Notes under the pieces: generated by a model | Database searches by the model: none | What the model saw: the letters and a program-made list of their open reading frames with translations, nothing else | What the model was told of the DNA's origin: nothing | Shown here: positions 1 through 64,000 of the stretch, in pieces | How the letters are laid out: each line of letters opens with the position of its first letter | Position numbering within the stretch: position 1 is the first letter of the stretch | DNA from: Providencia rettgeri | GTDB taxonomy: Bacteria > Pseudomonadota > Gammaproteobacteria > Enterobacterales > Enterobacteriaceae | Length of the DNA stretch: 64,000 nt | Direction of reading: 5' to 3' | NCBI RefSeq assembly: GCF_001874625.1 | Contig: NZ_CP017671.1 | Coordinates: forward strand, 2,542,001-2,606,000 | Translations under genes and position numbers: made by a program

Positions 1-20
1 TTTTTATGAAAAACGAGTGC

Positions 21-755
21 CTAAACTTGGCTCACAGTTCCATCCAATTTGAAGTAAATCTCCGTTACATACCCTTTAGCAGGTTGTTTTTCATAAGCCC
101 AGCGGTTCATGGCACGTTTAACTTCGCGTTCAAATAAACCTTTCGGTGAAACTTCAACAAACTCAATATTGGTAACCCGGCCTGAGTCGTCGATATCATA
201 ACGTACTTTAACATACCCTTCTTTACCTAAACGACGGGCGCGGTCCGGATACATTGGTGGCTGTTTATGTAATGCTTTTGGCCCACTTTTATTCGAGGTT
301 TTGCTGCTTGTTCCTGCATTTTTTGCTGTAGTAACCGCATTATTATTAGTTTTAGGCGCATCTGCATCGGACTTTAAGTTGCTCATCGCCAGTTGTTTTT
401 CTACTGGCTTGACCTCTTCTTTAATTTTTTTCTTTTCTTCCTGTTTAGGTTTAGGTTTAGGTTTCTTTTTCACCTCAGGTTTTTTCTTTGGTAATGCAAT
501 GACTGGCTCAACAACAGGCTCCGGTTCGGGCTCAACAACAGGTTCTGGTTCAACAACCGGCTCTGGCTCTACTGGCGTCTCAACAGGTTGAGCAGGCTCA
601 GATGCAGGTTCAGGGGCAGCAAAACTAATCATTGCTATCGTCATTGGTTCAGGATCTCTGGCCAAATTAGGTTGATTAAAAATCCATGCCATCGCAAGGC
701 CTGCATGAATAGATAATGAAATGACGATAATTAAAGTCCAACGGATCCAACGCAT
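21..755 (-). CDS. tonB: TonB energy-transducing protein
   Basis: Couples the proton-motive force of ExbB/ExbD in the inner membrane to TonB-dependent outer-membrane receptors (siderophores, cobalamin). 244 aa. An uncleaved membrane anchor lies at about residues 5-27, followed by a Pro/Glu then Pro/Lys-rich periplasmic spacer (VEPEP and KPKPK blocks, about 45-110), then the C-terminal TonB domain (YPDRARRLGKEG...) reaching the stop. The frame opens at a TTG (761), but AGGTAG sits at proper distance from the ATG at 755, so that start is used. A Fur-like sequence at 811-829 suggests iron repression, as known for E. coli tonB. Confidence 0.95.
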   Translation of the reverse strand: MRWIRWTLIIVISLSIHAGLAMAWIFNQPNLARDPEPMTIAMISFAAPEPASEPAQPVETPVEPEPVVEPEPVVEPEPEPVVEPVIALPKKKPEVKKKPKPKPKQEEKKKIKEEVKPVEKQLAMSNLKSDADAPKTNNNAVTTAKNAGTSSKTSNKSGPKALHKQPPMYPDRARRLGKEGYVKVRYDIDDSGRVTNIEFVEVSPKGLFEREVKRAMNRWAYEKQPAKGYVTEIYFKLDGTVSQV

Positions 756-810
756 ATGCAATTTCTACCTACACCAGTCTAACTATAATAATATGCCCAA
801 TAGTTTAAAT

Positions 811-829
811 GCAAATAGCAATCATATTC
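811..829 (-). promoter_or_regulatory. possible Fur box upstream of tonB
   Basis: The 19 bases match the Fur consensus GATAATGATAATCATTATC at about 12 of 19 positions, including AATCAT in the core. It lies 56 bp upstream of the tonB start. tonB is Fur-regulated in E. coli; the site itself is a by-eye match only. Confidence 0.4.
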
Positions 830-880
830 AATAAGCTTTGTCATACAAAGTGAAAAATGTGAATGTGCGCTTTAATAACC

Positions 881-1054
881 TTATTCAATCCATTGAGTAA
901 AAAGTAGCGAATGGCGACGACGGTACACATCGATTTTGCGCATTGTATAAATGTGCATATTCCGTCTAGAATGCCCTTCCAGCCAGCGTCTACGGCGACG
1001 AAGGGTCTGCCTTAACATCCGCCAGCGCCCCACTTCATGCCTACTACGTCTCAT
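881..1054 (-). CDS. yciY: YciY-family small basic protein
   Basis: A 57-residue, Arg-rich protein of unknown function. The N-terminal half (RRSRHEVGRWRM, then WLEGHSRRNM) matches E. coli YciY, which also lies beside cls. No signal peptide or membrane segment is visible. AAGGAC sits 8 nt before the ATG at 1054; an in-frame ATG 24 nt upstream would put that Shine-Dalgarno inside the gene, so the shorter start is chosen. It is transcribed away from cls. Confidence 0.8.
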   Translation of the reverse strand: MRRSRHEVGRWRMLRQTLRRRRRWLEGHSRRNMHIYTMRKIDVYRRRHSLLFTQWIE

Positions 1055-1341
1055 TTTATTTTGTCCTTTTATCATCAAAAAATAACGTCAAAAAAATATT
1101 ATATTCTTTTGTAAAAAAGAACCAAGGGGAACTTTTTGAGACAGTTTCTCTTACAATTTAATATCTCATTGATATTATCAATATATGCAATCATTATTTC
1201 CTAATGATTTTGCCTATTTCACAAAGCTTTTACTGCAAAATTTTGCTAAATTCTATTAAGTTGATATTTTACTAACGGTTTTTTTAACTAGGTCGTCTTT
1301 CTTTAACCCGATTCCCTTATCAGTGAGGCATGTGATCCACT

Positions 1342-2802
1342 ATGGCAACCGTCTATACACTTATGAGTTGGCTTTTATTTTTCCTTTATTGGCTAATCAT
1401 TGCAGCAGTCACTGTCCGCATTTTAGTCAAAAGAAGGCCTGTCACCTCTGCCATGACATGGCTTCTGATTATCTATATTCTCCCTTTAGTCGGTATCATT
1501 GCTTATGTGGCTTTTGGTGAACTCCACCTCGGAAAACGCCGTGTTGATAAAGCGCATCATATGTGGCCTTCTGTTGCTACATGGCTGGAAAATTTACGCA
1601 GTTCAAAACACATCTTTGCAACCGAAAATAGCCGTGTCGCTGAGCCACTTTTTCAATTAGTGGAAAAACGTCAAGGAGTTGCTGGTGTTAAAGGCAACCG
1701 AATCCAGTTATTAACTACATGCGAAGATTCACTGAAAGCGATTGTCAATGATATCAACAACGCCCAGCACTCTATCGAAATGGTGTTTTATATTTGGCAG
1801 CCGGGTGGCTTAGTCGATGGTGTTACCGAAGCTTTATTGAATGCGGCAAAGCGTGGCGTTAAATGCCGTATTATGGTCGACTCAGCAGGAAGTTGGCATT
1901 TTTTCCGGAGCGACTACCCAGCAAAAATGCGAGCTGCTGGCATTGAGTTTGTTGAATCTCTTAAAGTCAATTTAATGCGTTTTTTCTTACGCCGCATGGA
2001 CTTACGTCAGCATCGTAAAATAATCGTTATTGATAACTATATTTCATATACTGGAAGTATGAATATGGTTGATCCTCGTTATTTTAAACAAGATTCGGGC
2101 GTCGGTGAGTGGGTTGATATTCTCGTTCGCATGGAAGGTCCTGTCAGTACAACCCTCGGCATTGTCTATGCCTTTGACTGGGAAATGGAAACAGGCCAAC
2201 GTGTTCTCCCACCGCCACCAGACAGCAATATAATGCCATTTGAGCAAGCAAACGGTCATACCACCCAAATTATCGCATCAGGCCCTGGTTTCCCCGATGA
2301 ACTGATCCAACAGTCCTTAATGACAGCAATGTTTTCCGCTCGGAAACAACTGATCATGACGACCCCTTATTTTGTGCCAAGTGATGATTTACTCCACGCG
2401 ATTTGCACTGCAGCAATGCGCGGTGTAGATGTTAGTATCATTATGCCGCGTCAAAATGATTCTTTTCTTGTACGCTGGGCAAGCCGTTCATTTTATAGTG
2501 AATTATTAGAAGCAGGTGTTAAAATTTACCAGTTTGAAGATGGTTTGCTGCACACTAAAAGCGTCCTTGTGGATGGGGAGCTCAGTCTAGTTGGTTCGGT
2601 TAACTTAGATATGCGTAGTTTATGGTTAAACTTCGAAATTACCGTGGTCATTGATGATAAAAGTTTTGGTAGCGATCTGACACTAGTACAGTATGATTAC
2701 ATCGCTCGTTCAACACGGTTAGAAATTGAAGAATGGGAACAGCGCCCTTTCTGGAATCGTGTCGTTGAACGTATTTGTTACTTCTTTAGTCCATTGTTAT
2801 AA
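1342..2802 (+). CDS. cls: cardiolipin synthase A
   Basis: Condenses two phosphatidylglycerols to cardiolipin and glycerol at the inner membrane. 486 aa, the E. coli ClsA length. Two N-terminal membrane segments (about 4-28 and 38-60) precede two phospholipase-D HKD motifs: HRKIIVIDN near residue 224 and [10 protein letters not shown] near residue 404. The C-terminus ends FSPLL exactly as in E. coli. yciU follows 22 bp later and is probably cotranscribed. It is divergent from yciY across a 290-bp AT-rich gap that must hold its promoter. Confidence 0.97.
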
Positions 2803-2824
2803 ATTGAATTAATTAGGAAAGGTC

Positions 2825-3157
2825 ATGACAGAAAAACAATTTACCCGGTTAATTGATGAGGATGACATCATTGAAATTGCTTATGACCTGTTTCTTGAAG
2901 GTGCAATGACCCATTTAGAACCCGCAGATCAACTCATTTTTGCGTTACAGTTTGAAGAACTAGGGGCGGCAGAAATAGCCCCTTTGAGTGATAATTGGCA
3001 AAATATCATCACGGAACAAGTTGATTTAAATGCATTAAGTGAAGTGGTTATTGGGCTGGCTGAAACCCCTGATGCAGAACTGAATGATATTTTTGCCCGT
3101 ATTTTAATTAGCCGTCACCCTTCTAAACCATTTCATCACATTTTATGGAAAAAATAG
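2825..3157 (+). CDS. yciU: YciU/UPF0263 acidic protein (putative dsDNA mimic)
   Basis: 110-residue, strongly acidic protein (opening LIDEDDIIEIAYDLF) matching E. coli YciU, whose family has been proposed to mimic double-stranded DNA. Function in the cell is unsettled. AGGAAAGG lies just before the ATG. It follows cls closely, as in E. coli, and ends at a strong bidirectional terminator shared with the convergent opp operon. Confidence 0.9.
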   Translation: MTEKQFTRLIDEDDIIEIAYDLFLEGAMTHLEPADQLIFALQFEELGAAEIAPLSDNWQNIITEQVDLNALSEVVIGLAETPDAELNDIFARILISRHPSKPFHHILWKK

Positions 3158-3181
3158 CGTAATAACCGCTATGGCTAACAA

Positions 3182-3213
3182 ATAAAACAGAGCAAAACGC
3201 TCTGTTTTATTTA
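3182..3213. terminator. bidirectional terminator between yciU and oppF
   Basis: A 12-bp perfect stem (ATAAAACAGAGC / GCTCTGTTTTAT) with a 5-nt AAAAC loop. A/T-rich arms supply U-tracts on both strands, serving the convergent cls-yciU and opp transcripts. Confidence 0.85.
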
Positions 3214-3234
3214 CAACAAAATTAATGTTATCCC

Positions 3235-4236
3235 TTAAAGCGGGTCAATTTTCAAACAAGATACCGCATGTTTAAAGCTCCCTTCTAGCAAGGGTCGTGT
3301 TTTTGCGCACTCTTCATCTGCTAATGGGCAACGGGTTCTAAACACACACCCGGAAGGTGGGTTTATGGGGGATGGCAACTCCCCTTCAAGTAGCTCAATT
3401 TCTTTGTTTTTTTCTTTATCGGGGTCAGGAACTGGCACCGCAGACATGAGAGCCCGAGTATAAGGATGCAAGGGGTTATTATACACCTCATCATATGTAC
3501 CAAGCTCTACCGCATGCCCCAGATACATAACCAATACACGGTCAGAAATATGCTTAACGACAGCTAAATCGTGAGCAATGAATATTAATGATAACTTCAT
3601 TTCCCGTTGTAATTCTTGCAACAAATTAACCACTTGTGCTTGAATGGAAACATCCAATGCAGATACGGGTTCATCACAAATCACTAATTTAGGCTCTAAG
3701 ATCAGTGCCCTAGCAATACCTATTCGTTGACATTGCCCACCTGAAAATTCATGAGGATAGCGGTTAATCAAATTTGGCAACAGCCCTACACGCATCATCA
3801 TTTTTTTCACTTTTTCGGTGACTTCAAGCTGTGACATTTTAGGATGATACGTTTTCAACGGCTCAGCAATAATATCCCCAATCGTCATACGCGGGTTTAA
3901 CGACGCTAATGGATCTTGAAAAATCATTTGGATATCACTACGTACACGCCGCCATTCTTTATCGCTTTTACCTAATAAGTTTTGCCCTAACCAACTCACC
4001 GTGCCATCTGTGGCTTTGACTAAGCCAATCAATGCCCGAGCAAATGTCGATTTACCACATCCCGACTCACCCACAACACCTAAGGTTTCGCCTTCATACA
4101 GCCGCAATGTTACCCCATCAACGGCCTTTAAGCTTTTATTAGGTTGCCAAAACCATTGTTTTTTATCCCTAATCTCAAAATGGACTTTTAAGTCGTTCAC
4201 CTCTAATAAAACCGGCCTATTCTCATGAGTGCTCAT
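3235..4236 (-). CDS. oppF: oligopeptide ABC transporter ATPase OppF
   Basis: Second ATPase of the oligopeptide importer, energising OppB/OppC in the inner membrane. 333 aa. Walker A GESGCGKS at about 56-63, ABC signature SGGQCQ at about 165, Walker B VICDEP near 185-190. A C-terminal oligopeptide/dipeptide-transporter tail carries four spaced cysteines (GCVFRTRC, EEC, SCL), typical of Opp/Dpp ATPases. Its ATG overlaps the end of oppD by 4 nt (ATGA type), implying translational coupling. Last gene of the opp operon. Confidence 0.97.
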   Translation of the reverse strand: MSTHENRPVLLEVNDLKVHFEIRDKKQWFWQPNKSLKAVDGVTLRLYEGETLGVVGESGCGKSTFARALIGLVKATDGTVSWLGQNLLGKSDKEWRRVRSDIQMIFQDPLASLNPRMTIGDIIAEPLKTYHPKMSQLEVTEKVKKMMMRVGLLPNLINRYPHEFSGGQCQRIGIARALILEPKLVICDEPVSALDVSIQAQVVNLLQELQREMKLSLIFIAHDLAVVKHISDRVLVMYLGHAVELGTYDEVYNNPLHPYTRALMSAVPVPDPDKEKNKEIELLEGELPSPINPPSGCVFRTRCPLADEECAKTRPLLEGSFKHAVSCLKIDPL

Positions 4237-5222
4237 ACAAGTTCCTCCATAGGCTTAAAGCAGGCGCGTAAACGTGTTTGTTCAAAGGTTGTTAATACGG
4301 GTTCATTATCCACACACTGCTGTGTGGCATATTGGCAACGCGGTGAAAATGGGCAACCCTTGGGTAACCTTAATAAGTTTGGTGGATTACCCGGTATTGT
4401 TGCTAGGCTCTCATCATCACCGTCAAGACGGGGAACCGCAGCTAATAAACCAAGAGAATACGGATGAGAAGGATGATAAAATATATCTCGAGCGGTACCA
4501 TATTCCATCGTTCGCCCAGCATACATCACAAGAACTTTATCGCAAACGCCAGCTACTACCCCAAGGTCATGCGTGATCAGAATAATCGCAGTATCAAATT
4601 CTTGTTTTAATTCATTAAGCAACGTCATGATTTGTGCTTGCACAGTAACATCAAGCGCCGTTGTAGGCTCATCTGCTATTAACAACTTAGGCTGACATAA
4701 TAATGCCATAGCAATCATCACTCGCTGGCGCATTCCCCCTGAAAATTCATGAGGATACATATTCATCCGTTTACGCGCTTCAGGCATTTTAACTGCATCA
4801 AGCATCCTAACAGACTCTTCAAAAGCCTCATTTTTACTCATACCCTTGTGAAGCATTAAAACTTCAGATAATTGAGTGCCAATTTTTAAATAAGGATTGA
4901 GCGATGTCATTGGGTCTTGAAATATCATTGAAATTTCTTCGGCCCGCATCCGGTTTAATTCTTTCTCCCTTAAATTCAGTATTTCACGTCCATTAAATAC
5001 CGCTGACCCATTGATCCGGCCATTTTTAGCTAATAGACCCATTAATGCAAAAGCAGTTTGTGATTTACCAGAACCCGATTCACCGACAATGCCGAGTGTT
5101 TCCCCTGCACTTAACTCAAAATTTAATTTATTAACCGCCGTTACACTGCCATCTTGAGTGGCAAAATTAACGCTGAGATCTTTTACTGATAACAGAGGGG
5201 TTTTTATTGCATTATTTGACAT
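4233..5222 (-). CDS. oppD: oligopeptide ABC transporter ATPase OppD
   Basis: First ATPase of the oligopeptide importer. 329 aa. Walker A GESGSGKS at about 47-54, signature SGGMRQ, Walker B LLIADEPTTALD, and the C-terminal Cys-containing tail (GCPFSPRC, QQC). The open frame extends upstream into oppC, but AGAGGG immediately precedes the ATG at 5222 (MSNNAIKTP), which matches the E. coli OppD start region. It lies 10 bp after oppC and overlaps oppF. Confidence 0.97.
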   Translation of the reverse strand: MSNNAIKTPLLSVKDLSVNFATQDGSVTAVNKLNFELSAGETLGIVGESGSGKSQTAFALMGLLAKNGRINGSAVFNGREILNLREKELNRMRAEEISMIFQDPMTSLNPYLKIGTQLSEVLMLHKGMSKNEAFEESVRMLDAVKMPEARKRMNMYPHEFSGGMRQRVMIAMALLCQPKLLIADEPTTALDVTVQAQIMTLLNELKQEFDTAIILITHDLGVVAGVCDKVLVMYAGRTMEYGTARDIFYHPSHPYSLGLLAAVPRLDGDDESLATIPGNPPNLLRLPKGCPFSPRCQYATQQCVDNEPVLTTFEQTRLRACFKPMEELV

Positions 5223-5232
5223 GTGTTTCCCT

Positions 5233-6141
5233 CTAGCGATCTTTCGGGTCAAGAGCATCGCGCAGCCCATCCCCGATAAAGTTAAAACAAAATAGTGTAA
5301 TGACCAAGAAACCCGCTGGGATCAGCAATAACCATGGAGTAACCTCCATTGAATTAGCCCCATCACTGAGCAAAGCCCCCCAACTACTTAGTGGTTCTTG
5401 CGTTCCTAACCCCAAAAAGCTTAAGAAAGATTCAAATAAAATCATACTTGGTACTAATAATGAGGCATATACCACAACAACCCCCAAAACATTAGGGACA
5501 ATATGGCGTAAAATAATCTGCCGCGTACTGACACCACAAACAAGGGCTGCCTCGATAAACTCTTTACGTTTTAATCCCAGTGTTTGCCCACGCACAATAC
5601 GTGCCATATCGAGCCATGAGACCATACCAATCGCCACAAATATCAATAAAATATTTGCACCAAATAAGGTCACTAATAAAATGACGAAAAACATAAACGG
5701 AAATGAGTTTAAAATTTCTAGCAAGCGCATCATCAGGGAATCAACCTTCCCGCCAATATAACCTGCCAATGAACCATACAAAGTACCAACAATAACTGCA
5801 ACTAACGCAGCTGCAACCCCAACCATTAAGGAAATTCGCCCACCAATCGCAACTCTGACGAGTAAATCTCGACCTGATGCATCAGTGCCAAAATAGTGCC
5901 CCGTCGCCATATCTGGTGGCATGGACATCATTTCCCAATCGGTATCATCATATAAAAATGGGGATAGCATAGGGGCAAAAATCACAAACATTGTGATTAA
6001 AAATAACACAAACAAACTGACGATTGCGGCTCGATTATGGATAAAGCGACGCCTTGCATCCTGCCATAAACTGCGCCCTTCAATATCTAACTGCTCCGAA
6101 AAATGCTCCAGAGCTTCACTATTTTGCTGATTCGATATCAT
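5233..6141 (-). CDS. oppC: oligopeptide ABC transporter permease OppC
   Basis: Inner-membrane permease partner of OppB. 302 aa, the same as E. coli, and collinear with it throughout. Six predicted membrane segments; the EAA loop (EFIEAALVCGVS...) contacts the ATPases. The N-terminal cytoplasmic stretch (SLWQDARRRFIHNRAA) is characteristic of OppC/DppC. It sits 14 bp downstream of oppB in the oppABCDF operon. Confidence 0.98.
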   Translation of the reverse strand: MISNQQNSEALEHFSEQLDIEGRSLWQDARRRFIHNRAAIVSLFVLFLITMFVIFAPMLSPFLYDDTDWEMMSMPPDMATGHYFGTDASGRDLLVRVAIGGRISLMVGVAAALVAVIVGTLYGSLAGYIGGKVDSLMMRLLEILNSFPFMFFVILLVTLFGANILLIFVAIGMVSWLDMARIVRGQTLGLKRKEFIEAALVCGVSTRQIILRHIVPNVLGVVVVYASLLVPSMILFESFLSFLGLGTQEPLSSWGALLSDGANSMEVTPWLLLIPAGFLVITLFCFNFIGDGLRDALDPKDR

Positions 6142-6155
6142 AGCGTTTCTCCGGC

Positions 6156-7076
6156 TTAGTAACGAATTTTAGGGTCAATAACGGCATACAACACATCAAC
6201 AATTGCATTAAATGCAATGGTTAATACACCCACTAAAATTGTTAAACTTAGTACTAATGAATAGTCACGGTTAAGTGCCCCATTAACAAAAAGCTGGCCA
6301 ATGCCCGGTAAGCCAAAAATTGTCTCAATGACCATTGACCCCGTAATGATCCCAACGAATGCAGGCCCCATATAAGAAAGCACAGGAAGCAAAGCCGGTT
6401 TCAATGCGTGACGTAGAATAATAGTTCTTAGGGGTAACCCTTTCGCGCGTGCAGTACGAATAAAATTTGAGTGCATAATCTCGATCATCGACCCGCGAGT
6501 TATACGGGAAATACTAGCAATATAAGCTAATGACAATGCAACCATGGGTAAAACCATGTGTTTAAGGTTACCGCCATCCCAGCCACCACCAGGGAGCCAT
6601 TTCAAATGAATGGCAAAAATCAGCACCAATAGTGGTGCTACAACAAAGCTGGGGATGACAACCCCCGTCATGGCAAACCCCATGACTGTAAAATCCCATT
6701 TAGTATTTTGGTTTAGCGCCGCAATAACCCCGGCTGAAACACCAAAAAGAACCGCAATAATAAATGCCGTTGCACCTAACTTTGCTGACACTGGGAAAGC
6801 CTTAGCGACGAGGTCATTAACACTATAATCTTTGTATTTAAATGATGGGCCAAAATCCCCTTTGGATAACTGAATCAAATAATTGAAATACTGTTTATAC
6901 ATTGGGTCATTGAGATGATATTTAGCTTCAATGTTGGCCATAACTTCAGGCGGGAGTTTACGTTCCCCTGTAAAAGGGCTTCCTGGCGCCAAGCGCATCA
7001 TAAAAAATGAGATTGTAATAAGGATCAGTAACGTCGGGATCGCTTCTAGCAACCGACGCAAAATGAATTTAAACAT
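6156..7076 (-). CDS. oppB: oligopeptide ABC transporter permease OppB
   Basis: Inner-membrane permease forming the translocation pore with OppC. 306 aa. The N-terminus MFKFILRRLLEAIPTLLILI is typical of OppB; about six membrane helices and an EAA loop (NFIRTARAKGLP) are visible. It follows oppA by 72 bp; that short gap has no obvious strong terminator, so read-through from oppA is likely. Confidence 0.98.
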   Translation of the reverse strand: MFKFILRRLLEAIPTLLILITISFFMMRLAPGSPFTGERKLPPEVMANIEAKYHLNDPMYKQYFNYLIQLSKGDFGPSFKYKDYSVNDLVAKAFPVSAKLGATAFIIAVLFGVSAGVIAALNQNTKWDFTVMGFAMTGVVIPSFVVAPLLVLIFAIHLKWLPGGGWDGGNLKHMVLPMVALSLAYIASISRITRGSMIEIMHSNFIRTARAKGLPLRTIILRHALKPALLPVLSYMGPAFVGIITGSMVIETIFGLPGIGQLFVNGALNRDYSLVLSLTILVGVLTIAFNAIVDVLYAVIDPKIRY

Positions 7077-7148
7077 TGCTCTTTCCTACATCTATTGCCT
7101 ATTAGGCTAATATCTGGCTCCACACTAAATGGAGCCAGAACAAGTTTA

Positions 7149-8789
7149 TTAGTGTTTGATAATATATAAGTCTTTAGTATGCAGGTTATCTAACGGGTCT
7201 TTGCCACTGTAACCACCAACATAAGGTTTTACCAAACGCGTATTAACGTAGTAGTAAAGAGGAACAACACCTGAGTCTTTATCGAGTAATTCTTCAGCCT
7301 GCTGATAGAGCGCCGCCCGCTCTTCATCTGTTTTGACTTGCAATGTTTTTTTCATTACGGCATCAAAATCTGTATTTTTATAGTGAACGGTATTATTACT
7401 GCTGTAGGAAAGTAACATATTGAGGAAAGATGACGGTTCATTATAATCAGCACACCAACCAGCACGAGCAACATCATAATTACCTTGATGTCGGCTATCT
7501 AAAAAAGTTTTCCATTCTTGGTTTTCTAATTTAACTTCCGCGCCTATATTCTTTTTCCACATAGAAGAAGCGGCTATTGCGATACGTTTATGTAAATCTG
7601 AAGTGTTGTACAGTAAATTGAATTTTAATGGGTTCCCTTTATTGTAGCCGGCCTCTTCAAGTAACTGTTTGGCTTTTTCATTGCGTTGCTCTTGGGTCAT
7701 ATTCGCATACCAGTCAGGCTTTTCAGCTTTCATTCCGCTGGTAAATGGAGGAGTAAAGCCATACGCTGGGATATCTCCTTGCGCCTTCACTTTATAAGTA
7801 ATGATATCTCTATCCATGGATAATTTTAGAGCTTCACGGACTTTCGGATCATTAAACGGTGGTTTCTCATTATTGATTTCATAATAGTAAGTACACAGAT
7901 ATGGGCTCACTTTTAACTCATTTGGCATATTTTGTTGTAAGCTTTTAAACTGCTCAATCGGTAAATTACTATAAGTCATATCGATTTCACCACTACGATA
8001 GCGGTTAACATCAGTCACTTCGGAAGAAATCGGTAAGAAAGTCACTTGGTCAATCACAGTATTCGCATTATCCCAATAACTAGGGCTACGCTCTAACACA
8101 ATACGTTCATTCACCGTCCAACCTTTTAATTTATACGCGCCATTACCCACGAAATTTTGTGGCTGAGTCCATTTTGCGCCATGCTGTTCGATGGTTTTTT
8201 TATTCACTGGCGACATAGATGAGTGAGCTAATAACTTAGGAATATAAGGTACGGCTTCGCTAAGTGAAATAACTAATGTTTTATCATCAAGAGCCTTAAC
8301 ACCAAGCTCTTGAGGCTTTTTCTTACCTGCAATAATATCGTCAACATTTTGAATATGTGCATACTGTAAGTAACTTGCGTAAGGTGATGCCGTATCAGGG
8401 TCTGCTAAACGTTGCCAACTATAGACAAAATCCTCTGCTGTGACAGGGTCACCATTGGACCATTTTGCATCATCACGTATTTTAAACGTCCACTCTTTAA
8501 AATCTTTATTTTCCCAGCTAACTGCTGAGCCAGGTAAAATCTCACCGTCAGGGCCGACAATTGTGATCCCCTCAAAAAGATCCCGCGCTAATGCTGACTC
8601 AGGTACCCCTTCAATTTTATGCGGGTCTAACGATTGAGGTTCCGACCCATTATTACGCACCATCACCTGCTTCTCTGCAAGTTCCACACCCGCAGGAACA
8701 ACTGCCGCAAAACTCGTCGCTATTGACCCCACAGCCAGCCCTGCGGTCACGCTAAGTGCAATAATCGATTTATTGATTAATTTACTCAT
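7149..8789 (-). CDS. oppA: periplasmic oligopeptide-binding protein OppA
   Basis: Substrate-binding subunit of the opp importer, binding 2-5 residue peptides in the periplasm. 546 aa, the usual SBP family 5 length. A signal peptide of about 29 residues ends SFAA. Family motifs include SLDPHKIEGVPES, the WTFKIRDDAKWSNGDPVTAEDFVYSW region and the WCADYNEPSSFLN segment. GGGAG lies 11 nt before the ATG. It heads oppABCDF and is preceded by a close paralogue. The leader carries a CA-rich element resembling a GcvB sRNA target. Confidence 0.97.
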   Translation of the reverse strand: MSKLINKSIIALSVTAGLAVGSIATSFAAVVPAGVELAEKQVMVRNNGSEPQSLDPHKIEGVPESALARDLFEGITIVGPDGEILPGSAVSWENKDFKEWTFKIRDDAKWSNGDPVTAEDFVYSWQRLADPDTASPYASYLQYAHIQNVDDIIAGKKKPQELGVKALDDKTLVISLSEAVPYIPKLLAHSSMSPVNKKTIEQHGAKWTQPQNFVGNGAYKLKGWTVNERIVLERSPSYWDNANTVIDQVTFLPISSEVTDVNRYRSGEIDMTYSNLPIEQFKSLQQNMPNELKVSPYLCTYYYEINNEKPPFNDPKVREALKLSMDRDIITYKVKAQGDIPAYGFTPPFTSGMKAEKPDWYANMTQEQRNEKAKQLLEEAGYNKGNPLKFNLLYNTSDLHKRIAIAASSMWKKNIGAEVKLENQEWKTFLDSRHQGNYDVARAGWCADYNEPSSFLNMLLSYSSNNTVHYKNTDFDAVMKKTLQVKTDEERAALYQQAEELLDKDSGVVPLYYYVNTRLVKPYVGGYSGKDPLDNLHTKDLYIIKH

Positions 8790-8820
8790 CTTATCGGTTA
8801 CTCCCGTTCATATTTATTAT

Positions 8821-8835
8821 GATTGTGTGTTGTTC
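8821..8835 (-). promoter_or_regulatory. CA-rich leader element, candidate GcvB target in oppA mRNA
   Basis: Read on the minus strand, the oppA leader contains GAACAACACACAATC about 32 nt before the start codon. C/A-rich stretches of this kind in oppA and dppA leaders are the known pairing sites for the G/U-rich R1 region of GcvB in Salmonella and E. coli. gcvB is not in this window, so pairing is inferred. Confidence 0.5.
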
Positions 8836-8888
8836 ATATTCACTAAAACCTAGAATAGTGAACACTTTTTATAATTATTTAGATATTA

Positions 8889-10499
8889 TTAATTAGGTTC
8901 ATTTATATATAACCGTTTAATATCCGTATAATCAAGAGGGTCTTTGCCTTTAAATCCATTAATCGTAGGTTTTATCATGCGCGCACTAACGCGATAATAA
9001 ACAGGAACTATGGCCGAGTCTTTGTCCAACAAGGCTTCAGCTTGCTGATATATATCATGACGAGATTGGTCATCAGGAGCAGTTAAAGCCTGTGCAAGTA
9101 ACGCATCAAAAGCAGGATTACTATAAAATGCAGTATTATTACTATTTTGTGACAACATCATGTTTAGAAAAGCAGTAGGCTCATTATAATCTGCACACCA
9201 AGTCGCTCTAGCGACGTCATAATGGCCTTCATGACGGCTTTGTAATGACGTCTTCCATTCTTGGTTTTGTAAAGTCACCTGCGCCCCTATATTTTTTTTC
9301 CACATAGAGGCTGCGACGATAGCTTGCTGTTTATTCTGATCAGAAGTGTTATAGAGTAATGAAAATTTTAACGGGTTTGCTTTATTATAACCGGCTTCTA
9401 AAAGTAACTCTTTGGCCTTCTTATAACGCTGTTCTTGGGTTAAATCGGCCCATTCAGGTAACGTAAAATTCCCATTATTGATAAAAGTTGGTGTAAACCC
9501 ATAAGCTGCGACTTGCCCTTGCGCCATAACTTTATTGGTTATTGTCTCTCGATCTAACCCTAGCTTAATTGCCTCACGTACTCGTGGGTCATTGAATGGC
9601 GGTTTCTGGTTATTTATTTCATAATAGAATGTACATAAATAAGGGCGAACATACAGTTCATCCGGCTTTTCTTGCTGCATTTTTTTATACAGAACAGGCG
9701 GGATTGCAGAATTGCTGATATCTATCTCACCACTACGGTAACGGTTAATATCACTGACCTCTGAGGTAATCGCTAAAAATGTAGCTTGGTCTATACGGCT
9801 ACTGTCATTGTTCCAATAATATGGGTTACGTTTTACTACAATACGTTCATTAACGACCCACTTATCAAGTAAATAAGCCCCATTGCCTACAAAATTTTGT
9901 GGTTGAGTCCATTTTTCACCGTGCTGCTCTATTGCCTTCTTATTAACAGGTTTCAATGATGTATGAGAAAGCATATCGACAAAATAGGGAACTGGATGGC
10001 TAAGTGTCACTTGTAAATGCTGAGGATCAAGCGCTTTAACACCCAACGCCGTCGGAGGTAATTTACCGGCTAAAATAGCATCGGCATTTAAAATATACGC
10101 ATTTTGTAAATAACTCGAATAAGGAGACCCTGTACTTGGGTCCGATAACCGCTGCCAGCTATAAACGAAATCTTCAGCAGTAACTGGCGTACCATCACTC
10201 CATTTAGCCCCTTGCCGTAGAGTGAAAACCCACGTTATATAATTGTCATTTGTCCAACTTTCCGCGACCCCAGGCGCTACTTTTCCGTCGATATCGCTGT
10301 AAACTAACCCTTCAAGTAAGTTTAAAATAATATTGCTTTCTGGTACCCCTTCCACTTTATGAGGATCAAGTGATGTGACTTCTGAGCCATTGTTTATCGT
10401 GATCACCTGCGGTGACTTAATTGCCGTATCTGTCGCATTAGCCTGAAGCGTAATAAATAATATCGAGAGTGCACCAAAACCCATTTTTGATTTGATCAT
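8889..10499 (-). CDS. second OppA-type peptide-binding protein
   Basis: Periplasmic solute-binding protein family 5, about 536 aa, a clear tandem paralogue of the oppA beside it. Shared blocks include SLDPHKVEGVPES, AKWSDGTPVTAEDFVYSWQRL, QPQNFVGNGAYLL and WCADYNEPTAFLNMML. The signal peptide (MIKSKMGFGALSIL...ANA) is divergent. The frame opens at 10511, but AGGG lies 5 nt before the ATG at 10499; the ATG at 10502 is also possible. It is separated from oppA by about 100 bp containing the oppA leader. It probably feeds the same OppBCDF permease with a different peptide range (inference; it could be mppA-like). Its leader lacks the CA-rich element. Confidence 0.9.
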   Translation of the reverse strand: MIKSKMGFGALSILFITLQANATDTAIKSPQVITINNGSEVTSLDPHKVEGVPESNIILNLLEGLVYSDIDGKVAPGVAESWTNDNYITWVFTLRQGAKWSDGTPVTAEDFVYSWQRLSDPSTGSPYSSYLQNAYILNADAILAGKLPPTALGVKALDPQHLQVTLSHPVPYFVDMLSHTSLKPVNKKAIEQHGEKWTQPQNFVGNGAYLLDKWVVNERIVVKRNPYYWNNDSSRIDQATFLAITSEVSDINRYRSGEIDISNSAIPPVLYKKMQQEKPDELYVRPYLCTFYYEINNQKPPFNDPRVREAIKLGLDRETITNKVMAQGQVAAYGFTPTFINNGNFTLPEWADLTQEQRYKKAKELLLEAGYNKANPLKFSLLYNTSDQNKQQAIVAASMWKKNIGAQVTLQNQEWKTSLQSRHEGHYDVARATWCADYNEPTAFLNMMLSQNSNNTAFYSNPAFDALLAQALTAPDDQSRHDIYQQAEALLDKDSAIVPVYYRVSARMIKPTINGFKGKDPLDYTDIKRLYINEPN

Positions 10500-10511
10500 C
10501 ATATCCCTCAT

Positions 10512-11060
10512 GATTAATTGATGGCGCTATCACTGCATTAGCAGCCTTCTCTACAAAATTAGTTGATTGTTATAACTATCAAGTTTGCTGTTTATTAAAG
10601 TAAATAGCGCTCTCCCCAATAAATATCAATAACAAGTTTTTAACATTTTTGCGCATAAAAACTTTATATGAATATTCAAATAATCATGCAAAAGTAAAAA
10701 ATATACTTTAATAACATTATGATAAAAAAATTACTGCACCCAAAAAGCAGTATCGCCTTTTTTGTGGTTCCAAACATATCATTAACAAACACTAATTAGA
10801 ATAGTGAATAAATTTACGTAGCTCACAATTTCTTACTTTTTATCCCTGCTTTAGCAAAAAATGCGACATATAATTACAGTTAACATATTTGTTATCCGTA
10901 ATTGTTAATTACTCTAATTTTGAGGACATCTGAGGGTAATAAAAGTAGTCTGTATATGAATGGTTAGTATTCAGAAGTAGAAAATACAATTCGAGGGAAT
11001 GTTGGCTGCAACAAACCACTGCAACCAACAAAGATAGCTAGATAGGCAAAAGAATAAAAA
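10512..11060. other. intergenic region between the oppA paralogue and ychE
   Basis: About 550 bp, AT-rich, with no convincing gene. It should carry the promoter of the second oppA (minus strand). Near ychE, 11001-11029 can fold (GTTGG and TGCA paired with TGCA and CCAAC) without a U-tract, so it is at best a weak ychE terminator. Nothing else was recognised. Confidence 0.5.
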
Positions 11061-11705
11061 TTATAACAACCCAGGAAATAACGCCTTAACCCCTGTCACG
11101 ATAAACTCAATCCCTAACGACATAAGCAACAGCCCCATAATACGAGTTACAACGTTAATCCCAGTTTGGCCAAGGTAACGAACAAGTAAAGATGCTGAAC
11201 GAAATAGCAACCAACAACAAAATGCAAAGAGAATGCTGGTCAGCGCTAAACCCAAAAAGTTTTGCCAACCATGCCAACGAGATGACCACACAATACAAGA
11301 ACTAATTGCCCCCGGACCGGCCATTAGTGGTAGTGCTAACGGGACAACACCAATACTATCTCTTACTGCAGTTTCTGTTTTTTCTTGCTTATTCTGTTTA
11401 TCTTCACCAATTTTTCCACTAATCATCGACATTGCGATTGTCACAATTAATATCCCCCCTGCGATGCGAAATGAATCGATGGAGATACCAAACAACTGAA
11501 GTATTGAGTCACCTATGAGTAGTGAAGTACATAAAATAATAGCGACTGAAGTATTCGCTACAGTATTAGTTTTATTTCTCCCTGCATTACTTTGATAGTT
11601 AGTCATACTAATAAACACAGGTAGAATGCCTACTGGGTTTACAAGTGCAAAAAGACCAATAAAAAATTTAATGTAACCAGATAAATCGAGTAATGCGATG
11701 CTCAC
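11061..11705 (-). CDS. ychE: YchE, MarC-family integral membrane protein
   Basis: 214-residue inner-membrane protein of the MarC/YchE/YhgN family with about six hydrophobic segments. The transported substrate, if any, is unknown. It is collinear with E. coli YchE (FFIGLFALVNPVGILPVF, then SIGVVPLALPLMAGPGAIS, and the C-terminal GLLLMSLGIEFIVTGVK). The start is a GTG at 11705, preceded by AAGGA; no in-frame ATG is better placed. Lying between adhE and opp reproduces the E. coli neighbourhood. Confidence 0.92.
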   Translation of the reverse strand: MSIALLDLSGYIKFFIGLFALVNPVGILPVFISMTNYQSNAGRNKTNTVANTSVAIILCTSLLIGDSILQLFGISIDSFRIAGGILIVTIAMSMISGKIGEDKQNKQEKTETAVRDSIGVVPLALPLMAGPGAISSCIVWSSRWHGWQNFLGLALTSILFAFCCWLLFRSASLLVRYLGQTGINVVTRIMGLLLMSLGIEFIVTGVKALFPGLL

Positions 11706-11958
11706 TCAGCCATTTCCTTAAACAGTTCTCTTAAGAGATGCATTGATACCTTTTCTAATTTTATCACCTCTGGTGCTAATTTCCTTGCGCGAAATAATTT
11801 TTTCTATAACAACCTAAATTTCCTTGTTATTTTAGTGAGTAATGAATGACTTTTTCCCCACAAATGTATTAGTCATATTAAATTAAGTCATAGAACAATA
11901 ACACTTACATAACGTATATGAATATAAGCCTGCTGAAAGGTGTCAGCTTGGCGTTTTC

Positions 11959-11972
11959 GTGATTTAGATCAC
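11959..11972. promoter_or_regulatory. CRP/FNR-like palindrome upstream of adhE
   Basis: GTGA-TTTAGA-TCAC matches the CRP core TGTGA-N6-TCACA in eight of ten core positions. It also reads as an FNR half-site pair (GTGAT....ATCAC) with one mismatch per half. It lies about 200 bp before the adhE start. Confidence 0.55.
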
Positions 11973-12029
11973 TTTATTTAATTCCTATTTTGTTAATCTA
12001 TTCTTAACTGATAGACAGGATTAATAAGA

Positions 12030-12143
12030 TTTTTAAGCCAATAGGCGATGATGAGCAGCGTTATTATTAGAATTATCTATACTTTCACTTTTAGGCAGTC
12101 TTTTTCGCCCAGTTTGTCGATACATTGCTCATTGGCTTAAAAA
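12030..12143 (+). promoter_or_regulatory. long-range stem in the adhE 5' leader
   Basis: TTTTTAAGCCAAT at 12030-12042 is perfectly complementary to ATTGGCTTAAAAA at 12131-12143. Past an internal bulge, GAGCA (12053-12057) can pair with TGCTC (12126-12130). The base of the stem ends 27 nt before the adhE ATG, close to the AGGAG at about 12158. In E. coli the adhE leader is structured and needs RNase III cleavage for translation; that this stem is its counterpart is inference. Confidence 0.55.
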
Positions 12144-12170
12144 GTTTAACATTTATCAGGAGTAATCTAT

Positions 12171-13484
12171 ATGTCTGTAACTAACGTTACCGAACTCAAT
12201 GAACTCGTTGCTCGTGTCAAAAAAGCTCAACGCGAATTCGCGACTTTCTCACAAGAAAAAGTTGACGAAATATTTCGTGCTGCTGCTCTCGCTGCCGCTG
12301 ATGCACGTATCCCCCTAGCAAAACTCGCTGTTGAAGAATCTGGAATGGGTATTATTGAAGATAAAGTGATAAAAAATCATTTTGCTTCTGAGTATATCTA
12401 TAATGCCTATAAAGACGAAAAGACCTGTGGGACTTTATCTGAAGACCCAACATTTGGGACAATAACGATTGCAGAGCCTATCGGTATTATTTGTGGCATT
12501 GTGCCAACCACTAACCCAACCTCAACTGCAATTTTTAAATCATTAATTAGTCTAAAAACACGTAATGCCATTATCTTCTCTCCACATCCACGTGCGAAAA
12601 ATGCAACCAATCGTGCAGCTGAAATAGTACTTAATGCCGCTATTGCTGCAGGTGCACCAAAAGATATTATTGGCTGGATTGATTCCCCTTCCGTTGAATT
12701 ATCCAATGCATTGATGCACCACGCTGATATTAACCTGATTTTAGCGACAGGTGGACCAGGTATGGTTAAAGCAGCCTATAGCTCTGGTAAGCCAGCGATT
12801 GGTGTCGGTGCGGGTAATACCCCTGTTGTGATTGATGAAACAGCAGATATCAAACGTGCTGTTGCATCGATTCTCATGTCAAAAACCTTCGATAACGGCG
12901 TTATTTGCGCCTCAGAACAATCCGTTGTTGTTGTGGATGAGATCTACAACCAAGTTCGTGAGCGTTTTTCCAGCCATGGCGGCTATTTACTGCAAGGTAA
13001 AGAACTTAAAGCGGTTCAAGAAATCATTTTAAAAAATGGTAATTTAAATGCTGCCATTGTGGGCCAACCTGCTGTTAAAATTGCCGAAATGGCGGGCATC
13101 ACTGTCCCTATCACGACTAAAATCTTGATAGGTGAAGTTAAAGTTATTGATGATTCAGAACCCTTTGCCCATGAAAAACTGTCCCCGCTCTTAGCCATGT
13201 ATCGTGGTAAAAACTTTGAAGATGCCGTCTCCAAAGCTGAACAATTAGTCGAAATGGGAGGGATTGGCCATACTTCTTGCTTATACACCGACCAAGACAA
13301 TCAACATGAACGAGTGAACTACTTCGGCCAAAAAATGAAAACAGCACGTATTTTAATTAATACGCCGGCCTCGCAAGGTGGTATTGGTGACTTATACAAC
13401 TTCAAACTAGCTCCTTCTCTCACATTGGGTTGTGGCTCTTGGGGGGTAACTCTATTTCCGAAAACGTCGGGCCAAAACACTTGA
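12171..13484 (+). CDS. adhE: adhE N-terminal fragment (CoA-acylating aldehyde dehydrogenase)
   Basis: The 437-residue product translatable as sequenced. AGGAG lies 8 nt before the ATG. It contains the complete aldehyde dehydrogenase domain with Cys246, then departs from the AdhE sequence after GCGSWG and adds about 13 out-of-frame residues. If the frameshift is real, acetaldehyde formation may persist without the fused alcohol dehydrogenase. Confidence 0.75.
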   Translation: MSVTNVTELNELVARVKKAQREFATFSQEKVDEIFRAAALAAADARIPLAKLAVEESGMGIIEDKVIKNHFASEYIYNAYKDEKTCGTLSEDPTFGTITIAEPIGIICGIVPTTNPTSTAIFKSLISLKTRNAIIFSPHPRAKNATNRAAEIVLNAAIAAGAPKDIIGWIDSPSVELSNALMHHADINLILATGGPGMVKAAYSSGKPAIGVGAGNTPVVIDETADIKRAVASILMSKTFDNGVICASEQSVVVVDEIYNQVRERFSSHGGYLLQGKELKAVQEIILKNGNLNAAIVGQPAVKIAEMAGITVPITTKILIGEVKVIDDSEPFAHEKLSPLLAMYRGKNFEDAVSKAEQLVEMGGIGHTSCLYTDQDNQHERVNYFGQKMKTARILINTPASQGGIGDLYNFKLAPSLTLGCGSWGVTLFPKTSGQNT

Positions 13485-14860
13485 TCAACACTAAAACTGT
13501 GGCGAAGAGAGCTGAAAACATGTTATGGCATAAACTACCAAATTCAATCTACTTCCGTCGTGGTTGCCTACCTATCGCCCTTGAAGAGATTGCAACTGAC
13601 GGTGCGAAACGTGCCTTTATCGTCACTGATGGTTATTTATTCAATAATGGTTATGTTGATGAAGTAGTCAATGTACTCAAAAAACACCACATTGAAACAG
13701 ACGTATTCTTTGAAGTTGAAGCAGACCCAACATTAACAGTTGTACGTAAAGGCGCTGCCCAAATGCAAGCATTCAACCCTGATGTTATTATTGCATTAGG
13801 TGGTGGTTCACCGATGGATGCAGCGAAAATTATGTGGGTCATGTACGAACATCCTGAAACACACTTTGAAGAGCTCGCGCTACGCTTTATGGATATTCGC
13901 AAACGTATTCACCGTTTCCCTAAAATGGGCGTTAAAGCAAAACTAGTTGCGATTACAACTACTTCGGGTACTGGCTCTGAAGTTACGCCGTTTGCGGTTG
14001 TGACTGATGATAAAACAGGTCAAAAATATCCATTAGCGGATTACGCACTCACCCCGAACATGGCTATCGTTGATGCAAACTTAGTCATGAATATGCCTAA
14101 ATCTTTAACTGCCTTTGGCGGTCTAGATGCAGTGACCCATGCATTAGAAGCTTATGTTTCAGTGCTAGCTAACGAATTTACCGATGGCCAAGCGCTTAAA
14201 GCATTAAGTTTATTAAAAGATTATTTACCTGCCAGCTATCACGAAGGTGCTAAAAACCCTGTCGCTAGGGAGCGTGTACATAATGGGGCTACCCTTGCAG
14301 GTATTGCATTTGCGAATGCGTTCTTAGGGGTATGTCACTCAATGGCACATAAACTAGGTTCAGAGTTCCATATTCCACATGGCCTCGCCAATGCCCTATT
14401 GATTTGTAATGTCATCCGTTTCAATGCGAATGACAATCCAACTAAGCAAACAGCCTTTAGCCAATATGACCGTCCTCACGCACGTCGACAGTATGCTGAA
14501 ATTGCTGATCATCTCGGTTTAACTGATTCAGGGGATCGTACAGGCGCTAAAATTGAAAAATTATTAGCATGGCTTGATGAAATAAAAGCAGATTTAGGCA
14601 TTCCAAAATCTATCCGTGAGACAGGGGTACCTGAAGCAGACTTCTTAGCTCGCGTAGATAAACTGTCTGAAGATGCATTTGATGACCAATGTACTGGTGC
14701 TAACCCAAGGTATCCATTAATCTCTGAAATTAAACAATTATTATTGGATTCCTATTATGGTCGTGATTTTGTTGAGCATTCAACAGCACCTGTTACCGAA
14801 CATATAGAAAAGAAAGTTCCTCAGAAAAAAACAGCTGAAAAGAAAACCACTAAAAAATAA
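13430..14860 (+). CDS. adhE: adhE C-terminal fragment (Fe-dependent alcohol dehydrogenase)
   Basis: The open frame carries the linker and the whole Fe-alcohol dehydrogenase domain (GGGSPMDAAK NAD-binding loop, TTTSGTGSEVTPFAV, and Fe ligands in GLDAVTHALEAY and the HSMAHKLGSEFH region). It lacks a credible start: the frame opens only with TTG and the next ATG (13520) has no good Shine-Dalgarno. It is therefore probably expressed only if the frame is really continuous with the N-terminal half. Confidence 0.7.
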   Translation: MWLLGGNSISENVGPKHLINTKTVAKRAENMLWHKLPNSIYFRRGCLPIALEEIATDGAKRAFIVTDGYLFNNGYVDEVVNVLKKHHIETDVFFEVEADPTLTVVRKGAAQMQAFNPDVIIALGGGSPMDAAKIMWVMYEHPETHFEELALRFMDIRKRIHRFPKMGVKAKLVAITTTSGTGSEVTPFAVVTDDKTGQKYPLADYALTPNMAIVDANLVMNMPKSLTAFGGLDAVTHALEAYVSVLANEFTDGQALKALSLLKDYLPASYHEGAKNPVARERVHNGATLAGIAFANAFLGVCHSMAHKLGSEFHIPHGLANALLICNVIRFNANDNPTKQTAFSQYDRPHARRQYAEIADHLGLTDSGDRTGAKIEKLLAWLDEIKADLGIPKSIRETGVPEADFLARVDKLSEDAFDDQCTGANPRYPLISEIKQLLLDSYYGRDFVEHSTAPVTEHIEKKVPQKKTAEKKTTKK

Positions 14861-14885
14861 TTTATTTATAGATTATTAAATTAGC

Positions 14886-14917
14886 AAAGGCACTGTTATA
14901 GAAACAGTGCCTTTTTT
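14886..14917 (+). terminator. adhE terminator
   Basis: 12-bp perfect stem (AAAGGCACTGTT / AACAGTGCCTTT) with a 5-nt loop followed by six T in total, starting 26 bp after the adhE stop. Confidence 0.9.
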
Positions 14918-15059
14918 GAGGACTTAAAATGAGTTGCGGCGTACTAAATATTAACGTTGATATATATGATTTTTCCTAATAGCTAGTTTTATATCACCTT
15001 CTACTCGCATAACGAGATTATAATAATTATTTTATTTCCATACACATAACTATATAAAA

Positions 15060-15689
15060 CTACCTAAAATGAATTGGTTTTTTAGGAATTATCCCTTCAT
15101 TCATCATTTGCGCTTGTTTTATTGCTTCTGAATAGTGTTTACGACAAACAGATATATACTTTTCATTACCGCCTATATCGACCTGAGCACCCTCATATAC
15201 AGCAATACCATCACTTCCTATACGTAATACCTTATTAGCCTTACGCCCACAGTAGCATACGGTTTTTAGCTCAACCAATTTATCTGCCCATGCGAGTAAA
15301 TATTGACTGCCTGCAAATAGTTGCCCAGCAAAATCAGTGCGAAGTCCATAGCACAAAACAGGGATATCCTCGTTATCAACGATGTCACATAATTCTTCAA
15401 CTTGTTTTTTTGTTAAAAACTGACATTCATCAATAAGGACACAATGCACTTTCTGTAACTGATTTTCGCGCTTAATAACCTCTGCCATATCCGTCGTTGT
15501 TGAATAAACCAACGCTTCAGCAGATAAACCAATACGCGAGGATACTTTCCCCTGAGCAAAGCGATTATCTATCTCTGCTGTGAAAATAACGGTACGCATC
15601 CCTCTTTCATTATAGTTATACGATGATTGCAATAACGACGTTGATTTGCCTGCATTCATTGCTGAATAATAAAAATAAAGCTGAGCCAT
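15060..15689 (-). CDS. tdk: thymidine kinase
   Basis: Phosphorylates thymidine and deoxyuridine in the salvage pathway. 209 aa, type II family (E. coli 205). P-loop AMNAGKST at residues 10-17, VLIDECQFL with the catalytic Glu region, a lasso-domain zinc site from CYCGRKA and CRKHY, and the [10 protein letters not shown] substrate loop. It lies between adhE and hns as in E. coli, transcribed convergently with adhE. Confidence 0.97.
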
Positions 15690-16219
15690 CTGGCTGTTTC
15701 CTCACAATTAATATACGCAATAATTTTACCATAAAACATATCATTAGATTAACAATATGACACTATCTCACTTTACTTATTGAAAATTTAACCCTTTTTA
15801 CAATTATTTTGCTTCTTATCGCTAATAAAGCTTACCTTATATACAATAAAAACCAATTTGATATTAACTATAAACTGTATCAGCTAAAGCATGTTAAGCT
15901 AAAATTCATCATCAAAAAAAGAAAATTTAAGTTAGTATCCCCCTTCAATTCATTCTGAGTAAAAGTAGAATGCGACTTTCGACAAGCACTGCGAAATATT
16001 AAATCACAAAGTTTTTTTCTTATTGCTATTTTTTTCATTAGTTCAGTTATTGATAATAGCGGTATATATATCTACGAAAGTTTTATTTTTCTTTTGTAAA
16101 AAAATTGCATTCGTAAAAGATAACTTTTAAACTAGAGAAGTAATTTAGCTATTGCAGAATTTAAAATAGCATTCTATTATTACTGTACACATGCCAACAA
16201 ATAATTTGAGACCAGGAAA
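15690..16219. other. tdk-hns divergent intergenic region
   Basis: 530 bp, very AT-rich with many A/T tracts, likely curved and suited to H-NS autoregulation. A small hairpin (CATTCT / AGAATG) lies at about 15951-15972. No ORF with a ribosome-binding site was found. Confidence 0.5.
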
Positions 16220-16630
16220 ATGAGCGAATCATTAAAAGCGTTAAATAACATCCGTACTCTTCGTGCTCAAGCTCGCGAAGTAACTTTAGAATCGTTAGAA
16301 GAAATGCTGGAAAAATTAACTGTCGTTGTTGAAGAACGTCGTGATGAAGAAAACCAAGCTCGTGCAGAATTAGAAGAACGTAACCGTAAACTGGAAAAAG
16401 TTCGTGAAATGATTCTTGAGCAAGGCGTAGATTTAAATGACCTTCTGCAAACAATGGATTCAGGTAAAGGCACAAGCACTCGTGCTAAACGTGCAGCTCG
16501 TCCAGCTAAATATAAATATGTTGATGAAAATGGTGAAACTAAAACGTGGACAGGCCAAGGCCGTACTCCAGCTGTAATCAAAGTTGCCATTGAAGAACAA
16601 GGCAAATCATTAGATGATTTCTTGATCTAA
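16220..16630 (+). CDS. hns: nucleoid-associated protein H-NS
   Basis: Global silencer of AT-rich and horizontally acquired DNA. 136 aa. N-terminal coiled-coil oligomerisation domain at about 1-65 ([31 protein letters not shown]), a flexible linker with basic AKRAARPAK, and the C-terminal DNA-binding domain with AT-hook-like QGR at 113-115 in [10 protein letters not shown]. The C-terminus ends DDFLI, slightly shorter than E. coli. The long AT-rich upstream region suggests autoregulation. Confidence 0.98.
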
Positions 16631-16649
16631 TCGCCTAATATTTTATTCC

Positions 16650-16680
16650 AAACACCCTTTTTAAAAGGGTGTTTTTGTTT
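16650..16680 (+). terminator. hns terminator
   Basis: AACACCCTTTT pairs with AAAAGGGTGTT (the GC-rich part is ACACCC/GGGTGT), followed by TTTGTTT, 20 bp after the hns stop. Confidence 0.85.
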
Positions 16681-17002
16681 GTACCTTTATATATTATTTT
16701 ATATTAGTCTCTAGCTACAAAGTCTCTTAACCATTATAACCACTAGCTCCCCCTGCAATTCTTGCTTAATTTATAGCCTCTAATAGGTATTGCACTAATC
16801 ATCAAATATTTACAATTAAATAAAAACGCCAAGGTAAAGATTTGTAATTTTAATTAGACATTATTAAATTCAAAAGCAATTGTTTAATGTGACTGAGTGC
16901 TATTTTTATCGCACTGCATGGAGGTAAAATTAACAACGAGTAGAAAAGTCGCTTCTACTCCTTAATACTTAGTCTTTATAGTTAATAGTTCATCTCTATC
17001 TA

Positions 17003-17032
17003 TAAAAAAGGCTAACTTGTCTAGTTAGCCTT
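17003..17032 (-). terminator. galU terminator
   Basis: 10-bp stem (AAGGCTAACT / AGTTAGCCTT) with a 5-nt loop, followed on the minus strand by a run of T (A-run at 17004-17009 on the plus strand). Confidence 0.85.
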
Positions 17033-17057
17033 GAATTAATTTACTGAAATAAGTTTT

Positions 17058-17978
17058 CTATTTCGGCGCGTTCAATGAAGCCGACAATTCTGTCAACCAC
17101 TGGGTAAAGTCATCTCCTAAAGTGTCATGTTGCATTCCATATTCAACAAATGCTTTCATGTAACCTAGTTTATTTCCACAGTCATGACTTTTACCACATA
17201 AGTGGTAAGCCTCTACAGGTTCATTATTTTCCATCATTAATGCGATTGCATCAGTTAGCTGTATTTCATCACCAGCACCTGGGACTGTTTTTGCTAATGC
17301 GTCCCATATTTTTTCAGATAAAACGTAACGACCAACAATAGACAAATTGGAGGGGGCTTCTTCACGACTTGGTTTTTCTACCATGCGAATAATTTTTTTG
17401 CTGTCCCCCGGTTGCAGAACTGCGCCATTACAATCAACAATACCGTAATTGGAAACTTCTTGCTCGGGCACAGGTTCAACCAGAATTTGGCTCGCCCCCG
17501 TAGATTCGTACTGTTCTAGCATTTCACGTAGATTAAATTTTGTTAAATCCGTGCTATAACGGTCTAAAATCACATCAGGTAAAATGACAGCAAATGGCTC
17601 TTCACCCACTAATGGTTTTGCACATAAAATAGCATGCCCTAACCCTTTCGCAATCCCTTGACGTGTTTGCATGATAGTAACATGACTTGGGCAAATAGAT
17701 TGCACCTCATCCAATAACTGGCGCTTAACACGCGCTTCCAATATGGCCTCTAACTCGAAGCTAGTATCAAAGTGGTTCTCAATTGAGTTTTTTGATGAAT
17801 GGGTAACCAAAACTATCTCATTGATCCCAGCAGCAATACACTCATTGACTACATATTGAATGAGCGGCTTATCAACAATCGGTAGCATCTCTTTTGGAAT
17901 AGCTTTTGTTGCCGGTAGCATCCGCGTCCCTAAGCCCGCAACAGGTATTACAGCTTTACGCACCTTGCGTTGTGTCAT
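17058..17978 (-). CDS. galU: UTP-glucose-1-phosphate uridylyltransferase
   Basis: Makes UDP-glucose from UTP and glucose 1-phosphate for LPS core, trehalose and other glycans. 306 aa (E. coli 302). Nucleotidyltransferase motif [21 protein letters not shown] at the N-terminus, then [18 protein letters not shown] with the metal-binding Asp, and [12 protein letters not shown]. Between hns and rssB exactly as in E. coli, ending in its own terminator. Confidence 0.98.
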
Positions 17979-18144
17979 TTGTCATAACTCCAGATAATAT
18001 CTACGCATCTTAGCCCCATAGTTCAAATATGTTAGCGATGCATTTCAAGTGCGCGGAAGTATATCAGGAAATTATCCCAAATAAATAGTGACGAGTCCGA
18101 ATGCGGCTATTTAAAACGCGTTATCAACACTTTTTAAGAATGAA

Positions 18145-19146
18145 TTAATTTTCAGGATTAAACATTAGTTTTATTTTTTGGCTATTATTGCGTATTAAAC
18201 ACTGCCAGACAGCCCCTTTTATCTCCAAATGATTCGATTGATAAAACTTGAGTGTCCCAAGAGGCAGGTTTCTTGCCAATTTAAAATGAGAGTTTTCTGT
18301 CGTTATATCGGCTTCTAACCCAGCACTAGCCATAATGATCGAATTATTTTGCGTGTTAAAATACCCCAACAGTAAAGGAAATTGCCCATTAAAACCGGAA
18401 TCTTCCAATAAATGATTTATCTGATTAATAATCCTATCAATATTTGGTAGTTTTTTATCTGGATAGCTAACGGCGCTTTTCAATAAATCATTAAATACAA
18501 CCCGGATTAAAAAAGCAGCCATGACGCCTTCTTGATGAGACCGCTCCGTATCTATACAGTAAAAACCAATTTGGCTATCTGAAATAGCGGCTAAGTCTAA
18601 CAACAGACCAAACCGATTAGCTTCATTAAGTTGGCGATAATTAATTCTATAACCATTAATTATTTGGTGTACTGGCGGCTGCAATTGCTTCAAGACGGTA
18701 AGCATGTCTTGCGGATTGTTTTCCATCAATGCAGAAATATTATCGCCTATTTGTTCTGATAAGTCGTCTTGCTCAGGATACAACGCTGAAAGGATGGTAA
18801 CTTTAACTTCATCTAAATTTTTTATCGGTTTTAATAACGCATCTGTCGCCCCTAAACGGAACATTCTGTCTAATTGCGTAAAGTCAGTGGTTGCTGTAAT
18901 GACTATCACCGGAATGTTAATATTTCTAGCAACTAACTCCCGCATAAATGCTTCGCCATCCATAACTGGCATATTTAAATCACAAAGAATGATATCAGGT
19001 TCTATATGGCTTATTGTGATCATTTCTATTGCTAATTGACCATTTTTTGCGGTATAGATCTCTATCCCTAATGTCTCAAGGTAGTTTTTTAAGATTGTAC
19101 AGAAGGTGATTTCGTCTTCTACTATCAGTATTTTTCTATTTTTCAT
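18145..19146 (-). CDS. rssB: RssB/Hnr response regulator, sigma-S proteolysis adaptor
   Basis: Adaptor that delivers sigma S (RpoS) to ClpXP. 333 aa. Receiver domain at about 1-120 (ILIVEDE; phospho-acceptor Asp56 in ILCDLNMP, equivalent to E. coli Asp58; Lys of LLKPIKNL), followed by a divergent PP2C-like C-terminal effector domain. The frame opens 36 nt further upstream, but the ATG at 19146 (MKNRKILIV) fits the family and has AGGTA just before it. Neighbours galU and ychJ match E. coli. The C-terminal half is poorly conserved. Confidence 0.9.
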   Translation of the reverse strand: MKNRKILIVEDEITFCTILKNYLETLGIEIYTAKNGQLAIEMITISHIEPDIILCDLNMPVMDGEAFMRELVARNINIPVIVITATTDFTQLDRMFRLGATDALLKPIKNLDEVKVTILSALYPEQDDLSEQIGDNISALMENNPQDMLTVLKQLQPPVHQIINGYRINYRQLNEANRFGLLLDLAAISDSQIGFYCIDTERSHQEGVMAAFLIRVVFNDLLKSAVSYPDKKLPNIDRIINQINHLLEDSGFNGQFPLLLGYFNTQNNSIIMASAGLEADITTENSHFKLARNLPLGTLKFYQSNHLEIKGAVWQCLIRNNSQKIKLMFNPEN

Positions 19147-19271
19147 AAGATACCTACTGCAATGACCTGGTTTAATTAACAATACTATTATTCATACTAT
19201 AAAATTATTTTTCACCCACAATTTAAGTATAGTGATTTTTCAATCTTATACTTATTTTTATCGAGAGTGTT

Positions 19272-19751
19272 ATGCCATCACAAGCAAAAGATAGATGTTG
19301 CTGCGGTAATGAAGCACAATTTGAACATTGTTGCTCACCTTTTTTGCGAGGCTTGTCAATTCCCCAGACACCTGAGCAACTCATGCGCTCACGTTACAGC
19401 GCCTATGTACATCACAATGTTGATTACCTTATTGAGACATGGCACCCCGATTGCCATGCCGAAGAATACCGTAAAGAGCTAATCAATAGTTTTATACAGA
19501 CACAATGGCTAGGACTTTGTGTTATTAGTTCTTCTTATGCTAAAAATCCTGATGAAGGCTATGTCGAATTTTCGGCTTGCTTTATTGATGAAAAAGCTGA
19601 TCATAAACAACTTATTCATGAACGTTCCCGTTTTATTCGGATAAATTCGCGTTGGTATTATATAGATGGCATAACACCAAAAGTGGGTCGTAATGACTTA
19701 TGCCCTTGTGGTTCTAGCAAAAAATATAAAAAGTGCTGTAATCCAAGTTAG
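19272..19751 (+). CDS. ychJ: YchJ, SEC-C motif protein
   Basis: 159-residue protein of the UPF0225 family. Cys clusters at both ends: [13 protein letters not shown] near the N-terminus and [17 protein letters not shown] at the C-terminus. Both are SEC-C zinc-binding motifs as in the SecA tail. The middle is an NTF2-like domain ([18 protein letters not shown]). The biochemical role is unknown. Between rssB and purU, as in E. coli. Confidence 0.93.
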
Positions 19752-19850
19752 CTATCGCTCGTTTATTTACTTGTATCAACGCAAATTTAACACTCAGTTT
19801 GTCATTAGCTTTATTATATAAGCTTTGCTAGTTAAGGATTAGACAGTTTC

Positions 19851-20699
19851 ATGCAACACAAAAATGTACAAAAGAAAATTCTCAGGACAATTTGCCCTGA
19901 CGCGAAAGGACTTATCGCGAAAATCACCAATATTTGCTATAAACACCAGCTCAACATTGTACAGAATAATGAGTTTGTCGATCACCGCACAGGCCGTTTC
20001 TTTATGAGGACCGAACTGGAAGGGATTTTTAACGATGAAACTCTATTAGCAGACCTTGACGATGCATTGCCTGTGGGTTCTAAACGCGAATTAAACGCAG
20101 CTGGGCGTCGTCGCATTGTTATCATGGTCACCAAAGAAGCTCATTGCCTTGGTGATTTACTCATGAAGAGTGCTTATGATGGCTTAGATGTTGAGATTGC
20201 CGCTGTTATAGGTAACCATGACACCTTGAAGAACTTGGTCGAGCAATTTGGCATTCCATTCCACCATATTAGTCACGAAGGTTTAACCCGTGAACAACAT
20301 GATGAAAAAATGACAGCTCAAATTGACCAGTATCAGCCTGATTATGTGGTTCTGGCCAAATATATGCGTGTTTTAACACCAGAATTTGTTCAGCATTATC
20401 CAAACCAAATTATCAATATTCACCACTCATTCTTACCTGCGTTTATTGGTGCTAGACCTTACCACCAAGCCTATGAGCGCGGGGTAAAAATTATTGGGGC
20501 AACAGCGCATTTTGTAAATGATAACCTTGATGAGGGACCAATCATTACACAAAACGTGATTAATATAGACCATACATTCACTGCTGATGACATGATGCGT
20601 GCTGGCCGAGATGTTGAAAAAAATGTACTTAGCCATGCATTATATTGGGTATTAGCTCAGCGTGTATTTGTATATGGTAACCGAACGATTATTTTATAA
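19851..20699 (+). CDS. purU: formyltetrahydrofolate deformylase
   Basis: Hydrolyses 10-formyl-THF to formate and THF, supplying formate for PurT and balancing one-carbon pools. 282 aa (E. coli 280). An N-terminal ACT domain (about 8-90, TICPDAKGLIAKITNICY) probably senses Met/Gly. A C-terminal formyltransferase fold carries the catalytic Asn-His in INIHHSFLPAFIGARPYHQA and Asp in GATAHFVNDNLDEGPII. The start ATG has only a weak Shine-Dalgarno. tRNA-Tyr lies downstream as in E. coli. Confidence 0.97.
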   Translation: MQHKNVQKKILRTICPDAKGLIAKITNICYKHQLNIVQNNEFVDHRTGRFFMRTELEGIFNDETLLADLDDALPVGSKRELNAAGRRRIVIMVTKEAHCLGDLLMKSAYDGLDVEIAAVIGNHDTLKNLVEQFGIPFHHISHEGLTREQHDEKMTAQIDQYQPDYVVLAKYMRVLTPEFVQHYPNQIINIHHSFLPAFIGARPYHQAYERGVKIIGATAHFVNDNLDEGPIITQNVINIDHTFTADDMMRAGRDVEKNVLSHALYWVLAQRVFVYGNRTIIL

Positions 20700-20792
20700 G
20701 TCAAAAACTGGCTTAAACAACAATAAATTGTTGATATTACAAGCGTTAAGAACAAAAAAACAGCAAACGAGTATTTTATTGTAAATTAATGC

Positions 20793-20820
20793 TTTACAGC
20801 GGCGCGTCATTTGATATGAT
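20793..20820 (+). promoter_or_regulatory. tRNA-Tyr promoter (stringent type)
   Basis: TTTACA, a 16-bp spacer and TATGAT, followed by a GC-rich discriminator (GCCGCCCGC). The -35 to -10 segment looks essentially the same as the E. coli tyrT promoter, a classic stringently controlled promoter. Confidence 0.9.
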
Positions 20821-20857
20821 GCCGCCCGCTGTGAACGATTACAGCAATACAAAATTA

Positions 20858-20942
<85 letters not shown>

Positions 20943-20943
20943 T

Positions 20944-21819
20944 TCAGTTATATTCACCTCCCAGTTTATCAACAACGCCCATAAAACGATTTAACACACT
21001 AGAATGTGATTTTGACTTATAGACATAACATTCACTTTGCCCTAGAAAATTATTTATTGATACGTATATCAATGACTTATCAATTAACTCTTCTTCAGGA
21101 TAATGGTCAGTAATGCCAATAAAGTCACCATCTTGAATAAAACTTTGACAACAACCGATATTGTCCATTTGTCTTACGCTAATCTTGTTATCGGTGGTCT
21201 CAATTTTTTTTAATAACCCACTCATTAGCGAACTTTTATAAAATGCAGGGTCACATAACCAAGTGTTTTTTTGTAATAGCTCAATAAGGTTATAATGGTA
21301 TTTTTCATATAGTTCTTTACGACAATATATACCCAATGGTGAGTTCTCTATTTTTTTTTGTAATGAGAAACGCTCACTAACAACTTCCTCAGAACTAAGA
21401 ATAAGTGTATTACCATCATAATCAACAATCTCATCCACTTCATCATAATTAAACCTCAATATATTAACTTGTACATTATTGAGGTGAGCTGCTTGATATA
21501 AATTGATTAAGTGCCCTTCTTTTCCCCAGTCATAATAAATATTAGCCTCATTAACAATGTAGCCTGAAAAATGTTTTTTAGTAATTTCTTTCTCCTGTAA
21601 ATAAAGATCCCTAAGATCATTATAAAGTTCCTGGCCATCCTTAGTTAATGTCATTCCAAATTTTTCTCTCTTAAAAAGCCGTTTACCTAAACTGGTTTCG
21701 AAATCCTTGATTGACTTCGCTATGGGAGGTGTCGTACGGTTCATCACCCTAGCAGCCTTGCTTAACGAGCCATTTTCCACAACCGCCATAAACGCCTCTA
21801 ATTTTCTTGAAAAGAACAT
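20944..21819 (-). CDS. LysR-type transcriptional regulator, unassigned
   Basis: 291 aa. The N-terminal winged helix-turn-helix is typical (LEAFMAVVENGSLSKAARVMNRTT, LGKRLFKREKFGMTLTKDG), followed by a divergent effector domain (about 90-290) that I cannot assign. It is more AT-rich in codon use than its neighbours and sits right after tRNA-Tyr, a common insertion position, so it may be an acquired gene. No divergent target lies next to it: xthA begins about 545 bp upstream on the other strand. GGGG lies 8 nt before the ATG. Confidence 0.85.
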   Translation of the reverse strand: MFFSRKLEAFMAVVENGSLSKAARVMNRTTPPIAKSIKDFETSLGKRLFKREKFGMTLTKDGQELYNDLRDLYLQEKEITKKHFSGYIVNEANIYYDWGKEGHLINLYQAAHLNNVQVNILRFNYDEVDEIVDYDGNTLILSSEEVVSERFSLQKKIENSPLGIYCRKELYEKYHYNLIELLQKNTWLCDPAFYKSSLMSGLLKKIETTDNKISVRQMDNIGCCQSFIQDGDFIGITDHYPEEELIDKSLIYVSINNFLGQSECYVYKSKSHSSVLNRFMGVVDKLGGEYN

Positions 21820-22364
21820 ATCTATGACCCCATTCTATTATTAAAATGTTAATCAACAAGAGTAATTATATAAGTAAAAAAATGTTGATTAGCCCATAAT
21901 TCAACTCACCAAATAAAAAGACAATCTTAATTTTTTTATTGAATGAGTAACAATATTTCATAAAGGTATTTTTATAATTTCCAACATAGCAAAGCAATAT
22001 ATTATACTGTTTAGCTTAATTATTTTTTATGGCTAGACTATTAAATCACATTAAAATACAAATAACCAACTGACTTTAAATGAAATTAAATATACTTAAT
22101 TAAGATATTATTTAACATATCTTAATTTTCAATAAAAATAAATTAGTCATAATTCACCCAATTAACAATTATAGACAATTAAAATCGTTGATATTAATTT
22201 ATATAATATACAGTATCAGTCAAATGTATTACCTACTGCTATTATTACAGTAGTCTACATAATTTATTTTTGAATTAAAGTACGCTATGTAGGGTTATAC
22301 AGTGTGGTCATCATCTGTTAGAATCTGAGGCAATAATCATTAAAGCATAGGTGATAAAAAAACC
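21820..22364. other. LysR-xthA intergenic region
   Basis: 545 bp, extremely AT-rich. A small hairpin (CTACTG / CAGTAG) lies at about 22231-22251. It presumably holds divergent promoters. No gene, repeat family or tRNA remnant was recognised. Confidence 0.45.
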
Positions 22365-23177
22365 ATGAAATTCATATCATTCAACATTAATGGCCTGCGA
22401 GCTCGCCCTCACCAACTTGCCGCTATTATAGAAAAACATCAACCAGAAGTCATTGGTTTACAAGAAACCAAGGTCCATGATGATATGTTCCCTTATGAGG
22501 AAGTGAGCCAACTGGGCTATCATGTTTTTTATCACGGTCAAAAAGCACATTACGGTGTTGCGCTACTCACTAAAAATGAACCTATCGATGTACGAAAAGG
22601 TTTTCCAACTGATGATGAAGATGCCCAACGCCGTATTATTATGGCTGATATTCACACAGAGCGGGGGCCATTAACGGTAATTAACGGTTATTTCCCTCAA
22701 GGGGAGAGCCGTGACCACCCAACGAAATTCCCAGCCAAAGAAAAATTCTATCAAGACTTACAGCACTATGTAACGTCGACACAAACAGCTGACTCCCAAT
22801 TATTAATTATGGGGGATATGAACATCAGTCCAACCGATTTAGATATTGGTATTGGAGATGTTAATCGCAAGCGCTGGTTAAAAACAGGTAAGTGTTCATT
22901 TTTACCAGAAGAACGTGAATGGCTAGATAACCTACTGGGCTGGGGGTTAGTCGATACTTACCGCGCGAAGAACCCAGATGTCAATGACTGCTACTCCTGG
23001 TTTGATTACCGCTCAAAAGGTTTCGATGATAACCGTGGCTTGCGGATAGACTTATTACTCGCCTCTAACAAGTTAGCTGAGCGTTGTATTGCAACAGGGA
23101 TTGATTATGACATTCGTGGAATGGAAAAACCGTCAGATCACGCCCCTGTATGGTCTGAGTTTAACTTAACCAAATAA
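22365..23177 (+). CDS. xthA: exonuclease III
   Basis: Major AP endonuclease and 3' repair diesterase of base-excision repair. 270 aa (E. coli 268). Catalytic signature: Glu34 in GLQETK, the Asp/Asn pair in MGDMNISP (about 151-153), RIDLLLAS with the catalytic Asp, and SDHAPVW with the catalytic His near the C-terminus. Ends at a bidirectional terminator shared with convergent topB. Confidence 0.98.
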
Positions 23178-23203
23178 TTATTTAACACCGTACACGGCAA
23201 GTA

Positions 23204-23230
23204 AAAGGTGCTATATAGCACCTTTTATTG
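23204..23230. terminator. bidirectional terminator between xthA and topB
   Basis: Perfect palindrome AAAAGGTGCTA/TAGCACCTTTT at 23204-23227, U-rich on both sides. Confidence 0.85.
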
Positions 23231-23236
23231 TATTAG

Positions 23237-25162
23237 TTACTCGACTTTCTTTTTAGTTTTCTTGCTTGTTTTCGTTGCTTTCTTCCCGCTTTTTGAAGGC
23301 GGTGGAGGTAACTCTCTAAATGTACGCAAATTCGTAAATTGGCGAGCATGATGAATTAATTGCACCAGCGTTTGGCTTAGTGGCTGCATGAAATCATCAT
23401 AACGTGATTGTTTTTCACTGATTTGAGTCAGAACAGACTCCCAATGTGCGGTCATATCCGGTAAAGTCGCCATATCTGGCAACACATGAATTAATGCTCT
23501 CCCAGCAGGCGATGAATGAATATAACGCCCTTTTTTATATAAAAATTGCCGTTTAAATAATAGGTCGATAATTCCAGCACGCGTCGCTTCAGTACCAAGG
23601 CCATCAGTTTCTCGCAATACTTTTTTTAATGCTTTATCTTGTACAAAACGAGCAATTCCTGTCATAGCAGACAATAAAGTAGCATCAGTAAAAGGCCTTG
23701 GTGGTTGTGTTTGCCTTTCGACAACCTCCCCTTTTTCACACAGAAGTTCGTCATTTTTACTCACGATGGGTAAAGGCATACCATCATTTTCAGCGTCCCG
23801 CTCTTTATTTCCTAAGACAACTCGCCAGCCTGCTTCAGCTAAAAAACGTGCTTTAGCGATAAACTTACCCTTTTCAATTTCTAAATCAATTGTACATTTA
23901 CGATAAACCGCATCAGCCATAAATTGAATAATATACTGCCGCGCAATCAGTTGATAAATATTACTTTCATTCTCTGTAAGTTTTACCGCAGTGGCTTTTG
24001 CTGTAGGAATAATCGCATGGTGAGCATCGACTTTTTTATCATCCCAACAACGGTTTTTTTTATCTAACTCTGGGAGTTCAAATTCAGTGAGTAACGGCTG
24101 ATGCACTGCTATTGCATTTAATACACTATGGCGACCAGCGAAATGTTCATCAGGTAGATAACGACTATCTGAACGCGGGTAGGTAATTAATTTATGCGTT
24201 TCATATAAACGTTGGCAAATATCCAAGACTTCCTGTGCACTGAGTGCATATTTTTTGGCTGCTTCAATTTGCAGAGCTGACAAAGAGAAAGGTAAAGGAG
24301 CAATCTCAGTTTCACGTTTATCTTGGTACTGTGTGACTATCGCCGGCTTACCTTCAATACGCGAAACGACATGCTCCGCTAAAGGCCGATGAAATAAGCG
24401 CCCTTCTTCATCCTGAAAATCGACACACGACTCACTAGGTTGCCATACAGCAACAAAACGCTCATCTTGCGGAGTCACAATGTGTGCTTTAACTTCAAAG
24501 TAGTCTTTCGGAACAAAGTTTTCTATTTCTTCATCGCGCCTGACCACCAGCCCTAAAACTGGTGTTTGCACCCGACCAACAGAGAGAACACCTTGATAGC
24601 CCCCCCGTTGCCCCAATAAGGTATACGCTCGAGTCATATTGATGCCGTAGAGCCAATCAGCTCGTGCTCGTGCCAATGCTGACACACACAGAGGGATAAA
24701 CTCACGATTTTCTCTTAAGCGGTCAATGGCCCGCTCAACAGCCTGTGGATTAAGGTCATTAATCAAGCAACGTTTTACGCTTTTGCGTTTTTCTGAATCA
24801 AGCTTTAAAAAGTCGAGTACCTCATCAACCAGCAACTGTCCTTCTCTATCGGGGTCTCCTGCATGGACAACGACAGTTGCTTGTTTAAGCAGCGCTTCAA
24901 TCGTTTTTAATTGTTTGGTTACCGCGGAGCGCGGCTTTAATTGCCACTTATCGGGGATAATCGGCAAATCTTGCAAATTCCAACGCGCATACCTAGGTTC
25001 ATAGGCATCGGGTTCTGCCTGCTCCAAAAGGTGCCCTATGCACCAAGTAACAGTTTGACCATCACCACATTGAATAAAACCATCACCACGCTTATGTGGT
25101 TTCGGCAGTACATCAGCAATAGCCCTTGCAAGGCTCGGTTTTTCCGCAATAAACAAACGCAT
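23237..25162 (-). CDS. topB: DNA topoisomerase III
   Basis: Type IA topoisomerase for decatenation and replication-fork convergence. 641 aa (E. coli 653). N-terminal Toprim ([33 protein letters not shown]), then the topoisomerase core with the active-site Tyr in [13 protein letters not shown] (near residue 328) and the [11 protein letters not shown] motif. The C-terminus ends in a Lys-rich tail ([16 protein letters not shown]), shorter than in E. coli. It begins 3 bp after selD. Confidence 0.97.
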
Positions 25163-25165
25163 GAA

Positions 25166-26209
25166 TTAATCTATCACTTCAACTAAAGGAACATTGTCCT
25201 GATGGGGTAATAATTTCCCGATAGACTGTAACAAAACACCTTGTTGCTGTGCAATCTCTTTAATTTTAGAGACTTCTGAAGGTTTGACGGCAATAAGTAA
25301 ACCGCCAGATGTTTGAGGATCACACAGTAAGTTACGTTGCATATCACTCATTGGGCCAACAAGATGCCCATAACTATCAAAATTCCGTGATGTCCCACCA
25401 GGAACACAACCTGCCTCGATATATTTCTCAACATCCGTTAATTTAGGTACTTTGCTAAAAGCAATCTCAGCGCGGACACCAGAACCTTCACAGATTTCAC
25501 TTAAATGCCCCAACAAGCCAAAACCCGTCACATCAGTCATCGCGGTTACTCCATCAAGTGGAGCAATCTCAGCACCCAGTTTATTCATCTGGCACATAGT
25601 TTCAGCTGCCAAATGTTGGTGCTCCTCAGCAAGAACCCCTTTTTTCTCCGCAGTAGTTAATACGCCAATCCCCAAAGGTTTCGTTAAAAATAGCTCACAG
25701 CCTGCTATTGCTGCGCTATTTTTCTTCACGTACTCGGTATTAACGACGCCAGTAACTGCTAGACCAAAGATAGGTTCAGGTGCATCAATTGAATGCCCTC
25801 CAGCCAGGGATATCCCAGCATCCGCACAAGCGGCACGTCCCCCCTCGATAACTTCACGTGCAACTTCCGGTGGTAATTTAGCGATTGGCCAACCTAAGAT
25901 TGCAATCGCCATAATCGGTTTACCACCCATAGCGAAAATATCACTTATCGCATTAGTCGCCGCAATACGGCCAAATTCAAACGGGGAATCAACAATTGGC
26001 ATAAAAAAGTCAGTGGTACTAATGATGCCAATGCCATTGCCTAAATCATAAACAGCAGCGTCATCTTTAGTTTCATTACCAACTAACAAATGGGGGTCGT
26101 GAAATTTAGCTTGTTCTGTATGTAAAATTTGTTCTAAAACCTTTGGTGCGATTTTGCAGCCGCAACCTGCACCATGGCTATATTGTGTTAGTCTAATTTT
26201 CTCAGTCAT
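25166..26209 (-). CDS. selD: selenide, water dikinase (selenophosphate synthetase)
   Basis: Makes selenophosphate from selenide and ATP for selenocysteine and selenouridine synthesis. 347 aa. Catalytic Cys16 and Lys19 in GAGCGCKI (equivalent to E. coli Cys17/Lys20); Cys rather than Sec is encoded. The [11 protein letters not shown] and [21 protein letters not shown]/Mg-binding motifs follow. Middle gene of ydjA-selD-topB with 11-bp and 3-bp gaps, matching the E. coli operon. Confidence 0.98.
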
Positions 26210-26220
26210 TATTGTTCTCT

Positions 26221-26772
26221 TTAAAAATAAGTTACAAATCCTGTCATATCAGGGGCTTGTACTTTTGCAGGTGCTTTAAGTTCAGGTGTCCCCAAATAAA
26301 GAAAACCAACAATTCGGTCGTTTTCGCCACAGCCTAAACCTGCACGAACGACCGCATCTTCAGTCCATGAACCAGAACGCCAAATTCCACCAAAACCCTG
26401 TGCAACTGCAGCCATTTGCATAGCTTGTACTGTGCAACTTGCTGCAACCAATTGTTCCCACTCAGGAATTTTAGGATGTTGTTTTAGCTTTGCAATCACA
26501 GTAATAATTAATGGCGCTCTAAAAGGTGCATTGCGAGCTTTTTCTTCAACATCCTCGCCTAACTGCCCTTCAATTGCCGCTTTCTCAAGCAGTTCACTGA
26601 AGCGTTTAATGCCATCATCTTTCATGATCACAAAATGCCATGGTTTCAATGCGCCGTGATCAGGTGCTCTCATCCCTGCTGCAAGTATATTATCAAGCTG
26701 TTCACCTTGTGGGGCTGGCGTTTTGAGTCTAGAAGCTGAACGGCGGTTCAACAAAAGGGTTAAAGCATCCAT
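26221..26772 (-). CDS. ydjA: YdjA-family nitroreductase
   Basis: FMN-dependent oxidoreductase of the nitroreductase superfamily; the physiological substrate is unknown. 183 aa, the same as E. coli. [17 protein letters not shown] and [12 protein letters not shown] form the FMN-binding N-terminus, and GFGGIWRSG and VGFLYLGTP are typical of the subfamily. First gene of the operon with selD and topB. A Fur-like sequence lies 29-40 bp upstream of the start. Confidence 0.93.
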
Positions 26773-27232
26773 GGTTGTCTCCGATTAAGAGTAAACTGAT
26801 ATGATAATCATTCAATTAGATAATTATACCAATACTATATTTAGTTTAAGCCTAAGAGAAAATCGCCTACACTATATAACCATTAATTATTGAGTAAATT
26901 ACGTTATAAATTCATTGAATTGTATCATTTGTCACTGGTGAAAAATATAATTGAGATATTGTACCTTGTGTAACACAATTTTGTTATGCATAAAAACCGC
27001 TTTCAGTGCCAAGTAATTGTATTGATTAATACTAACCGACTGAAAGTGAGAAATGATGATCGGGTTGCGGATTGGCTTTAAGACCATAGCTTTTCGTTCA
27101 TCTAACAAAGGGCTTACACCTTATTTATACTAAATACAATTTTTAATAGTATCCAAATAGTTTGTCCTCCAAACTGGCAGTCAGTGAATTAATGTCACCT
27201 TGGGGAGCAAAATAGGCAGGATAGGAGAGAAA
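26773..27232. other. ydjA-sppA divergent intergenic region
   Basis: 460 bp with the Fur-like site near ydjA and an inverted pair CTTTCAGT (27000-27007) / ACTGAAAG (27039-27046) of unknown meaning. No gene was recognised. Confidence 0.45.
26798..26830 (-). promoter_or_regulatory. Fur-box-like sequence upstream of ydjA
   Basis: ATGATAATCATT (26801-26812) is identical to the central 12 bases of the Fur consensus; a second GATAAT follows at 26819-26824. The outer positions do not match, so the overall score is moderate. Confidence 0.4.
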
Positions 27233-29089
27233 ATGCGTCAATTATGGGACATCATCGCTACCATTTTTAAAATTAGCTGGCGAGCGTTAAATTTTATCCG
27301 AGAATTTGTTTTCAATGCTATTTTCCTAGTGTTGTTTTTTGTTGTGATTGGCTCAATTGCCCTTTATCAATCAGATTCTCAACCCGAGAAAAACTATTTC
27401 GGGGCATTGTATGTCGATTTACAGGGTGTGATTGTTGACCAAGTCTCCGCTCCTGATCCATTCGGCCGTATGAGTCGTGAGTTATTAGGCACCTCAAATA
27501 GCCGTATGCAAGAAAACTCCTTGTTTGATATTGTCGATACCATTCGTACCGCAGCTAGCGATGACCGCATTACAGGGATGGTATTACGTTTAGATAACTT
27601 AACGGGGGCTGACCAGCCTTCTTTGGCTTACATCGGTAAAGCCATTAACGAGTTCAAAGCTGCTGGGAAATCTGTCTATGCTGTTGGCAACAGTTATAAC
27701 CAGTCACAATACTATCTTGCAAGTTTTGCTGATGATATTTATTTAACACCACAAGGCACTGTAGGGCTTTATGGCTTTGCGACTAACAGCATGTACTATA
27801 AGTCGCTGTTAGAAAGGCTTAAGGTTAGTAGTCATATATTCCGTGTGGGGACTTACAAATCTGCTGTTGAGCCACTCATGCGTGACGATATGTCACCAGA
27901 GGCACGCTTAGCCAATCAACAGTGGTTAGATGCCTTATGGAACAACTATTTATCTGAACTTGCCACAAATCGCAAAATGACCAGTGCTCAAATTTTCCCG
28001 GGTGCAGATGCGATATTATCGCAATTACGTGCTGTTAAGGGCGATAACGCTCAGTATGCGTTAAAACAACGGTTAGTGGATAAACTATATACAAATGAAC
28101 AAGTTGAAGATTTACTCTCTAAGCATTTCGGTTGGAATAAAGAAGATAAGCAGTTTAATAATATCAGTATTTACGATTACTCAGCGAAAATAGCCAATAC
28201 AACTGCAAGCCAAGGGGGGAATATTGCTGTAATCGTTGTTCAAGGTGCGATTATGGACGGCCCTCAAACTGCGGGTATTGCAGGTGGAGACACCATTGCA
28301 GCTCAAATTCGTGATGCTCGTCTAGATGATAATATTAAAGCCATTGTATTACGCGTTAATAGTCCTGGTGGTAGTGTAAGTGCATCTGACCTGATCCGTA
28401 GCGAACTCGCTTCTGCTCATGCGGCAGGGAAACCTGTTGTAGTCTCAATGGGGGGCATGGCCGCATCTGGGGGCTATTGGGTATCGACGCCTGCTGATTA
28501 TATTATTGCGAGCCCTAGTACTTTAACGGGTTCAATTGGTATTTTCGGTGTTATCAATACGTTTGAAAAATCATTAGATTCTATTGGCGTCTATACCGAT
28601 GGGGTATCCACATCTCCCCTTGCAGATATTTCACTAACCAAAGGGATTAGCCCACAATTTGCCGATATGATGCAAATTACTATTGAAAATGGTTATGATA
28701 CATTTATCGGTTTGGTCGCTAAATCACGTCACAAAACCCCTGCTGAAATAGACAAGATTGCTCAAGGCCGTGTATGGATAGGTCAGGATGCGCTCAAAAA
28801 TGGCCTAGTTGACCAACTCGGTGATTTTGATAATGCCGTTGATAAAGCCGCAGAACTAGCTAAACTCACTGATGTTAAGCTAGATTGGATGAAACCTGAG
28901 CTGACTTTTATGGATCAACTGCTACTTGAATTAACCACCAATGTTCAAGCCGCAATGCCGGATGTACTACAAGTATTCCTACCTCCCGCAGTCGCGACGG
29001 ATATTCGCCAGCAAGCACAATTTTTCCTAAAAATGAATGACCCGCAAAATCGCTATGCATTTTGCCTTAACTGTGCTGAAATCAACTAA
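27233..29089 (+). CDS. sppA: signal peptide peptidase A (protease IV)
   Basis: Inner-membrane serine protease that degrades cleaved signal peptides. 618 aa, the E. coli length. One membrane segment at about 22-48, then two SppA/ClpP-fold halves. Catalytic Lys209 in GTYKSAVEPL and Ser near residue 412 in GGMAASGGYW (E. coli Ser409) form the Ser/Lys dyad. The frame opens at 27200, but AGGAGAG precedes the ATG at 27233 (MRQLWDII), matching E. coli. A terminator follows. Confidence 0.97.
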   Translation: MRQLWDIIATIFKISWRALNFIREFVFNAIFLVLFFVVIGSIALYQSDSQPEKNYFGALYVDLQGVIVDQVSAPDPFGRMSRELLGTSNSRMQENSLFDIVDTIRTAASDDRITGMVLRLDNLTGADQPSLAYIGKAINEFKAAGKSVYAVGNSYNQSQYYLASFADDIYLTPQGTVGLYGFATNSMYYKSLLERLKVSSHIFRVGTYKSAVEPLMRDDMSPEARLANQQWLDALWNNYLSELATNRKMTSAQIFPGADAILSQLRAVKGDNAQYALKQRLVDKLYTNEQVEDLLSKHFGWNKEDKQFNNISIYDYSAKIANTTASQGGNIAVIVVQGAIMDGPQTAGIAGGDTIAAQIRDARLDDNIKAIVLRVNSPGGSVSASDLIRSELASAHAAGKPVVVSMGGMAASGGYWVSTPADYIIASPSTLTGSIGIFGVINTFEKSLDSIGVYTDGVSTSPLADISLTKGISPQFADMMQITIENGYDTFIGLVAKSRHKTPAEIDKIAQGRVWIGQDALKNGLVDQLGDFDNAVDKAAELAKLTDVKLDWMKPELTFMDQLLLELTTNVQAAMPDVLQVFLPPAVATDIRQQAQFFLKMNDPQNRYAFCLNCAEIN

Positions 29090-29100
29090 TCGCCCCTTTT

Positions 29101-29127
29101 CCCCTTCAACTTGTTTGAAGGGGATTT
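29101..29127 (+). terminator. sppA terminator
   Basis: 9-bp stem (CCCCTTCAA / TTGAAGGGG) with a 5-nt loop followed by ATTTAT, 11 bp after the sppA stop. The U-tract is short. Confidence 0.7.
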
Positions 29128-29259
29128 ATCTCACAATCTAGTTAACTACCTAATTTAAACCTAGCAATTAGCAACTTAACGATAGTAATACACCAATAAA
29201 TACGTCAAAATCCTAATAATCATTTTTCTTCACTGCGCAGTGATAATTTAGGTAATAAG

Positions 29260-30279
29260 ATGCAAAAAAAATCAATTTATGTCGTCTACACAGGTGGAAC
29301 CATTGGCATGCGCCATTCGCCACAAGGCTATATTCCTGTTTCTGGTCACCTACAAGCGCAATTGGCACAAATGCCCGAGTTTCACCGCCTTGAGATGCCT
29401 GAATTTACCATTCGCGAACATCAACCTCTGATAGACTCCTCGGATATTACACCAGAGGACTGGCAACTTATCGCCGATGATATTTCCGAGAATTACCCCC
29501 TATATGATGGCTTTGTGATTTTGCATGGTACGGATACCATGGCATTTACGGCTTCTGCATTATCATTTATGTTTGAAAACCTGAAAAAACCGGTGATAGT
29601 GACAGGGTCACAAATACCCTTAGAGGCACTGCGTTCAGATGGGCAAACTAACTTATTAAACGCCCTATATCTCGCCGCAAATTATCCAATAAATGAAGTT
29701 GGGTTATTTTTTAATAATAAGTTGTATCGTGGTAATCGTACCGTCAAAGCACATGCGGATGGTTTTGATGCCTTTAGTTCCCCAAACTGTTCCCCTTTAA
29801 TGGAGGCAGGGATAAATATTCGCTCATTTAATACATGTCCAGCTCCCATTGGCATAGGCGAATTTAAAGCTCACCGGATTACCCCTCAACCTATTGGTGT
29901 TGTTACTCTCTATCCTGGCTTATCCATTGAGATTGTGCGTAATATTCTTCAACAACCCGTCAAAGCACTTATTTTACGTTCTTATGGCGTGGGTAATGCC
30001 CCTCAACAGCCCGAGCTCTTGCGAATACTACGCGAAGCAACTAATAGAGGGATTATTGTGGTCAACCTGACACAATGTATTTCTGGCCGAGTCAATATGG
30101 AAGGGTATGCGACAGGTCACGCACTAGCAGACGCCGGGGTGATCAGTGGTTATGATATGACATTTGAGGCAGCATTAAGTAAATTGCATTACTTACTCAG
30201 CCAAAATTACACACCTGCATTAATTCGTGAATTAATGCAAAATAACTTACGCGGTGAACTGAGTTACGCTGATGACTAA
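29260..30279 (+). CDS. ansA: L-asparaginase I (cytoplasmic)
   Basis: Hydrolyses asparagine to aspartate and ammonia. 339 aa (E. coli AnsA 338). Both catalytic threonine signatures are present: YTGGTIGM near residue 10 and HGTDTMAFTASAL near residue 90. No signal peptide, so it is the type I cytoplasmic enzyme. pncA starts 14 bp downstream, forming the ansA-pncA pair known in E. coli. Confidence 0.97.
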   Translation: MQKKSIYVVYTGGTIGMRHSPQGYIPVSGHLQAQLAQMPEFHRLEMPEFTIREHQPLIDSSDITPEDWQLIADDISENYPLYDGFVILHGTDTMAFTASALSFMFENLKKPVIVTGSQIPLEALRSDGQTNLLNALYLAANYPINEVGLFFNNKLYRGNRTVKAHADGFDAFSSPNCSPLMEAGINIRSFNTCPAPIGIGEFKAHRITPQPIGVVTLYPGLSIEIVRNILQQPVKALILRSYGVGNAPQQPELLRILREATNRGIIVVNLTQCISGRVNMEGYATGHALADAGVISGYDMTFEAALSKLHYLLSQNYTPALIRELMQNNLRGELSYADD

Positions 30280-30293
30280 ATACTGGGGGCACA

Positions 30294-30920
30294 ATGAAAA
30301 CAGCTTTATTGTTAGTCGATTTACAAAATGATTTTTGTACTGGCGGGGCATTAGCCGTTAATGAAAGCGAACATGTCATTGAGGTCGCTAATAAAGCCAT
30401 TGCACACTGTACACAACAACGCATCACCATTATTGCCAGCCAAGATTGGCACCCCGCCACACACTTGAGCTTTGCTGTTAATTCAGGCACAAAAGTCGGT
30501 GAGATAGGCAAACTCAATGGCCTTGACCAAGTTTGGTGGCCAGTACATTGTGTGCAAGGTGAGCTTGGCGCTAATTTTCACCCACGATTGAACCAGCAAG
30601 CCATTGAACAGGTGTTTACCAAAGGTGAAAACCCGCAAGTCGATAGTTACAGTGCTTTTTTTGATAACGATAGAGTCAGCCAAACCCAGTTACATGGGTG
30701 GCTACAGGCTCAGAATATTTCCCATCTAATAGTCATGGGGATTGCCACTGACTATTGTGTGAAGTTCACAGTATTAGATGCATTAAAATTAGGCTATACG
30801 GTTGATGTCCTCACCGATGGGTGCCGAGGCGTTAATTTAGCCGCTGATGATAGCTTAAAAGCACTGCAAAGTATGGAAAAGGAAGGTGCGAAGTTAATCA
30901 CCCTTGCCGACCTAAATTAA
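30294..30920 (+). CDS. pncA: nicotinamidase
   Basis: Deamidates nicotinamide to nicotinate in NAD salvage. 208 aa. Isochorismatase-fold catalytic triad: Asp9 in LLVDLQNDF, Lys in FTKGENPQVDSYSAF, and the nucleophilic Cys in GIATDYCVKFTVLDA. The metal site Asp/His lies in SQDWHPATH. Cotranscribed with ansA. A long hairpin at 30939-30987 follows the stop. Confidence 0.97.
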   Translation: MKTALLLVDLQNDFCTGGALAVNESEHVIEVANKAIAHCTQQRITIIASQDWHPATHLSFAVNSGTKVGEIGKLNGLDQVWWPVHCVQGELGANFHPRLNQQAIEQVFTKGENPQVDSYSAFFDNDRVSQTQLHGWLQAQNISHLIVMGIATDYCVKFTVLDALKLGYTVDVLTDGCRGVNLAADDSLKALQSMEKEGAKLITLADLN

Positions 30921-30938
30921 GACAATATTTGTGTATAT

Positions 30939-30987
30939 ACAAGTTTTCTCAAATACTTATCACAATGATAATGCTGAGAAAACTTGT
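30939..30987. repeat. long imperfect hairpin downstream of pncA
   Basis: 13-bp perfect inverted repeat (ACAAGTTTTCTCA / TGAGAAAACTTGT) enclosing a second 6-bp stem (TTATCA / TGATAA) with a 3-nt loop. No U-tract follows on the plus strand. It may protect or process the ansA-pncA transcript, or be a small palindromic repeat element. Confidence 0.6.
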
Positions 30988-31051
30988 TGTGACCCTGTCA
31001 CTCGCGCAATGGTATTTTTATTATTCTTTCGATGACTAATTCTTACCTACC

Positions 31052-31357
31052 CTATTCATCATTATTTTGTGGCTTCAATGTTGCTAACATTTCACCTTGG
31101 AATAAGGCTTTCAGTTCTTGTTTGCTTTTCATCGTAATTTCACCATCAGTCCCAACAGTCATATGCTCTGGGTTATGGTTGTTCCGTGATTGCCACAACA
31201 ATACCATTTGCAAACTGTGCTCTTTTTGCTCGCGAGTCAATGCAACGCCATCAGGCCATTTACCTAACTCAACCGCTGTCACTAGACGCTCATAAATCTC
31301 TGGGGTCATCGCCGCTAGTAGTTGCTCAAGTTGTTCTGGGTTTACTTCAACACTCAC
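31052..31357 (-). CDS. yeaC: YeaC, DUF1315 protein
   Basis: 101 residues. The sequence (LAAMTPEIYERLVTAVELGKWPDG, LTREQKEHSLQMVLLWQ) matches E. coli YeaC, of unknown function. The start is a GTG at 31357 with AAGGAG 8 nt upstream. It is next to msrB, as in E. coli, separated by about 115 bp. Confidence 0.88.
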   Translation of the reverse strand: MSVEVNPEQLEQLLAAMTPEIYERLVTAVELGKWPDGVALTREQKEHSLQMVLLWQSRNNHNPEHMTVGTDGEITMKSKQELKALFQGEMLATLKPQNNDE

Positions 31358-31471
31358 CGTAATGCTCCTTAAAAAGATAATGTATTCGTATTTGGTTATT
31401 ATTATTTTTGCCCATATAGCTGAATCGTTATTGCTATGGTATTTTTTTCAACTTCAGCTTGCTTCAGCTCA

Positions 31472-31885
31472 CTAACCACGTACCTTTTCGCCTCCCTCAT
31501 CATCCAAAAAGCTTAATGATGCTGAATTAATACAATAGCGTTGGCCCGTCGGCTCTGGACCATCAGGAAATACATGCCCCAAATGCGCATTACAGTTCTG
31601 ACAACGTACCTCAATACGGTGCATCCCGTGAGAAAAATCCTCAATGTATTTAATGACGTCATCATTGATGGGTTGGTAGAAACTTGGCCACCCGCAGCCC
31701 GCGTCAAATTTAGTCTCAGACATAAATAAAGGTGAACCACAGCACAGACATTCATACACACCATCTTTACGGTTATGCAATAATTGCCCACTAAATGGGG
31801 GCTCGGTGCCCGCCTGTTGCGTGACATAACGCTGCATTTCATTTAGCTCTGAAATATCAATGCCTTGTCTTTCTTTACTTGACAT
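31472..31885 (-). CDS. msrB: peptide methionine-(R)-sulfoxide reductase B
   Basis: Reduces the R epimer of methionine sulfoxide in proteins. 137 aa, the E. coli length. Structural zinc ligands Cys46, Cys49, Cys95 and Cys98, and catalytic Cys118 in [10 protein letters not shown], all at the E. coli positions. Divergent from gapA as in E. coli. Confidence 0.98.
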
Positions 31886-32016
31886 AATTTACCCATGTAT
31901 TTAAATAAATAGAGAGTTTAATTACTATCATACATCAATTTCAATCAACAAAAAATTAACAACATTTTCTGTAAAACTATTCTAAACTAAGAAGCATCTT
32001 ACTTTCCGTTTTGATT

Positions 32017-32032
32017 TGTGAACCCTATCACA
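32017..32032. promoter_or_regulatory. CRP site upstream of gapA
   Basis: TGTGA-ACCCTA-TCACA, a perfect match to the CRP consensus half-sites. Centred about 180 bp upstream of the expected gapA P1 start, so it may serve an upstream gapA promoter or msrB. E. coli gapA is known to have several promoters including CRP control. Confidence 0.7.
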
Positions 32033-32169
32033 TATATCACTGATAGATGGTTTCATTATGCTGCACAATCCCGATAATACGTGCGGCTGTATTTGTCACT
32101 AAAGTGGCTGACAAATAAGCAGTTAGTGGTATCAGAATTGATTTTTTTCAATAATTGACACGATTCCGC

Positions 32170-32197
32170 TTGACGGCTGGCAAGGTTTTGGTAACTT
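32170..32197 (+). promoter_or_regulatory. gapA P1-like promoter
   Basis: TTGACG, a 16-bp spacer and TAACTT, within a stretch (CGCTTGACG...AAGGTTTTGGTAA) closely resembling the E. coli gapA P1 region. About 44 bp before the start codon. Confidence 0.65.
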
Positions 32198-32222
32198 TAA
32201 CTACAACTTAATTCACGAATAA

Positions 32223-33236
<1,014 letters not shown>

Positions 33237-33261
33237 GCACTGTTAAGCAACAAGTCTGATT

Positions 33262-33286
33262 GAGCCGCCAATATGGCGGCTCTTTT
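33262..33286 (+). terminator. gapA terminator
   Basis: 8-bp GC-rich stem (GAGCCGCC / GGCGGCTC) with loop AATAT followed by TTTT. Confidence 0.9.
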
Positions 33287-33420
33287 GTATCTGTATTGAA
33301 TATAAAATTAACGCTTCATAATTTTGCCTTCTTCGCTTATCGTTAATACCATTATTCGATACGCTATCAATATGACTTGTTTTAAAATGAATGTTATTCA
33401 CTACGCTTGAAGTATGCGAA

Positions 33421-33548
33421 TAGATACTCTAAATAATCTAAATTGCAGCAAAGCAACAAATAAGTCGCTAAGCGCATACACACGTTTATGACTAGATGTG
33501 AATGAGCGAAGTCAACAATACCGCAGTTTGAAGTATGGCGAGTATTAA
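33421..33548. repeat. palindromic intergenic repeat element between gapA and yeaD
   Basis: The ends are imperfect inverted repeats: ATACTCTAAATAATCTAAAT..GCAGC on the left against the complement of GCAGTTTGAAGTATGGCGAGTAT on the right. The right end resembles the widespread enterobacterial motif built around CAACTTGAAGTATGACGGGTAT. A partial extra copy (GCTTGAAGTATGCGAATAGATACT) overlaps the left boundary. About 125 bp, no ORF. A miniature palindromic repeat of the ERIC/YPAL kind is the likely class; the exact family is not assigned. Confidence 0.5.
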
Positions 33549-33577
33549 CTCTGTTCCACTAACACAGGTCTAATACC

Positions 33578-34459
33578 ATGCACGACAAAATTTTTGCTCT
33601 ACCTGTTATTAAGCAGCTGTCTGCTTATATCACACAACGCCAACTTGGCGATCTCCCCCTAATTGTCGTTTCACATCCTAAAGTTTGTGGCGCTGTCAGT
33701 TTACAAGGTGCTCAGCTCATTGATTGGCAACCTGCTGGGCAAAAACCATGCCTTTGGTTAAGTTCCGAAAGTGCCTTCAAAGAAGGTGTCGCGATCCGTG
33801 GTGGTATCCCCATTTGTTGGCCATGGTTTGGTCCGGTTTCCCCTCCTAGCCACGGCTTTGCTCGTCTCTTACCTTGGCAGTTCACCGCACATAATGAACA
33901 TGAAGATGGTGTAATTTTAACCTTTACACTCACAGATACCGATTATACCCGTAAATTATGGCCTCATGAATTTACCTTAATCCTGAGAATGAAGCTTGGT
34001 GAAACCTGTGAGCTCGAATTAGAAAGTTATGGGGACTTCGAAACTACAGCGGCACTTCACACCTACTTCAATATTAGCGATATTCAAAAGGCTACCGTCT
34101 ATGGGTTAGGTGGTCACTATTTTGATAAAGTCGCGGATAAAGAAGTATATGAAAATGAAGCGCTTAAATTCAATAAGCATATTGACCGCATTTACTCTGA
34201 ACCCGAAGAGTACAGTTTATTACGTGATGACGGCTGGGCTCGTACTATTGAGATTCACCATTATCATAACAGTGATGTTGTCTGCTGGAATCCTTGGGCT
34301 GAATTATCATGTAGCATGCAAGACATGCCAAATAATGGGTATAAACAAATGGTATGCGTTGAAACTGCCTGTATCAATGTGCCAATGAAAAGTGATGCAC
34401 AACACCCTGCCCGTTTATCCCTTGTGATGATTACTCGTGAGAATAAACCACAAGATTAA
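33578..34459 (+). CDS. yeaD: D-hexose-6-phosphate mutarotase YeaD
   Basis: Aldose-1-epimerase-fold protein thought to interconvert anomers of glucose 6-phosphate. 293 aa (E. coli 294). Conserved RGGIPICWPWFGP and SHGFARLLPW, and the catalytic region ALHTYFNISDI. The downstream position after gapA is as in E. coli. A repeat element (33421-33548) occupies the gapA-yeaD gap. A shared terminator with mipA follows. Confidence 0.95.
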   Translation: MHDKIFALPVIKQLSAYITQRQLGDLPLIVVSHPKVCGAVSLQGAQLIDWQPAGQKPCLWLSSESAFKEGVAIRGGIPICWPWFGPVSPPSHGFARLLPWQFTAHNEHEDGVILTFTLTDTDYTRKLWPHEFTLILRMKLGETCELELESYGDFETTAALHTYFNISDIQKATVYGLGGHYFDKVADKEVYENEALKFNKHIDRIYSEPEEYSLLRDDGWARTIEIHHYHNSDVVCWNPWAELSCSMQDMPNNGYKQMVCVETACINVPMKSDAQHPARLSLVMITRENKPQD

Positions 34460-34472
34460 TAATCTAATTTCA

Positions 34473-34517
34473 AAAAAATACCCCCTGATAGAAATTACCT
34501 TTCAGAGGGTATTTTTT
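34473..34517. terminator. bidirectional terminator between yeaD and mipA
   Basis: AAAAAATACCC pairs with GGGTATTTTTT, extended past one mismatch by CTGA/TCAG. U-rich on both strands, between two convergent genes. Confidence 0.85.
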
Positions 34518-34543
34518 ATTCATAGCAATCTTATAAGGTAAAA

Positions 34544-35296
34544 TTAGAAAGTATAAGTTACCCCTGTCCATAAGATCGCAGAAACATCTTTATTTACCAT
34601 TGGGCTGTCTTTAACTTCACTCGACATGAAGTCTACACGTCCCATAGCGAAAGCCGTCCAATTTTCATCAAAACGGTAATTACCTGACAACTCTAAGTAC
34701 GGTGACCAGCTGTCACTTGGTTTATAACGTTTTAGCCCACTATTACGAGACTCTTTGGAAGAAACCCCATACTCATAACGTGTTTGATTTTTACTATCCC
34801 ACTTAATACCTACACCTGGAGTCAGAGACCATTTGTCACCTTCAAAGCCATATAAATAAGCTGCTTCAGCGCGTAAGCCATTACTGATCCCTAAGATATC
34901 ACCGGAGCCATTAAACCTTAATGTCCCCCAATCCGCTTTATGTCGATAGGTTAAACCCGCCATGACAGTATCACGACGGCGGTTTAGCTCACGCATGGCA
35001 TCGTTATCATTTTCTTTAGGCTTGAAAAATTGTGGGTAATAATATGCATCCAATGATAATTGGTCTTGCTGATCATTCCACAAATAGTAACCTGCAGCTA
35101 ATGTATGAAAGTAAAAATTTTCACTATCATAATTCACGATAGGAACTGGAGTTAGATAATCACGGGATTTAATCCCTTTATAAGGTGTCGATTGCGCCAA
35201 TACTGAAGCACCTACTGACCATGTACCGGCAAGTACAGTACTTGATAACACACTCAATGCAACTGCAAGTGTGGTTAACTTAATCGTTTTAGACAT
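34544..35296 (-). CDS. mipA: MipA/OmpV-family outer-membrane protein
   Basis: Outer-membrane beta-barrel scaffolding protein; in E. coli MipA links MltA to PBP1B. 250 aa (E. coli 248). Signal peptide MSKTIKLTTLAVALSVLSST ending VLAG, then WSVGASVLAQSTPYKGIKSRDYLTP and alternating beta-strands finishing in an aromatic C-terminus (TGVTYTF), typical of BAM substrates. The yeaD-mipA neighbourhood is conserved although E. coli yeaE is absent here. Confidence 0.92.
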   Translation of the reverse strand: MSKTIKLTTLAVALSVLSSTVLAGTWSVGASVLAQSTPYKGIKSRDYLTPVPIVNYDSENFYFHTLAAGYYLWNDQQDQLSLDAYYYPQFFKPKENDNDAMRELNRRRDTVMAGLTYRHKADWGTLRFNGSGDILGISNGLRAEAAYLYGFEGDKWSLTPGVGIKWDSKNQTRYEYGVSSKESRNSGLKRYKPSDSWSPYLELSGNYRFDENWTAFAMGRVDFMSSEVKDSPMVNKDVSAILWTGVTYTF

Positions 35297-35425
35297 ATAA
35301 AAACCTAAAAAAATGAGAAATGGATCACTGATATATTATATCAATCCGAAACTATTCCCAATACTCATAACCTAAATCACATTTAAAGCTAAATATGTGA
35401 ATTAAACAGCAAAATTGGTTAACAT

Positions 35426-36505
35426 TCATTCTACGCTGTTTTGGTAAGATACAGGAACTCTTTTTGCTAATGCACACAGTAATTCATACCCAATAGTCCC
35501 CGCTGCATGGGCAACGTCATCAACAGGTAAATTTTGCCCCCACAGTTCAACCTTATCCCCTAATTGCAAATTGCGGCAATCACTCACGTCAATTGTTAGC
35601 ATGTCCATAGAAACAGCCCCAAGCAGTGCACAACGCATTCCTTGGCACCATACTGGCGTTCCATTAGGCGCATGGCGGGGATAGCCATCGGCATAACCAC
35701 ATGCAACGGTTGCAATACGCATTGGTTTAGTCGAGGTAAACCTGCTTCCATAACCAATCGACTGCCCGGCTTCAATTTCATGGATTGCAATCACTTCTGA
35801 TTGTAAACTCATCGCAGCTTTCAGGCCTAACCCTATAATATCTGCCGATTTGCCACTAGGTGAAGCGCCATACAATAAAATACCAGTTCGGATCCAATCA
35901 TACTGCGTGTATTGGTGCCATAATGCAGCCCCTGAATTAGCAATGCAGGTTTCTAATGATAAATGTTGAAACTGTTGAATAAGTTGAAAAGGTACTGTTA
36001 CACCTGTTTTTGTATCTGAATTTGCGAAATGACTCATTAAGGTTAAGCTTTTTACATGGGGGATAGCTGCTAACCGTTCGACTACAGTTTCATAGTCAGT
36101 ATGAGAAAAACCTAGCCGGTTCATACCACTATTCAACTTGATATATACTGAAATTGGCGCAGAAAACTGTGCATTTTCAATAGCCGCTAATTGCCAGTCA
36201 CTATGGACACTGGTCGTCAAATTGTATTGGTCAATCAGCTGTAAGTCTTGTGGTTGAAAAAAGCCCTCTAATAACAAAATTGGCCCTTTCCACCCCTCAT
36301 CACGCAATAAAATTGCCTCATGAAGATCTAATACAGCAAAACCATCGGTTTCTTTTAATGCTGGCCAAATGTGCTTTATACCATGACCATAACCGTCCGC
36401 CTTCATGACTGACCAAATTTTACACTTTTCTGTGTGCTGCCGTACTATAGATAAGTTATGTTGCAAATTTTGTAGATGAATAACCGCACTAATTGGGCGT
36501 GGCAT
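35426..36505 (-). CDS. dadX: alanine racemase, catabolic (DadX type)
   Basis: PLP-dependent racemase converting L-Ala to D-Ala for DadA oxidation. 359 aa. PLP Lys35 in SVMKADGYGHG and the catalytic Tyr in GQSIGYGSRF. It lies 68 bp downstream of dadA on the same strand, the dadAX operon arrangement, which supports DadX over the biosynthetic Alr. Confidence 0.93.
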   Translation of the reverse strand: MPRPISAVIHLQNLQHNLSIVRQHTEKCKIWSVMKADGYGHGIKHIWPALKETDGFAVLDLHEAILLRDEGWKGPILLLEGFFQPQDLQLIDQYNLTTSVHSDWQLAAIENAQFSAPISVYIKLNSGMNRLGFSHTDYETVVERLAAIPHVKSLTLMSHFANSDTKTGVTVPFQLIQQFQHLSLETCIANSGAALWHQYTQYDWIRTGILLYGASPSGKSADIIGLGLKAAMSLQSEVIAIHEIEAGQSIGYGSRFTSTKPMRIATVACGYADGYPRHAPNGTPVWCQGMRCALLGAVSMDMLTIDVSDCRNLQLGDKVELWGQNLPVDDVAHAAGTIGYELLCALAKRVPVSYQNSVE

Positions 36506-36573
36506 CTTAATTCCTTAAATACATTATTTTTTAATCAGCGATAGACTGTAATTGCAACTTCATGTACTCCCAT

Positions 36574-37875
36574 TTAACGCACTGGCGTCAAATGACCGCT
36601 GCTTACAAGCTTGGTATTAAAACCATCAAGATACCTAAATACAGACAAATCATCCGAAGCAATATCAGGCGTGTTACCTGAAATTAAATCCGCCAGCAGT
36701 TTTCCAGAACCACATGCCATTGTCCAACCTAAAGTGCCATGCCCCGTGTTTAGATATAGATTATTGTATGCCGTTGGCCCGACTATTGGTGTGCCATCTG
36801 GCGTCATAGGCCGAAGCCCAGTCCAAAACTGAGCCTTTTCGATATCACCACCACCTTGATATAAATCTTGTACCACCATTTTTAAGGTTTCGCAGCGTTT
36901 TTTAAGGACATCAAGATTAAAACCGACAACTTCGGCCATTCCACCGACACGAATGCGATCATCAAAACGCGTTACCGCGATTTTATAAGTTTCATCAAGT
37001 ATGGTAGAAGCGGGTGAACGCTGCTCATCAATAATCGGCATTGTTAATGAATACCCTTTTAATGGATAAACCGGAATTTGCACAAGACCCTGTAGTATTG
37101 ATGTTGAATAAGACCCCATAGCAACAACATACTGATCCGCTTGCACGATTTGGCCATCAATACGGATACCACTAATACGTTTACCATCCGTTAAAATTTG
37201 TTCAACCTGTTGACCAAATTGGAATTTAACCCCAGCTAGTTGTGCCATTTTAGCGAGTTTTTTAGTAAATTGCTGGCAATCACCGGTTTCATCATTCGGC
37301 AACCTCAACCCACCAGTTAGCTTATGTTTAACAAATTCTAATGCAGGTTCAGCTTTAATGAGTTGGTCGGATGTTAAAAGCTCATAAGGCACGCCTTCCT
37401 GTTGTAACACTGCAATATCATTAGCAGCATTATCAAACTGTTTAGCTGTGCGGAACAGCTGTAATGTGCCCCCTTGACGGGCTTCATAGCCAATCCCCGT
37501 ATCAGCCCTAAGTTGCCGAATACAGTCGCGGCTATACTCCGCAATCCTTACCATGCGACTTTTATTCATCGCATAATGTTGAATATCACAGTTTTTCAGC
37601 ATCTGCCACATCCAGCGCAACTGAAATAACGTACCATCAGGCCGAATAGCTAATGGAGCATGTTTTTCAAACATCCACTTCACTGCTTTTAGTGGTATGC
37701 CTGGTGCCCCCCATGGCGTTGCGTAACCAGGGGATATTTGCCCTGCATTAGCTGCGCTGGTTTCTTCTGCTACATCATGCTGCCTATCAACAACCAGTAC
37801 TTCATGGCCTTCTTGAGCTAAATACCATGCTGTTGTAACACCAATCACTCCTGCCCCTAACACTAGAACTTTCAT
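36574..37875 (-). CDS. dadA: D-amino acid dehydrogenase small subunit
   Basis: FAD-dependent membrane-associated dehydrogenase oxidising D-alanine to pyruvate and feeding the respiratory chain. 433 aa (E. coli 432). N-terminal FAD motif [16 protein letters not shown], then [21 protein letters not shown] and the C-terminal [16 protein letters not shown] and [16 protein letters not shown]. The frame opens with GTG 6 nt earlier, but GGGG is placed for the ATG at 37875. Confidence 0.97.
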
Positions 37876-38264
37876 AAGCACCCCAGATGCAAAGTATTCA
37901 ATTATTATTTAGGATAATATTCTAGAAATTATTTGCCAATGTGGTGAATTAACACTTTTAACAAAATAGATAATAAAACCAACACTTGATGATTTTTATT
38001 TACAAAAAAGTTAATTGTTCTAGTGAAATTAGAGCTCAAAAACAAAAAAGAACATATCAAGTTGATTTTAAATAAAAATAATTAATCTCAAAAAAACCAA
38101 GTTCGATATTTTATACTTTAATTTAATGAATGCTGTCTTTTATGGGTGGGTTTACAAATTACGTGACTTAAATTTTTATACTAAAAATATATTCTTTCCT
38201 AGTTTATTTATCCAAATAATAATCCATTATGAAAAAAACGATTAAAAATGTTAAAGGAAAGTAT
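37876..38264. other. dadA-upstream divergent intergenic region
   Basis: About 390 bp, very AT-rich. It must hold the dadAX promoter and that of the small secreted protein at 38265. No clear CRP or Lrp consensus was found by eye. No gene. Confidence 0.45.
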
Positions 38265-38618
38265 ATGACTAAAAAGATCATCCCTATTATTTGTGCCCTG
38301 AATGTAATTTTTCTATCTATAGCCCCAAGTATTGCAGAAGAGTATTGCGAACCCACCATGAAAAGAAATTTGATAAAAGATAAAGGGAAAAATATATGCT
38401 TTTCTATAAGGCCCCTTCCTATATGTACCCCCCCAGCAACGGCAGTTTCTTATGTTAAAACTACAGTTCAATTCAATTGTGTAACTAAGGGTGAACATTT
38501 GGTTTTAAGCGAAAGTGAGCAATTAAACAAAATAATTACTCGGTTAGAAAATAAAGATGTAGATTATTCCGAAGATATTGCTATCCCTCGCTACTGTACA
38601 TGTCCTAGCAAACTCTAG
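38265..38618 (+). CDS. small secreted Cys-rich protein, unknown
   Basis: 117 residues, not recognised. The signal peptide (MTKKIIPIICALNVIFLSIA, probable cut after PSIA at 24) is followed by a mature part of about 93 residues with six cysteines (28, 45, 54, 72, 111, 113), suggesting three disulfides in the periplasm or outside. An in-frame ATG 36 nt upstream lacks a Shine-Dalgarno, whereas AAGGAAAG precedes 38265. Codon use is AT-rich. It lies alone between dadA and fadR and ends at a strong terminator. Confidence 0.7.
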   Translation: MTKKIIPIICALNVIFLSIAPSIAEEYCEPTMKRNLIKDKGKNICFSIRPLPICTPPATAVSYVKTTVQFNCVTKGEHLVLSESEQLNKIITRLENKDVDYSEDIAIPRYCTCPSKL

Positions 38619-38663
38619 TAAATACATATTGTATTTACTAATCTAGTCAATCATTCACTTGTA

Positions 38664-38699
38664 AAAAAGCCAGCCGACATAAGATGCGGGCTGGCTTTT
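38664..38699. terminator. bidirectional terminator between the secreted protein and fadR
   Basis: 10-bp stem (AAAGCCAGCC / GGCTGGCTTT) with a 13-nt loop and A/T tracts on both sides. Confidence 0.85.
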
Positions 38700-38720
38700 A
38701 TGCCTTATCGATTACCTAAT

Positions 38721-39437
38721 TTAGCGAGTGTGTGCTAAATCTGAAGGCATATTACCCTGCATACTATGCCAAATTAAGCCACTTTCCTTCCCGTAATTTC
38801 GGACACAATCCATAATGCGATCGTATGCTTGCTCACGGCAAAGATTACTCAATTGTTGGTAAAAACTTAATGCAAGGCGTCTTGCTTCAGGATTAGAGAA
38901 ATAATAACGCCCAACACGCGTATATAGCCCTCTTAAGCCATTAATAATCAAACCGTAGATAGGGTTACCTGATGCGAATGCAAGCCCACGGAAGACGTTA
39001 TAATCCAAATCACTAAATGCATCTGAATTATCATCAACTTTTTCTCGGCCAGCTAACACTTCTAACGACTTTTCAGGGTTATTACGAAATGCAGTACGAA
39101 TAAAAATTGCAGCAATATTAGTCCGCACAGCTAATAAATTATCAATTAGCTGAGGCACTCTATCGTGATCCAATCTGGCCAGTGTTTCCAAAATATTGAG
39201 GCCTGATGTTTCCCAATAATTATTCACTTTTGTTGGTTTACCATGTTGAATAGTTAACCAACCGTCACGCGCTAGACGTTGCAACACCTCGCGAAGAGTT
39301 GTGCGTGTTACACCGATTAACTCGGAGAGTTCACGCTCAGCGGGTAGTATTGAACCTGGTGGAAAACGGTTGTTCCATATGCTCTCAATAATGTACTCTT
39401 CCGCGAAACCTGCCGGACTTTGAGCTTTAATAACCAT
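38721..39437 (-). CDS. fadR: fatty acid metabolism regulator FadR
   Basis: GntR-family regulator that represses fad genes and activates fabA/fabB, released by long-chain acyl-CoA. 238 aa (E. coli 239). N-terminal winged helix ([49 protein letters not shown]), then an all-alpha acyl-CoA-binding domain ([20 protein letters not shown]). Divergent from nhaB, as in E. coli. Confidence 0.98.
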
Positions 39438-39658
39438 ATTTTTATTATTCCAAACATTTAGACGGATATTGGGGAAATCATACCAGATTGTCGTCTCCTG
39501 ATATAGTTAGACTCAAAATAAAGAGTGAGACGAATCATAGAATTCCCATATAATTCATACATTATCAATTAGCAAATGGGCTTATAATCGATAAAAGATC
39601 AGAGTAGTATGTAATAGAACGTTACACGACATCCGTATAAAGAGGATAACGAACCATA

Positions 39659-41209
39659 ATGGATTTTAGTTTAAAAAGTGCTTTTTTGAAAAATTTTCTT
39701 GGAAATTCACCAGATTGGTACAAATTAGCAATTATCATATTTCTAATAATAAACCCTGTTGTTTTCTATTTTATCAGCCCTTTTGTGGCAGGCTGGTTAT
39801 TGGTAATTGAATTTATATTCACCTTAGCAATGGCACTTAAGTGTTATCCATTGCAACCTGGGGGGTTATTAGCAATCGAAGCCGTGATCATCGGCATGAC
39901 GACACCAAAACAAATTTCACATGAAATAAGCAATAACCTTGAGGTTATTTTACTGTTGATCTTTATGGTCGCCGGTATCTACTTCATGAAGCAATTGCTT
40001 TTGTTCGTTTTTACCAAACTGTTGATAAACGTGCGTTCTAAACGCATCCTTTCCCTTGCATTTTGTATGGCGAGTGCATTTTTATCTGCATTTTTAGATG
40101 CCTTAACGGTTATAGCCGTAGTCATTAGCGTCTCAATTGGTTTTTATTCTATTTACCATCAATATGCTTCTAACCAACACAGCGATACCGACTTACAAAA
40201 TGATGGTTTTATTGATAGCACAGAAAAAAAACAAACACTTGAACAGTTCCGTTCTTTTTTGCGCAGCATAATGATGCATGCGGGTATTGGTACAGCCCTT
40301 GGTGGGGTGATGACAATGGTGGGGGAACCACAAAATCTGATCATCGCTAAACATGTTAACTGGGACTTTATCACTTTTTATATCCGTATGGCGCCCGTCA
40401 CTATTCCTGTCTTTATTTGTGGGTTATTAGTGTGCTTTCTTGTCGAGAAGTTTAAGTTATTTGGTTATGGAGCTGAACTCCCTGCTTCCGTGCGCCAAAT
40501 ATTAACCGAGCACGATAAAAAACTAACTGAAAAACGCACCAAAAAAGAGCTGGCACAACTGATTGTTCAAGGTTTAATCGGTATCTGGTTAATTGTGGCT
40601 CTTGCCTTCCATTTAGCAGAAGTTGGCTTAATTGGGTTATCGGTCATTGTGATGGCAACCGCTTTTTGCGGCATCACAGAAGAACACGCTCTAGGTAAAG
40701 CTTTCGAGGAGGCGCTACCATTTACCGCATTACTTACGGTGTTTTTTAGTATTGTAGCGGTTATCATTGACCAACAGCTATTTACTCCGTTTATTCAATT
40801 TGTATTACAGTCATCTGAATCGTCGCAGTTGTCATTGTTCTATCTGTTCAATGGCCTATTATCTGCCGTTTCAGACAACGTATTTGTTGGGACTGTGTAT
40901 ATTACCGAAGCCCTAAAAGCAGCAAATGACGGCTTAGTATCAATGGAACAATACCAATTTCTAGCGGTTGCAATTAATACAGGGACAAACTTACCTTCTG
41001 TTGCCACCCCTAATGGTCAAGCTGCTTTCTTATTTTTGCTGACTTCAGCGCTATCACCTTTGATCCGTTTATCATATGGCCGGATGGTATGGATGGCTTT
41101 GCCTTATACCATTGTCATGACAATTGTCGGCTTATTAGGCGTTGAGTTATGGCTAGTACCAATAACCTATTGGATGGAAAGTATTGGTTTGATTACATTT
41201 GCACAATAA
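39659..41209 (+). CDS. nhaB: Na+/H+ antiporter NhaB
   Basis: Inner-membrane sodium/proton antiporter. 516 aa (E. coli 513). About 12 hydrophobic helices. Conserved [16 protein letters not shown] and [23 protein letters not shown], plus [15 protein letters not shown] and [17 protein letters not shown] motifs of the ion-transporter fold. dsbB follows, as in E. coli. Confidence 0.97.
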
Positions 41210-41361
41210 CTATACTGATAAACTATGAGCCGTATGCAAATACGGCTCATTTGTAATTTTGCGTAAACCCCTATCTAAAATTGCATTATTTCACTTTAAG
41301 TGCTTTTTTTATCCGTCTGATAAGGGCAAAATGTGCGCATCACTCAATTAGGATATTAAGT

Positions 41362-41877
41362 ATGTTCAGATTTTTTAACTACTGCTCACAAGGAAGAGGT
41401 GCATGGCTATTGATGGCCTTTACTGCCTTCATGCTCGAGTGTGCTGCTCTATATTTTCAACATGTGATGAAACTACAACCCTGTGTAATGTGTATCTATG
41501 AACGCGTTGCATTACTTGGTGTTATGGCTGCCGGCTTAATAGGCGCAATTGCACCACGTAATATTATCATTCGTTGGGTTGCTATCATTATTTGGGTTTA
41601 TTCTGCTTGGCGTGGCTTAGAGCTTTCTTGGGAACATACCATGCTCCAGCTCTATCCTTCTCCATTCGCATCTTGTGATTTCTTTGTGAACTTCCCTGAT
41701 TGGCTACCATTGCAAACTTGGGTTCCAGCAGTATTTGAAGCGACGGGTGACTGCGCGGTTAGGCAGTGGGCATTTTTAGGGCTTGATATGCCTCAATGGT
41801 TGATTGGTATTTTTGCTGTTTATTTTGTTATCGCCATTATTGTTGCCATTAGCCAATTCTTCCCTGCTAAAAAATGA
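41362..41877 (+). CDS. dsbB: disulfide bond formation protein B
   Basis: Inner-membrane quinone reductase that reoxidises DsbA. 171 aa. Four membrane helices; redox Cys41-Cys44 in [11 protein letters not shown] (with the ubiquinone-contact Arg48) and Cys105/Cys131 in the second periplasmic loop. The frame is open from 41281, but the residues before 41362 are unlike DsbB and AGGATATTAAGT precedes this ATG. Confidence 0.97.
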
Positions 41878-41894
41878 TTTAAACCTTCTTATTG

Positions 41895-41930
41895 TATCCC
41901 CCTAGCTTTAATTTCAAACTAGGGGGATAT
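41895..41930. terminator. bidirectional terminator between dsbB and the YdeP-type gene
   Basis: 11-bp stem TATCCCCCTAG / CTAGGGGGATA with a 13-nt loop; U-content after the stem is modest (TCTT on plus). Confidence 0.75.
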
Positions 41931-41969
41931 CTTACATTTAATCTGATTGATAAATATAAATACACATAA

Positions 41970-44252
41970 TTACTGTATTACGTGTTCTAATTTGATTGGG
42001 ATATTTTTATAGGCAGGTATCCCACATTCCGGGTCATAACTATCCAATGAAATTAAATTATTGGCTTCAGGGAAATAAGTCGCAACGCAACGGTCAGCCA
42101 TATCATAGATAACCACCGTTAAATTATCTAAACGGCGCTTAGTCGGTTTTTGGTTGCTATCTAACGCAATTAAGTTAACTTTATCCCCCGCTTTTAATTT
42201 CTGTTTTTGCGCCTCAGCACCGCTAATAAAAACGACATCCCTTTGCCCAAATACCCCACGATAGCGGTCATTTAACCCGTATATGGTCGTATTATACTGG
42301 TCATGGCTGCGCAATGTCGCAAGAACTAGCTCACTATTTACCGCTGAATTAGGGTCTTCAATCACCCCAACAGTTGGAATGAAATTAGCTTTACCTGATT
42401 TAGTTAACCAACGCCGCTCAGAAGCCGCATTTGTAAGGTGAAAGCCTCCCGGTATTTTGATGCGGGCGTTAAAGTTATCAAAACCGGGTAATACTGCTTC
42501 CATTGCATCACGGATCAGGTCGTAATTACCAATGAAAGCATCCCATTCAACTTTACTATTCGGTATTGTCGCTTTGGCAATCCCTGCAACAATGGCACAT
42601 TCAGATTTCAAATAAGGGCTACAAGGTTTTAATAACCCCTTTGAGGCATGTACCATTGACATTGAGTCTTCCACTGTCACGCATTGCACTCCACTACTTT
42701 GCCTGTCGATTTCACTTCGCCCCAGCACTGGTAGTATGAATGTATTTTTGGCTGTTAATAAATGAGAACGGTTAAGTTTAGTCGCAGTATGCACAGCCAA
42801 ATCAAGCTTTTTCATGCCTTCAAAGCAGGCATCTTTATCAGGCATGGCAACCGCCAAGTTGCCCCCCATACAGATTAATGCGTTTGCACTCCCATTATAA
42901 ATCGCTTGCATACTGGCAACTGCAGCATGACCGAACTCACTCGGAGGACGAAAACCAAAACGCTGTTCAATTTTATCAAGAAAACTTTTAGATGGTTTTT
43001 CTGTGATCCCGACCGTACGGTCGCCCTGTACGTTAGAGTGCCCCCTTAGTGGGCAAATCCCTGCGCCTTCTCGCCCAATATTACCTTTCAGCAACAATAA
43101 GTTGACTAATTGCTGTACGTTTTTAGTTCCATGCTGATGCTGAGTTATCCCCATGCCATAGCAAATTATGGTGCTTTTCGCTTCAATATAAAGGTCTGCG
43201 ATTTCATCAATAGACTCATGCGATAAGCCTGATACCCTTAAAATATCGTCCCAACTGGTCGTCAGTAAATCATTTTTTAATGTTTCATACCCATCGGTAT
43301 GGGCTGATATAAACTCGGTATCTAGGAGCGCTTTTTCGCCTGAGTCAATGGCCGCCTGATGTCGCTCAATCAGCCGCTTCATGACCCCTTTGATTAAAGC
43401 TGTATCTCCCCCAATCCGCACTTTATAATAATGACCAGCAAGTGGGGTTGATTCTAATGTCAGCATTTCTATTACGTCTTGCGGATATGTAAAACGTTCA
43501 AGACCACGTTCTCTTAACGGATTAATCGCTATAATTTTAGCTCCCCGTTTAGAAACTTCACGTAACGAACTAAGCATTCGTGGATGGTTAGTCCCAGGGT
43601 TATGGCCGATACAAATAATTAAATCCGCTTTATCAAAATCCTCTAATAATACCGTTGCTTTACCAACCCCTATCGAAGCAGCTAGCCCAACACTTGTGGG
43701 CTCATGACACATATTTGAACAGTCAGGAAAATTATTTGTTCCGTATTCTCGGGCCAGTAATTGATATAAAAATGCCGCTTCATTCGAAGTTCTACCTGAC
43801 GTATAAAATTCAACAGTATTTGGATCAGAATAACTCCGCAGACGCTCTCCTATTTGTTGAAATGCATCATCCCATTCGACCGGTTCATATTTATCTGTTA
43901 ATGAATTATATTTCATTGGGTGCGTTAAACGTCCTTCATTCTCTAAATGAAAATCATCCCAATCAAGTAATTCAGTTACTGTATGTTTTTCAAAAAAATG
44001 GGGGGTAGTACGTTTTGATGTGGCCTCCCAAGCAATGGCTTTGGCTCCATTTTCGCAGATATCGAAAGAAGCGGTATGTACTGGATCTGGCCACGCACAC
44101 CCCGGACAGTCAAAGCCGTCAACCTTATTCATATCAAACATTGCAATAATATCATGACCCACTTTCATTTGTTCACGCAATGCTTCTGCAACAGCTTTAA
44201 CTGCCCCCCAACCGGCGGCAGGTCCAGTGTATTCTTCAATTTTCTTTTTCAT
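41970..44252 (-). CDS. ydeP: FdhF/YdeP-family molybdopterin oxidoreductase
   Basis: Putative Mo-bisPGD enzyme; substrate unknown, though E. coli YdeP is linked to acid resistance. 760 aa (E. coli 759). N-terminal Cys49, Cys52 and Cys66 (CPGC, DIC) may bind Fe-S. Cys182 in [12 protein letters not shown] occupies the place of the Sec/Cys molybdenum ligand of Fdh[27 protein letters not shown] and the C-terminal molybdopterin-dinucleotide domain follow. No signal peptide, so cytoplasmic. No fdhD lies beside it. Confidence 0.9.
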
Positions 44253-44545
44253 TTGTCATTACTCTTTAATAAATAGAACATGTATTTATCTGTGTTTTTA
44301 TAATTATCTAAATTGCTTTTACAATTTAATACTAGTAATTAAAAAATTAAATATCAATAATTAAATTAAGGACTTAAATAGATGCTCGCAATTAGATGAT
44401 GGACAAATGAATGTTTTAAAATAAAAATAAAACCTAACAAATAATTATTAAAATTATTTTATGAATTTAATGTTTAATATTTAATAAGTAATCAACCTCA
44501 TATTAACGATTAATAAGAGGTTAATACATTTCATAAAAAGATGAG

Positions 44546-44851
44546 TTATATGCAAGCACCGGATTGAATAATATCAGCAGCGCAACGTTTACCATTGGCG
44601 AATTGACAAACCGCAGTTTGAGTTCCATTTAACTCTAGAGTAAGTGCAGGTAAACCGCCAGCCGAAACACAAGCTTCTTGTACCCCTGGGCCCAAATTAA
44701 CAATTTGTTGAGCATAATTTGCAGCTACGGTATCTGCTTGGTCGGTTTTATTTCCACCAGAACTGCTACAGGCGGATAAAGTGAAAACGAATGCCCCAGC
44801 AGCAACCATTGACATTATCGTTTGTAACCGCAAATTGATTCTAAGTCTCAT
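44546..44851 (-). CDS. yoaF: DUF333 lipoprotein (YoaF-like)
   Basis: 101-residue lipoprotein of unknown role. N-terminal signal with lipobox LSAC (Cys at about 28), a Ser/Gly/Asn linker, then the DUF333 domain (NLGPGVQEACVSAGGLPALTLELNG, CQFANGKRCAADII), a domain often labelled putative hemolysin without evidence. GGAGAAAG lies just before the ATG at 44851. It is 48 bp downstream of emrE, perhaps cotranscribed. The YoaF assignment rests on the domain and lipobox. Confidence 0.8.
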   Translation of the reverse strand: MRLRINLRLQTIMSMVAAGAFVFTLSACSSSGGNKTDQADTVAANYAQQIVNLGPGVQEACVSAGGLPALTLELNGTQTAVCQFANGKRCAADIIQSGACI

Positions 44852-44899
44852 TTCTTTCTCCGCTAACACTCGCTCTACATAATGATTTTGTAGCACTTA

Positions 44900-45232
44900 T
44901 TAATGCGTACCACTCTTTGAGAGTAGATTGATGATTAAAACACCAACTATAATAAACAGCATACCAATAATTGCAGGTAAATCGAGCTTTTGGTTGTAAA
45001 TATAAATTGCAGCAATAGAAACTAACACAATCCCTAACCCTGACCAGATCGCATAAGCTATCCCTAATGGCATTACTTTGACTACTTGCGAAAGTCCCCA
45101 AAAAGACACCGCATAACCAATCACCACCACTAAAGAAGGCCAAAAACGACTAAAACCATCTGAAGCCTTAAGCGTTGTCGTAGCAATAACCTCAGCGATA
45201 ATAGAAATAAATAAAAAGCTCAGCCCTTTCAT
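44900..45232 (-). CDS. emrE: small multidrug resistance efflux protein EmrE
   Basis: Proton-coupled exporter of quaternary ammonium compounds and cationic dyes, working as an antiparallel dimer. 110 aa, four membrane helices. Essential Glu14 in the first helix (AEVIATTTLK). The GIAYAIWSGLGIVL block and the LDLPAIIGM..GVLIINLLS C-terminus are those of EmrE rather than SugE or MdtIJ. Confidence 0.93.
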   Translation of the reverse strand: MKGLSFLFISIIAEVIATTTLKASDGFSRFWPSLVVVIGYAVSFWGLSQVVKVMPLGIAYAIWSGLGIVLVSIAAIYIYNQKLDLPAIIGMLFIIVGVLIINLLSKSGTH

Positions 45233-45306
45233 ACATTTTCCTTATTATTAAAATTATTAACGGTAAAATTTACCCTATACCTTTTATTTATACAAATAAT
45301 GAACAA

Positions 45307-45341
45307 TAAAAAGCCCCATCTTTCTTTACGAAAGACAGAGC
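45307..45341 (-). terminator. sotB terminator
   Basis: On the minus strand GCTCTGTCTTTC pairs with GAAAGATGGGGC (including three G-U pairs), followed by TTTTTATT. Confidence 0.75.
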
Positions 45342-45372
45342 GTTATTTTTATAAATTTTCTTACAAAACTGA

Positions 45373-46578
45373 CTAATGGCTTGTTGAAACTGCAGTTTTA
45401 TCTTCCAGCGATTGACTATAGCGTTTAAATAAGTAAATACACAAAATCAATGTAATTATACCAATACACCCGCCAATATAACCAATATTAGTCATCCCCA
45501 TATGAACAATAACTAGGTTCCCCAGTAGCGCACCGCCACCAATACCTATATTAAAAATCCCTGAGAAAATTGACATTGCCAAGTCAGTTGCATCAGGAGA
45601 TAAATCAATCACTTTAACCTGTAGACCTAAGCCGATACACATCATGGCGATACCCCAGAAAACGGATAGCATAATCAACGACCAGACATCTGAGCCTAAA
45701 GGCATTAGCAATAATAAACACACCGTCATTAGGGCAATTGCTGTTGGTAAGAAAAACAACGAAAACTTGCTACTATAACGACTAAATATAACACTCCCGA
45801 TAATGCCAGCCCCACCAAAAATCAGTAACAATAATGTCGCAAAATTTTGGCTTTGCAATGCGATTTCACGGACAAAAGGTTCAATGTAACTGTAAGCAGT
45901 AAAATGAGCAGTCACAGCTAGAACAGTTAACGCAAACATCCCCACCAGTGCGGGACGTTTAAATAAGACGGGGACACTTTTTAACGAACCGGAGTGTTCA
46001 CTCGGTAAACGGGGTAGGAAACGTATTAACACTATCATGGTAAATAAGGCAATAACACCAATACATAAAAAGGTGACCCTCCACCCTAAAAATTGCCCTA
46101 TTACACGCCCAATTGGTAGCCCTAAAACAGTTGCTAATGCGGTACCTGTTGCTAATAAGCCCAACGCTTGCGCCTTCTTGCCTGCAGGTGCAACACGAAT
46201 AGCTAAAGAAGCCGTTATCGACCAAAATACCGCATGCGATAAAGCAACGCCAATTCGCCCACCAATTAGTATTTCAAAGCTCCATGCAAACCCTGAAATA
46301 ATATGGCTAACAATAAAAATGACAAATAAAAAAGCTAATAATTTACGACGCTCAATTTTACTGGTTAATAACATTAAGGGTAACGACATCAATGCTACGA
46401 CCCAAGCATAAATCGTAATCATTAACCCTGTATGAGCGACTGACATGTCAAAACTTTGTGCAATATCACTAAGTAGTGCAACTGGGACAAATTCTGTTGT
46501 ATTAAAAACAAACGCTGCAACCGCAAGAGCGACTACGCGGATCCACGCTGTTCTTCTAGAAACCTGAGTCATATTCAT
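45373..46578 (-). CDS. sotB: SotB/YdeA sugar efflux MFS transporter
   Basis: Major-facilitator exporter of arabinose, IPTG-like sugars and possibly other solutes. About 401 aa, 12 helices. Collinear with E. coli SotB ([56 protein letters not shown]). Several in-frame starts exist; AAGG lies 5 nt before the ATG at 46578, with 46572, 46590 and 46599 (TTG) as alternatives. A perfect CRP site lies about 140 bp upstream. Confidence 0.92.
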
Positions 46579-46924
46579 CTTAGCCTTCATTTCCCACAAG
46601 TAAAATGCACTAACTGATTAACAGCTTGTGAAAGTTGCCGCGAAAGGATATTAGTATTCGATATGGGTTTGATTAACCATTCAGCTCTTATTTAAGCTAA
46701 AACCCATTTTTGTGAATTATATCACAACTTTCAGTGGGGCTTAAAGGTCAGGCTTCCGCCAGCAAGCACAAAAACAGGAAGGTTTCCCTGTTATATCCCC
46801 CTTAACGTATCTAGGTTCCCCTTGTTTAGCAAATAACTATTACGCTCATTTATCTGAAAGCACATATCATTCCTTTTTATGCTACAATCTCACGATTATT
46901 TTTTATTTTTAAAGGACCTTGTTA
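46579..46924. other. sotB-yecF divergent intergenic region
   Basis: About 345 bp with a perfect CRP consensus site at 46711-46726. Otherwise no gene or repeat recognised. A likely yecF -10 (TACAAT at 46883-46888) lies about 37 bp before its start. Confidence 0.5.
46711..46726. promoter_or_regulatory. CRP site between sotB and yecF
   Basis: TGTGA-ATTATA-TCACA, a perfect CRP consensus palindrome, 133 bp from the sotB start and about 200 bp from yecF. The sugar-efflux function of sotB makes it the likelier target. Confidence 0.7.
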
Positions 46925-47146
46925 ATGAAAAACCATTTCCCTACTGATCCTGACGTGAATACTTTAGCTGATGAGATAACTTGTTTAAAAAATTTACTCA
47001 CTCATATGCTTAAAGCTATTGGTCAAGCTGATGCAGGTAAAATTTTAATCAAAATGCAACGTGAAATCGCACTCATAGAAGATGAAAAACAAGCAGAAAC
47101 CTATAAAAACACGTTAGAACAAATAAAAACGGCCTATCGCCAATAG
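46925..47146 (+). CDS. yecF: YecF, DUF2594 protein
   Basis: 73-residue mostly helical protein. LADEITCLKNLLTHMLKAIGQADAGKILIKMQREIALIEDE and the QIKTAYRQ end match E. coli YecF. Function unknown. AAAGGACC precedes the ATG at 46925; the frame opens 6 nt earlier with a TTG. A terminator follows about 135 bp downstream. Confidence 0.88.
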   Translation: MKNHFPTDPDVNTLADEITCLKNLLTHMLKAIGQADAGKILIKMQREIALIEDEKQAETYKNTLEQIKTAYRQ

Positions 47147-47280
47147 ATTATTTAGCGATAAATGCTATTTTAAGGATATATATTCTATTGAGTGGTTTAA
47201 ACTGCACAAATAACTAAGTTTTGAATTTTTAAATCAACTATCTTAGTTCTCGAATTAAACCATTCTTTATTCATTTAGCT

Positions 47281-47313
47281 CCCCCTTCAGACCCTATGAA
47301 GGGGGCTTTTTTT
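47281..47313 (+). terminator. terminator downstream of yecF
   Basis: 9-bp GC-rich stem (CCCCCTTCA / TGAAGGGGG) followed by C and seven T. About 135 bp after the yecF stop; no other plus-strand gene lies between. Confidence 0.85.
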
Positions 47314-47335
47314 ATCTACCAACACAGTTTATTAA

Positions 47336-47614
47336 TTAAACATTATTCCGCTTATAAATATCTTGGCAGTACTGCACGTACTCATCGAGTGTTGTAGTTG
47401 AAGTTTGTTTTTCCCAACATTTTTGTTCTTCGAAGGCCCATACTTTGAACAATTGACCAAGATTGGCTCCTGACATCCCAACCTCTTTATAGATCCTATG
47501 ATAAAAACCTTGTTCAGAACGGTAGATTTCAAATTTAAATGCAACTAGTCGTGCGGGATTTGTCGTTGTCATAAAATCATTACCAAACACCAACGTTTTT
47601 TCCAGAATATCCAT
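47336..47614 (-). CDS. hypothetical protein
   Basis: 92 residues, not recognised. No signal peptide or membrane segment; rich in aromatic and charged residues (FKFEIYRSEQGFYHRIYKEVG, FKVWAFEEQKCW), with two cysteines. AAGGAGACC lies immediately before the ATG at 47614, which supports real translation. It is a single gene between the convergent yecF terminator and the AgcS symporter; the symporter lies upstream on the same strand with a terminator-like hairpin in between. Confidence 0.65.
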   Translation of the reverse strand: MDILEKTLVFGNDFMTTTNPARLVAFKFEIYRSEQGFYHRIYKEVGMSGANLGQLFKVWAFEEQKCWEKQTSTTTLDEYVQYCQDIYKRNNV

Positions 47615-47794
47615 TTGGTCTCCTTGTGAATAAGTCAAAAGTTAATAGATAATATTTCATAAGTGAAAATTGATTAACTATTCTTAGCATAGCGCATTTA
47701 AACCTATTGCGTAGTTTGGTTTACATAAAACCCATTGAAAGCACTTAGAGATGATTAACCAAAAAGGGGTAAGGATACACACTAATTTAATGAA

Positions 47795-47816
47795 GAAGCT
47801 TCACCGAAGTGAAGCT
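47795..47816 (-). terminator. hairpin after the AgcS gene, probable terminator
   Basis: 9-bp perfect stem AAGCTTCAC / GTGAAGCTT with loop CGAA on plus; on the minus strand this is an ultrastable C(UUCG)G tetraloop. The minus-strand tail is only weakly U-rich (CTTCATT); the plus-strand tail is TTTTTA. Confidence 0.6.
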
Positions 47817-47831
47817 TTTTACAGGGGGTAT

Positions 47832-49214
47832 TTATGATTTGTTATCGTATAACTGTTTAGCCATATCAATACTATCCGCATTAACATCTTTTATATGGTC
47901 TCGAGTTAGTCGATACACTACAGGGCTCAATAACAACAATGCAATTAAGTTAGGGATTGCCATCATCGCATTTAGCGTATCAGCCAATAACCAGACAAAA
48001 TCAAGTGATTGGGTTGCACCGATTGGTAAAGCGATTAACCAAAGCACTCTAAACGGTTTGATAGCCCTTAATCCAAATAGATACTGCACACATTTTTCAC
48101 CATAAAAACTCCACCCCAAAATGGTGGTAAATGCAAAAACAGCTAACGCAATAGCGACAATATAATTCCCACCCGGTATTGCTGATTGAAATGAAAAAGC
48201 GGTCAGCGTTGCGCCTGTCTGGCTAGTCAACCACCCTCCAGTGATAATGATCGTCAAACCAGTGACTGAACACACAATAATAGTATCAATAAACGTACCA
48301 AGCATTGCAATTAGCCCTTGGCGAATAGGGTTCTGTGTTTTCGCCGCAGCATGGGCAATAGGAGCACTTCCTAAGCCTGCTTCATTGGAAAAAACCCCTC
48401 TCGCAACCCCAAAGCGAATCGCAGCCCAAACAGCAGCACCGGCAAAGCCACCTTGTGCCGCCACAGGGTTAAACGCAGACGTCACTACTAAGGAAATTGC
48501 AGCAGGGATTTGCGTAAAATAAATACCAAGTACAATTAACCCTGCACCAAAATAAGCGACAGTCATAAATGGTACTAACTTACCAGCGACATCAGAGATA
48601 CGGCGTAATCCACCAATCAACACTGCACCAACAAGTAAAACCAATACCCCTGCTGTTAACCACTTATGCACTCCAAAGTTACTTTCTAGTACATCCGCCA
48701 CTGAGTTAGCTTGTACAGTATTACCGATGCCAAAACTTGCACATGCACCAAAAAAAGCAAATAGAGTACCTAACCAAATCCATTTAGGCCCCAATCCATT
48801 TTTGATGTAATACATTGGGCCACCAATATATTGCCCATATTTATCCACTTCACGAAAACGAACTGCAAGTACAGCTTCAGAGTATTTAGTTGCCATTCCA
48901 ACCAACGCTGTCATCCACATCCAAAAGAGTGCTCCAGGTCCTCCCATCACAACAGCAGTTGCCACCCCTGCAATATTCCCAGTCCCAATTGTTGCAGACA
49001 ATGCTGTCATCAAAGCATTAAATGGCGATATTTGCCCTTCACCGCGTGACTCGTTTTTTTGAAATAATAATCTAAAACCTGTTCCTATTTTCCTTATTGG
49101 CAAGAACGCGAGCCTAATTTGCATGTATATACCAACGCCTAAAATCCCAACTAGCATAGGTACGCCCCATACTATCCCGTTGAGTTCACTTAACCACGTA
49201 GTTATTAGCTCCAT
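47832..49214 (-). CDS. alanine/glycine:cation symporter (AgcS family)
   Basis: Sodium- or proton-coupled uptake of alanine or glycine. 460 aa, about 10-11 membrane helices. Family signatures: SPFNALMTALSATIGTGNIAGVATA, GPGALFWMWMTALVGMATKYSEA, and GVFSNEAGLGSAPIAHAAA. Similar to YaaJ/DagA-type carriers; the exact orthologue is not settled. A near-perfect CRP site lies about 140 bp upstream. Confidence 0.93.
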   Translation of the reverse strand: MELITTWLSELNGIVWGVPMLVGILGVGIYMQIRLAFLPIRKIGTGFRLLFQKNESRGEGQISPFNALMTALSATIGTGNIAGVATAVVMGGPGALFWMWMTALVGMATKYSEAVLAVRFREVDKYGQYIGGPMYYIKNGLGPKWIWLGTLFAFFGACASFGIGNTVQANSVADVLESNFGVHKWLTAGVLVLLVGAVLIGGLRRISDVAGKLVPFMTVAYFGAGLIVLGIYFTQIPAAISLVVTSAFNPVAAQGGFAGAAVWAAIRFGVARGVFSNEAGLGSAPIAHAAAKTQNPIRQGLIAMLGTFIDTIIVCSVTGLTIIITGGWLTSQTGATLTAFSFQSAIPGGNYIVAIALAVFAFTTILGWSFYGEKCVQYLFGLRAIKPFRVLWLIALPIGATQSLDFVWLLADTLNAMMAIPNLIALLLLSPVVYRLTRDHIKDVNADSIDMAKQLYDNKS

Positions 49215-49345
49215 CTTACCCCCAAGTTAATCACTCTTATTTTTTAATTAACATTTATTAAACAAATCACCATCAATTTAATAAAGATTAAAAATGAAAT
49301 AAAAGCGAACAAAAATTTAAAAAATTACCACTTACGATGCAAGAT

Positions 49346-49361
49346 TGTGAGAAAGCTCACT
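49346..49361. promoter_or_regulatory. CRP site upstream of the AgcS gene
   Basis: TGTGA-GAAAGC-TCACT matches nine of the ten CRP consensus core bases, 132-147 bp before the AgcS start codon. Confidence 0.65.
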
Positions 49362-49474
49362 TGTGATTAATATGTTTTAATTACCGATACAGTTAAATTG
49401 TGAATAAATCTTAAGCTTAAAATTTCTTACTGATTAACAGCTTTCTTGGTACAAGTGAGAGGACTTTTGTCCAT

Positions 49475-49509
49475 AAAAAAAGCCCAGTAATAAAATGATT
49501 ACTGGGCTT
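49475..49509 (-). terminator. htpX terminator
   Basis: 12-bp perfect stem (AAGCCCAGTAAT / ATTACTGGGCTT) with a 6-nt loop; the A-run at 49475-49480 gives the U-tract on the minus strand. Confidence 0.9.
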
Positions 49510-49543
49510 AGTTTTTAGATTTCGACTAAACAGTTAAGTTAGA

Positions 49544-50425
49544 CTATTTTAAATACTCACCTGAACGCAGCGCTTCGATTCGTTTATCTAATGGTGGGTG
49601 AGATAAAAACAATTCACTAAATGCTTTTCCTCGGCCATTGATACAAAATGCCATTAAGCGCCCTTCTTCTTGCGGCTCATAACTCGTTTTCAGTCGTTGT
49701 AATGCGGCGATCATTTTTTCGCGCCCGACTAGTTTTGCCGACCCGGCATCTGCATGGAATTCACGATAACGAGAGAACCACATAGTGATAATGCTGGCTA
49801 AAATACCAAAAACAATTTCCAACACCATGGAAACGGCGAAATACACCATAGGGTTACCGTTACTACTTTCACTTTCATTATCGCTGTTTGACATAAAGCC
49901 TGCCGCGAGTTGTGCGATAATACGTGAAATAAAGATAACAAAAGTATTCACAACCCCTTGTAATAAGGTCATTGTTACCATGTCACCGTTCGCAATATGG
50001 CTAATTTCGTGAGCAATAACCGCTTCCGCTTCGTCACGGCTCATATTTTCTAATAAACCAGTACTTACTGCGACTAACGAAGCATCACGACGGGCTCCCG
50101 TAGCGAAAGCATTGATATCGGGCGCATGGTAAATAGCCACCTGTGGCATTTGGATACCAACTTGTTGTGCTTGGCGCTCTACCGTTGACATTAACCATTG
50201 CTCTGTTTGGTTGCGAGGAGTTTCAATCACCTCACCACCAACTGATTTCAAAGCCATCCATTTAGACATCAGCAGTGAGATAAATGCACCACCAAAACCA
50301 AATAACCCCGCCATGATCATCAAGCCTTGGACACTACTACCTCTAATACCGGTTAAGCTTAAGATTATTCCAAACACAAACATAACGGCTAAGTTTGTGA
50401 GTAAGAATAAAGCAATTCTCATCAT
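49544..50425 (-). CDS. htpX: membrane-localised zinc protease HtpX
   Basis: M48 metalloprotease for quality control of inner-membrane proteins, usually CpxR-controlled. 293 aa, the E. coli length. Zinc motif HEISH at residues 139-143, the third ligand in [14 protein letters not shown], and four hydrophobic segments. The frame opens 33 nt upstream, but [11 protein letters not shown] at 50425 matches E. coli and AAGGAATAC precedes it. Confidence 0.98.
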
Positions 50426-50856
50426 TTTTTTGTATTCCTTGGTAAAAACTAATATCACGTAGAATTTACTTTATAAATAAGGTTTTTTCACACTATTTCA
50501 AGTCAATTAACATCAAAATATTAAAAAACAACATAACTTTACATTGAAACCACTAAAACGGGTTACTATTTTCTCTATTCAATCACAATAAAGAATGATT
50601 AAAATTAACCAATTGTTTTTAAAGGCTCAATTTATAACCAGCTCACATTAAATTGTTCCAATATTAAAATGATAATGCTGGTTATTATACGTATGGAAAT
50701 TTATTCGTGCATTTAATTATATTTCCAGCAACTTTATTCGCTAAATCGATAAATATCAGTCTTTATTAGCCTATTTCAGAAAAACAAAGCCACCTTAAGA
50801 TGGCTTTGTTTTTTAACTAACCCATTATTATACAGTTAGTTGCAAACACTTTCAGT
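50426..50856. other. intergenic region between htpX and the repeat protein gene
   Basis: About 430 bp, AT-rich. It ends with a strong bidirectional hairpin (50783-50814). Imperfect inverted segments (GCTGG and GGAAAT against ATTTCC and CAGC) occur around 50679-50753. No ORF with a ribosome-binding site. Confidence 0.45.
50783..50814. terminator. terminator downstream of the repeat protein gene
   Basis: 10-bp stem AACAAAGCCA / TGGCTTTGTT with an 8-nt loop; U-tracts on both strands (six T on plus, five on minus). Confidence 0.85.
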
Positions 50857-51579
50857 TTAATTTGATTTTTCTTTCGTTGTTTTCGCTGATTGTTTATCTG
50901 CTGCTTTGGTTACTTTTTCTTTTACTGTTTTGCTTGAGGTTTTATCTGCTGCTTTGGTTGCTTTTTCTTTTATCGCTTTTGCCGAATCTTTATCGGTGGC
51001 TTTGGTTGCTTTTTCTTTTACCGCTTTTGCCGAATCTTTATCGGTGGCTTTGGTTGCTTTTTCTTTTACCGCTTTTGCCGAATCTTTATCGGTGGCTTTA
51101 GTTGCTTTTTCTTTTACCGCTTTTGCCGAATCTTTATCGGTGACTTTAGTTGCTTTTTCTTTTATCGCTTTTGCCGAATCTTTATCGGTGGCTTTAGTTG
51201 CTTTTTCTTTTATCGCTTTTGCTGGATCTGATGCCTTATCACTCTTTTTAGCCACCTTTTCATTTACCGTTTTATTTGCTCTATCTCCCGTTGCCTTTAC
51301 TGGATCAGAAATAGAGGGCTTACTTGATTGCTTGGCAACACCAGAGCCAATGGTTGCTCCTGCAATACCCGCTTTACTGTTAATATCATTTTTCAATGAT
51401 GTGGTGCACACTTGTTCTGAGCGGCTAGTGGAGCCATCATTACAAATGAACTTACCGCTTTCACAGCGATCGACCCCACCTTTGCTCCCTGAACAAGGGT
51501 AGTTTCTTGCTGTCGCTGTGTTTATTGATGAAGCCATCATGATACTAACTGCGATTAAACCTATAACTAATTTACCCAT
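50857..51579 (-). CDS. secreted protein: YdcA-like Cys domain plus Lys/Ala tandem-repeat tail
   Basis: 240 aa. Signal peptide at about 1-24 (MGKLVIGLIAVSIM..TATA). A small domain at about 25-58 with cysteines 29, 39, 46 and 58 (YPCSGSKGGVDRCESGKFICNDG) matches the E. coli YdcA type. After a Ser/Lys linker, residues 120-231 are seven 16-residue repeats (consensus AKAVKEKATKATDKDS) plus a partial eighth. The tail is hydrophilic and highly basic-acidic mixed, like histone H1 or amphipathic helical repeats. AGAGGC precedes the ATG at 51579. Function unknown; cell-wall or DNA binding is only speculation. Confidence 0.8.
   Translation of the reverse strand: MGKLVIGLIAVSIMMASSINTATARNYPCSGSKGGVDRCESGKFICNDGSTSRSEQVCTTSLKNDINSKAGIAGATIGSGVAKQSSKPSISDPVKATGDRANKTVNEKVAKKSDKASDPAKAIKEKATKATDKDSAKAIKEKATKVTDKDSAKAVKEKATKATDKDSAKAVKEKATKATDKDSAKAVKEKATKATDKDSAKAIKEKATKAADKTSSKTVKEKVTKAADKQSAKTTKEKSN
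50860..51222 (-). repeat. 48-bp tandem repeat, 7.5 copies, inside the coding region
   Basis: Seven in-frame 48-bp units (50887-51222) plus a 27-bp partial unit. The central copies are nearly identical at DNA level; the outer ones (3' end of the gene) diverge. Unit length is a multiple of three, so slippage would alter tail length without frameshift. Confidence 0.9.
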
Positions 51580-51743
51580 GGTATTGCCTCTTTGATTAAG
51601 AACCCTTATCAAAAGTTTAGAATAAATTAATTAAAGGTAAAGAAATCTAGAATGACACGATTATTTTAGGCGATAAAAACTATCTAATATCTGTTTTAAC
51701 TTTTTCTCAGACATTAAGTCATCATCGATGACTTTAAATAAAA

Positions 51744-51778
51744 GAAAACCCCATACAAATCATAAATAAGTATGGGGT
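51744..51778 (-). terminator. prc terminator
   Basis: 9-bp stem ACCCCATAC / GTATGGGGT with a 13-nt loop; the minus-strand tail is U-rich (TTTCTTTT). Confidence 0.8.
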
Positions 51779-51811
51779 CTGTTATTTAAAATGAGCTTTA
51801 ACTTTACTTAG

Positions 51812-53857
51812 TTATTGATTATTACCTGATAGCATCTTGGTATTTTGACTTGCCAAGTCAATCGCCATTTTAACCGTTTCATCTAAGTACGGATCAGGGC
51901 CTTCATAATCCTTTGGTAAGTCATCAATTGATTTTAGTAATGGCTTACCTTCACGTACATTTCGTTCATTTATACGTTTAAGTTTAGTTGCTTCGATTTC
52001 ATTATCTTCTTTTTGACGCTCAGCATAATTAAGCGAAATTAGATTCTTACTCTCTTTATGCGCTTTATAGCGCGCAATATCTTCATCGATATAATTGAAT
52101 TCAGGGTCTTGGCTAATCCGCGCTAGATGCTGAGTTTTGATTGGCGATAAGTCTGATGAAATATCACCGACACGTACATAGTTTGCTGGAGGAATGCTAT
52201 CCCATGGCAATGCATTGTCTTCAAAACTTTCACCTGTTTCAGCAGGATCTTGACCTGTTGGCATCACGACATCAGGTGTCACACCCTTACGCTGTGTACT
52301 CCCACCATTAACACGGTAAAACTTCTGGATGGTATATTGTACTGAACCCAATGAAGGCCATTCTGGCTTTAACATTTGGTCGTACACACGACTTAAACTA
52401 CGATGTTGTTGTACCGTGCCTTTACCAAAAGTTGGTTCGCCCACGATTAATGCACGCCCATAATCCTGCATCGCTGCTGCAAAAATTTCAGATGCAGATG
52501 CACTAAAACGATCAACTAAAACAACCAGTGGGCCTTTATAGTAAATAACGTCGTCATCATCGACATCTTGACGAACTTGACCATTGTTATCACGAATTTG
52601 AACCACTGGGCCTTTTGGAATAAATAAACCAGATAAAGCAACAGCTTCAGTTAATGCCCCACCACCATTTCCGCGTAAATCAATGACCAACGCAGAAACA
52701 TTATCTTTCGCGATATTTTGTAGTTGTGTTTTTACATCATTAGTTAAACCAACATAGAAACCAGGAATATCTAACACAGCAACTTTATCTTTGCCTTGCT
52801 GTTTGATAGTCAGTTTTACAGCACGGTCTTCAAGGCGGATTTGCTCCCGAACGATGGTGATGATATGAGGCTTCGCCCCTTTGGTATCAGAAATAACTTC
52901 TAACCGAACTTTACTTCCTTTTGGCCCTTTAATTAACGCAACCACGTCATCAAGGCGCCAACCAACTACATCCACAATCGGTTTGCCCGTTTGCCCTACA
53001 CCAATGATTTTATCACCGACTTTTAACTCTTTGCTCTTCGCCGCAGGCCCACCCGCCACGAGGGAGTTAATCACCGTATTTTCATCATCTTGCTGTAAAA
53101 CCGCGCCAATTCCTTCCAATGACAAACTCATTTCAGAATTGAATTGTTCAGTATTACGAGGTGAAAGATAACTCGTATGTGGATCAATTTCGCGTGCAAA
53201 TGAATTAATAATCAGTTGGAAAACGTCTTCACTTTGTGCTTGCGTTAGACGTCTCAAAGCAAAGTTATATCGCTTAGTCAGTTTTTCTTTGATTTCTTTA
53301 TCGTCTTTACCTGAAAGCTTTAAATTCAACCAGTCATAACGTACTTTTTGGTCCCAGAGACGATCAAGTTCTTGTTTATCTTTAGGCCAAGGGGACTTAG
53401 AGCGGTCAACTTCAATAGAATCCGTCGCGTTCAAATCAATAGGTTGTTCTAAGCGAGCTAATGCATATTTAAAACGCTCAAAACGCCGTTCCTGCGATAG
53501 GTTATACAGGTCATAAAACGTATCTAATTTGCCGTCCTCAAGCCATTGACCTACTTTACCTTTATCTTTGGTATACTGATCAACGTCGGATTGAAGTAAA
53601 ACATTGTGACCGAAATCTAACATATTGAGATAGCGGTCAAATATTTTCCCAGAAAACGCTTTGTCTAAATCAAATTGACGATAATGTGAACGAGTGAACC
53701 TTGATGTGACCCTTTCACTCACAGTGCCGTGCTGAGCGCTCTGTTTTAAGACAGGTAACTGAGCCGCAGTGACCGGAGCCACTGCTTGAGTATTAGCAAT
53801 TGCACTACCGAAAGTAGCCAAACTGACAACAAGTGCAATTTTAAGAAGTTTGTTCAT
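51812..53857 (-). CDS. prc: tail-specific protease Prc (Tsp)
   Basis: Periplasmic C-terminal processing protease: matures FtsI, degrades ssrA-tagged proteins and, with NlpI, MepS. 681 aa (E. coli 682). Signal peptide MNKLLKIALVVSLATFGSAI..A, PDZ domain (LEGIGAVLQQDDENTVINSLVAGGPA), and the catalytic dyad Ser in DRFSASASEIFAAAM and Lys in GEPTFGKGTVQ. Downstream of proQ with a 19-bp gap, the conserved proQ-prc operon. Confidence 0.98.
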   Translation of the reverse strand: MNKLLKIALVVSLATFGSAIANTQAVAPVTAAQLPVLKQSAQHGTVSERVTSRFTRSHYRQFDLDKAFSGKIFDRYLNMLDFGHNVLLQSDVDQYTKDKGKVGQWLEDGKLDTFYDLYNLSQERRFERFKYALARLEQPIDLNATDSIEVDRSKSPWPKDKQELDRLWDQKVRYDWLNLKLSGKDDKEIKEKLTKRYNFALRRLTQAQSEDVFQLIINSFAREIDPHTSYLSPRNTEQFNSEMSLSLEGIGAVLQQDDENTVINSLVAGGPAAKSKELKVGDKIIGVGQTGKPIVDVVGWRLDDVVALIKGPKGSKVRLEVISDTKGAKPHIITIVREQIRLEDRAVKLTIKQQGKDKVAVLDIPGFYVGLTNDVKTQLQNIAKDNVSALVIDLRGNGGGALTEAVALSGLFIPKGPVVQIRDNNGQVRQDVDDDDVIYYKGPLVVLVDRFSASASEIFAAAMQDYGRALIVGEPTFGKGTVQQHRSLSRVYDQMLKPEWPSLGSVQYTIQKFYRVNGGSTQRKGVTPDVVMPTGQDPAETGESFEDNALPWDSIPPANYVRVGDISSDLSPIKTQHLARISQDPEFNYIDEDIARYKAHKESKNLISLNYAERQKEDNEIEATKLKRINERNVREGKPLLKSIDDLPKDYEGPDPYLDETVKMAIDLASQNTKMLSGNNQ

Positions 53858-53876
53858 GACCTGATTGACCTCCGTA

Positions 53877-54566
53877 TCAGAACTTTAAATGTTCCGCGCG
53901 TACAATCATTGCCAGTCCAGTTGGCAATTGAACCCTAACACCGTCTTTTGCAATTTCCAGCACAGAGGCGTCCATCACACTAGTACCCACTTTCACTTTC
54001 AATGATTGACCAATTTGAAGTGTGTTGATATCAGTGACTGATTTCAGATTCTGTTCTGGGGCTGGGTTATTACGACGGGGGGGTTTAGCTGATGTAGTTT
54101 GCGAGCGTTCTTTATTGTCTGATGGGCGACGGCGAGGCGCTTTCTCTTTAGTGGTATCTTGACTACGGGTGTTTTTTTCACTCGGCTTTTTCGCTGCTGG
54201 ACGCTTTTGCGCTTTTTGTTCAGCACGTTGCGCTTGAACACGAGCTTTAGCTTCAGCTAATTGTTGACGCGCATGAGTAATATGCTCTGCGTCTAATTCA
54301 CCACAGTCTTCACCATTTAGGTCAACGCGTTTTGCGCCTTCTTTAACACCGTAGAGATAACGCCAGCTAGAGGTATACATACGCAACGCAGAACGTAATT
54401 GCGTTTTGCTAATACCGTCTTCTTCAGTTAAACACCCTACGATATCTTGAAAAATTCCGACTTTTAACGGACGTGCTTCGCCTTCAGCGATAAAACAGCG
54501 AGGAAAACGCTCTGCTAGAAATGCGATAACTTCTTTACTACTATTCAACTTAGGTTGATTTTCCAT
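53877..54566 (-). CDS. proQ: RNA chaperone ProQ
   Basis: Global RNA-binding protein that stabilises sRNAs and 3' UTRs. 229 aa. N-terminal FinO/ProQ domain at about 1-120 ([46 protein letters not shown]), a Lys/Arg-rich linker, and a C-terminal Tudor-like domain ([29 protein letters not shown]). The frame opens 48 nt upstream, but the ATG at 54566 ([12 protein letters not shown]) is identical to E. coli and has AGGAA. Confidence 0.98.
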
Positions 54567-54676
54567 GAAATTTCCTGATAACAACGATTTTGCCAACCTC
54601 ACGGGCATGAACAAGCCGACATTATAATCGTGTTGCTGACAATTGCCACGTTACTATTAATTTAACTGACCAATAT

Positions 54677-55159
54677 TTAGTAATATTTTGGCATAGAACA
54701 CATTGCCAGATGTTGACACAACTGGTTTACAAGGTGCTTTAAACCTTTTTCATCCTCTTGGTCGAATTGGCTAATATTTGGGCTGTCGATATCTAAAACC
54801 CCAATAATTTGCCCATTTACCACCAAAGGAAACACAATTTCAGCGTTACTTGCCGCATCACAAGCGATATGACCTGGGAATGCATGAACATCTTCTATAC
54901 GCTGAATTTGGTTGTGACTAAAAGCCGTACCACAGACCCCTTTACCAAAGGGTATTCGAACACATGCAACTTTACCTTGAAACGGACCTAATACTAATTC
55001 TTGCCCATTACTCAGGTAAAATCCAGCCCAATTAACCCCCTCTAAGCGCTCATACAGTAATGCACAAGTATTTGCTAAGGTGGCAATTAAATCATATTCT
55101 CCTGCTAATAATGCAGAGAGATTATCTGAAAGTTCAAGATAATACTTCTTTTTATCCAT
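54677..55159 (-). CDS. msrC: free methionine-(R)-sulfoxide reductase
   Basis: GAF-domain enzyme (fRMsr, formerly YebR) that reduces free Met-R-sulfoxide. 160 aa (E. coli 165). INWAGFYL-like GVNWAGFYLSNGQ, GPFQGKVACVRIPFGKGVCGTA with two active-site cysteines, and HIACDAASNAEIVFPL with the third. Upstream of proQ, as in E. coli. Confidence 0.95.
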   Translation of the reverse strand: MDKKKYYLELSDNLSALLAGEYDLIATLANTCALLYERLEGVNWAGFYLSNGQELVLGPFQGKVACVRIPFGKGVCGTAFSHNQIQRIEDVHAFPGHIACDAASNAEIVFPLVVNGQIIGVLDIDSPNISQFDQEDEKGLKHLVNQLCQHLAMCSMPKYY

Positions 55160-55291
55160 AATTATTTTTAGTAATAATCAAGTAATTAATGAAACATCTG
55201 TAAGAGTAACTCTAAGGTTACCAATTTGTCACTTTGAGGTAAATTTTTTTACACTAGATTACATCTAAGTGAAACCCTAAAATGAGTAAAT

Positions 55292-56518
55292 ATGAACAAC
55301 ATTAACCACACTGACTTGATTTTACAGCGTTGTAGCCATTGCAACCAAAAAATCCTCGCTCCGCGATTTAGCTTACGACAAGTCGTTATTTGCCCTCGTT
55401 GTTCTAGTCAACTCAATGATGGCCGGTCATGGTCAATCAAGCGGTTATCCATATTGTCTATCACATTATTGATGCTAGCACCGATCGCTTTTTTACAACC
55501 ACTAATTTCTATTCATCTGCTGGGAAGTCAAATTAATGCCAATGTAATAGAAGGTGTTCGCTTAATTAATCATCAAGGTGACCCGCTCACAGCAAGTATT
55601 GTGGCTTTTTGTGCGATAGCTGCTCCACTATTATTGCCAATATTAATTTTAATGTTACTTATTGGTCAGCGAATAAATTTAAACCTTCGCCCTATTTTAC
55701 TGGTTCTGAAACACATCAAAGAATGGGTTATGTTAGATGTTTACTTAATCGCTCTCGTTATAGCGGCAATTAAAATGCAAGATTACGCCAGCGTGTTTAT
55801 AGGTAATGGTTTAGTTGCTTTTATCACGATGGCTATTTTAAGTTTATTGATCCTCATCCACATGAATTTAGACGAACTATGGCGTCGGTTTTACCCTATT
55901 GATGACCAAGGGGAACAACCACATGCGTTGGCCTGCACCGCTTGCCACTTTACAGGGCCTTCTAACGCCCAAGGGAAGTGTCAGCGCTGTCATCGGCCAT
56001 TACAATCTCGCAACCCCTATAGTTTACAAAAAACATGGGCTGCGCTAATTGCCGCCATGGTGTTATTGTTTCCCGCTAACCTGCTACCCATTTCAGTTTT
56101 TTATCTGAATGGGCAGCGTTTGGAGGACACAATTTATTCTGGTGTTGTAGCCTTAATTGACTCAGGTAACTGGCCTATTGCCATTATTGTCTTCATTGCC
56201 AGCATATTAGTGCCCTTCATCAAGATTATCATCATGATATTATTACTATTTTCTATACAGTTAAAAAGCAATACCGACCCTGTTCTTCGTATGAAACTAC
56301 TAAAATTTGTTTCATGGATAGGCCGCTGGTCAATGTTAGATTTATTCGTCATTGCCTTAATGATGACATTAGTTAACCGTGATCAATTAATGTCTTTTAC
56401 TATGGGCCCTGCCGCATTTTACTTTGGTACAGCAGTTATTCTAACAATCATGGCTGTTGAATGGTTAGATAGCCGCTTAATATGGGATTCATATGGAAAA
56501 TCAAAACCTGCAAAATGA
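55292..56518 (+). CDS. letA: LetA (YebS), PqiA-family membrane partner of LetB
   Basis: Integral inner-membrane protein of the LetAB lipid-transport system. 408 aa (E. coli 427). Two zinc-ribbon-like cytoplasmic clusters, each ahead of a membrane module: CSHC..CPRC at about 14-36 and CTAC..CQRC near 210-235. Two repeats of four helices each (LSILSITLLMLAPIAFLQPLISIHLLGSQ and AALIAAMVLLFPANLLPISVF). It overlaps letB by 26 bp, so the two are translationally coupled. Confidence 0.95.
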   Translation: MNNINHTDLILQRCSHCNQKILAPRFSLRQVVICPRCSSQLNDGRSWSIKRLSILSITLLMLAPIAFLQPLISIHLLGSQINANVIEGVRLINHQGDPLTASIVAFCAIAAPLLLPILILMLLIGQRINLNLRPILLVLKHIKEWVMLDVYLIALVIAAIKMQDYASVFIGNGLVAFITMAILSLLILIHMNLDELWRRFYPIDDQGEQPHALACTACHFTGPSNAQGKCQRCHRPLQSRNPYSLQKTWAALIAAMVLLFPANLLPISVFYLNGQRLEDTIYSGVVALIDSGNWPIAIIVFIASILVPFIKIIIMILLLFSIQLKSNTDPVLRMKLLKFVSWIGRWSMLDLFVIALMMTLVNRDQLMSFTMGPAAFYFGTAVILTIMAVEWLDSRLIWDSYGKSKPAK

Positions 56519-58832
56519 GCCTTCTGAAGAAGCTACAGAAGCCACACTACGCAAACGAGGGCGTATCTCCCCTTTCTGGTTATTACCGCTGGTAGCGATT
56601 TTTATAGCTGGTTGGCTTCTTTTCCAACATTGGGTTGAGCGTGGAACTGATATTACGATTGAGTTCTCTTCTGCCCCAGGTGTCGTCGCAAATCGAACAC
56701 CTATTCGCTACCAAGGCGTTGAGGTTGGATTAGTTCAATCAATTGCTATTAGCAAAAATATGAAATCCATTATTGTTACTGCCAGTGTTAACAAAGACAT
56801 GCGCTCTGCGTTAACTTCAGGCACAAAATTTTGGTTAGTTACACCTAAAGCCTCATTGGCGGGCGTTTCCGGCCTTGATGCATTGGTTGGCGGTAACTAT
56901 ATTGGAATGCTGCCAAGCACTGGGACAGAGCAATTCTCGTTTGTGGCACAAGACACGCCACCACAACTAAATATTGACGAAGGTGAACTTCTAATCCACT
57001 TAACCGCACCTGATTTAGGTTCATTAAACGAAAACTCACCCATTTATTACCGAAAAGTCCCCGTGGGTTATATCTCGGATTATACCATTTTACCGGATAA
57101 CCAAGGGGTATCTATATCTGCGGTGGTCAAAAAACACTATGCCAAACTCGTTCGTAAAGACAGCCAATTTTGGAATGTATCTGGCTTACAAGGTAGTTTT
57201 GACCTTAAATCCGGTGCTAATATCAAAATGGAAAGCCTTTCTGCTGTCATAAATGGCGCTATTACTTTTGACTCACCGCAAGGCAGCCCCCAAGCGGAAG
57301 AAGGCCAACGTTTTGTGTTACAATCTAGCCGTGCCGTTGTCAAAGCTGCTGAACAAGAAGGTAAATCCCCTTTAACTCTTGCCTTATGGGCCAATGACAC
57401 CTATGGCGTAAGCAAAGGACAACCTGTTGTTTATAAAGGTATTCAAATCGGTGAGGTGTTACAACGTCACCTATCCGCCGATAATGTCAATTTTAAAATA
57501 GCCATATATGATGAGTTTAAGCACCTCATTCGTGAAGACAGTAAATTTGTCGCCAATAGCCGTGTTGATGTCCAATTGGGGCTTGGTGGACTACAGTTCC
57601 AAGGCGCGACACCGCAAGAATGGTTAGATGGCGGCATACACTTAATTGCGGGGCAAAGCCAAGGGAAATTACCAGAGAAATTCCCTTTATACCGCAGTGA
57701 TGACAATGCGAAAGCCGGTATTTTAGGGGCATCTCCACCAACTACAATTACTCTTAATACAGCGACATTACCAGATATACAAGCCGGGTCGGTTGTACTT
57801 TATCGTCAATTTGCAGTAGGCAAAATTACCACCATTAAACCCACTACATCCGGTTTTTCCATTGATGTATATATTTCAAGTGAATATCGGCATTTACTGA
57901 CTGATAACAGTGTTTTTTGGGCTGAAGGTGGAGCAAAAGTTCAGTTAAATAGTAATGGTTTAACAGTCCAAGCTGCCCCATTGAGCCGTGCGATCAGTGG
58001 AGCAATAAGCTTTGACAACATAGGTAATGGCACAGCGAATACTGCACGCCAACACATGCTTTACCCTAATGAAACATCTGCTAAGGCTATTGGTAGTGTA
58101 GTTACCTTAACAACATTTGATGCCTCCAAACTTTCTGAAGGCATGCCTATCCGTTATTTAGGCATAAACATTGGTCAGATAGAGTCATTAAAACTGTCCT
58201 CTGATAAAAGAGAGGTACAAGCGAGGGCTATTCTCTATCCAGAGTATGTCAGCACATTCACAAAACTAGGGAGCCGCTTTGCTGTTGTAACCCCTGAGTT
58301 ATCACCCGCGGGCTTAAATAACCTTGACAGTATATTACAACCTTATATTAGTGCAGAGCCTGGACGTAGTAATAAAAACCGTTATCAATTTGAACTACAA
58401 GCTGCCAATATAACTGACTCTCGTTATTTAGATGGTTTAACCATTTACCTTGATGCCACTGATGTTGGTTCTGTTCAGGTGGGTACGCCGATTTTATTTA
58501 GAGGGCTGGAAGTCGGTGTGGTGACAGGCTTATATTTGGGAGAGCTTTCCGACCGCGTTTATGTTGCCACACGTATTGGCAAGGAGTATCAATATTTAGT
58601 ACGTGATAACACTGAATTTTGGCAATCATCCGGCTTTAATTTCTCCTTTGGTTTGGCTGGTGGAGTTATGAAAAGCGGTACATTCAAGCAGTTTGTCCGA
58701 GGTGGTATCACTCTCGCCACCCCGCCAACAGTGCCTTTAGCGCCGAAAGCTAAGCCGGAACAGCATTTCATTCTAAAATTAGAAGCCCCTAGTGATTACT
58801 TAAACTGGGGTACATCAATACCTAAAAAATAA
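56493..58832 (+). CDS. letB: LetB (YebT) MCE tunnel protein, six MCE domains
   Basis: Forms stacked hexameric MCE rings bridging the inner and outer membranes for lipid transport. 779 aa, against about 877 in E. coli. One N-terminal membrane helix at about 28-48, then six MCE units starting near residues 50, 165, 295, 420, 540 and 655 (GVEVG, VPVG, IQIG, FAVG, INIG and LEVG turns). Compared from memory with E. coli, units 1 and 2 and units 4 to 7 align and the third unit is absent: the unit-2 end (NGAITFDSP) is followed directly by the unit-4 type (TLALWANDTYGVSKGQPV). No frameshift is seen at the junction. Confidence 0.95.
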   Translation: MENQNLQNEPSEEATEATLRKRGRISPFWLLPLVAIFIAGWLLFQHWVERGTDITIEFSSAPGVVANRTPIRYQGVEVGLVQSIAISKNMKSIIVTASVNKDMRSALTSGTKFWLVTPKASLAGVSGLDALVGGNYIGMLPSTGTEQFSFVAQDTPPQLNIDEGELLIHLTAPDLGSLNENSPIYYRKVPVGYISDYTILPDNQGVSISAVVKKHYAKLVRKDSQFWNVSGLQGSFDLKSGANIKMESLSAVINGAITFDSPQGSPQAEEGQRFVLQSSRAVVKAAEQEGKSPLTLALWANDTYGVSKGQPVVYKGIQIGEVLQRHLSADNVNFKIAIYDEFKHLIREDSKFVANSRVDVQLGLGGLQFQGATPQEWLDGGIHLIAGQSQGKLPEKFPLYRSDDNAKAGILGASPPTTITLNTATLPDIQAGSVVLYRQFAVGKITTIKPTTSGFSIDVYISSEYRHLLTDNSVFWAEGGAKVQLNSNGLTVQAAPLSRAISGAISFDNIGNGTANTARQHMLYPNETSAKAIGSVVTLTTFDASKLSEGMPIRYLGINIGQIESLKLSSDKREVQARAILYPEYVSTFTKLGSRFAVVTPELSPAGLNNLDSILQPYISAEPGRSNKNRYQFELQAANITDSRYLDGLTIYLDATDVGSVQVGTPILFRGLEVGVVTGLYLGELSDRVYVATRIGKEYQYLVRDNTEFWQSSGFNFSFGLAGGVMKSGTFKQFVRGGITLATPPTVPLAPKAKPEQHFILKLEAPSDYLNWGTSIPKK

Positions 58833-58840
58833 ACACTACA

Positions 58841-58880
58841 AGGGTGCATATAAGTAACATAATGCACCCTCTCTTGTTTA
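58841..58880 (+). terminator. letAB terminator
   Basis: 9-bp stem AGGGTGCAT / ATGCACCCT followed by a U-rich CTCTTGTTT tail. Confidence 0.75.
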
Positions 58881-58978
58881 TCGGTGAAAATTTATTTTGG
58901 AAATCAATTCCATTTATACTATGATTAATTCTGTTGAGCTTAGTATATATAGATAACGTCGATAAATGAGGTGCTATT

Positions 58979-59212
58979 ATGTGTTTTGTGAAATTGAAAA
59001 TATCTTCCTATGAAATTAATGATGCGGTTATGGCTTCACATAAAAGTGATACGGTAAGTATCCCTTGTGATTCTGATACCGATTTCTGTATGCAATTAGA
59101 TGGTTGGGACGAACATACCAGCATCCCTGCCACCTTAGATGAAAAACCTGTTTTACTCTATCGCCATCACTATGATAAAGAAAATCATCATTGGGTCATG
59201 AAATTAGCATAG
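58979..59212 (+). CDS. yebV: YebV, DUF1480 protein
   Basis: 77 residues, acidic, unknown function. ISSYEINDAV, CDSDTDFCMQLDGWDEHTSIPA and the HHWVMKLA end match E. coli YebV. GAGGTG lies before the ATG. Downstream of letB as in E. coli. It sits directly ahead of a short ORF and the SdsR/RyeA locus. Confidence 0.88.
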   Translation: MCFVKLKISSYEINDAVMASHKSDTVSIPCDSDTDFCMQLDGWDEHTSIPATLDEKPVLLYRHHYDKENHHWVMKLA

Positions 59213-59222
59213 TAGGTTAATC

Positions 59223-59381
59223 ATGTTATACAGCCTATTAGCTCGGGTATATAAATGGGTAAGAACAAATAGAAAGGTGATTACTAGTGTGTTAACAAAC
59301 AAACCGATAGGCAAAAAAAGAGGCCTGGTAGATTCCGATTACCGGGCCTTGGGAAATGGCTCTGGCAGAGCCGTGCGCTAA
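59223..59381 (+). CDS. possible 52-residue basic peptide antisense to SdsR
   Basis: ATG at 59223 with AGGT 5-6 nt upstream, 10 bp after the yebV stop. The predicted peptide begins MLYSLLARVYKWVRTNRKVI, is strongly basic, and its last 20 residues are encoded by the strand opposite SdsR. No homology is recognised. The 3' half is constrained by the sRNA, so the frame could be fortuitous; only the Shine-Dalgarno and position support it. Confidence 0.25.
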   Translation: MLYSLLARVYKWVRTNRKVITSVLTNKPIGKKRGLVDSDYRALGNGSGRAVR

Positions 59382-59412
59382 AATTGCCATTGAGACGTAA
59401 CAAAGTACACCC
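59313..59412 (-). ncRNA. sdsR: SdsR (RyeB) small RNA
   Basis: On the minus strand the conserved SdsR core TTTTAGCGCACGGCTCT then AGAGCCATTTCCC is identical to E. coli SdsR. It is followed by a terminator hairpin (GGCCCGGTA / TACCAGGCC) and seven U. The 5' end is placed at about 59412, seven nt after a CTAGTAT -10 fitting the sigma-S pattern CTATACT; predicted length is about 100 nt (E. coli 104). SdsR is a highly abundant sigma-S-dependent sRNA repressing targets such as ompD and mutS in Salmonella/E. coli. The position next to yebY matches E. coli. Confidence 0.92.
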
Positions 59413-59639
59413 TAATACTAGCTTTCAACTCACGTTCTTACCACATTTATTATCAATTATTTCACATGTTATTAACACAATTTATTGTTTGATTTTCTAA
59501 TATTGAACTATTTGTTCAATAGGTTATACCTATACCAGTAATCAACAAAACCTTTCAATTGTATATCACACTGATTTATATAAATAAAATAATAGAAAAC
59601 ACCATTCCCTCTGCGTAACCAACCCTATTTCCAGTAACC

Positions 59640-59987
59640 TTACTTACTGGGGCATAATTTTTCAGCGGCCTCTTTTAATGGCTGTATTCTTTCTTTAACA
59701 CTTTTAGTTGTTTCAATAGGTGCTAATAAAACATCAATCGGCTGAGCCTTAATCTCTTTTTTCTCCATTAATTCCGTCGCTATCTCATTTAATGGATATT
59801 GCATCAATGTTGCAGGGTTAATGACGACCAATGCACCATTGTTACGGCACTCAAGCATCACCTCCTCACGAATAAACGGCCAGTCCTGACCAAATTGTTT
59901 TTTACTGACTGTTGCCAATGGTGCGGAGTATGCTGCACTCATTGTTCCAACAAGTAATAATGAGCAAATAATGAGTTTATATTTCAT
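59640..59987 (-). CDS. yebY: YebY, DUF2511 periplasmic protein
   Basis: 115 residues. Signal peptide (MKYKLIICSLLLVGTMSAA..SAPL), then FGQDWPFIREEVMLECRNNGALVVINPATLMQYPLNEIA, matching E. coli YebY. Two cysteines (LEC, KLC) could form a disulfide. AAGG precedes the ATG at 59987; the frame opens 36 nt further upstream. It follows copD by 65 bp in the order copC-copD-yebY, so a role in copper stress is plausible by context only. Confidence 0.9.
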   Translation of the reverse strand: MKYKLIICSLLLVGTMSAAYSAPLATVSKKQFGQDWPFIREEVMLECRNNGALVVINPATLMQYPLNEIATELMEKKEIKAQPIDVLLAPIETTKSVKERIQPLKEAAEKLCPSK

Positions 59988-60052
59988 TAAAATGACCTTG
60001 TTAAATATTAAAAATATCTTCACTGTATTATCAAATAAATACGAACACTTGG

Positions 60053-60949
60053 CTATATCGGTTGATAAGTAGCAAAAATAGCAACGGCTAGAATTGCCAT
60101 AGTACCCAATAACAATTCAACCCAACTATTAATGATCAAATAGTTCAAACGCCCTCTGTGTTTTAGGCCTGGAACGATATAGTAGCGATTAATCAAAGCT
60201 AACATTACCATTCCTAGAACTAAAATAATTTTAAACCAAAGCAATGATTGGTACTCAGAGCCCGAAAATGCCAAAGGCCATTCTGGCAAAATCGTTATTG
60301 CACTAATAACCCCGGTTAAGATGACAAGCACAACTGCAACATGCCCAATTTTTGAAAACAACCGCATAGTACTGATTATTTGTTTATCCATCCCCTGCAC
60401 CAGCTCTTGTTTATGACGTAAAAACTGAATACAAATTAAGAATGGCCATAAACCACCAAACCAATAGGCTGCACTAATGAGATGAATGAACTGATTAATA
60501 CGATGAAAAGCCCCAATAACGCCATCGGTCATGGCTGCATGCCCAATAAATGCATGGAGACCAAGCAGGACAATAGAAAGAAGTAATACTAGGTTTAGAC
60601 GTAGCTTTATGGATTTTATACATAAAACCAGCAAGAGGATAACAGCAAACAGCAGTTGCCAGCGCCATATTTGACCAAATGACGTGCCAAACACCCCCTG
60701 CCATATAGCCCAATCGATACTATCTTCCCAACCATCCCCCATCAAACCAGCTTGAGCAAGCAACCAACCAAAGGTTGTTAATGAAGTGATAATAGCGCAA
60801 AAGAAGATACCTTTATTAAGGTAACGGACTAATAAATAGCGAAACTTCCCACGACTGAGAAGCACTGCAAATATTGACATACCACACATCAATATTGCAG
60901 CGATAAAATGGATAAAACGAATTAACGTATAAAAAGCTTCTAGTGACAT
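60053..60949 (-). CDS. yebZ: CopD-family copper protein YebZ
   Basis: Inner-membrane protein of the CopD family, implicated in copper uptake or tolerance. 298 aa (E. coli 290), eight hydrophobic helices. Conserved RFIHFIAAILMCGMSIF at the N-terminus and the GLHAFIGHAAMTDG and IHLISAAYWFGGLWP histidine regions. It starts 1 bp after copC, so the two are coupled. Confidence 0.93.
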   Translation of the reverse strand: MSLEAFYTLIRFIHFIAAILMCGMSIFAVLLSRGKFRYLLVRYLNKGIFFCAIITSLTTFGWLLAQAGLMGDGWEDSIDWAIWQGVFGTSFGQIWRWQLLFAVILLLVLCIKSIKLRLNLVLLLSIVLLGLHAFIGHAAMTDGVIGAFHRINQFIHLISAAYWFGGLWPFLICIQFLRHKQELVQGMDKQIISTMRLFSKIGHVAVVLVILTGVISAITILPEWPLAFSGSEYQSLLWFKIILVLGMVMLALINRYYIVPGLKHRGRLNYLIINSWVELLLGTMAILAVAIFATYQPI

Positions 60950-60950
60950 A

Positions 60951-61337
60951 TCATTTCACTGTAAAGCTATAAGTCCCTTTTGTTTTGTGCCCATCCACAG
61001 AGACCACACTCCAATTAACATCATACTTACCAGCAACGAGTTTATCCTCAACAGGAACAATAACTTTAGTGTCATTACTTGGGTCTAATGCTGCCTTGCC
61101 TGTTTTGACAATATTTTTTTCAGGGCCAACAATATTGACTTTAGTGAAATTAACTTCAATCCCCTCAGAAAAGCTTAATGTAATTGATTCAGGTGCTTGC
61201 TCTACCGCGGCACCTTCAGCTGGTAGTTGGTCTTTAAGATGAGCATGAGCAAAAGCTTGTTGGAAGGACATACCTAAAAACAAAACGGCAATAGCGCTAA
61301 GTTTACGCCATGAAGATTTAATATGGTAGATTGGCAT
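60951..61337 (-). CDS. yobA: CopC-family periplasmic copper-binding protein YobA
   Basis: 128 residues. The signal peptide is cleaved before His (QQAFA|HAHL), leaving the N-terminal His brace that binds Cu(II). The C-terminal SVDGHKTKGTYSFTV holds the partner His. It heads copC-copD-yebY, as in E. coli (yobA-yebZ-yebY). Confidence 0.94.
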   Translation of the reverse strand: MPIYHIKSSWRKLSAIAVLFLGMSFQQAFAHAHLKDQLPAEGAAVEQAPESITLSFSEGIEVNFTKVNIVGPEKNIVKTGKAALDPSNDTKVIVPVEDKLVAGKYDVNWSVVSVDGHKTKGTYSFTVK

Positions 61338-61461
61338 AGTAACCCCTTAATTTGCAGGTGAATTTAGAATTATTACCAATCATTATACGGAAAAAAACCA
61401 GTTTTACCGCTTAAAAATAGGTTTTGACCCTCTATCCTGTGAGTTTTCACACAAAATGAAA

Positions 61462-61509
61462 AGAAAAAGGCTTGTGGTCATTGAAATAAACTTTCATAGC
61501 CACAAGCCT
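61462..61509 (-). terminator. ftnA terminator
   Basis: 10-bp stem AGGCTTGTGG / CCACAAGCCT with an imperfect inner stem (TGAAA / TTTCA); the A-run at 61464-61468 gives a minus-strand U-tract. Confidence 0.8.
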
Positions 61510-61570
61510 GACAAGGTCTTTATACTTCAAATAGATATATTAACTTAATAAATACCGATAGTGCTTCAAA

Positions 61571-62074
61571 TTAGATATGTGTTGCTGCAGATAAGCTTTT
61601 TAAGTCTTTATCTAACAAGAATAACGCCTTGCCAGATTCACCAACCATATCAAGTTTATCCAATACTGATTTAAATAGTTTTTCTTCTTCGTGTTGCTCA
61701 GCAACATACCATTGTAAGAAGTTAAATGTTGAATAGTCTTGGGTTGTCATGGCTAAATGAGCCAGTTTGTTAATTTCGCGTGTGATTAATTGTTCGTGCT
61801 CATATGTTTGGGTGAAAACATCTGCAATCGATTTGAAAGCAACAGGAGGCGCTGCAATTTGCCCTAATAAAGGTAATGCACCTGTATCGCTAAGGTAATC
61901 AAATAAACGCTGCATGTGCTCCATTTCTTCTTGTGAGTGCGACTTTAGAAATGCAGCTGCACCTTCGTAGCCTTTATCGCTACACCAAGCACTCATTTGC
62001 AAATAAAGATTAGCAGAATAAAATTCAAGATTTAATTGCTCATTTAGTTTATTGACCATGTCTGTAGTTAACAT
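61571..62074 (-). CDS. ftnA: bacterial non-haem ferritin FtnA
   Basis: 24-mer iron-storage ferritin. 167 aa. Ferroxidase diiron ligands in [32 protein letters not shown] and [16 protein letters not shown], all present. It lies between copC and holE, whereas in E. coli ftnA is elsewhere. A Fur-box-like sequence at 62204-62222 lies about 130 bp upstream; E. coli ftnA is Fur/H-NS controlled. Confidence 0.97.
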
Positions 62075-62203
62075 ATTTATGCCTTATCAGTTAATCGTTC
62101 ATTCTTATATTATGCACAGTATTACAATAATTAAAACCCTAAAACAATCTTAAAACAAAAAAATCCAATTTACTGATTATTAATAACTTTTGTTAAAAAC
62201 AAT

Positions 62204-62222
62204 AATAATCAATCTCATTATC
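62204..62222. promoter_or_regulatory. Fur-box-like sequence between ftnA and holE
   Basis: Matches the 19-bp Fur consensus at 14 of 19 positions (ATAAT at the left, TCATTATC intact at the right). About 130 bp from ftnA and 140 bp from holE. Confidence 0.5.
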
Positions 62223-62363
62223 TTTTCTTGGCTTATATTTTAATTATCACGATAACAATCATTCGTCTTTATTTTTCCGACATCATTTTTTAATATTCTA
62301 TTGAGATTTTTTCTCATTAACCCATTATAATAAATCAGTGAGAATTAACTTTTGAGAACCAAA

Positions 62364-62594
62364 ATGAACTACAACCTTGCTTTATTACCTAAAGATGAAA
62401 TGGATAAGATCAACGTTGACCTTTTAGCCTCCGGTGTTGCATTCAAAGAACGCTATAACGTCGCCGTCATCGCCGAAGCCGTCGAACGGGAACAGCCCGA
62501 GCACCTAAGGGAGTATTTCAGAGAAAGGTTGGTTTATTACCGCCAACTTTCACAAAATTTTGCGCGTATGCCTTATGAACCCAGAAATCGCTAA
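62364..62594 (+). CDS. holE: DNA polymerase III theta subunit
   Basis: Small subunit stabilising the epsilon proofreading exonuclease in the Pol III core. 76 aa, the E. coli length. The central block [18 protein letters not shown] then [15 protein letters not shown] is nearly identical to HolE. ATG at 62364, with GAGAAC upstream; the frame opens 12 nt earlier at a TTG. Confidence 0.95.
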
Positions 62595-62663
62595 ATTGAT
62601 TACTCGGTTTACTACCCAATATTTTTATTTGGTCACGAAGTAAATTTATGATCCATACACTAA

Positions 62664-62691
62664 AAAAGGGAGCCTTTTTCGGCTCCCCTTT
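62664..62691. terminator. bidirectional terminator between holE and yebF
   Basis: GGGAGCC / GGCTCCC stem with loop TTTTTC, A-run before and CTTTAGTT after; serves two convergent genes. Confidence 0.8.
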
Positions 62692-62747
62692 AGTTACATT
62701 AATACGAAAGAAAATGGGTCTTTTCTTTGTTAACTAATATTAACTGC

Positions 62748-63113
62748 CTATTTAGTTGCGTTATAGGTAACCGTATTATTTTGGCAATCGACCGAAACAG
62801 AATAACGTAGGTCAGATTTTGCCCCTCTCACCACCAATGGAACAGTATAGCCTGTTTCAGTTTTAGTCACTTCACTATCATTGACCCATGCAACTGCCTT
62901 TTTACCTAACGTGGCCTTCTCTTCTGCCCAACGCGGTAACCGATTATGCATAAAATCACTTTTAACCTGAGCCGCAATCTGTGGTTCAGTTAATGTACCA
63001 CAACTGACAAAGGGTTCCGCTTTACCTTCTTCATCGTTTGCGCTTAAAGCAAACGAACTAAAAACCAATGCACATGTCCCCAGAACAACAGCAATTTTAT
63101 GATTTGCTTCCAT
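62748..63113 (-). CDS. yebF: YebF-family secreted protein
   Basis: 121 aa. Signal peptide (MEANHKIAVVLGTCALVFSS..LSA), then a Cmi/YebF fold with one disulfide (SCGTL near residue 38 and VDCQN near 109). LPRWAEEK, AVAWVNDSEV and YTVPLVVRG match E. coli YebF, which is exported to the medium through OmpF/OmpC. GGAGGG precedes the ATG. The divergent neighbour found in E. coli is not present. Confidence 0.88.
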   Translation of the reverse strand: MEANHKIAVVLGTCALVFSSFALSANDEEGKAEPFVSCGTLTEPQIAAQVKSDFMHNRLPRWAEEKATLGKKAVAWVNDSEVTKTETGYTVPLVVRGAKSDLRYSVSVDCQNNTVTYNATK

Positions 63114-63304
63114 AGCACCCTCCGATACCCATATAAGGTAAAGATTTTTGATTAGTTTAGCTGCCCATTTAAACCTATTAGAATATGTTAAATTTACCAG
63201 TTACTTACTGGTCATTTTCTAACTAGTATCAATGAATAAAATGACTTAACTAATATTAATCTATCAGGTCTGCGCATAAATGTTAATAGTATGTTTACTA
63301 ATTA

Positions 63305-63485
63305 TTAATTTTCATCATCGAATAATACGTGAATTTGCTCTTTACCTTGGTGGCTTTCCCTAATTTCTTGAGCCACTATTGCAATGGCCTCTCCACTACT
63401 CATCCCTTGCGCCATCAACTGATGAATTCTTTCAACCGCTTCTTGTTGCTCTTCATGATTAAGTGCTGGTATTCCAGAAAGCATG
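63305..63485 (-). pseudogene. yoaH: yoaH (UPF0181), frameshifted
   Basis: The region encodes a 59-residue YoaH homologue, but in two frames. From the ATG at 63485, [22 protein letters not shown] reads in one frame. After an extra base near 63420, [18 protein letters not shown] and [19 protein letters not shown] continue in another to the stop at 63305. The 181-nt span is one base too long. As written, translation would stop about 30 codons in. It sits directly upstream of and divergent to pabB, as in E. coli. Real decay or a sequencing error are both possible. Confidence 0.8.
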
Positions 63486-63611
63486 GTTTAAACCTCATAA
63501 GTAAAATACTAAAATCAATAATTAAGATTTTAACATCTCTTCGATTATTAAGATAAGAATATATGTTAACCTGTTCAAATCCACTTGTTGCGGAATATTA
63601 TATTTATCGAC

Positions 63612-64000
63612 ATGACTATCAATAAAAAACAGTTACCTTATCGCCCAACTGCGGCAATCGACTATTTTGCGCCTATTGCACATCTGCCATGGGCAATGTT
63701 ATTACATTCAGGAAATGCAAAACATTCACATAATCGATTTGATATTATTGTCGCTGACCCTATTGCGACACTGACTACCTACCACAGCGAAACAACCATC
63801 ACAGAGCAAGGTCAACCTTCAACGACTTCGGGTTCAGACCCCTTTGATTTGCTAAAACAATTGCTCAATAAATACAGGTCGAACAATAATGAATGCATAG
63901 ATTTACCCTTTAATGGTGGTGCATTGGGCCTTTGGAGCTACGATTTAGGTCGTCGCATTGAAAAACTCCCTAACCTCGCCAAAACAGAATTACAATTTCC
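63612..64000 (+). CDS. pabB: aminodeoxychorismate synthase component I, N-terminal part (cut by the window end)
   Basis: Makes 4-amino-4-deoxychorismate with PabA for folate synthesis. Only the first 129 codons are present. HLPWAMLLHSGNAKHS, RFDIIVADPIATLTTY and LPFNGGALGLWSYDLGRR match the E. coli PabB N-terminal domain (tryptophan-binding fold). The reading frame is open to the last base. Shine-Dalgarno is weak before the ATG at 63612. Confidence 0.93.
   Translation, partial: MTINKKQLPYRPTAAIDYFAPIAHLPWAMLLHSGNAKHSHNRFDIIVADPIATLTTYHSETTITEQGQPSTTSGSDPFDLLKQLLNKYRSNNNECIDLPFNGGALGLWSYDLGRRIEKLPNLAKTELQF

Follow-up and report, generated by a model that had tools for sequence, protein, structure and literature searches.

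A six-ring LetB lacking the counterpart of Escherichia coli ring 3 in Providencia

The LetB protein of Providencia rettgeri is a six-ring form without the counterpart of ring 3 of Escherichia coli LetB, a protein tube thought to move lipids between the inner and outer membranes. This was confirmed for a gene lying in a 64,000-nucleotide stretch of DNA (the window; all coordinates below refer to it, and all features lie on its forward strand). The letB gene (56493..58832) starts with ATG and encodes 779 residues, and it overlaps by 26 bases the letA gene (55292..56518), which encodes a 408-residue inner-membrane partner of the YebS/PqiA family (464.9 bits against NCBIfam TIGR00155; cut-off, 260.35). 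The gene order prc-proQ-msrC-letA-letB is the same in Providencia and E. coli, including the yebS-yebT order. An N-terminal hydrophobic helix (residues 27-49; 56571..56639) was present in the AlphaFold2 model and aligned with the E. coli N terminus; by this prediction, it is probably the inner-membrane anchor. Assembled as a hexamer, the Providencia protein would be one ring shorter.

The Pfam MlaD/MCE family (PF02470) matched six stretches of the protein (228.5 bits), and ring-specific HMMs trained on 77 seven-ring LetBs assigned each of the six units to one LetB ring, in the order 1-2-4-5-6-7, with a second-best ring model of at most 54 bits for every unit. The units were MCE1 (residues 51-161; 56643..56975; 164.4 bits), MCE2 (164-276; 56982..57320; 142.2 bits) and, after a linker at the site of the missing ring 3 (277-293; 57321..57371), MCE4 (294-404; 57372..57704; 131.9 bits), MCE5 (417-513; 57741..58031; 152.4 bits), MCE6 (534-646; 58092..58430; 171.7 bits) and MCE7 (647-749; 58431..58739; 160.2 bits). 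When the protein was compared by phmmer with E. coli LetB (9n8w; 877 residues), residues 10-276 of the query paired with 5-270 and residues 293-778 with 392-877; the E. coli segment at 271-391 received only a weak cross-match, of query unit 1 to 278-379 (27 bits). The preliminary description had counted six MCE units in 779 residues, had found counterparts of E. coli units 1, 2 and 4 to 7 with none of the third, and had described unit 2 as joined to a unit-4-like module by a short Gln/Glu/Lys linker, which corresponds to residues 277-293; this description was correct on each point. No seventh MCE fold was found with PF02470, the ring HMMs or the AlphaFold2 monomer, and both phmmer and the ring HMMs identified the missing unit as E. 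coli MCE3.

On reading of its secondary structure, the AlphaFold2 monomer contained six MCE-like strand/helix repeats; with a mean pLDDT of 66.9 and a pTM of 0.31, this model can back the unit count but not the way the units stack. A hidden, divergent seventh unit was sought in LetB and in the rest of the genome with the ring HMMs and a genome-wide PF02470 search, and none was found. Of the 10 PF02470 places in the genome, six are in LetB; a PqiB-like frame of 555 residues holds three and a frame of 166 residues the last one, so that no orphan seventh unit came to light elsewhere. A compensating C-terminal extension was likewise rejected, because unit 7 is followed by 30 residues here and by 29 in E. 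coli.

Whether other Providencia and Proteus share the loss had been posed as a check, and they do. Of 24 Providencia genomes, 23 (that of the window included) encode a full-length six-ring LetB, and the remaining one had no LetB; the six-ring form is also full length in all 11 named Proteus loci, an agreement that ruled out an assembly or strain artifact. Among 392 genomes sampled, 231 were LetB positive, and 10 of these, from Providencia, Proteus and one further genus, were without ring 3, which was present in the other 221. Among the matches listed, which covered 150 of the 231 genomes, 10 genomes were six-ring and 140 had frames of at least 878 residues; the full tally was obtained by comparing the genome lists of the LetB search and of a ring 3 query. 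The latter matched 229 of the 231 genomes, the exceptions being the window's own genome (G000) and G150. Eight of the 229 matches, four in Providencia and four in Proteus, were weak (4.7e-13 to 8.8e-10, against 1.9e-18 for the weakest of the other 221), and we read them as cross-matches within the ring 1/3/6 class because the proteins are without ring 3, as judged from the ring HMMs for the four Proteus genomes and G150 and from full-length alignment to the six-ring query for the four Providencia genomes. The ring order was 1-2-4-5-6-7 in 31 of 31 ring-3-less proteins; several loci of the G series come from genomes that also supplied named loci, and these 31 and the 77 seven-ring proteins are therefore not all distinct strains. 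Three of the 113 LetB proteins (L113, L152 and L156) were fragments and were excluded from the ring-loss count, and the structure alignment (A2) covered 36 of the 80 named loci plus the window.

The same-order outgroup (L173, G662) carries rings 1-2-3-4-5-6-7, indicating that the six-ring state is a loss. In two deep gammaproteobacterial LetBs (L203 and L204), the third unit is of the ring 1/3/6 class and the order of unit classes is kept. A LetB tree was built from 45 chosen rows of the 113 LetB proteins plus the outgroup, leaving out the columns of rings 3 and 6, and a second tree was built from 58 chosen rows, both by a quick method with SH-aLRT as the sole support. On the LetB tree, the ring-3-less proteins formed one clade (SH-aLRT, 90), and there were two ring-state changes in all, the loss of ring 3 and a loss of ring 6. 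The ring 3 loss is old and common to Providencia and Proteus, whose LetBs are approximately 60% identical. Since Proteus has the same six-ring LetB, the Providencia protein is a variant form, passed on by descent, of a known machine.

At the ring 2-ring 4 junction, the distance from the FDSP motif to the first MCE4 strand was 31 residues in 31 of 31 ring-3-less proteins. The linker (residues 277-293) is fast evolving, with a dN of 0.39 to 0.82 versus 0.067 to 0.169 for the letB gene (six comparisons); at this scar, the sequence is variable and the length fixed. The ring 2 loop segment comprised 28 residues in all 31 ring-3-less proteins versus 27 in 77 of 77 seven-ring LetBs. The idea that a helical collar in the linker substitutes for a ring was without support, since the sole helix that the model shows there spans five residues (281-285) and lies in a region of pLDDT below 50 (280-291).

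We consider it likely that this protein is a working LetB from which exactly ring 3 has been lost, forming six stacked rings in a shorter tube, and that the shortening is tolerated. An in-frame deletion, as the mechanism is presumed to have been, would have removed ring 3 no later than in the last ancestor that Proteus and Providencia share. The product would be a hexamer, with its rings stacked as 1-2-4-5-6-7 and an inner-membrane anchor next to LetA, and phospholipid would pass through a tube about one ring shorter (roughly 3 nm of 20 nm). Retained, and apparently indispensable, are the membrane-proximal ring 1 and the long-loop rings 2, 4, 5 and 7; as all long-loop rings are kept, so is the distal ring 7. 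The lost ring belongs with ring 6 to the pair of internal rings with short loops. Least certain in this scheme is the distal end: it may reach the outer membrane at points where the two membranes lie closer together, or it may work without fixed contact. Tolerance of the shortening may reflect that LetB does not have to act as a rigid ruler of the full width. Against this stands a 2020 Cell paper, which reportedly held the length of LetB to be important in E. coli.

A second loss, independent of that of ring 3, was found: G092 and G169, near Yersinia, were without ring 6 by the ring HMMs. Loop-length classes (20/19/20 versus 27 residues, the segment measured being presumably the one that holds the pore-lining loop) were constant in 77 of 77 seven-ring LetBs; rings 3 and 6 are the internal short-loop rings, and rings 2, 4, 5 and 7 form the long-loop class. 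If any of the seven rings were equally likely to be lost, the chance of both natural losses falling on rings 3 and 6 would be approximately 0.08, a weak statistic. Ring 3 is not the least conserved ring, ring 4 being lower (0.604 versus 0.663), and ring 6 is well conserved (mean pairwise identity, 0.744). An abstract published in JMB in 2022 reportedly stated that E. coli became more resistant to stress when ring 3 or ring 6 of LetB was deleted. A broader reading, which we put forward tentatively and regard as less than an even prospect, is that LetB is not a fixed-length ruler at all: short-loop rings 3 and 6 would be dispensable throttle or spacer modules that were dropped independently while ring 1 and the long-loop rings were kept, and their removal may raise lipid flux. 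Were both rings dispensable, the conduit would work without contacting both membranes at the full width of the periplasm. The two losses also show that ring number can evolve among LetB relatives, which have six, seven or, in one distant case, eight units.

We also considered the possibility that the six-ring protein is a decaying, damaged and partly functional tunnel, in a clade now losing letAB. In eight LetB-negative clade loci read (G160, G380, G348, G115, G227, G362, G015 and G035, one of them Providencia), no letA or letB match was present between msrC and yebY, and at least four separate outright losses of letAB were counted in the clade on the 58-row tree; thus, the system is not essential there. 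Group g93 had no letAB in any of the three loci read. Tentatively, g93 may be Morganella, g138 Photorhabdus, g13 Xenorhabdus, g48 Arsenophonus and g128 Moellerella, and g70 and g147 may be symbionts of aphids (Regiella or Fukatsuia, for example). These losses would fit decay, but six-ring letB is full length in the 23 Providencia genomes and 11 Proteus loci given above, and the spacing at the scar is invariant despite the divergence between Providencia and Proteus. Moreover, amino acid change is strongly constrained: pN was 0.064 to 0.151 versus a pS of 0.70 to 0.76 in six of six Providencia letB comparisons (six of ten named loci), with only pN and pS used because dS was saturated (above 2 in two comparisons and undefined in four). 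Decay is therefore an unlikely explanation.

We regard as quite improbable, too, that Proteus and Providencia have a narrower periplasm and that the ring loss is an adjustment by which the tube still spans it exactly. Lpp is the usual setter of periplasm width. The lengths of Lpp and of other envelope proteins were compared, as an indirect measure of width, between seven six-ring and eight seven-ring genomes. The matched 75 to 76 residues of Lpp were covered by 76 to 77 codons in the six-ring genomes, indicating that Lpp is not shorter there. TamB comprised 1259 to 1300 residues in six-ring versus 1259 to 1289 in seven-ring genomes, PqiB 555 to 559 versus 553 to 567, and the YhdP open frames 1263 to 1285 (six of seven genomes) versus 1277 to 1303; in the seventh six-ring genome, a Proteus, YhdP was broken by a stop. 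Lengths were thus normal apart from that one broken copy, and nothing points to a narrower periplasm, which argues against a width adjustment. In its favor, the channel length of relatives of MpcD, a Brucella MCE protein, varies widely, which excerpts of PMC12436622 interpret as possibly reflecting periplasm width.

It is highly improbable that Providencia LetB acts at the cell surface as a MAM6-type adhesin, a class whose binding to host cells is determined by how many MCE units are present. In the portion of PMC4346855 available, MAM6 and MAM7, with six and seven MCE domains, are presented as adhesins that need at least six domains to bind efficiently, but the E. coli orthologue was localized to the inner membrane (PMC5561183, in part), and the Providencia protein has a predicted N-terminal anchor helix and an overlapping letA partner gene. 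Finally, we give almost no credence to six rings being ancestral with ring 3 gained by other enterobacteria, for although ring 3 has a mean pairwise identity (0.663 among 42 seven-ring proteins) below that of rings 1, 2, 5, 6 and 7, it is present in the same-order outgroup and in 221 of 231 LetB-positive family genomes, and a ring 1/3/6 class unit stands third in L203 and L204.

Read as a working LetB that has lost ring 3, the six-ring protein offers a natural test of whether the tube has to reach across the entire periplasm; it bears on whether MCE tunnels physically span the periplasm and on the role of each ring. In the ring 3 case, other envelope-spanning proteins keep their length, and the spanning question becomes testable in culturable bacteria. 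Six MCE units are a recorded natural number in Gram-negative bacteria, and Providencia LetB shows the layout described for MAM6, with a hydrophobic N-terminal stretch ahead of six MCE domains (PMC4346855 and PMC5561183, both in excerpt); these excerpts neither specify the missing unit nor name Proteus or Providencia. In the literature searched, the six-domain MAM6 relatives were known (PMC4346855, in part), and the identity of the missing ring, its hosts and the ring 6 parallel were not found. The adhesin role of MAM6 and MAM7 is disputed.

The type IV MCE architecture is defined by seven MCE domains (PMC5561183, as excerpted); by strict count, the Providencia protein, with six, falls outside it, though it is a LetB (YebT) orthologue. 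This orthology was indicated by one-for-one ring matches, a letA/yebS operon beside msrC-proQ-prc, a single predicted N-terminal transmembrane anchor aligned with that of E. coli, and grouping with LetB rather than PqiB in PDB matches. PqiB is alike in being an MCE tandem with a PqiA-family partner, but it combines three MCE units with a helical needle (PMC10897342, in part); its NCBIfam model scored 420.9 bits on Providencia LetB, under the cut-off of 525, and the genome has its own PqiB (G000:C1:1538449-1540080). E. coli LetB (6v0c and 9n8w) was the best PDB match by sequence and by fold, with 55% identity over aligned columns; it shares the N-terminal anchor and rings 1, 2, 4, 5, 6 and 7 and differs in the presence of ring 3 (271-391), in its length (877 versus 779 residues) and in a ring 2 loop segment one residue shorter. 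The ΔRing6 E. coli LetB (7see and 7sef, as titled in the PDB) is a laboratory-made six-ring LetB of solved structure, in which ring 6 was removed, unlike Providencia LetB, in which ring 3 is absent; its natural counterpart is the ring-6-less LetB of G092 and G169. The ring 3 and ring 6 losses constitute two independent natural experiments in ring number, the rings removed being different but of one class, and natural counterparts to the E. coli ring deletion constructs.

The letB gene of the window (56493-58832, plus strand) was found to be an intact gene of 779 codons in the six-ring form, with its start lying within the last 26 bases of letA. Six MCE (MlaD) stretches were recognized in its product by Pfam, and alignment with E. 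coli LetB gave two blocks, residues 10-276 (E. coli 5-270) and residues 293-778 (E. coli 392-877), so that E. coli residues 271-391, the third MCE unit, were skipped. When scored with ring-specific HMMs trained on 77 seven-ring LetBs, the units were assigned to rings 1, 2, 4, 5, 6, and 7 at 132 to 172 bits each, with runners-up at 54 bits or less. These results bear out the preliminary description, which had claimed six MCE units with E. coli unit 3 missing, and its interpretation is upheld alongside the observation. No orphan MCE unit was left over elsewhere in the window's genome, whose remaining units comprised three in a PqiB-like frame and one in a short frame. An AlphaFold2 monomer model also contained six repeats, at a low pTM (0.31) that leaves it uninformative on ring stacking, and its best Foldseek matches were the LetB structures 9n8w, 9n8x, and 6v0c. 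The protein is a LetB orthologue belonging to the recorded six-domain class. Automatic naming of such proteins may be unreliable, since three NCBIfam models were reported for 56493-58829, all of them below cutoff, and the top-scoring one was the PqiB model.

Full-length six-ring LetB was present in 23 of 24 Providencia genomes, the other (G015) having no LetB. Among the best 80 of 377 named loci from a scan of genome contigs, ring 3 was absent in 21 (10 Providencia and 11 Proteus), 58 had seven rings, and one was a fragment. In a sample of 392 genomes of the GTDB family, LetB was detected in 231 (E up to 1e-80). A ring 3 query matched 229 of these, leaving unmatched the window's genome and G150, a member of genus g128, and in eight of the 229 (four Providencia and four Proteus) the match was only at cross-match level; thus, 10 genomes lacked ring 3 and 221 possessed it.

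The six-ring form is a loss of ring 3, not a gain elsewhere. In a same-order outgroup (G662), whose LetB is 42% identical to that of E. coli, all seven rings occur in their usual succession, and in two distant gammaproteobacterial LetBs the unit classes succeed each other as in the seven-ring order. On a LetB tree computed with the columns of rings 3 and 6 removed, the ring-3-less proteins formed a single clade (support, 90), with two changes of ring state in total. Eight MCE units were observed in a 1,055-residue frame of a more distant gammaproteobacterial relative (locus L205, genome G425), and the extra unit seems to belong to the long-loop class.

On a tree of Prc, ProQ, and MsrC (quick method, 58 rows), the relevant genera made up a single 21-row clade (support, 100), within which Proteus, Providencia, and g128 have six rings and letAB was not found in genera g138, g13, g48, and g93 or in G015, a deep-branching Providencia. 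In all eight letAB-negative clade loci that were read (L213 of G015, L166, L167, L168, L161, L169, L171, and L214), no letA or letB match lay between msrC and yebY, and msrC adjoined yebY. At least four separate losses of the whole locus are required on this tree. With the locus gone from g138 and g13, the loss of ring 3 can be placed no more precisely than before the Proteus/Providencia split; the complete losses in sister genera show that letAB is dispensable in the clade.

In the six-ring proteins, the unit 2 region keeps its C-terminal end (in most, FVL), from which a 17-residue linker leads into unit 4. Since visual comparison of the aligned sequences shows the Proteus linkers (GKALYGDDGLILSL) to resemble the linker that joins units 3 and 4 in E. 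coli (EKALLHEPDVLTLTL), one unit and one linker were seemingly excised in frame. The distance from the unit 2 FDSP motif to the first strand of unit 4 was 31 residues in 31/31 ring-3-less proteins versus 136 to 137 in 77/77 seven-ring proteins. Within the linker the letters change fast at constant length (dN of 0.39 to 0.82 versus 0.067 to 0.169 for the whole gene in six comparisons). The loop segment of ring 2 was 28 residues in all 31 ring-3-less proteins versus 27 in all 77 seven-ring proteins. As to whether the gene is in use, pN (0.064 to 0.151) was far below pS (0.70 to 0.76) in all six Providencia comparisons, and the frames were intact; the complete losses in sister genera weigh on the other side. 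In E. coli, yebT is followed by rsmF; downstream of the window letB, no frame of rsmF size occurred before 59640, and two small open frames (58979-59212, 77 codons; 59223-59381, 52 codons; both plus strand) take its place.

A second loss, independent of that of ring 3, was found near Yersinia. In G092 and G169, which represent two genera and were placed together next to Yersinia by both trees, ring HMMs showed LetB to lack ring 6 and keep ring 3 (frames of 787 and 784; L150:1364-3706 and L151:1273-3609, respectively, minus strand). LetB was cut short after ring 3 in G213 (L152), of the same genus as G092. In several other genera (L156 of G126; G051, 49% complete; G338; G394; and G184), LetB was seemingly in pieces or contained stops, so that decay may have led to repeated loss of letB across the family. 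HMM cross-scores divided the rings into two classes, 1, 3, and 6 versus 2, 4, 5, and 7. The loop segment, which we take to be the pore-lining loop, was measured from the strand that precedes the loop to a fixed glycine (in ring 6, a proline) beyond the next helix. Its length was 20 residues in rings 1 and 6, 19 in ring 3, and 27 in rings 2, 4, 5, and 7, with no exceptions among the 77 seven-ring proteins. Both natural losses removed an internal short-loop ring; that losses strike such rings is a hypothesis, since it rests on two events.

Seven LetB rings span about 20 nm according to PMC12612896, from which a six-ring tube would, by arithmetic, measure about 17 nm. With a narrower periplasm in this lineage, shortening might also be expected in other proteins that span it. 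Seven six-ring genomes were compared with eight seven-ring genomes, using protein lengths as proxies for width rather than as measurements. Lpp was not shorter in the six-ring genomes (76 to 77 codons over 75 to 76 matched residues; n = 7), and their TamB, PqiB, and YhdP open frames were near the seven-ring range, except for one split YhdP. This YhdP, in a Proteus genome (G222:C14:46121-49913), is divided over two frames by an internal stop. Most probably, LetB does not have to act as a ruler of the full periplasmic width. This argument is not transferable to G092 and G169, where the lipid-transport gene set is reduced, with no match to YhdP and none to PqiB outside the LetB frame.

Six-MCE proteins have been published as "MAM6" (PMC4346855), and PMC5561183 attributes "six or seven" MCE domains to previous studies and describes variants other than three or seven as much rarer. 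In a search of open-licence literature, among which the central LetB publications (Isom 2020, Vieni 2022, and Ekiert 2017) are not included, neither the missing ring nor these lineages were found to be named. We believe three points to be new, namely, which ring is missing, in which lineage, and the parallel loss of ring 6, with priority not established because the search was confined to that literature. By their titles, PDB entries 7see and 7sef represent a ring 6 deletion form of E. coli LetB, and G092 and G169 provide their natural counterparts. In the work that accompanied these entries (Vieni 2022), deletion of ring 3 or ring 6 reportedly raised resistance to membrane-perturbing agents, and the delta-Ring6 tube is said to have been shorter and otherwise intact. 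If the ring 3 and ring 6 result holds, evolution has removed the same two rings.
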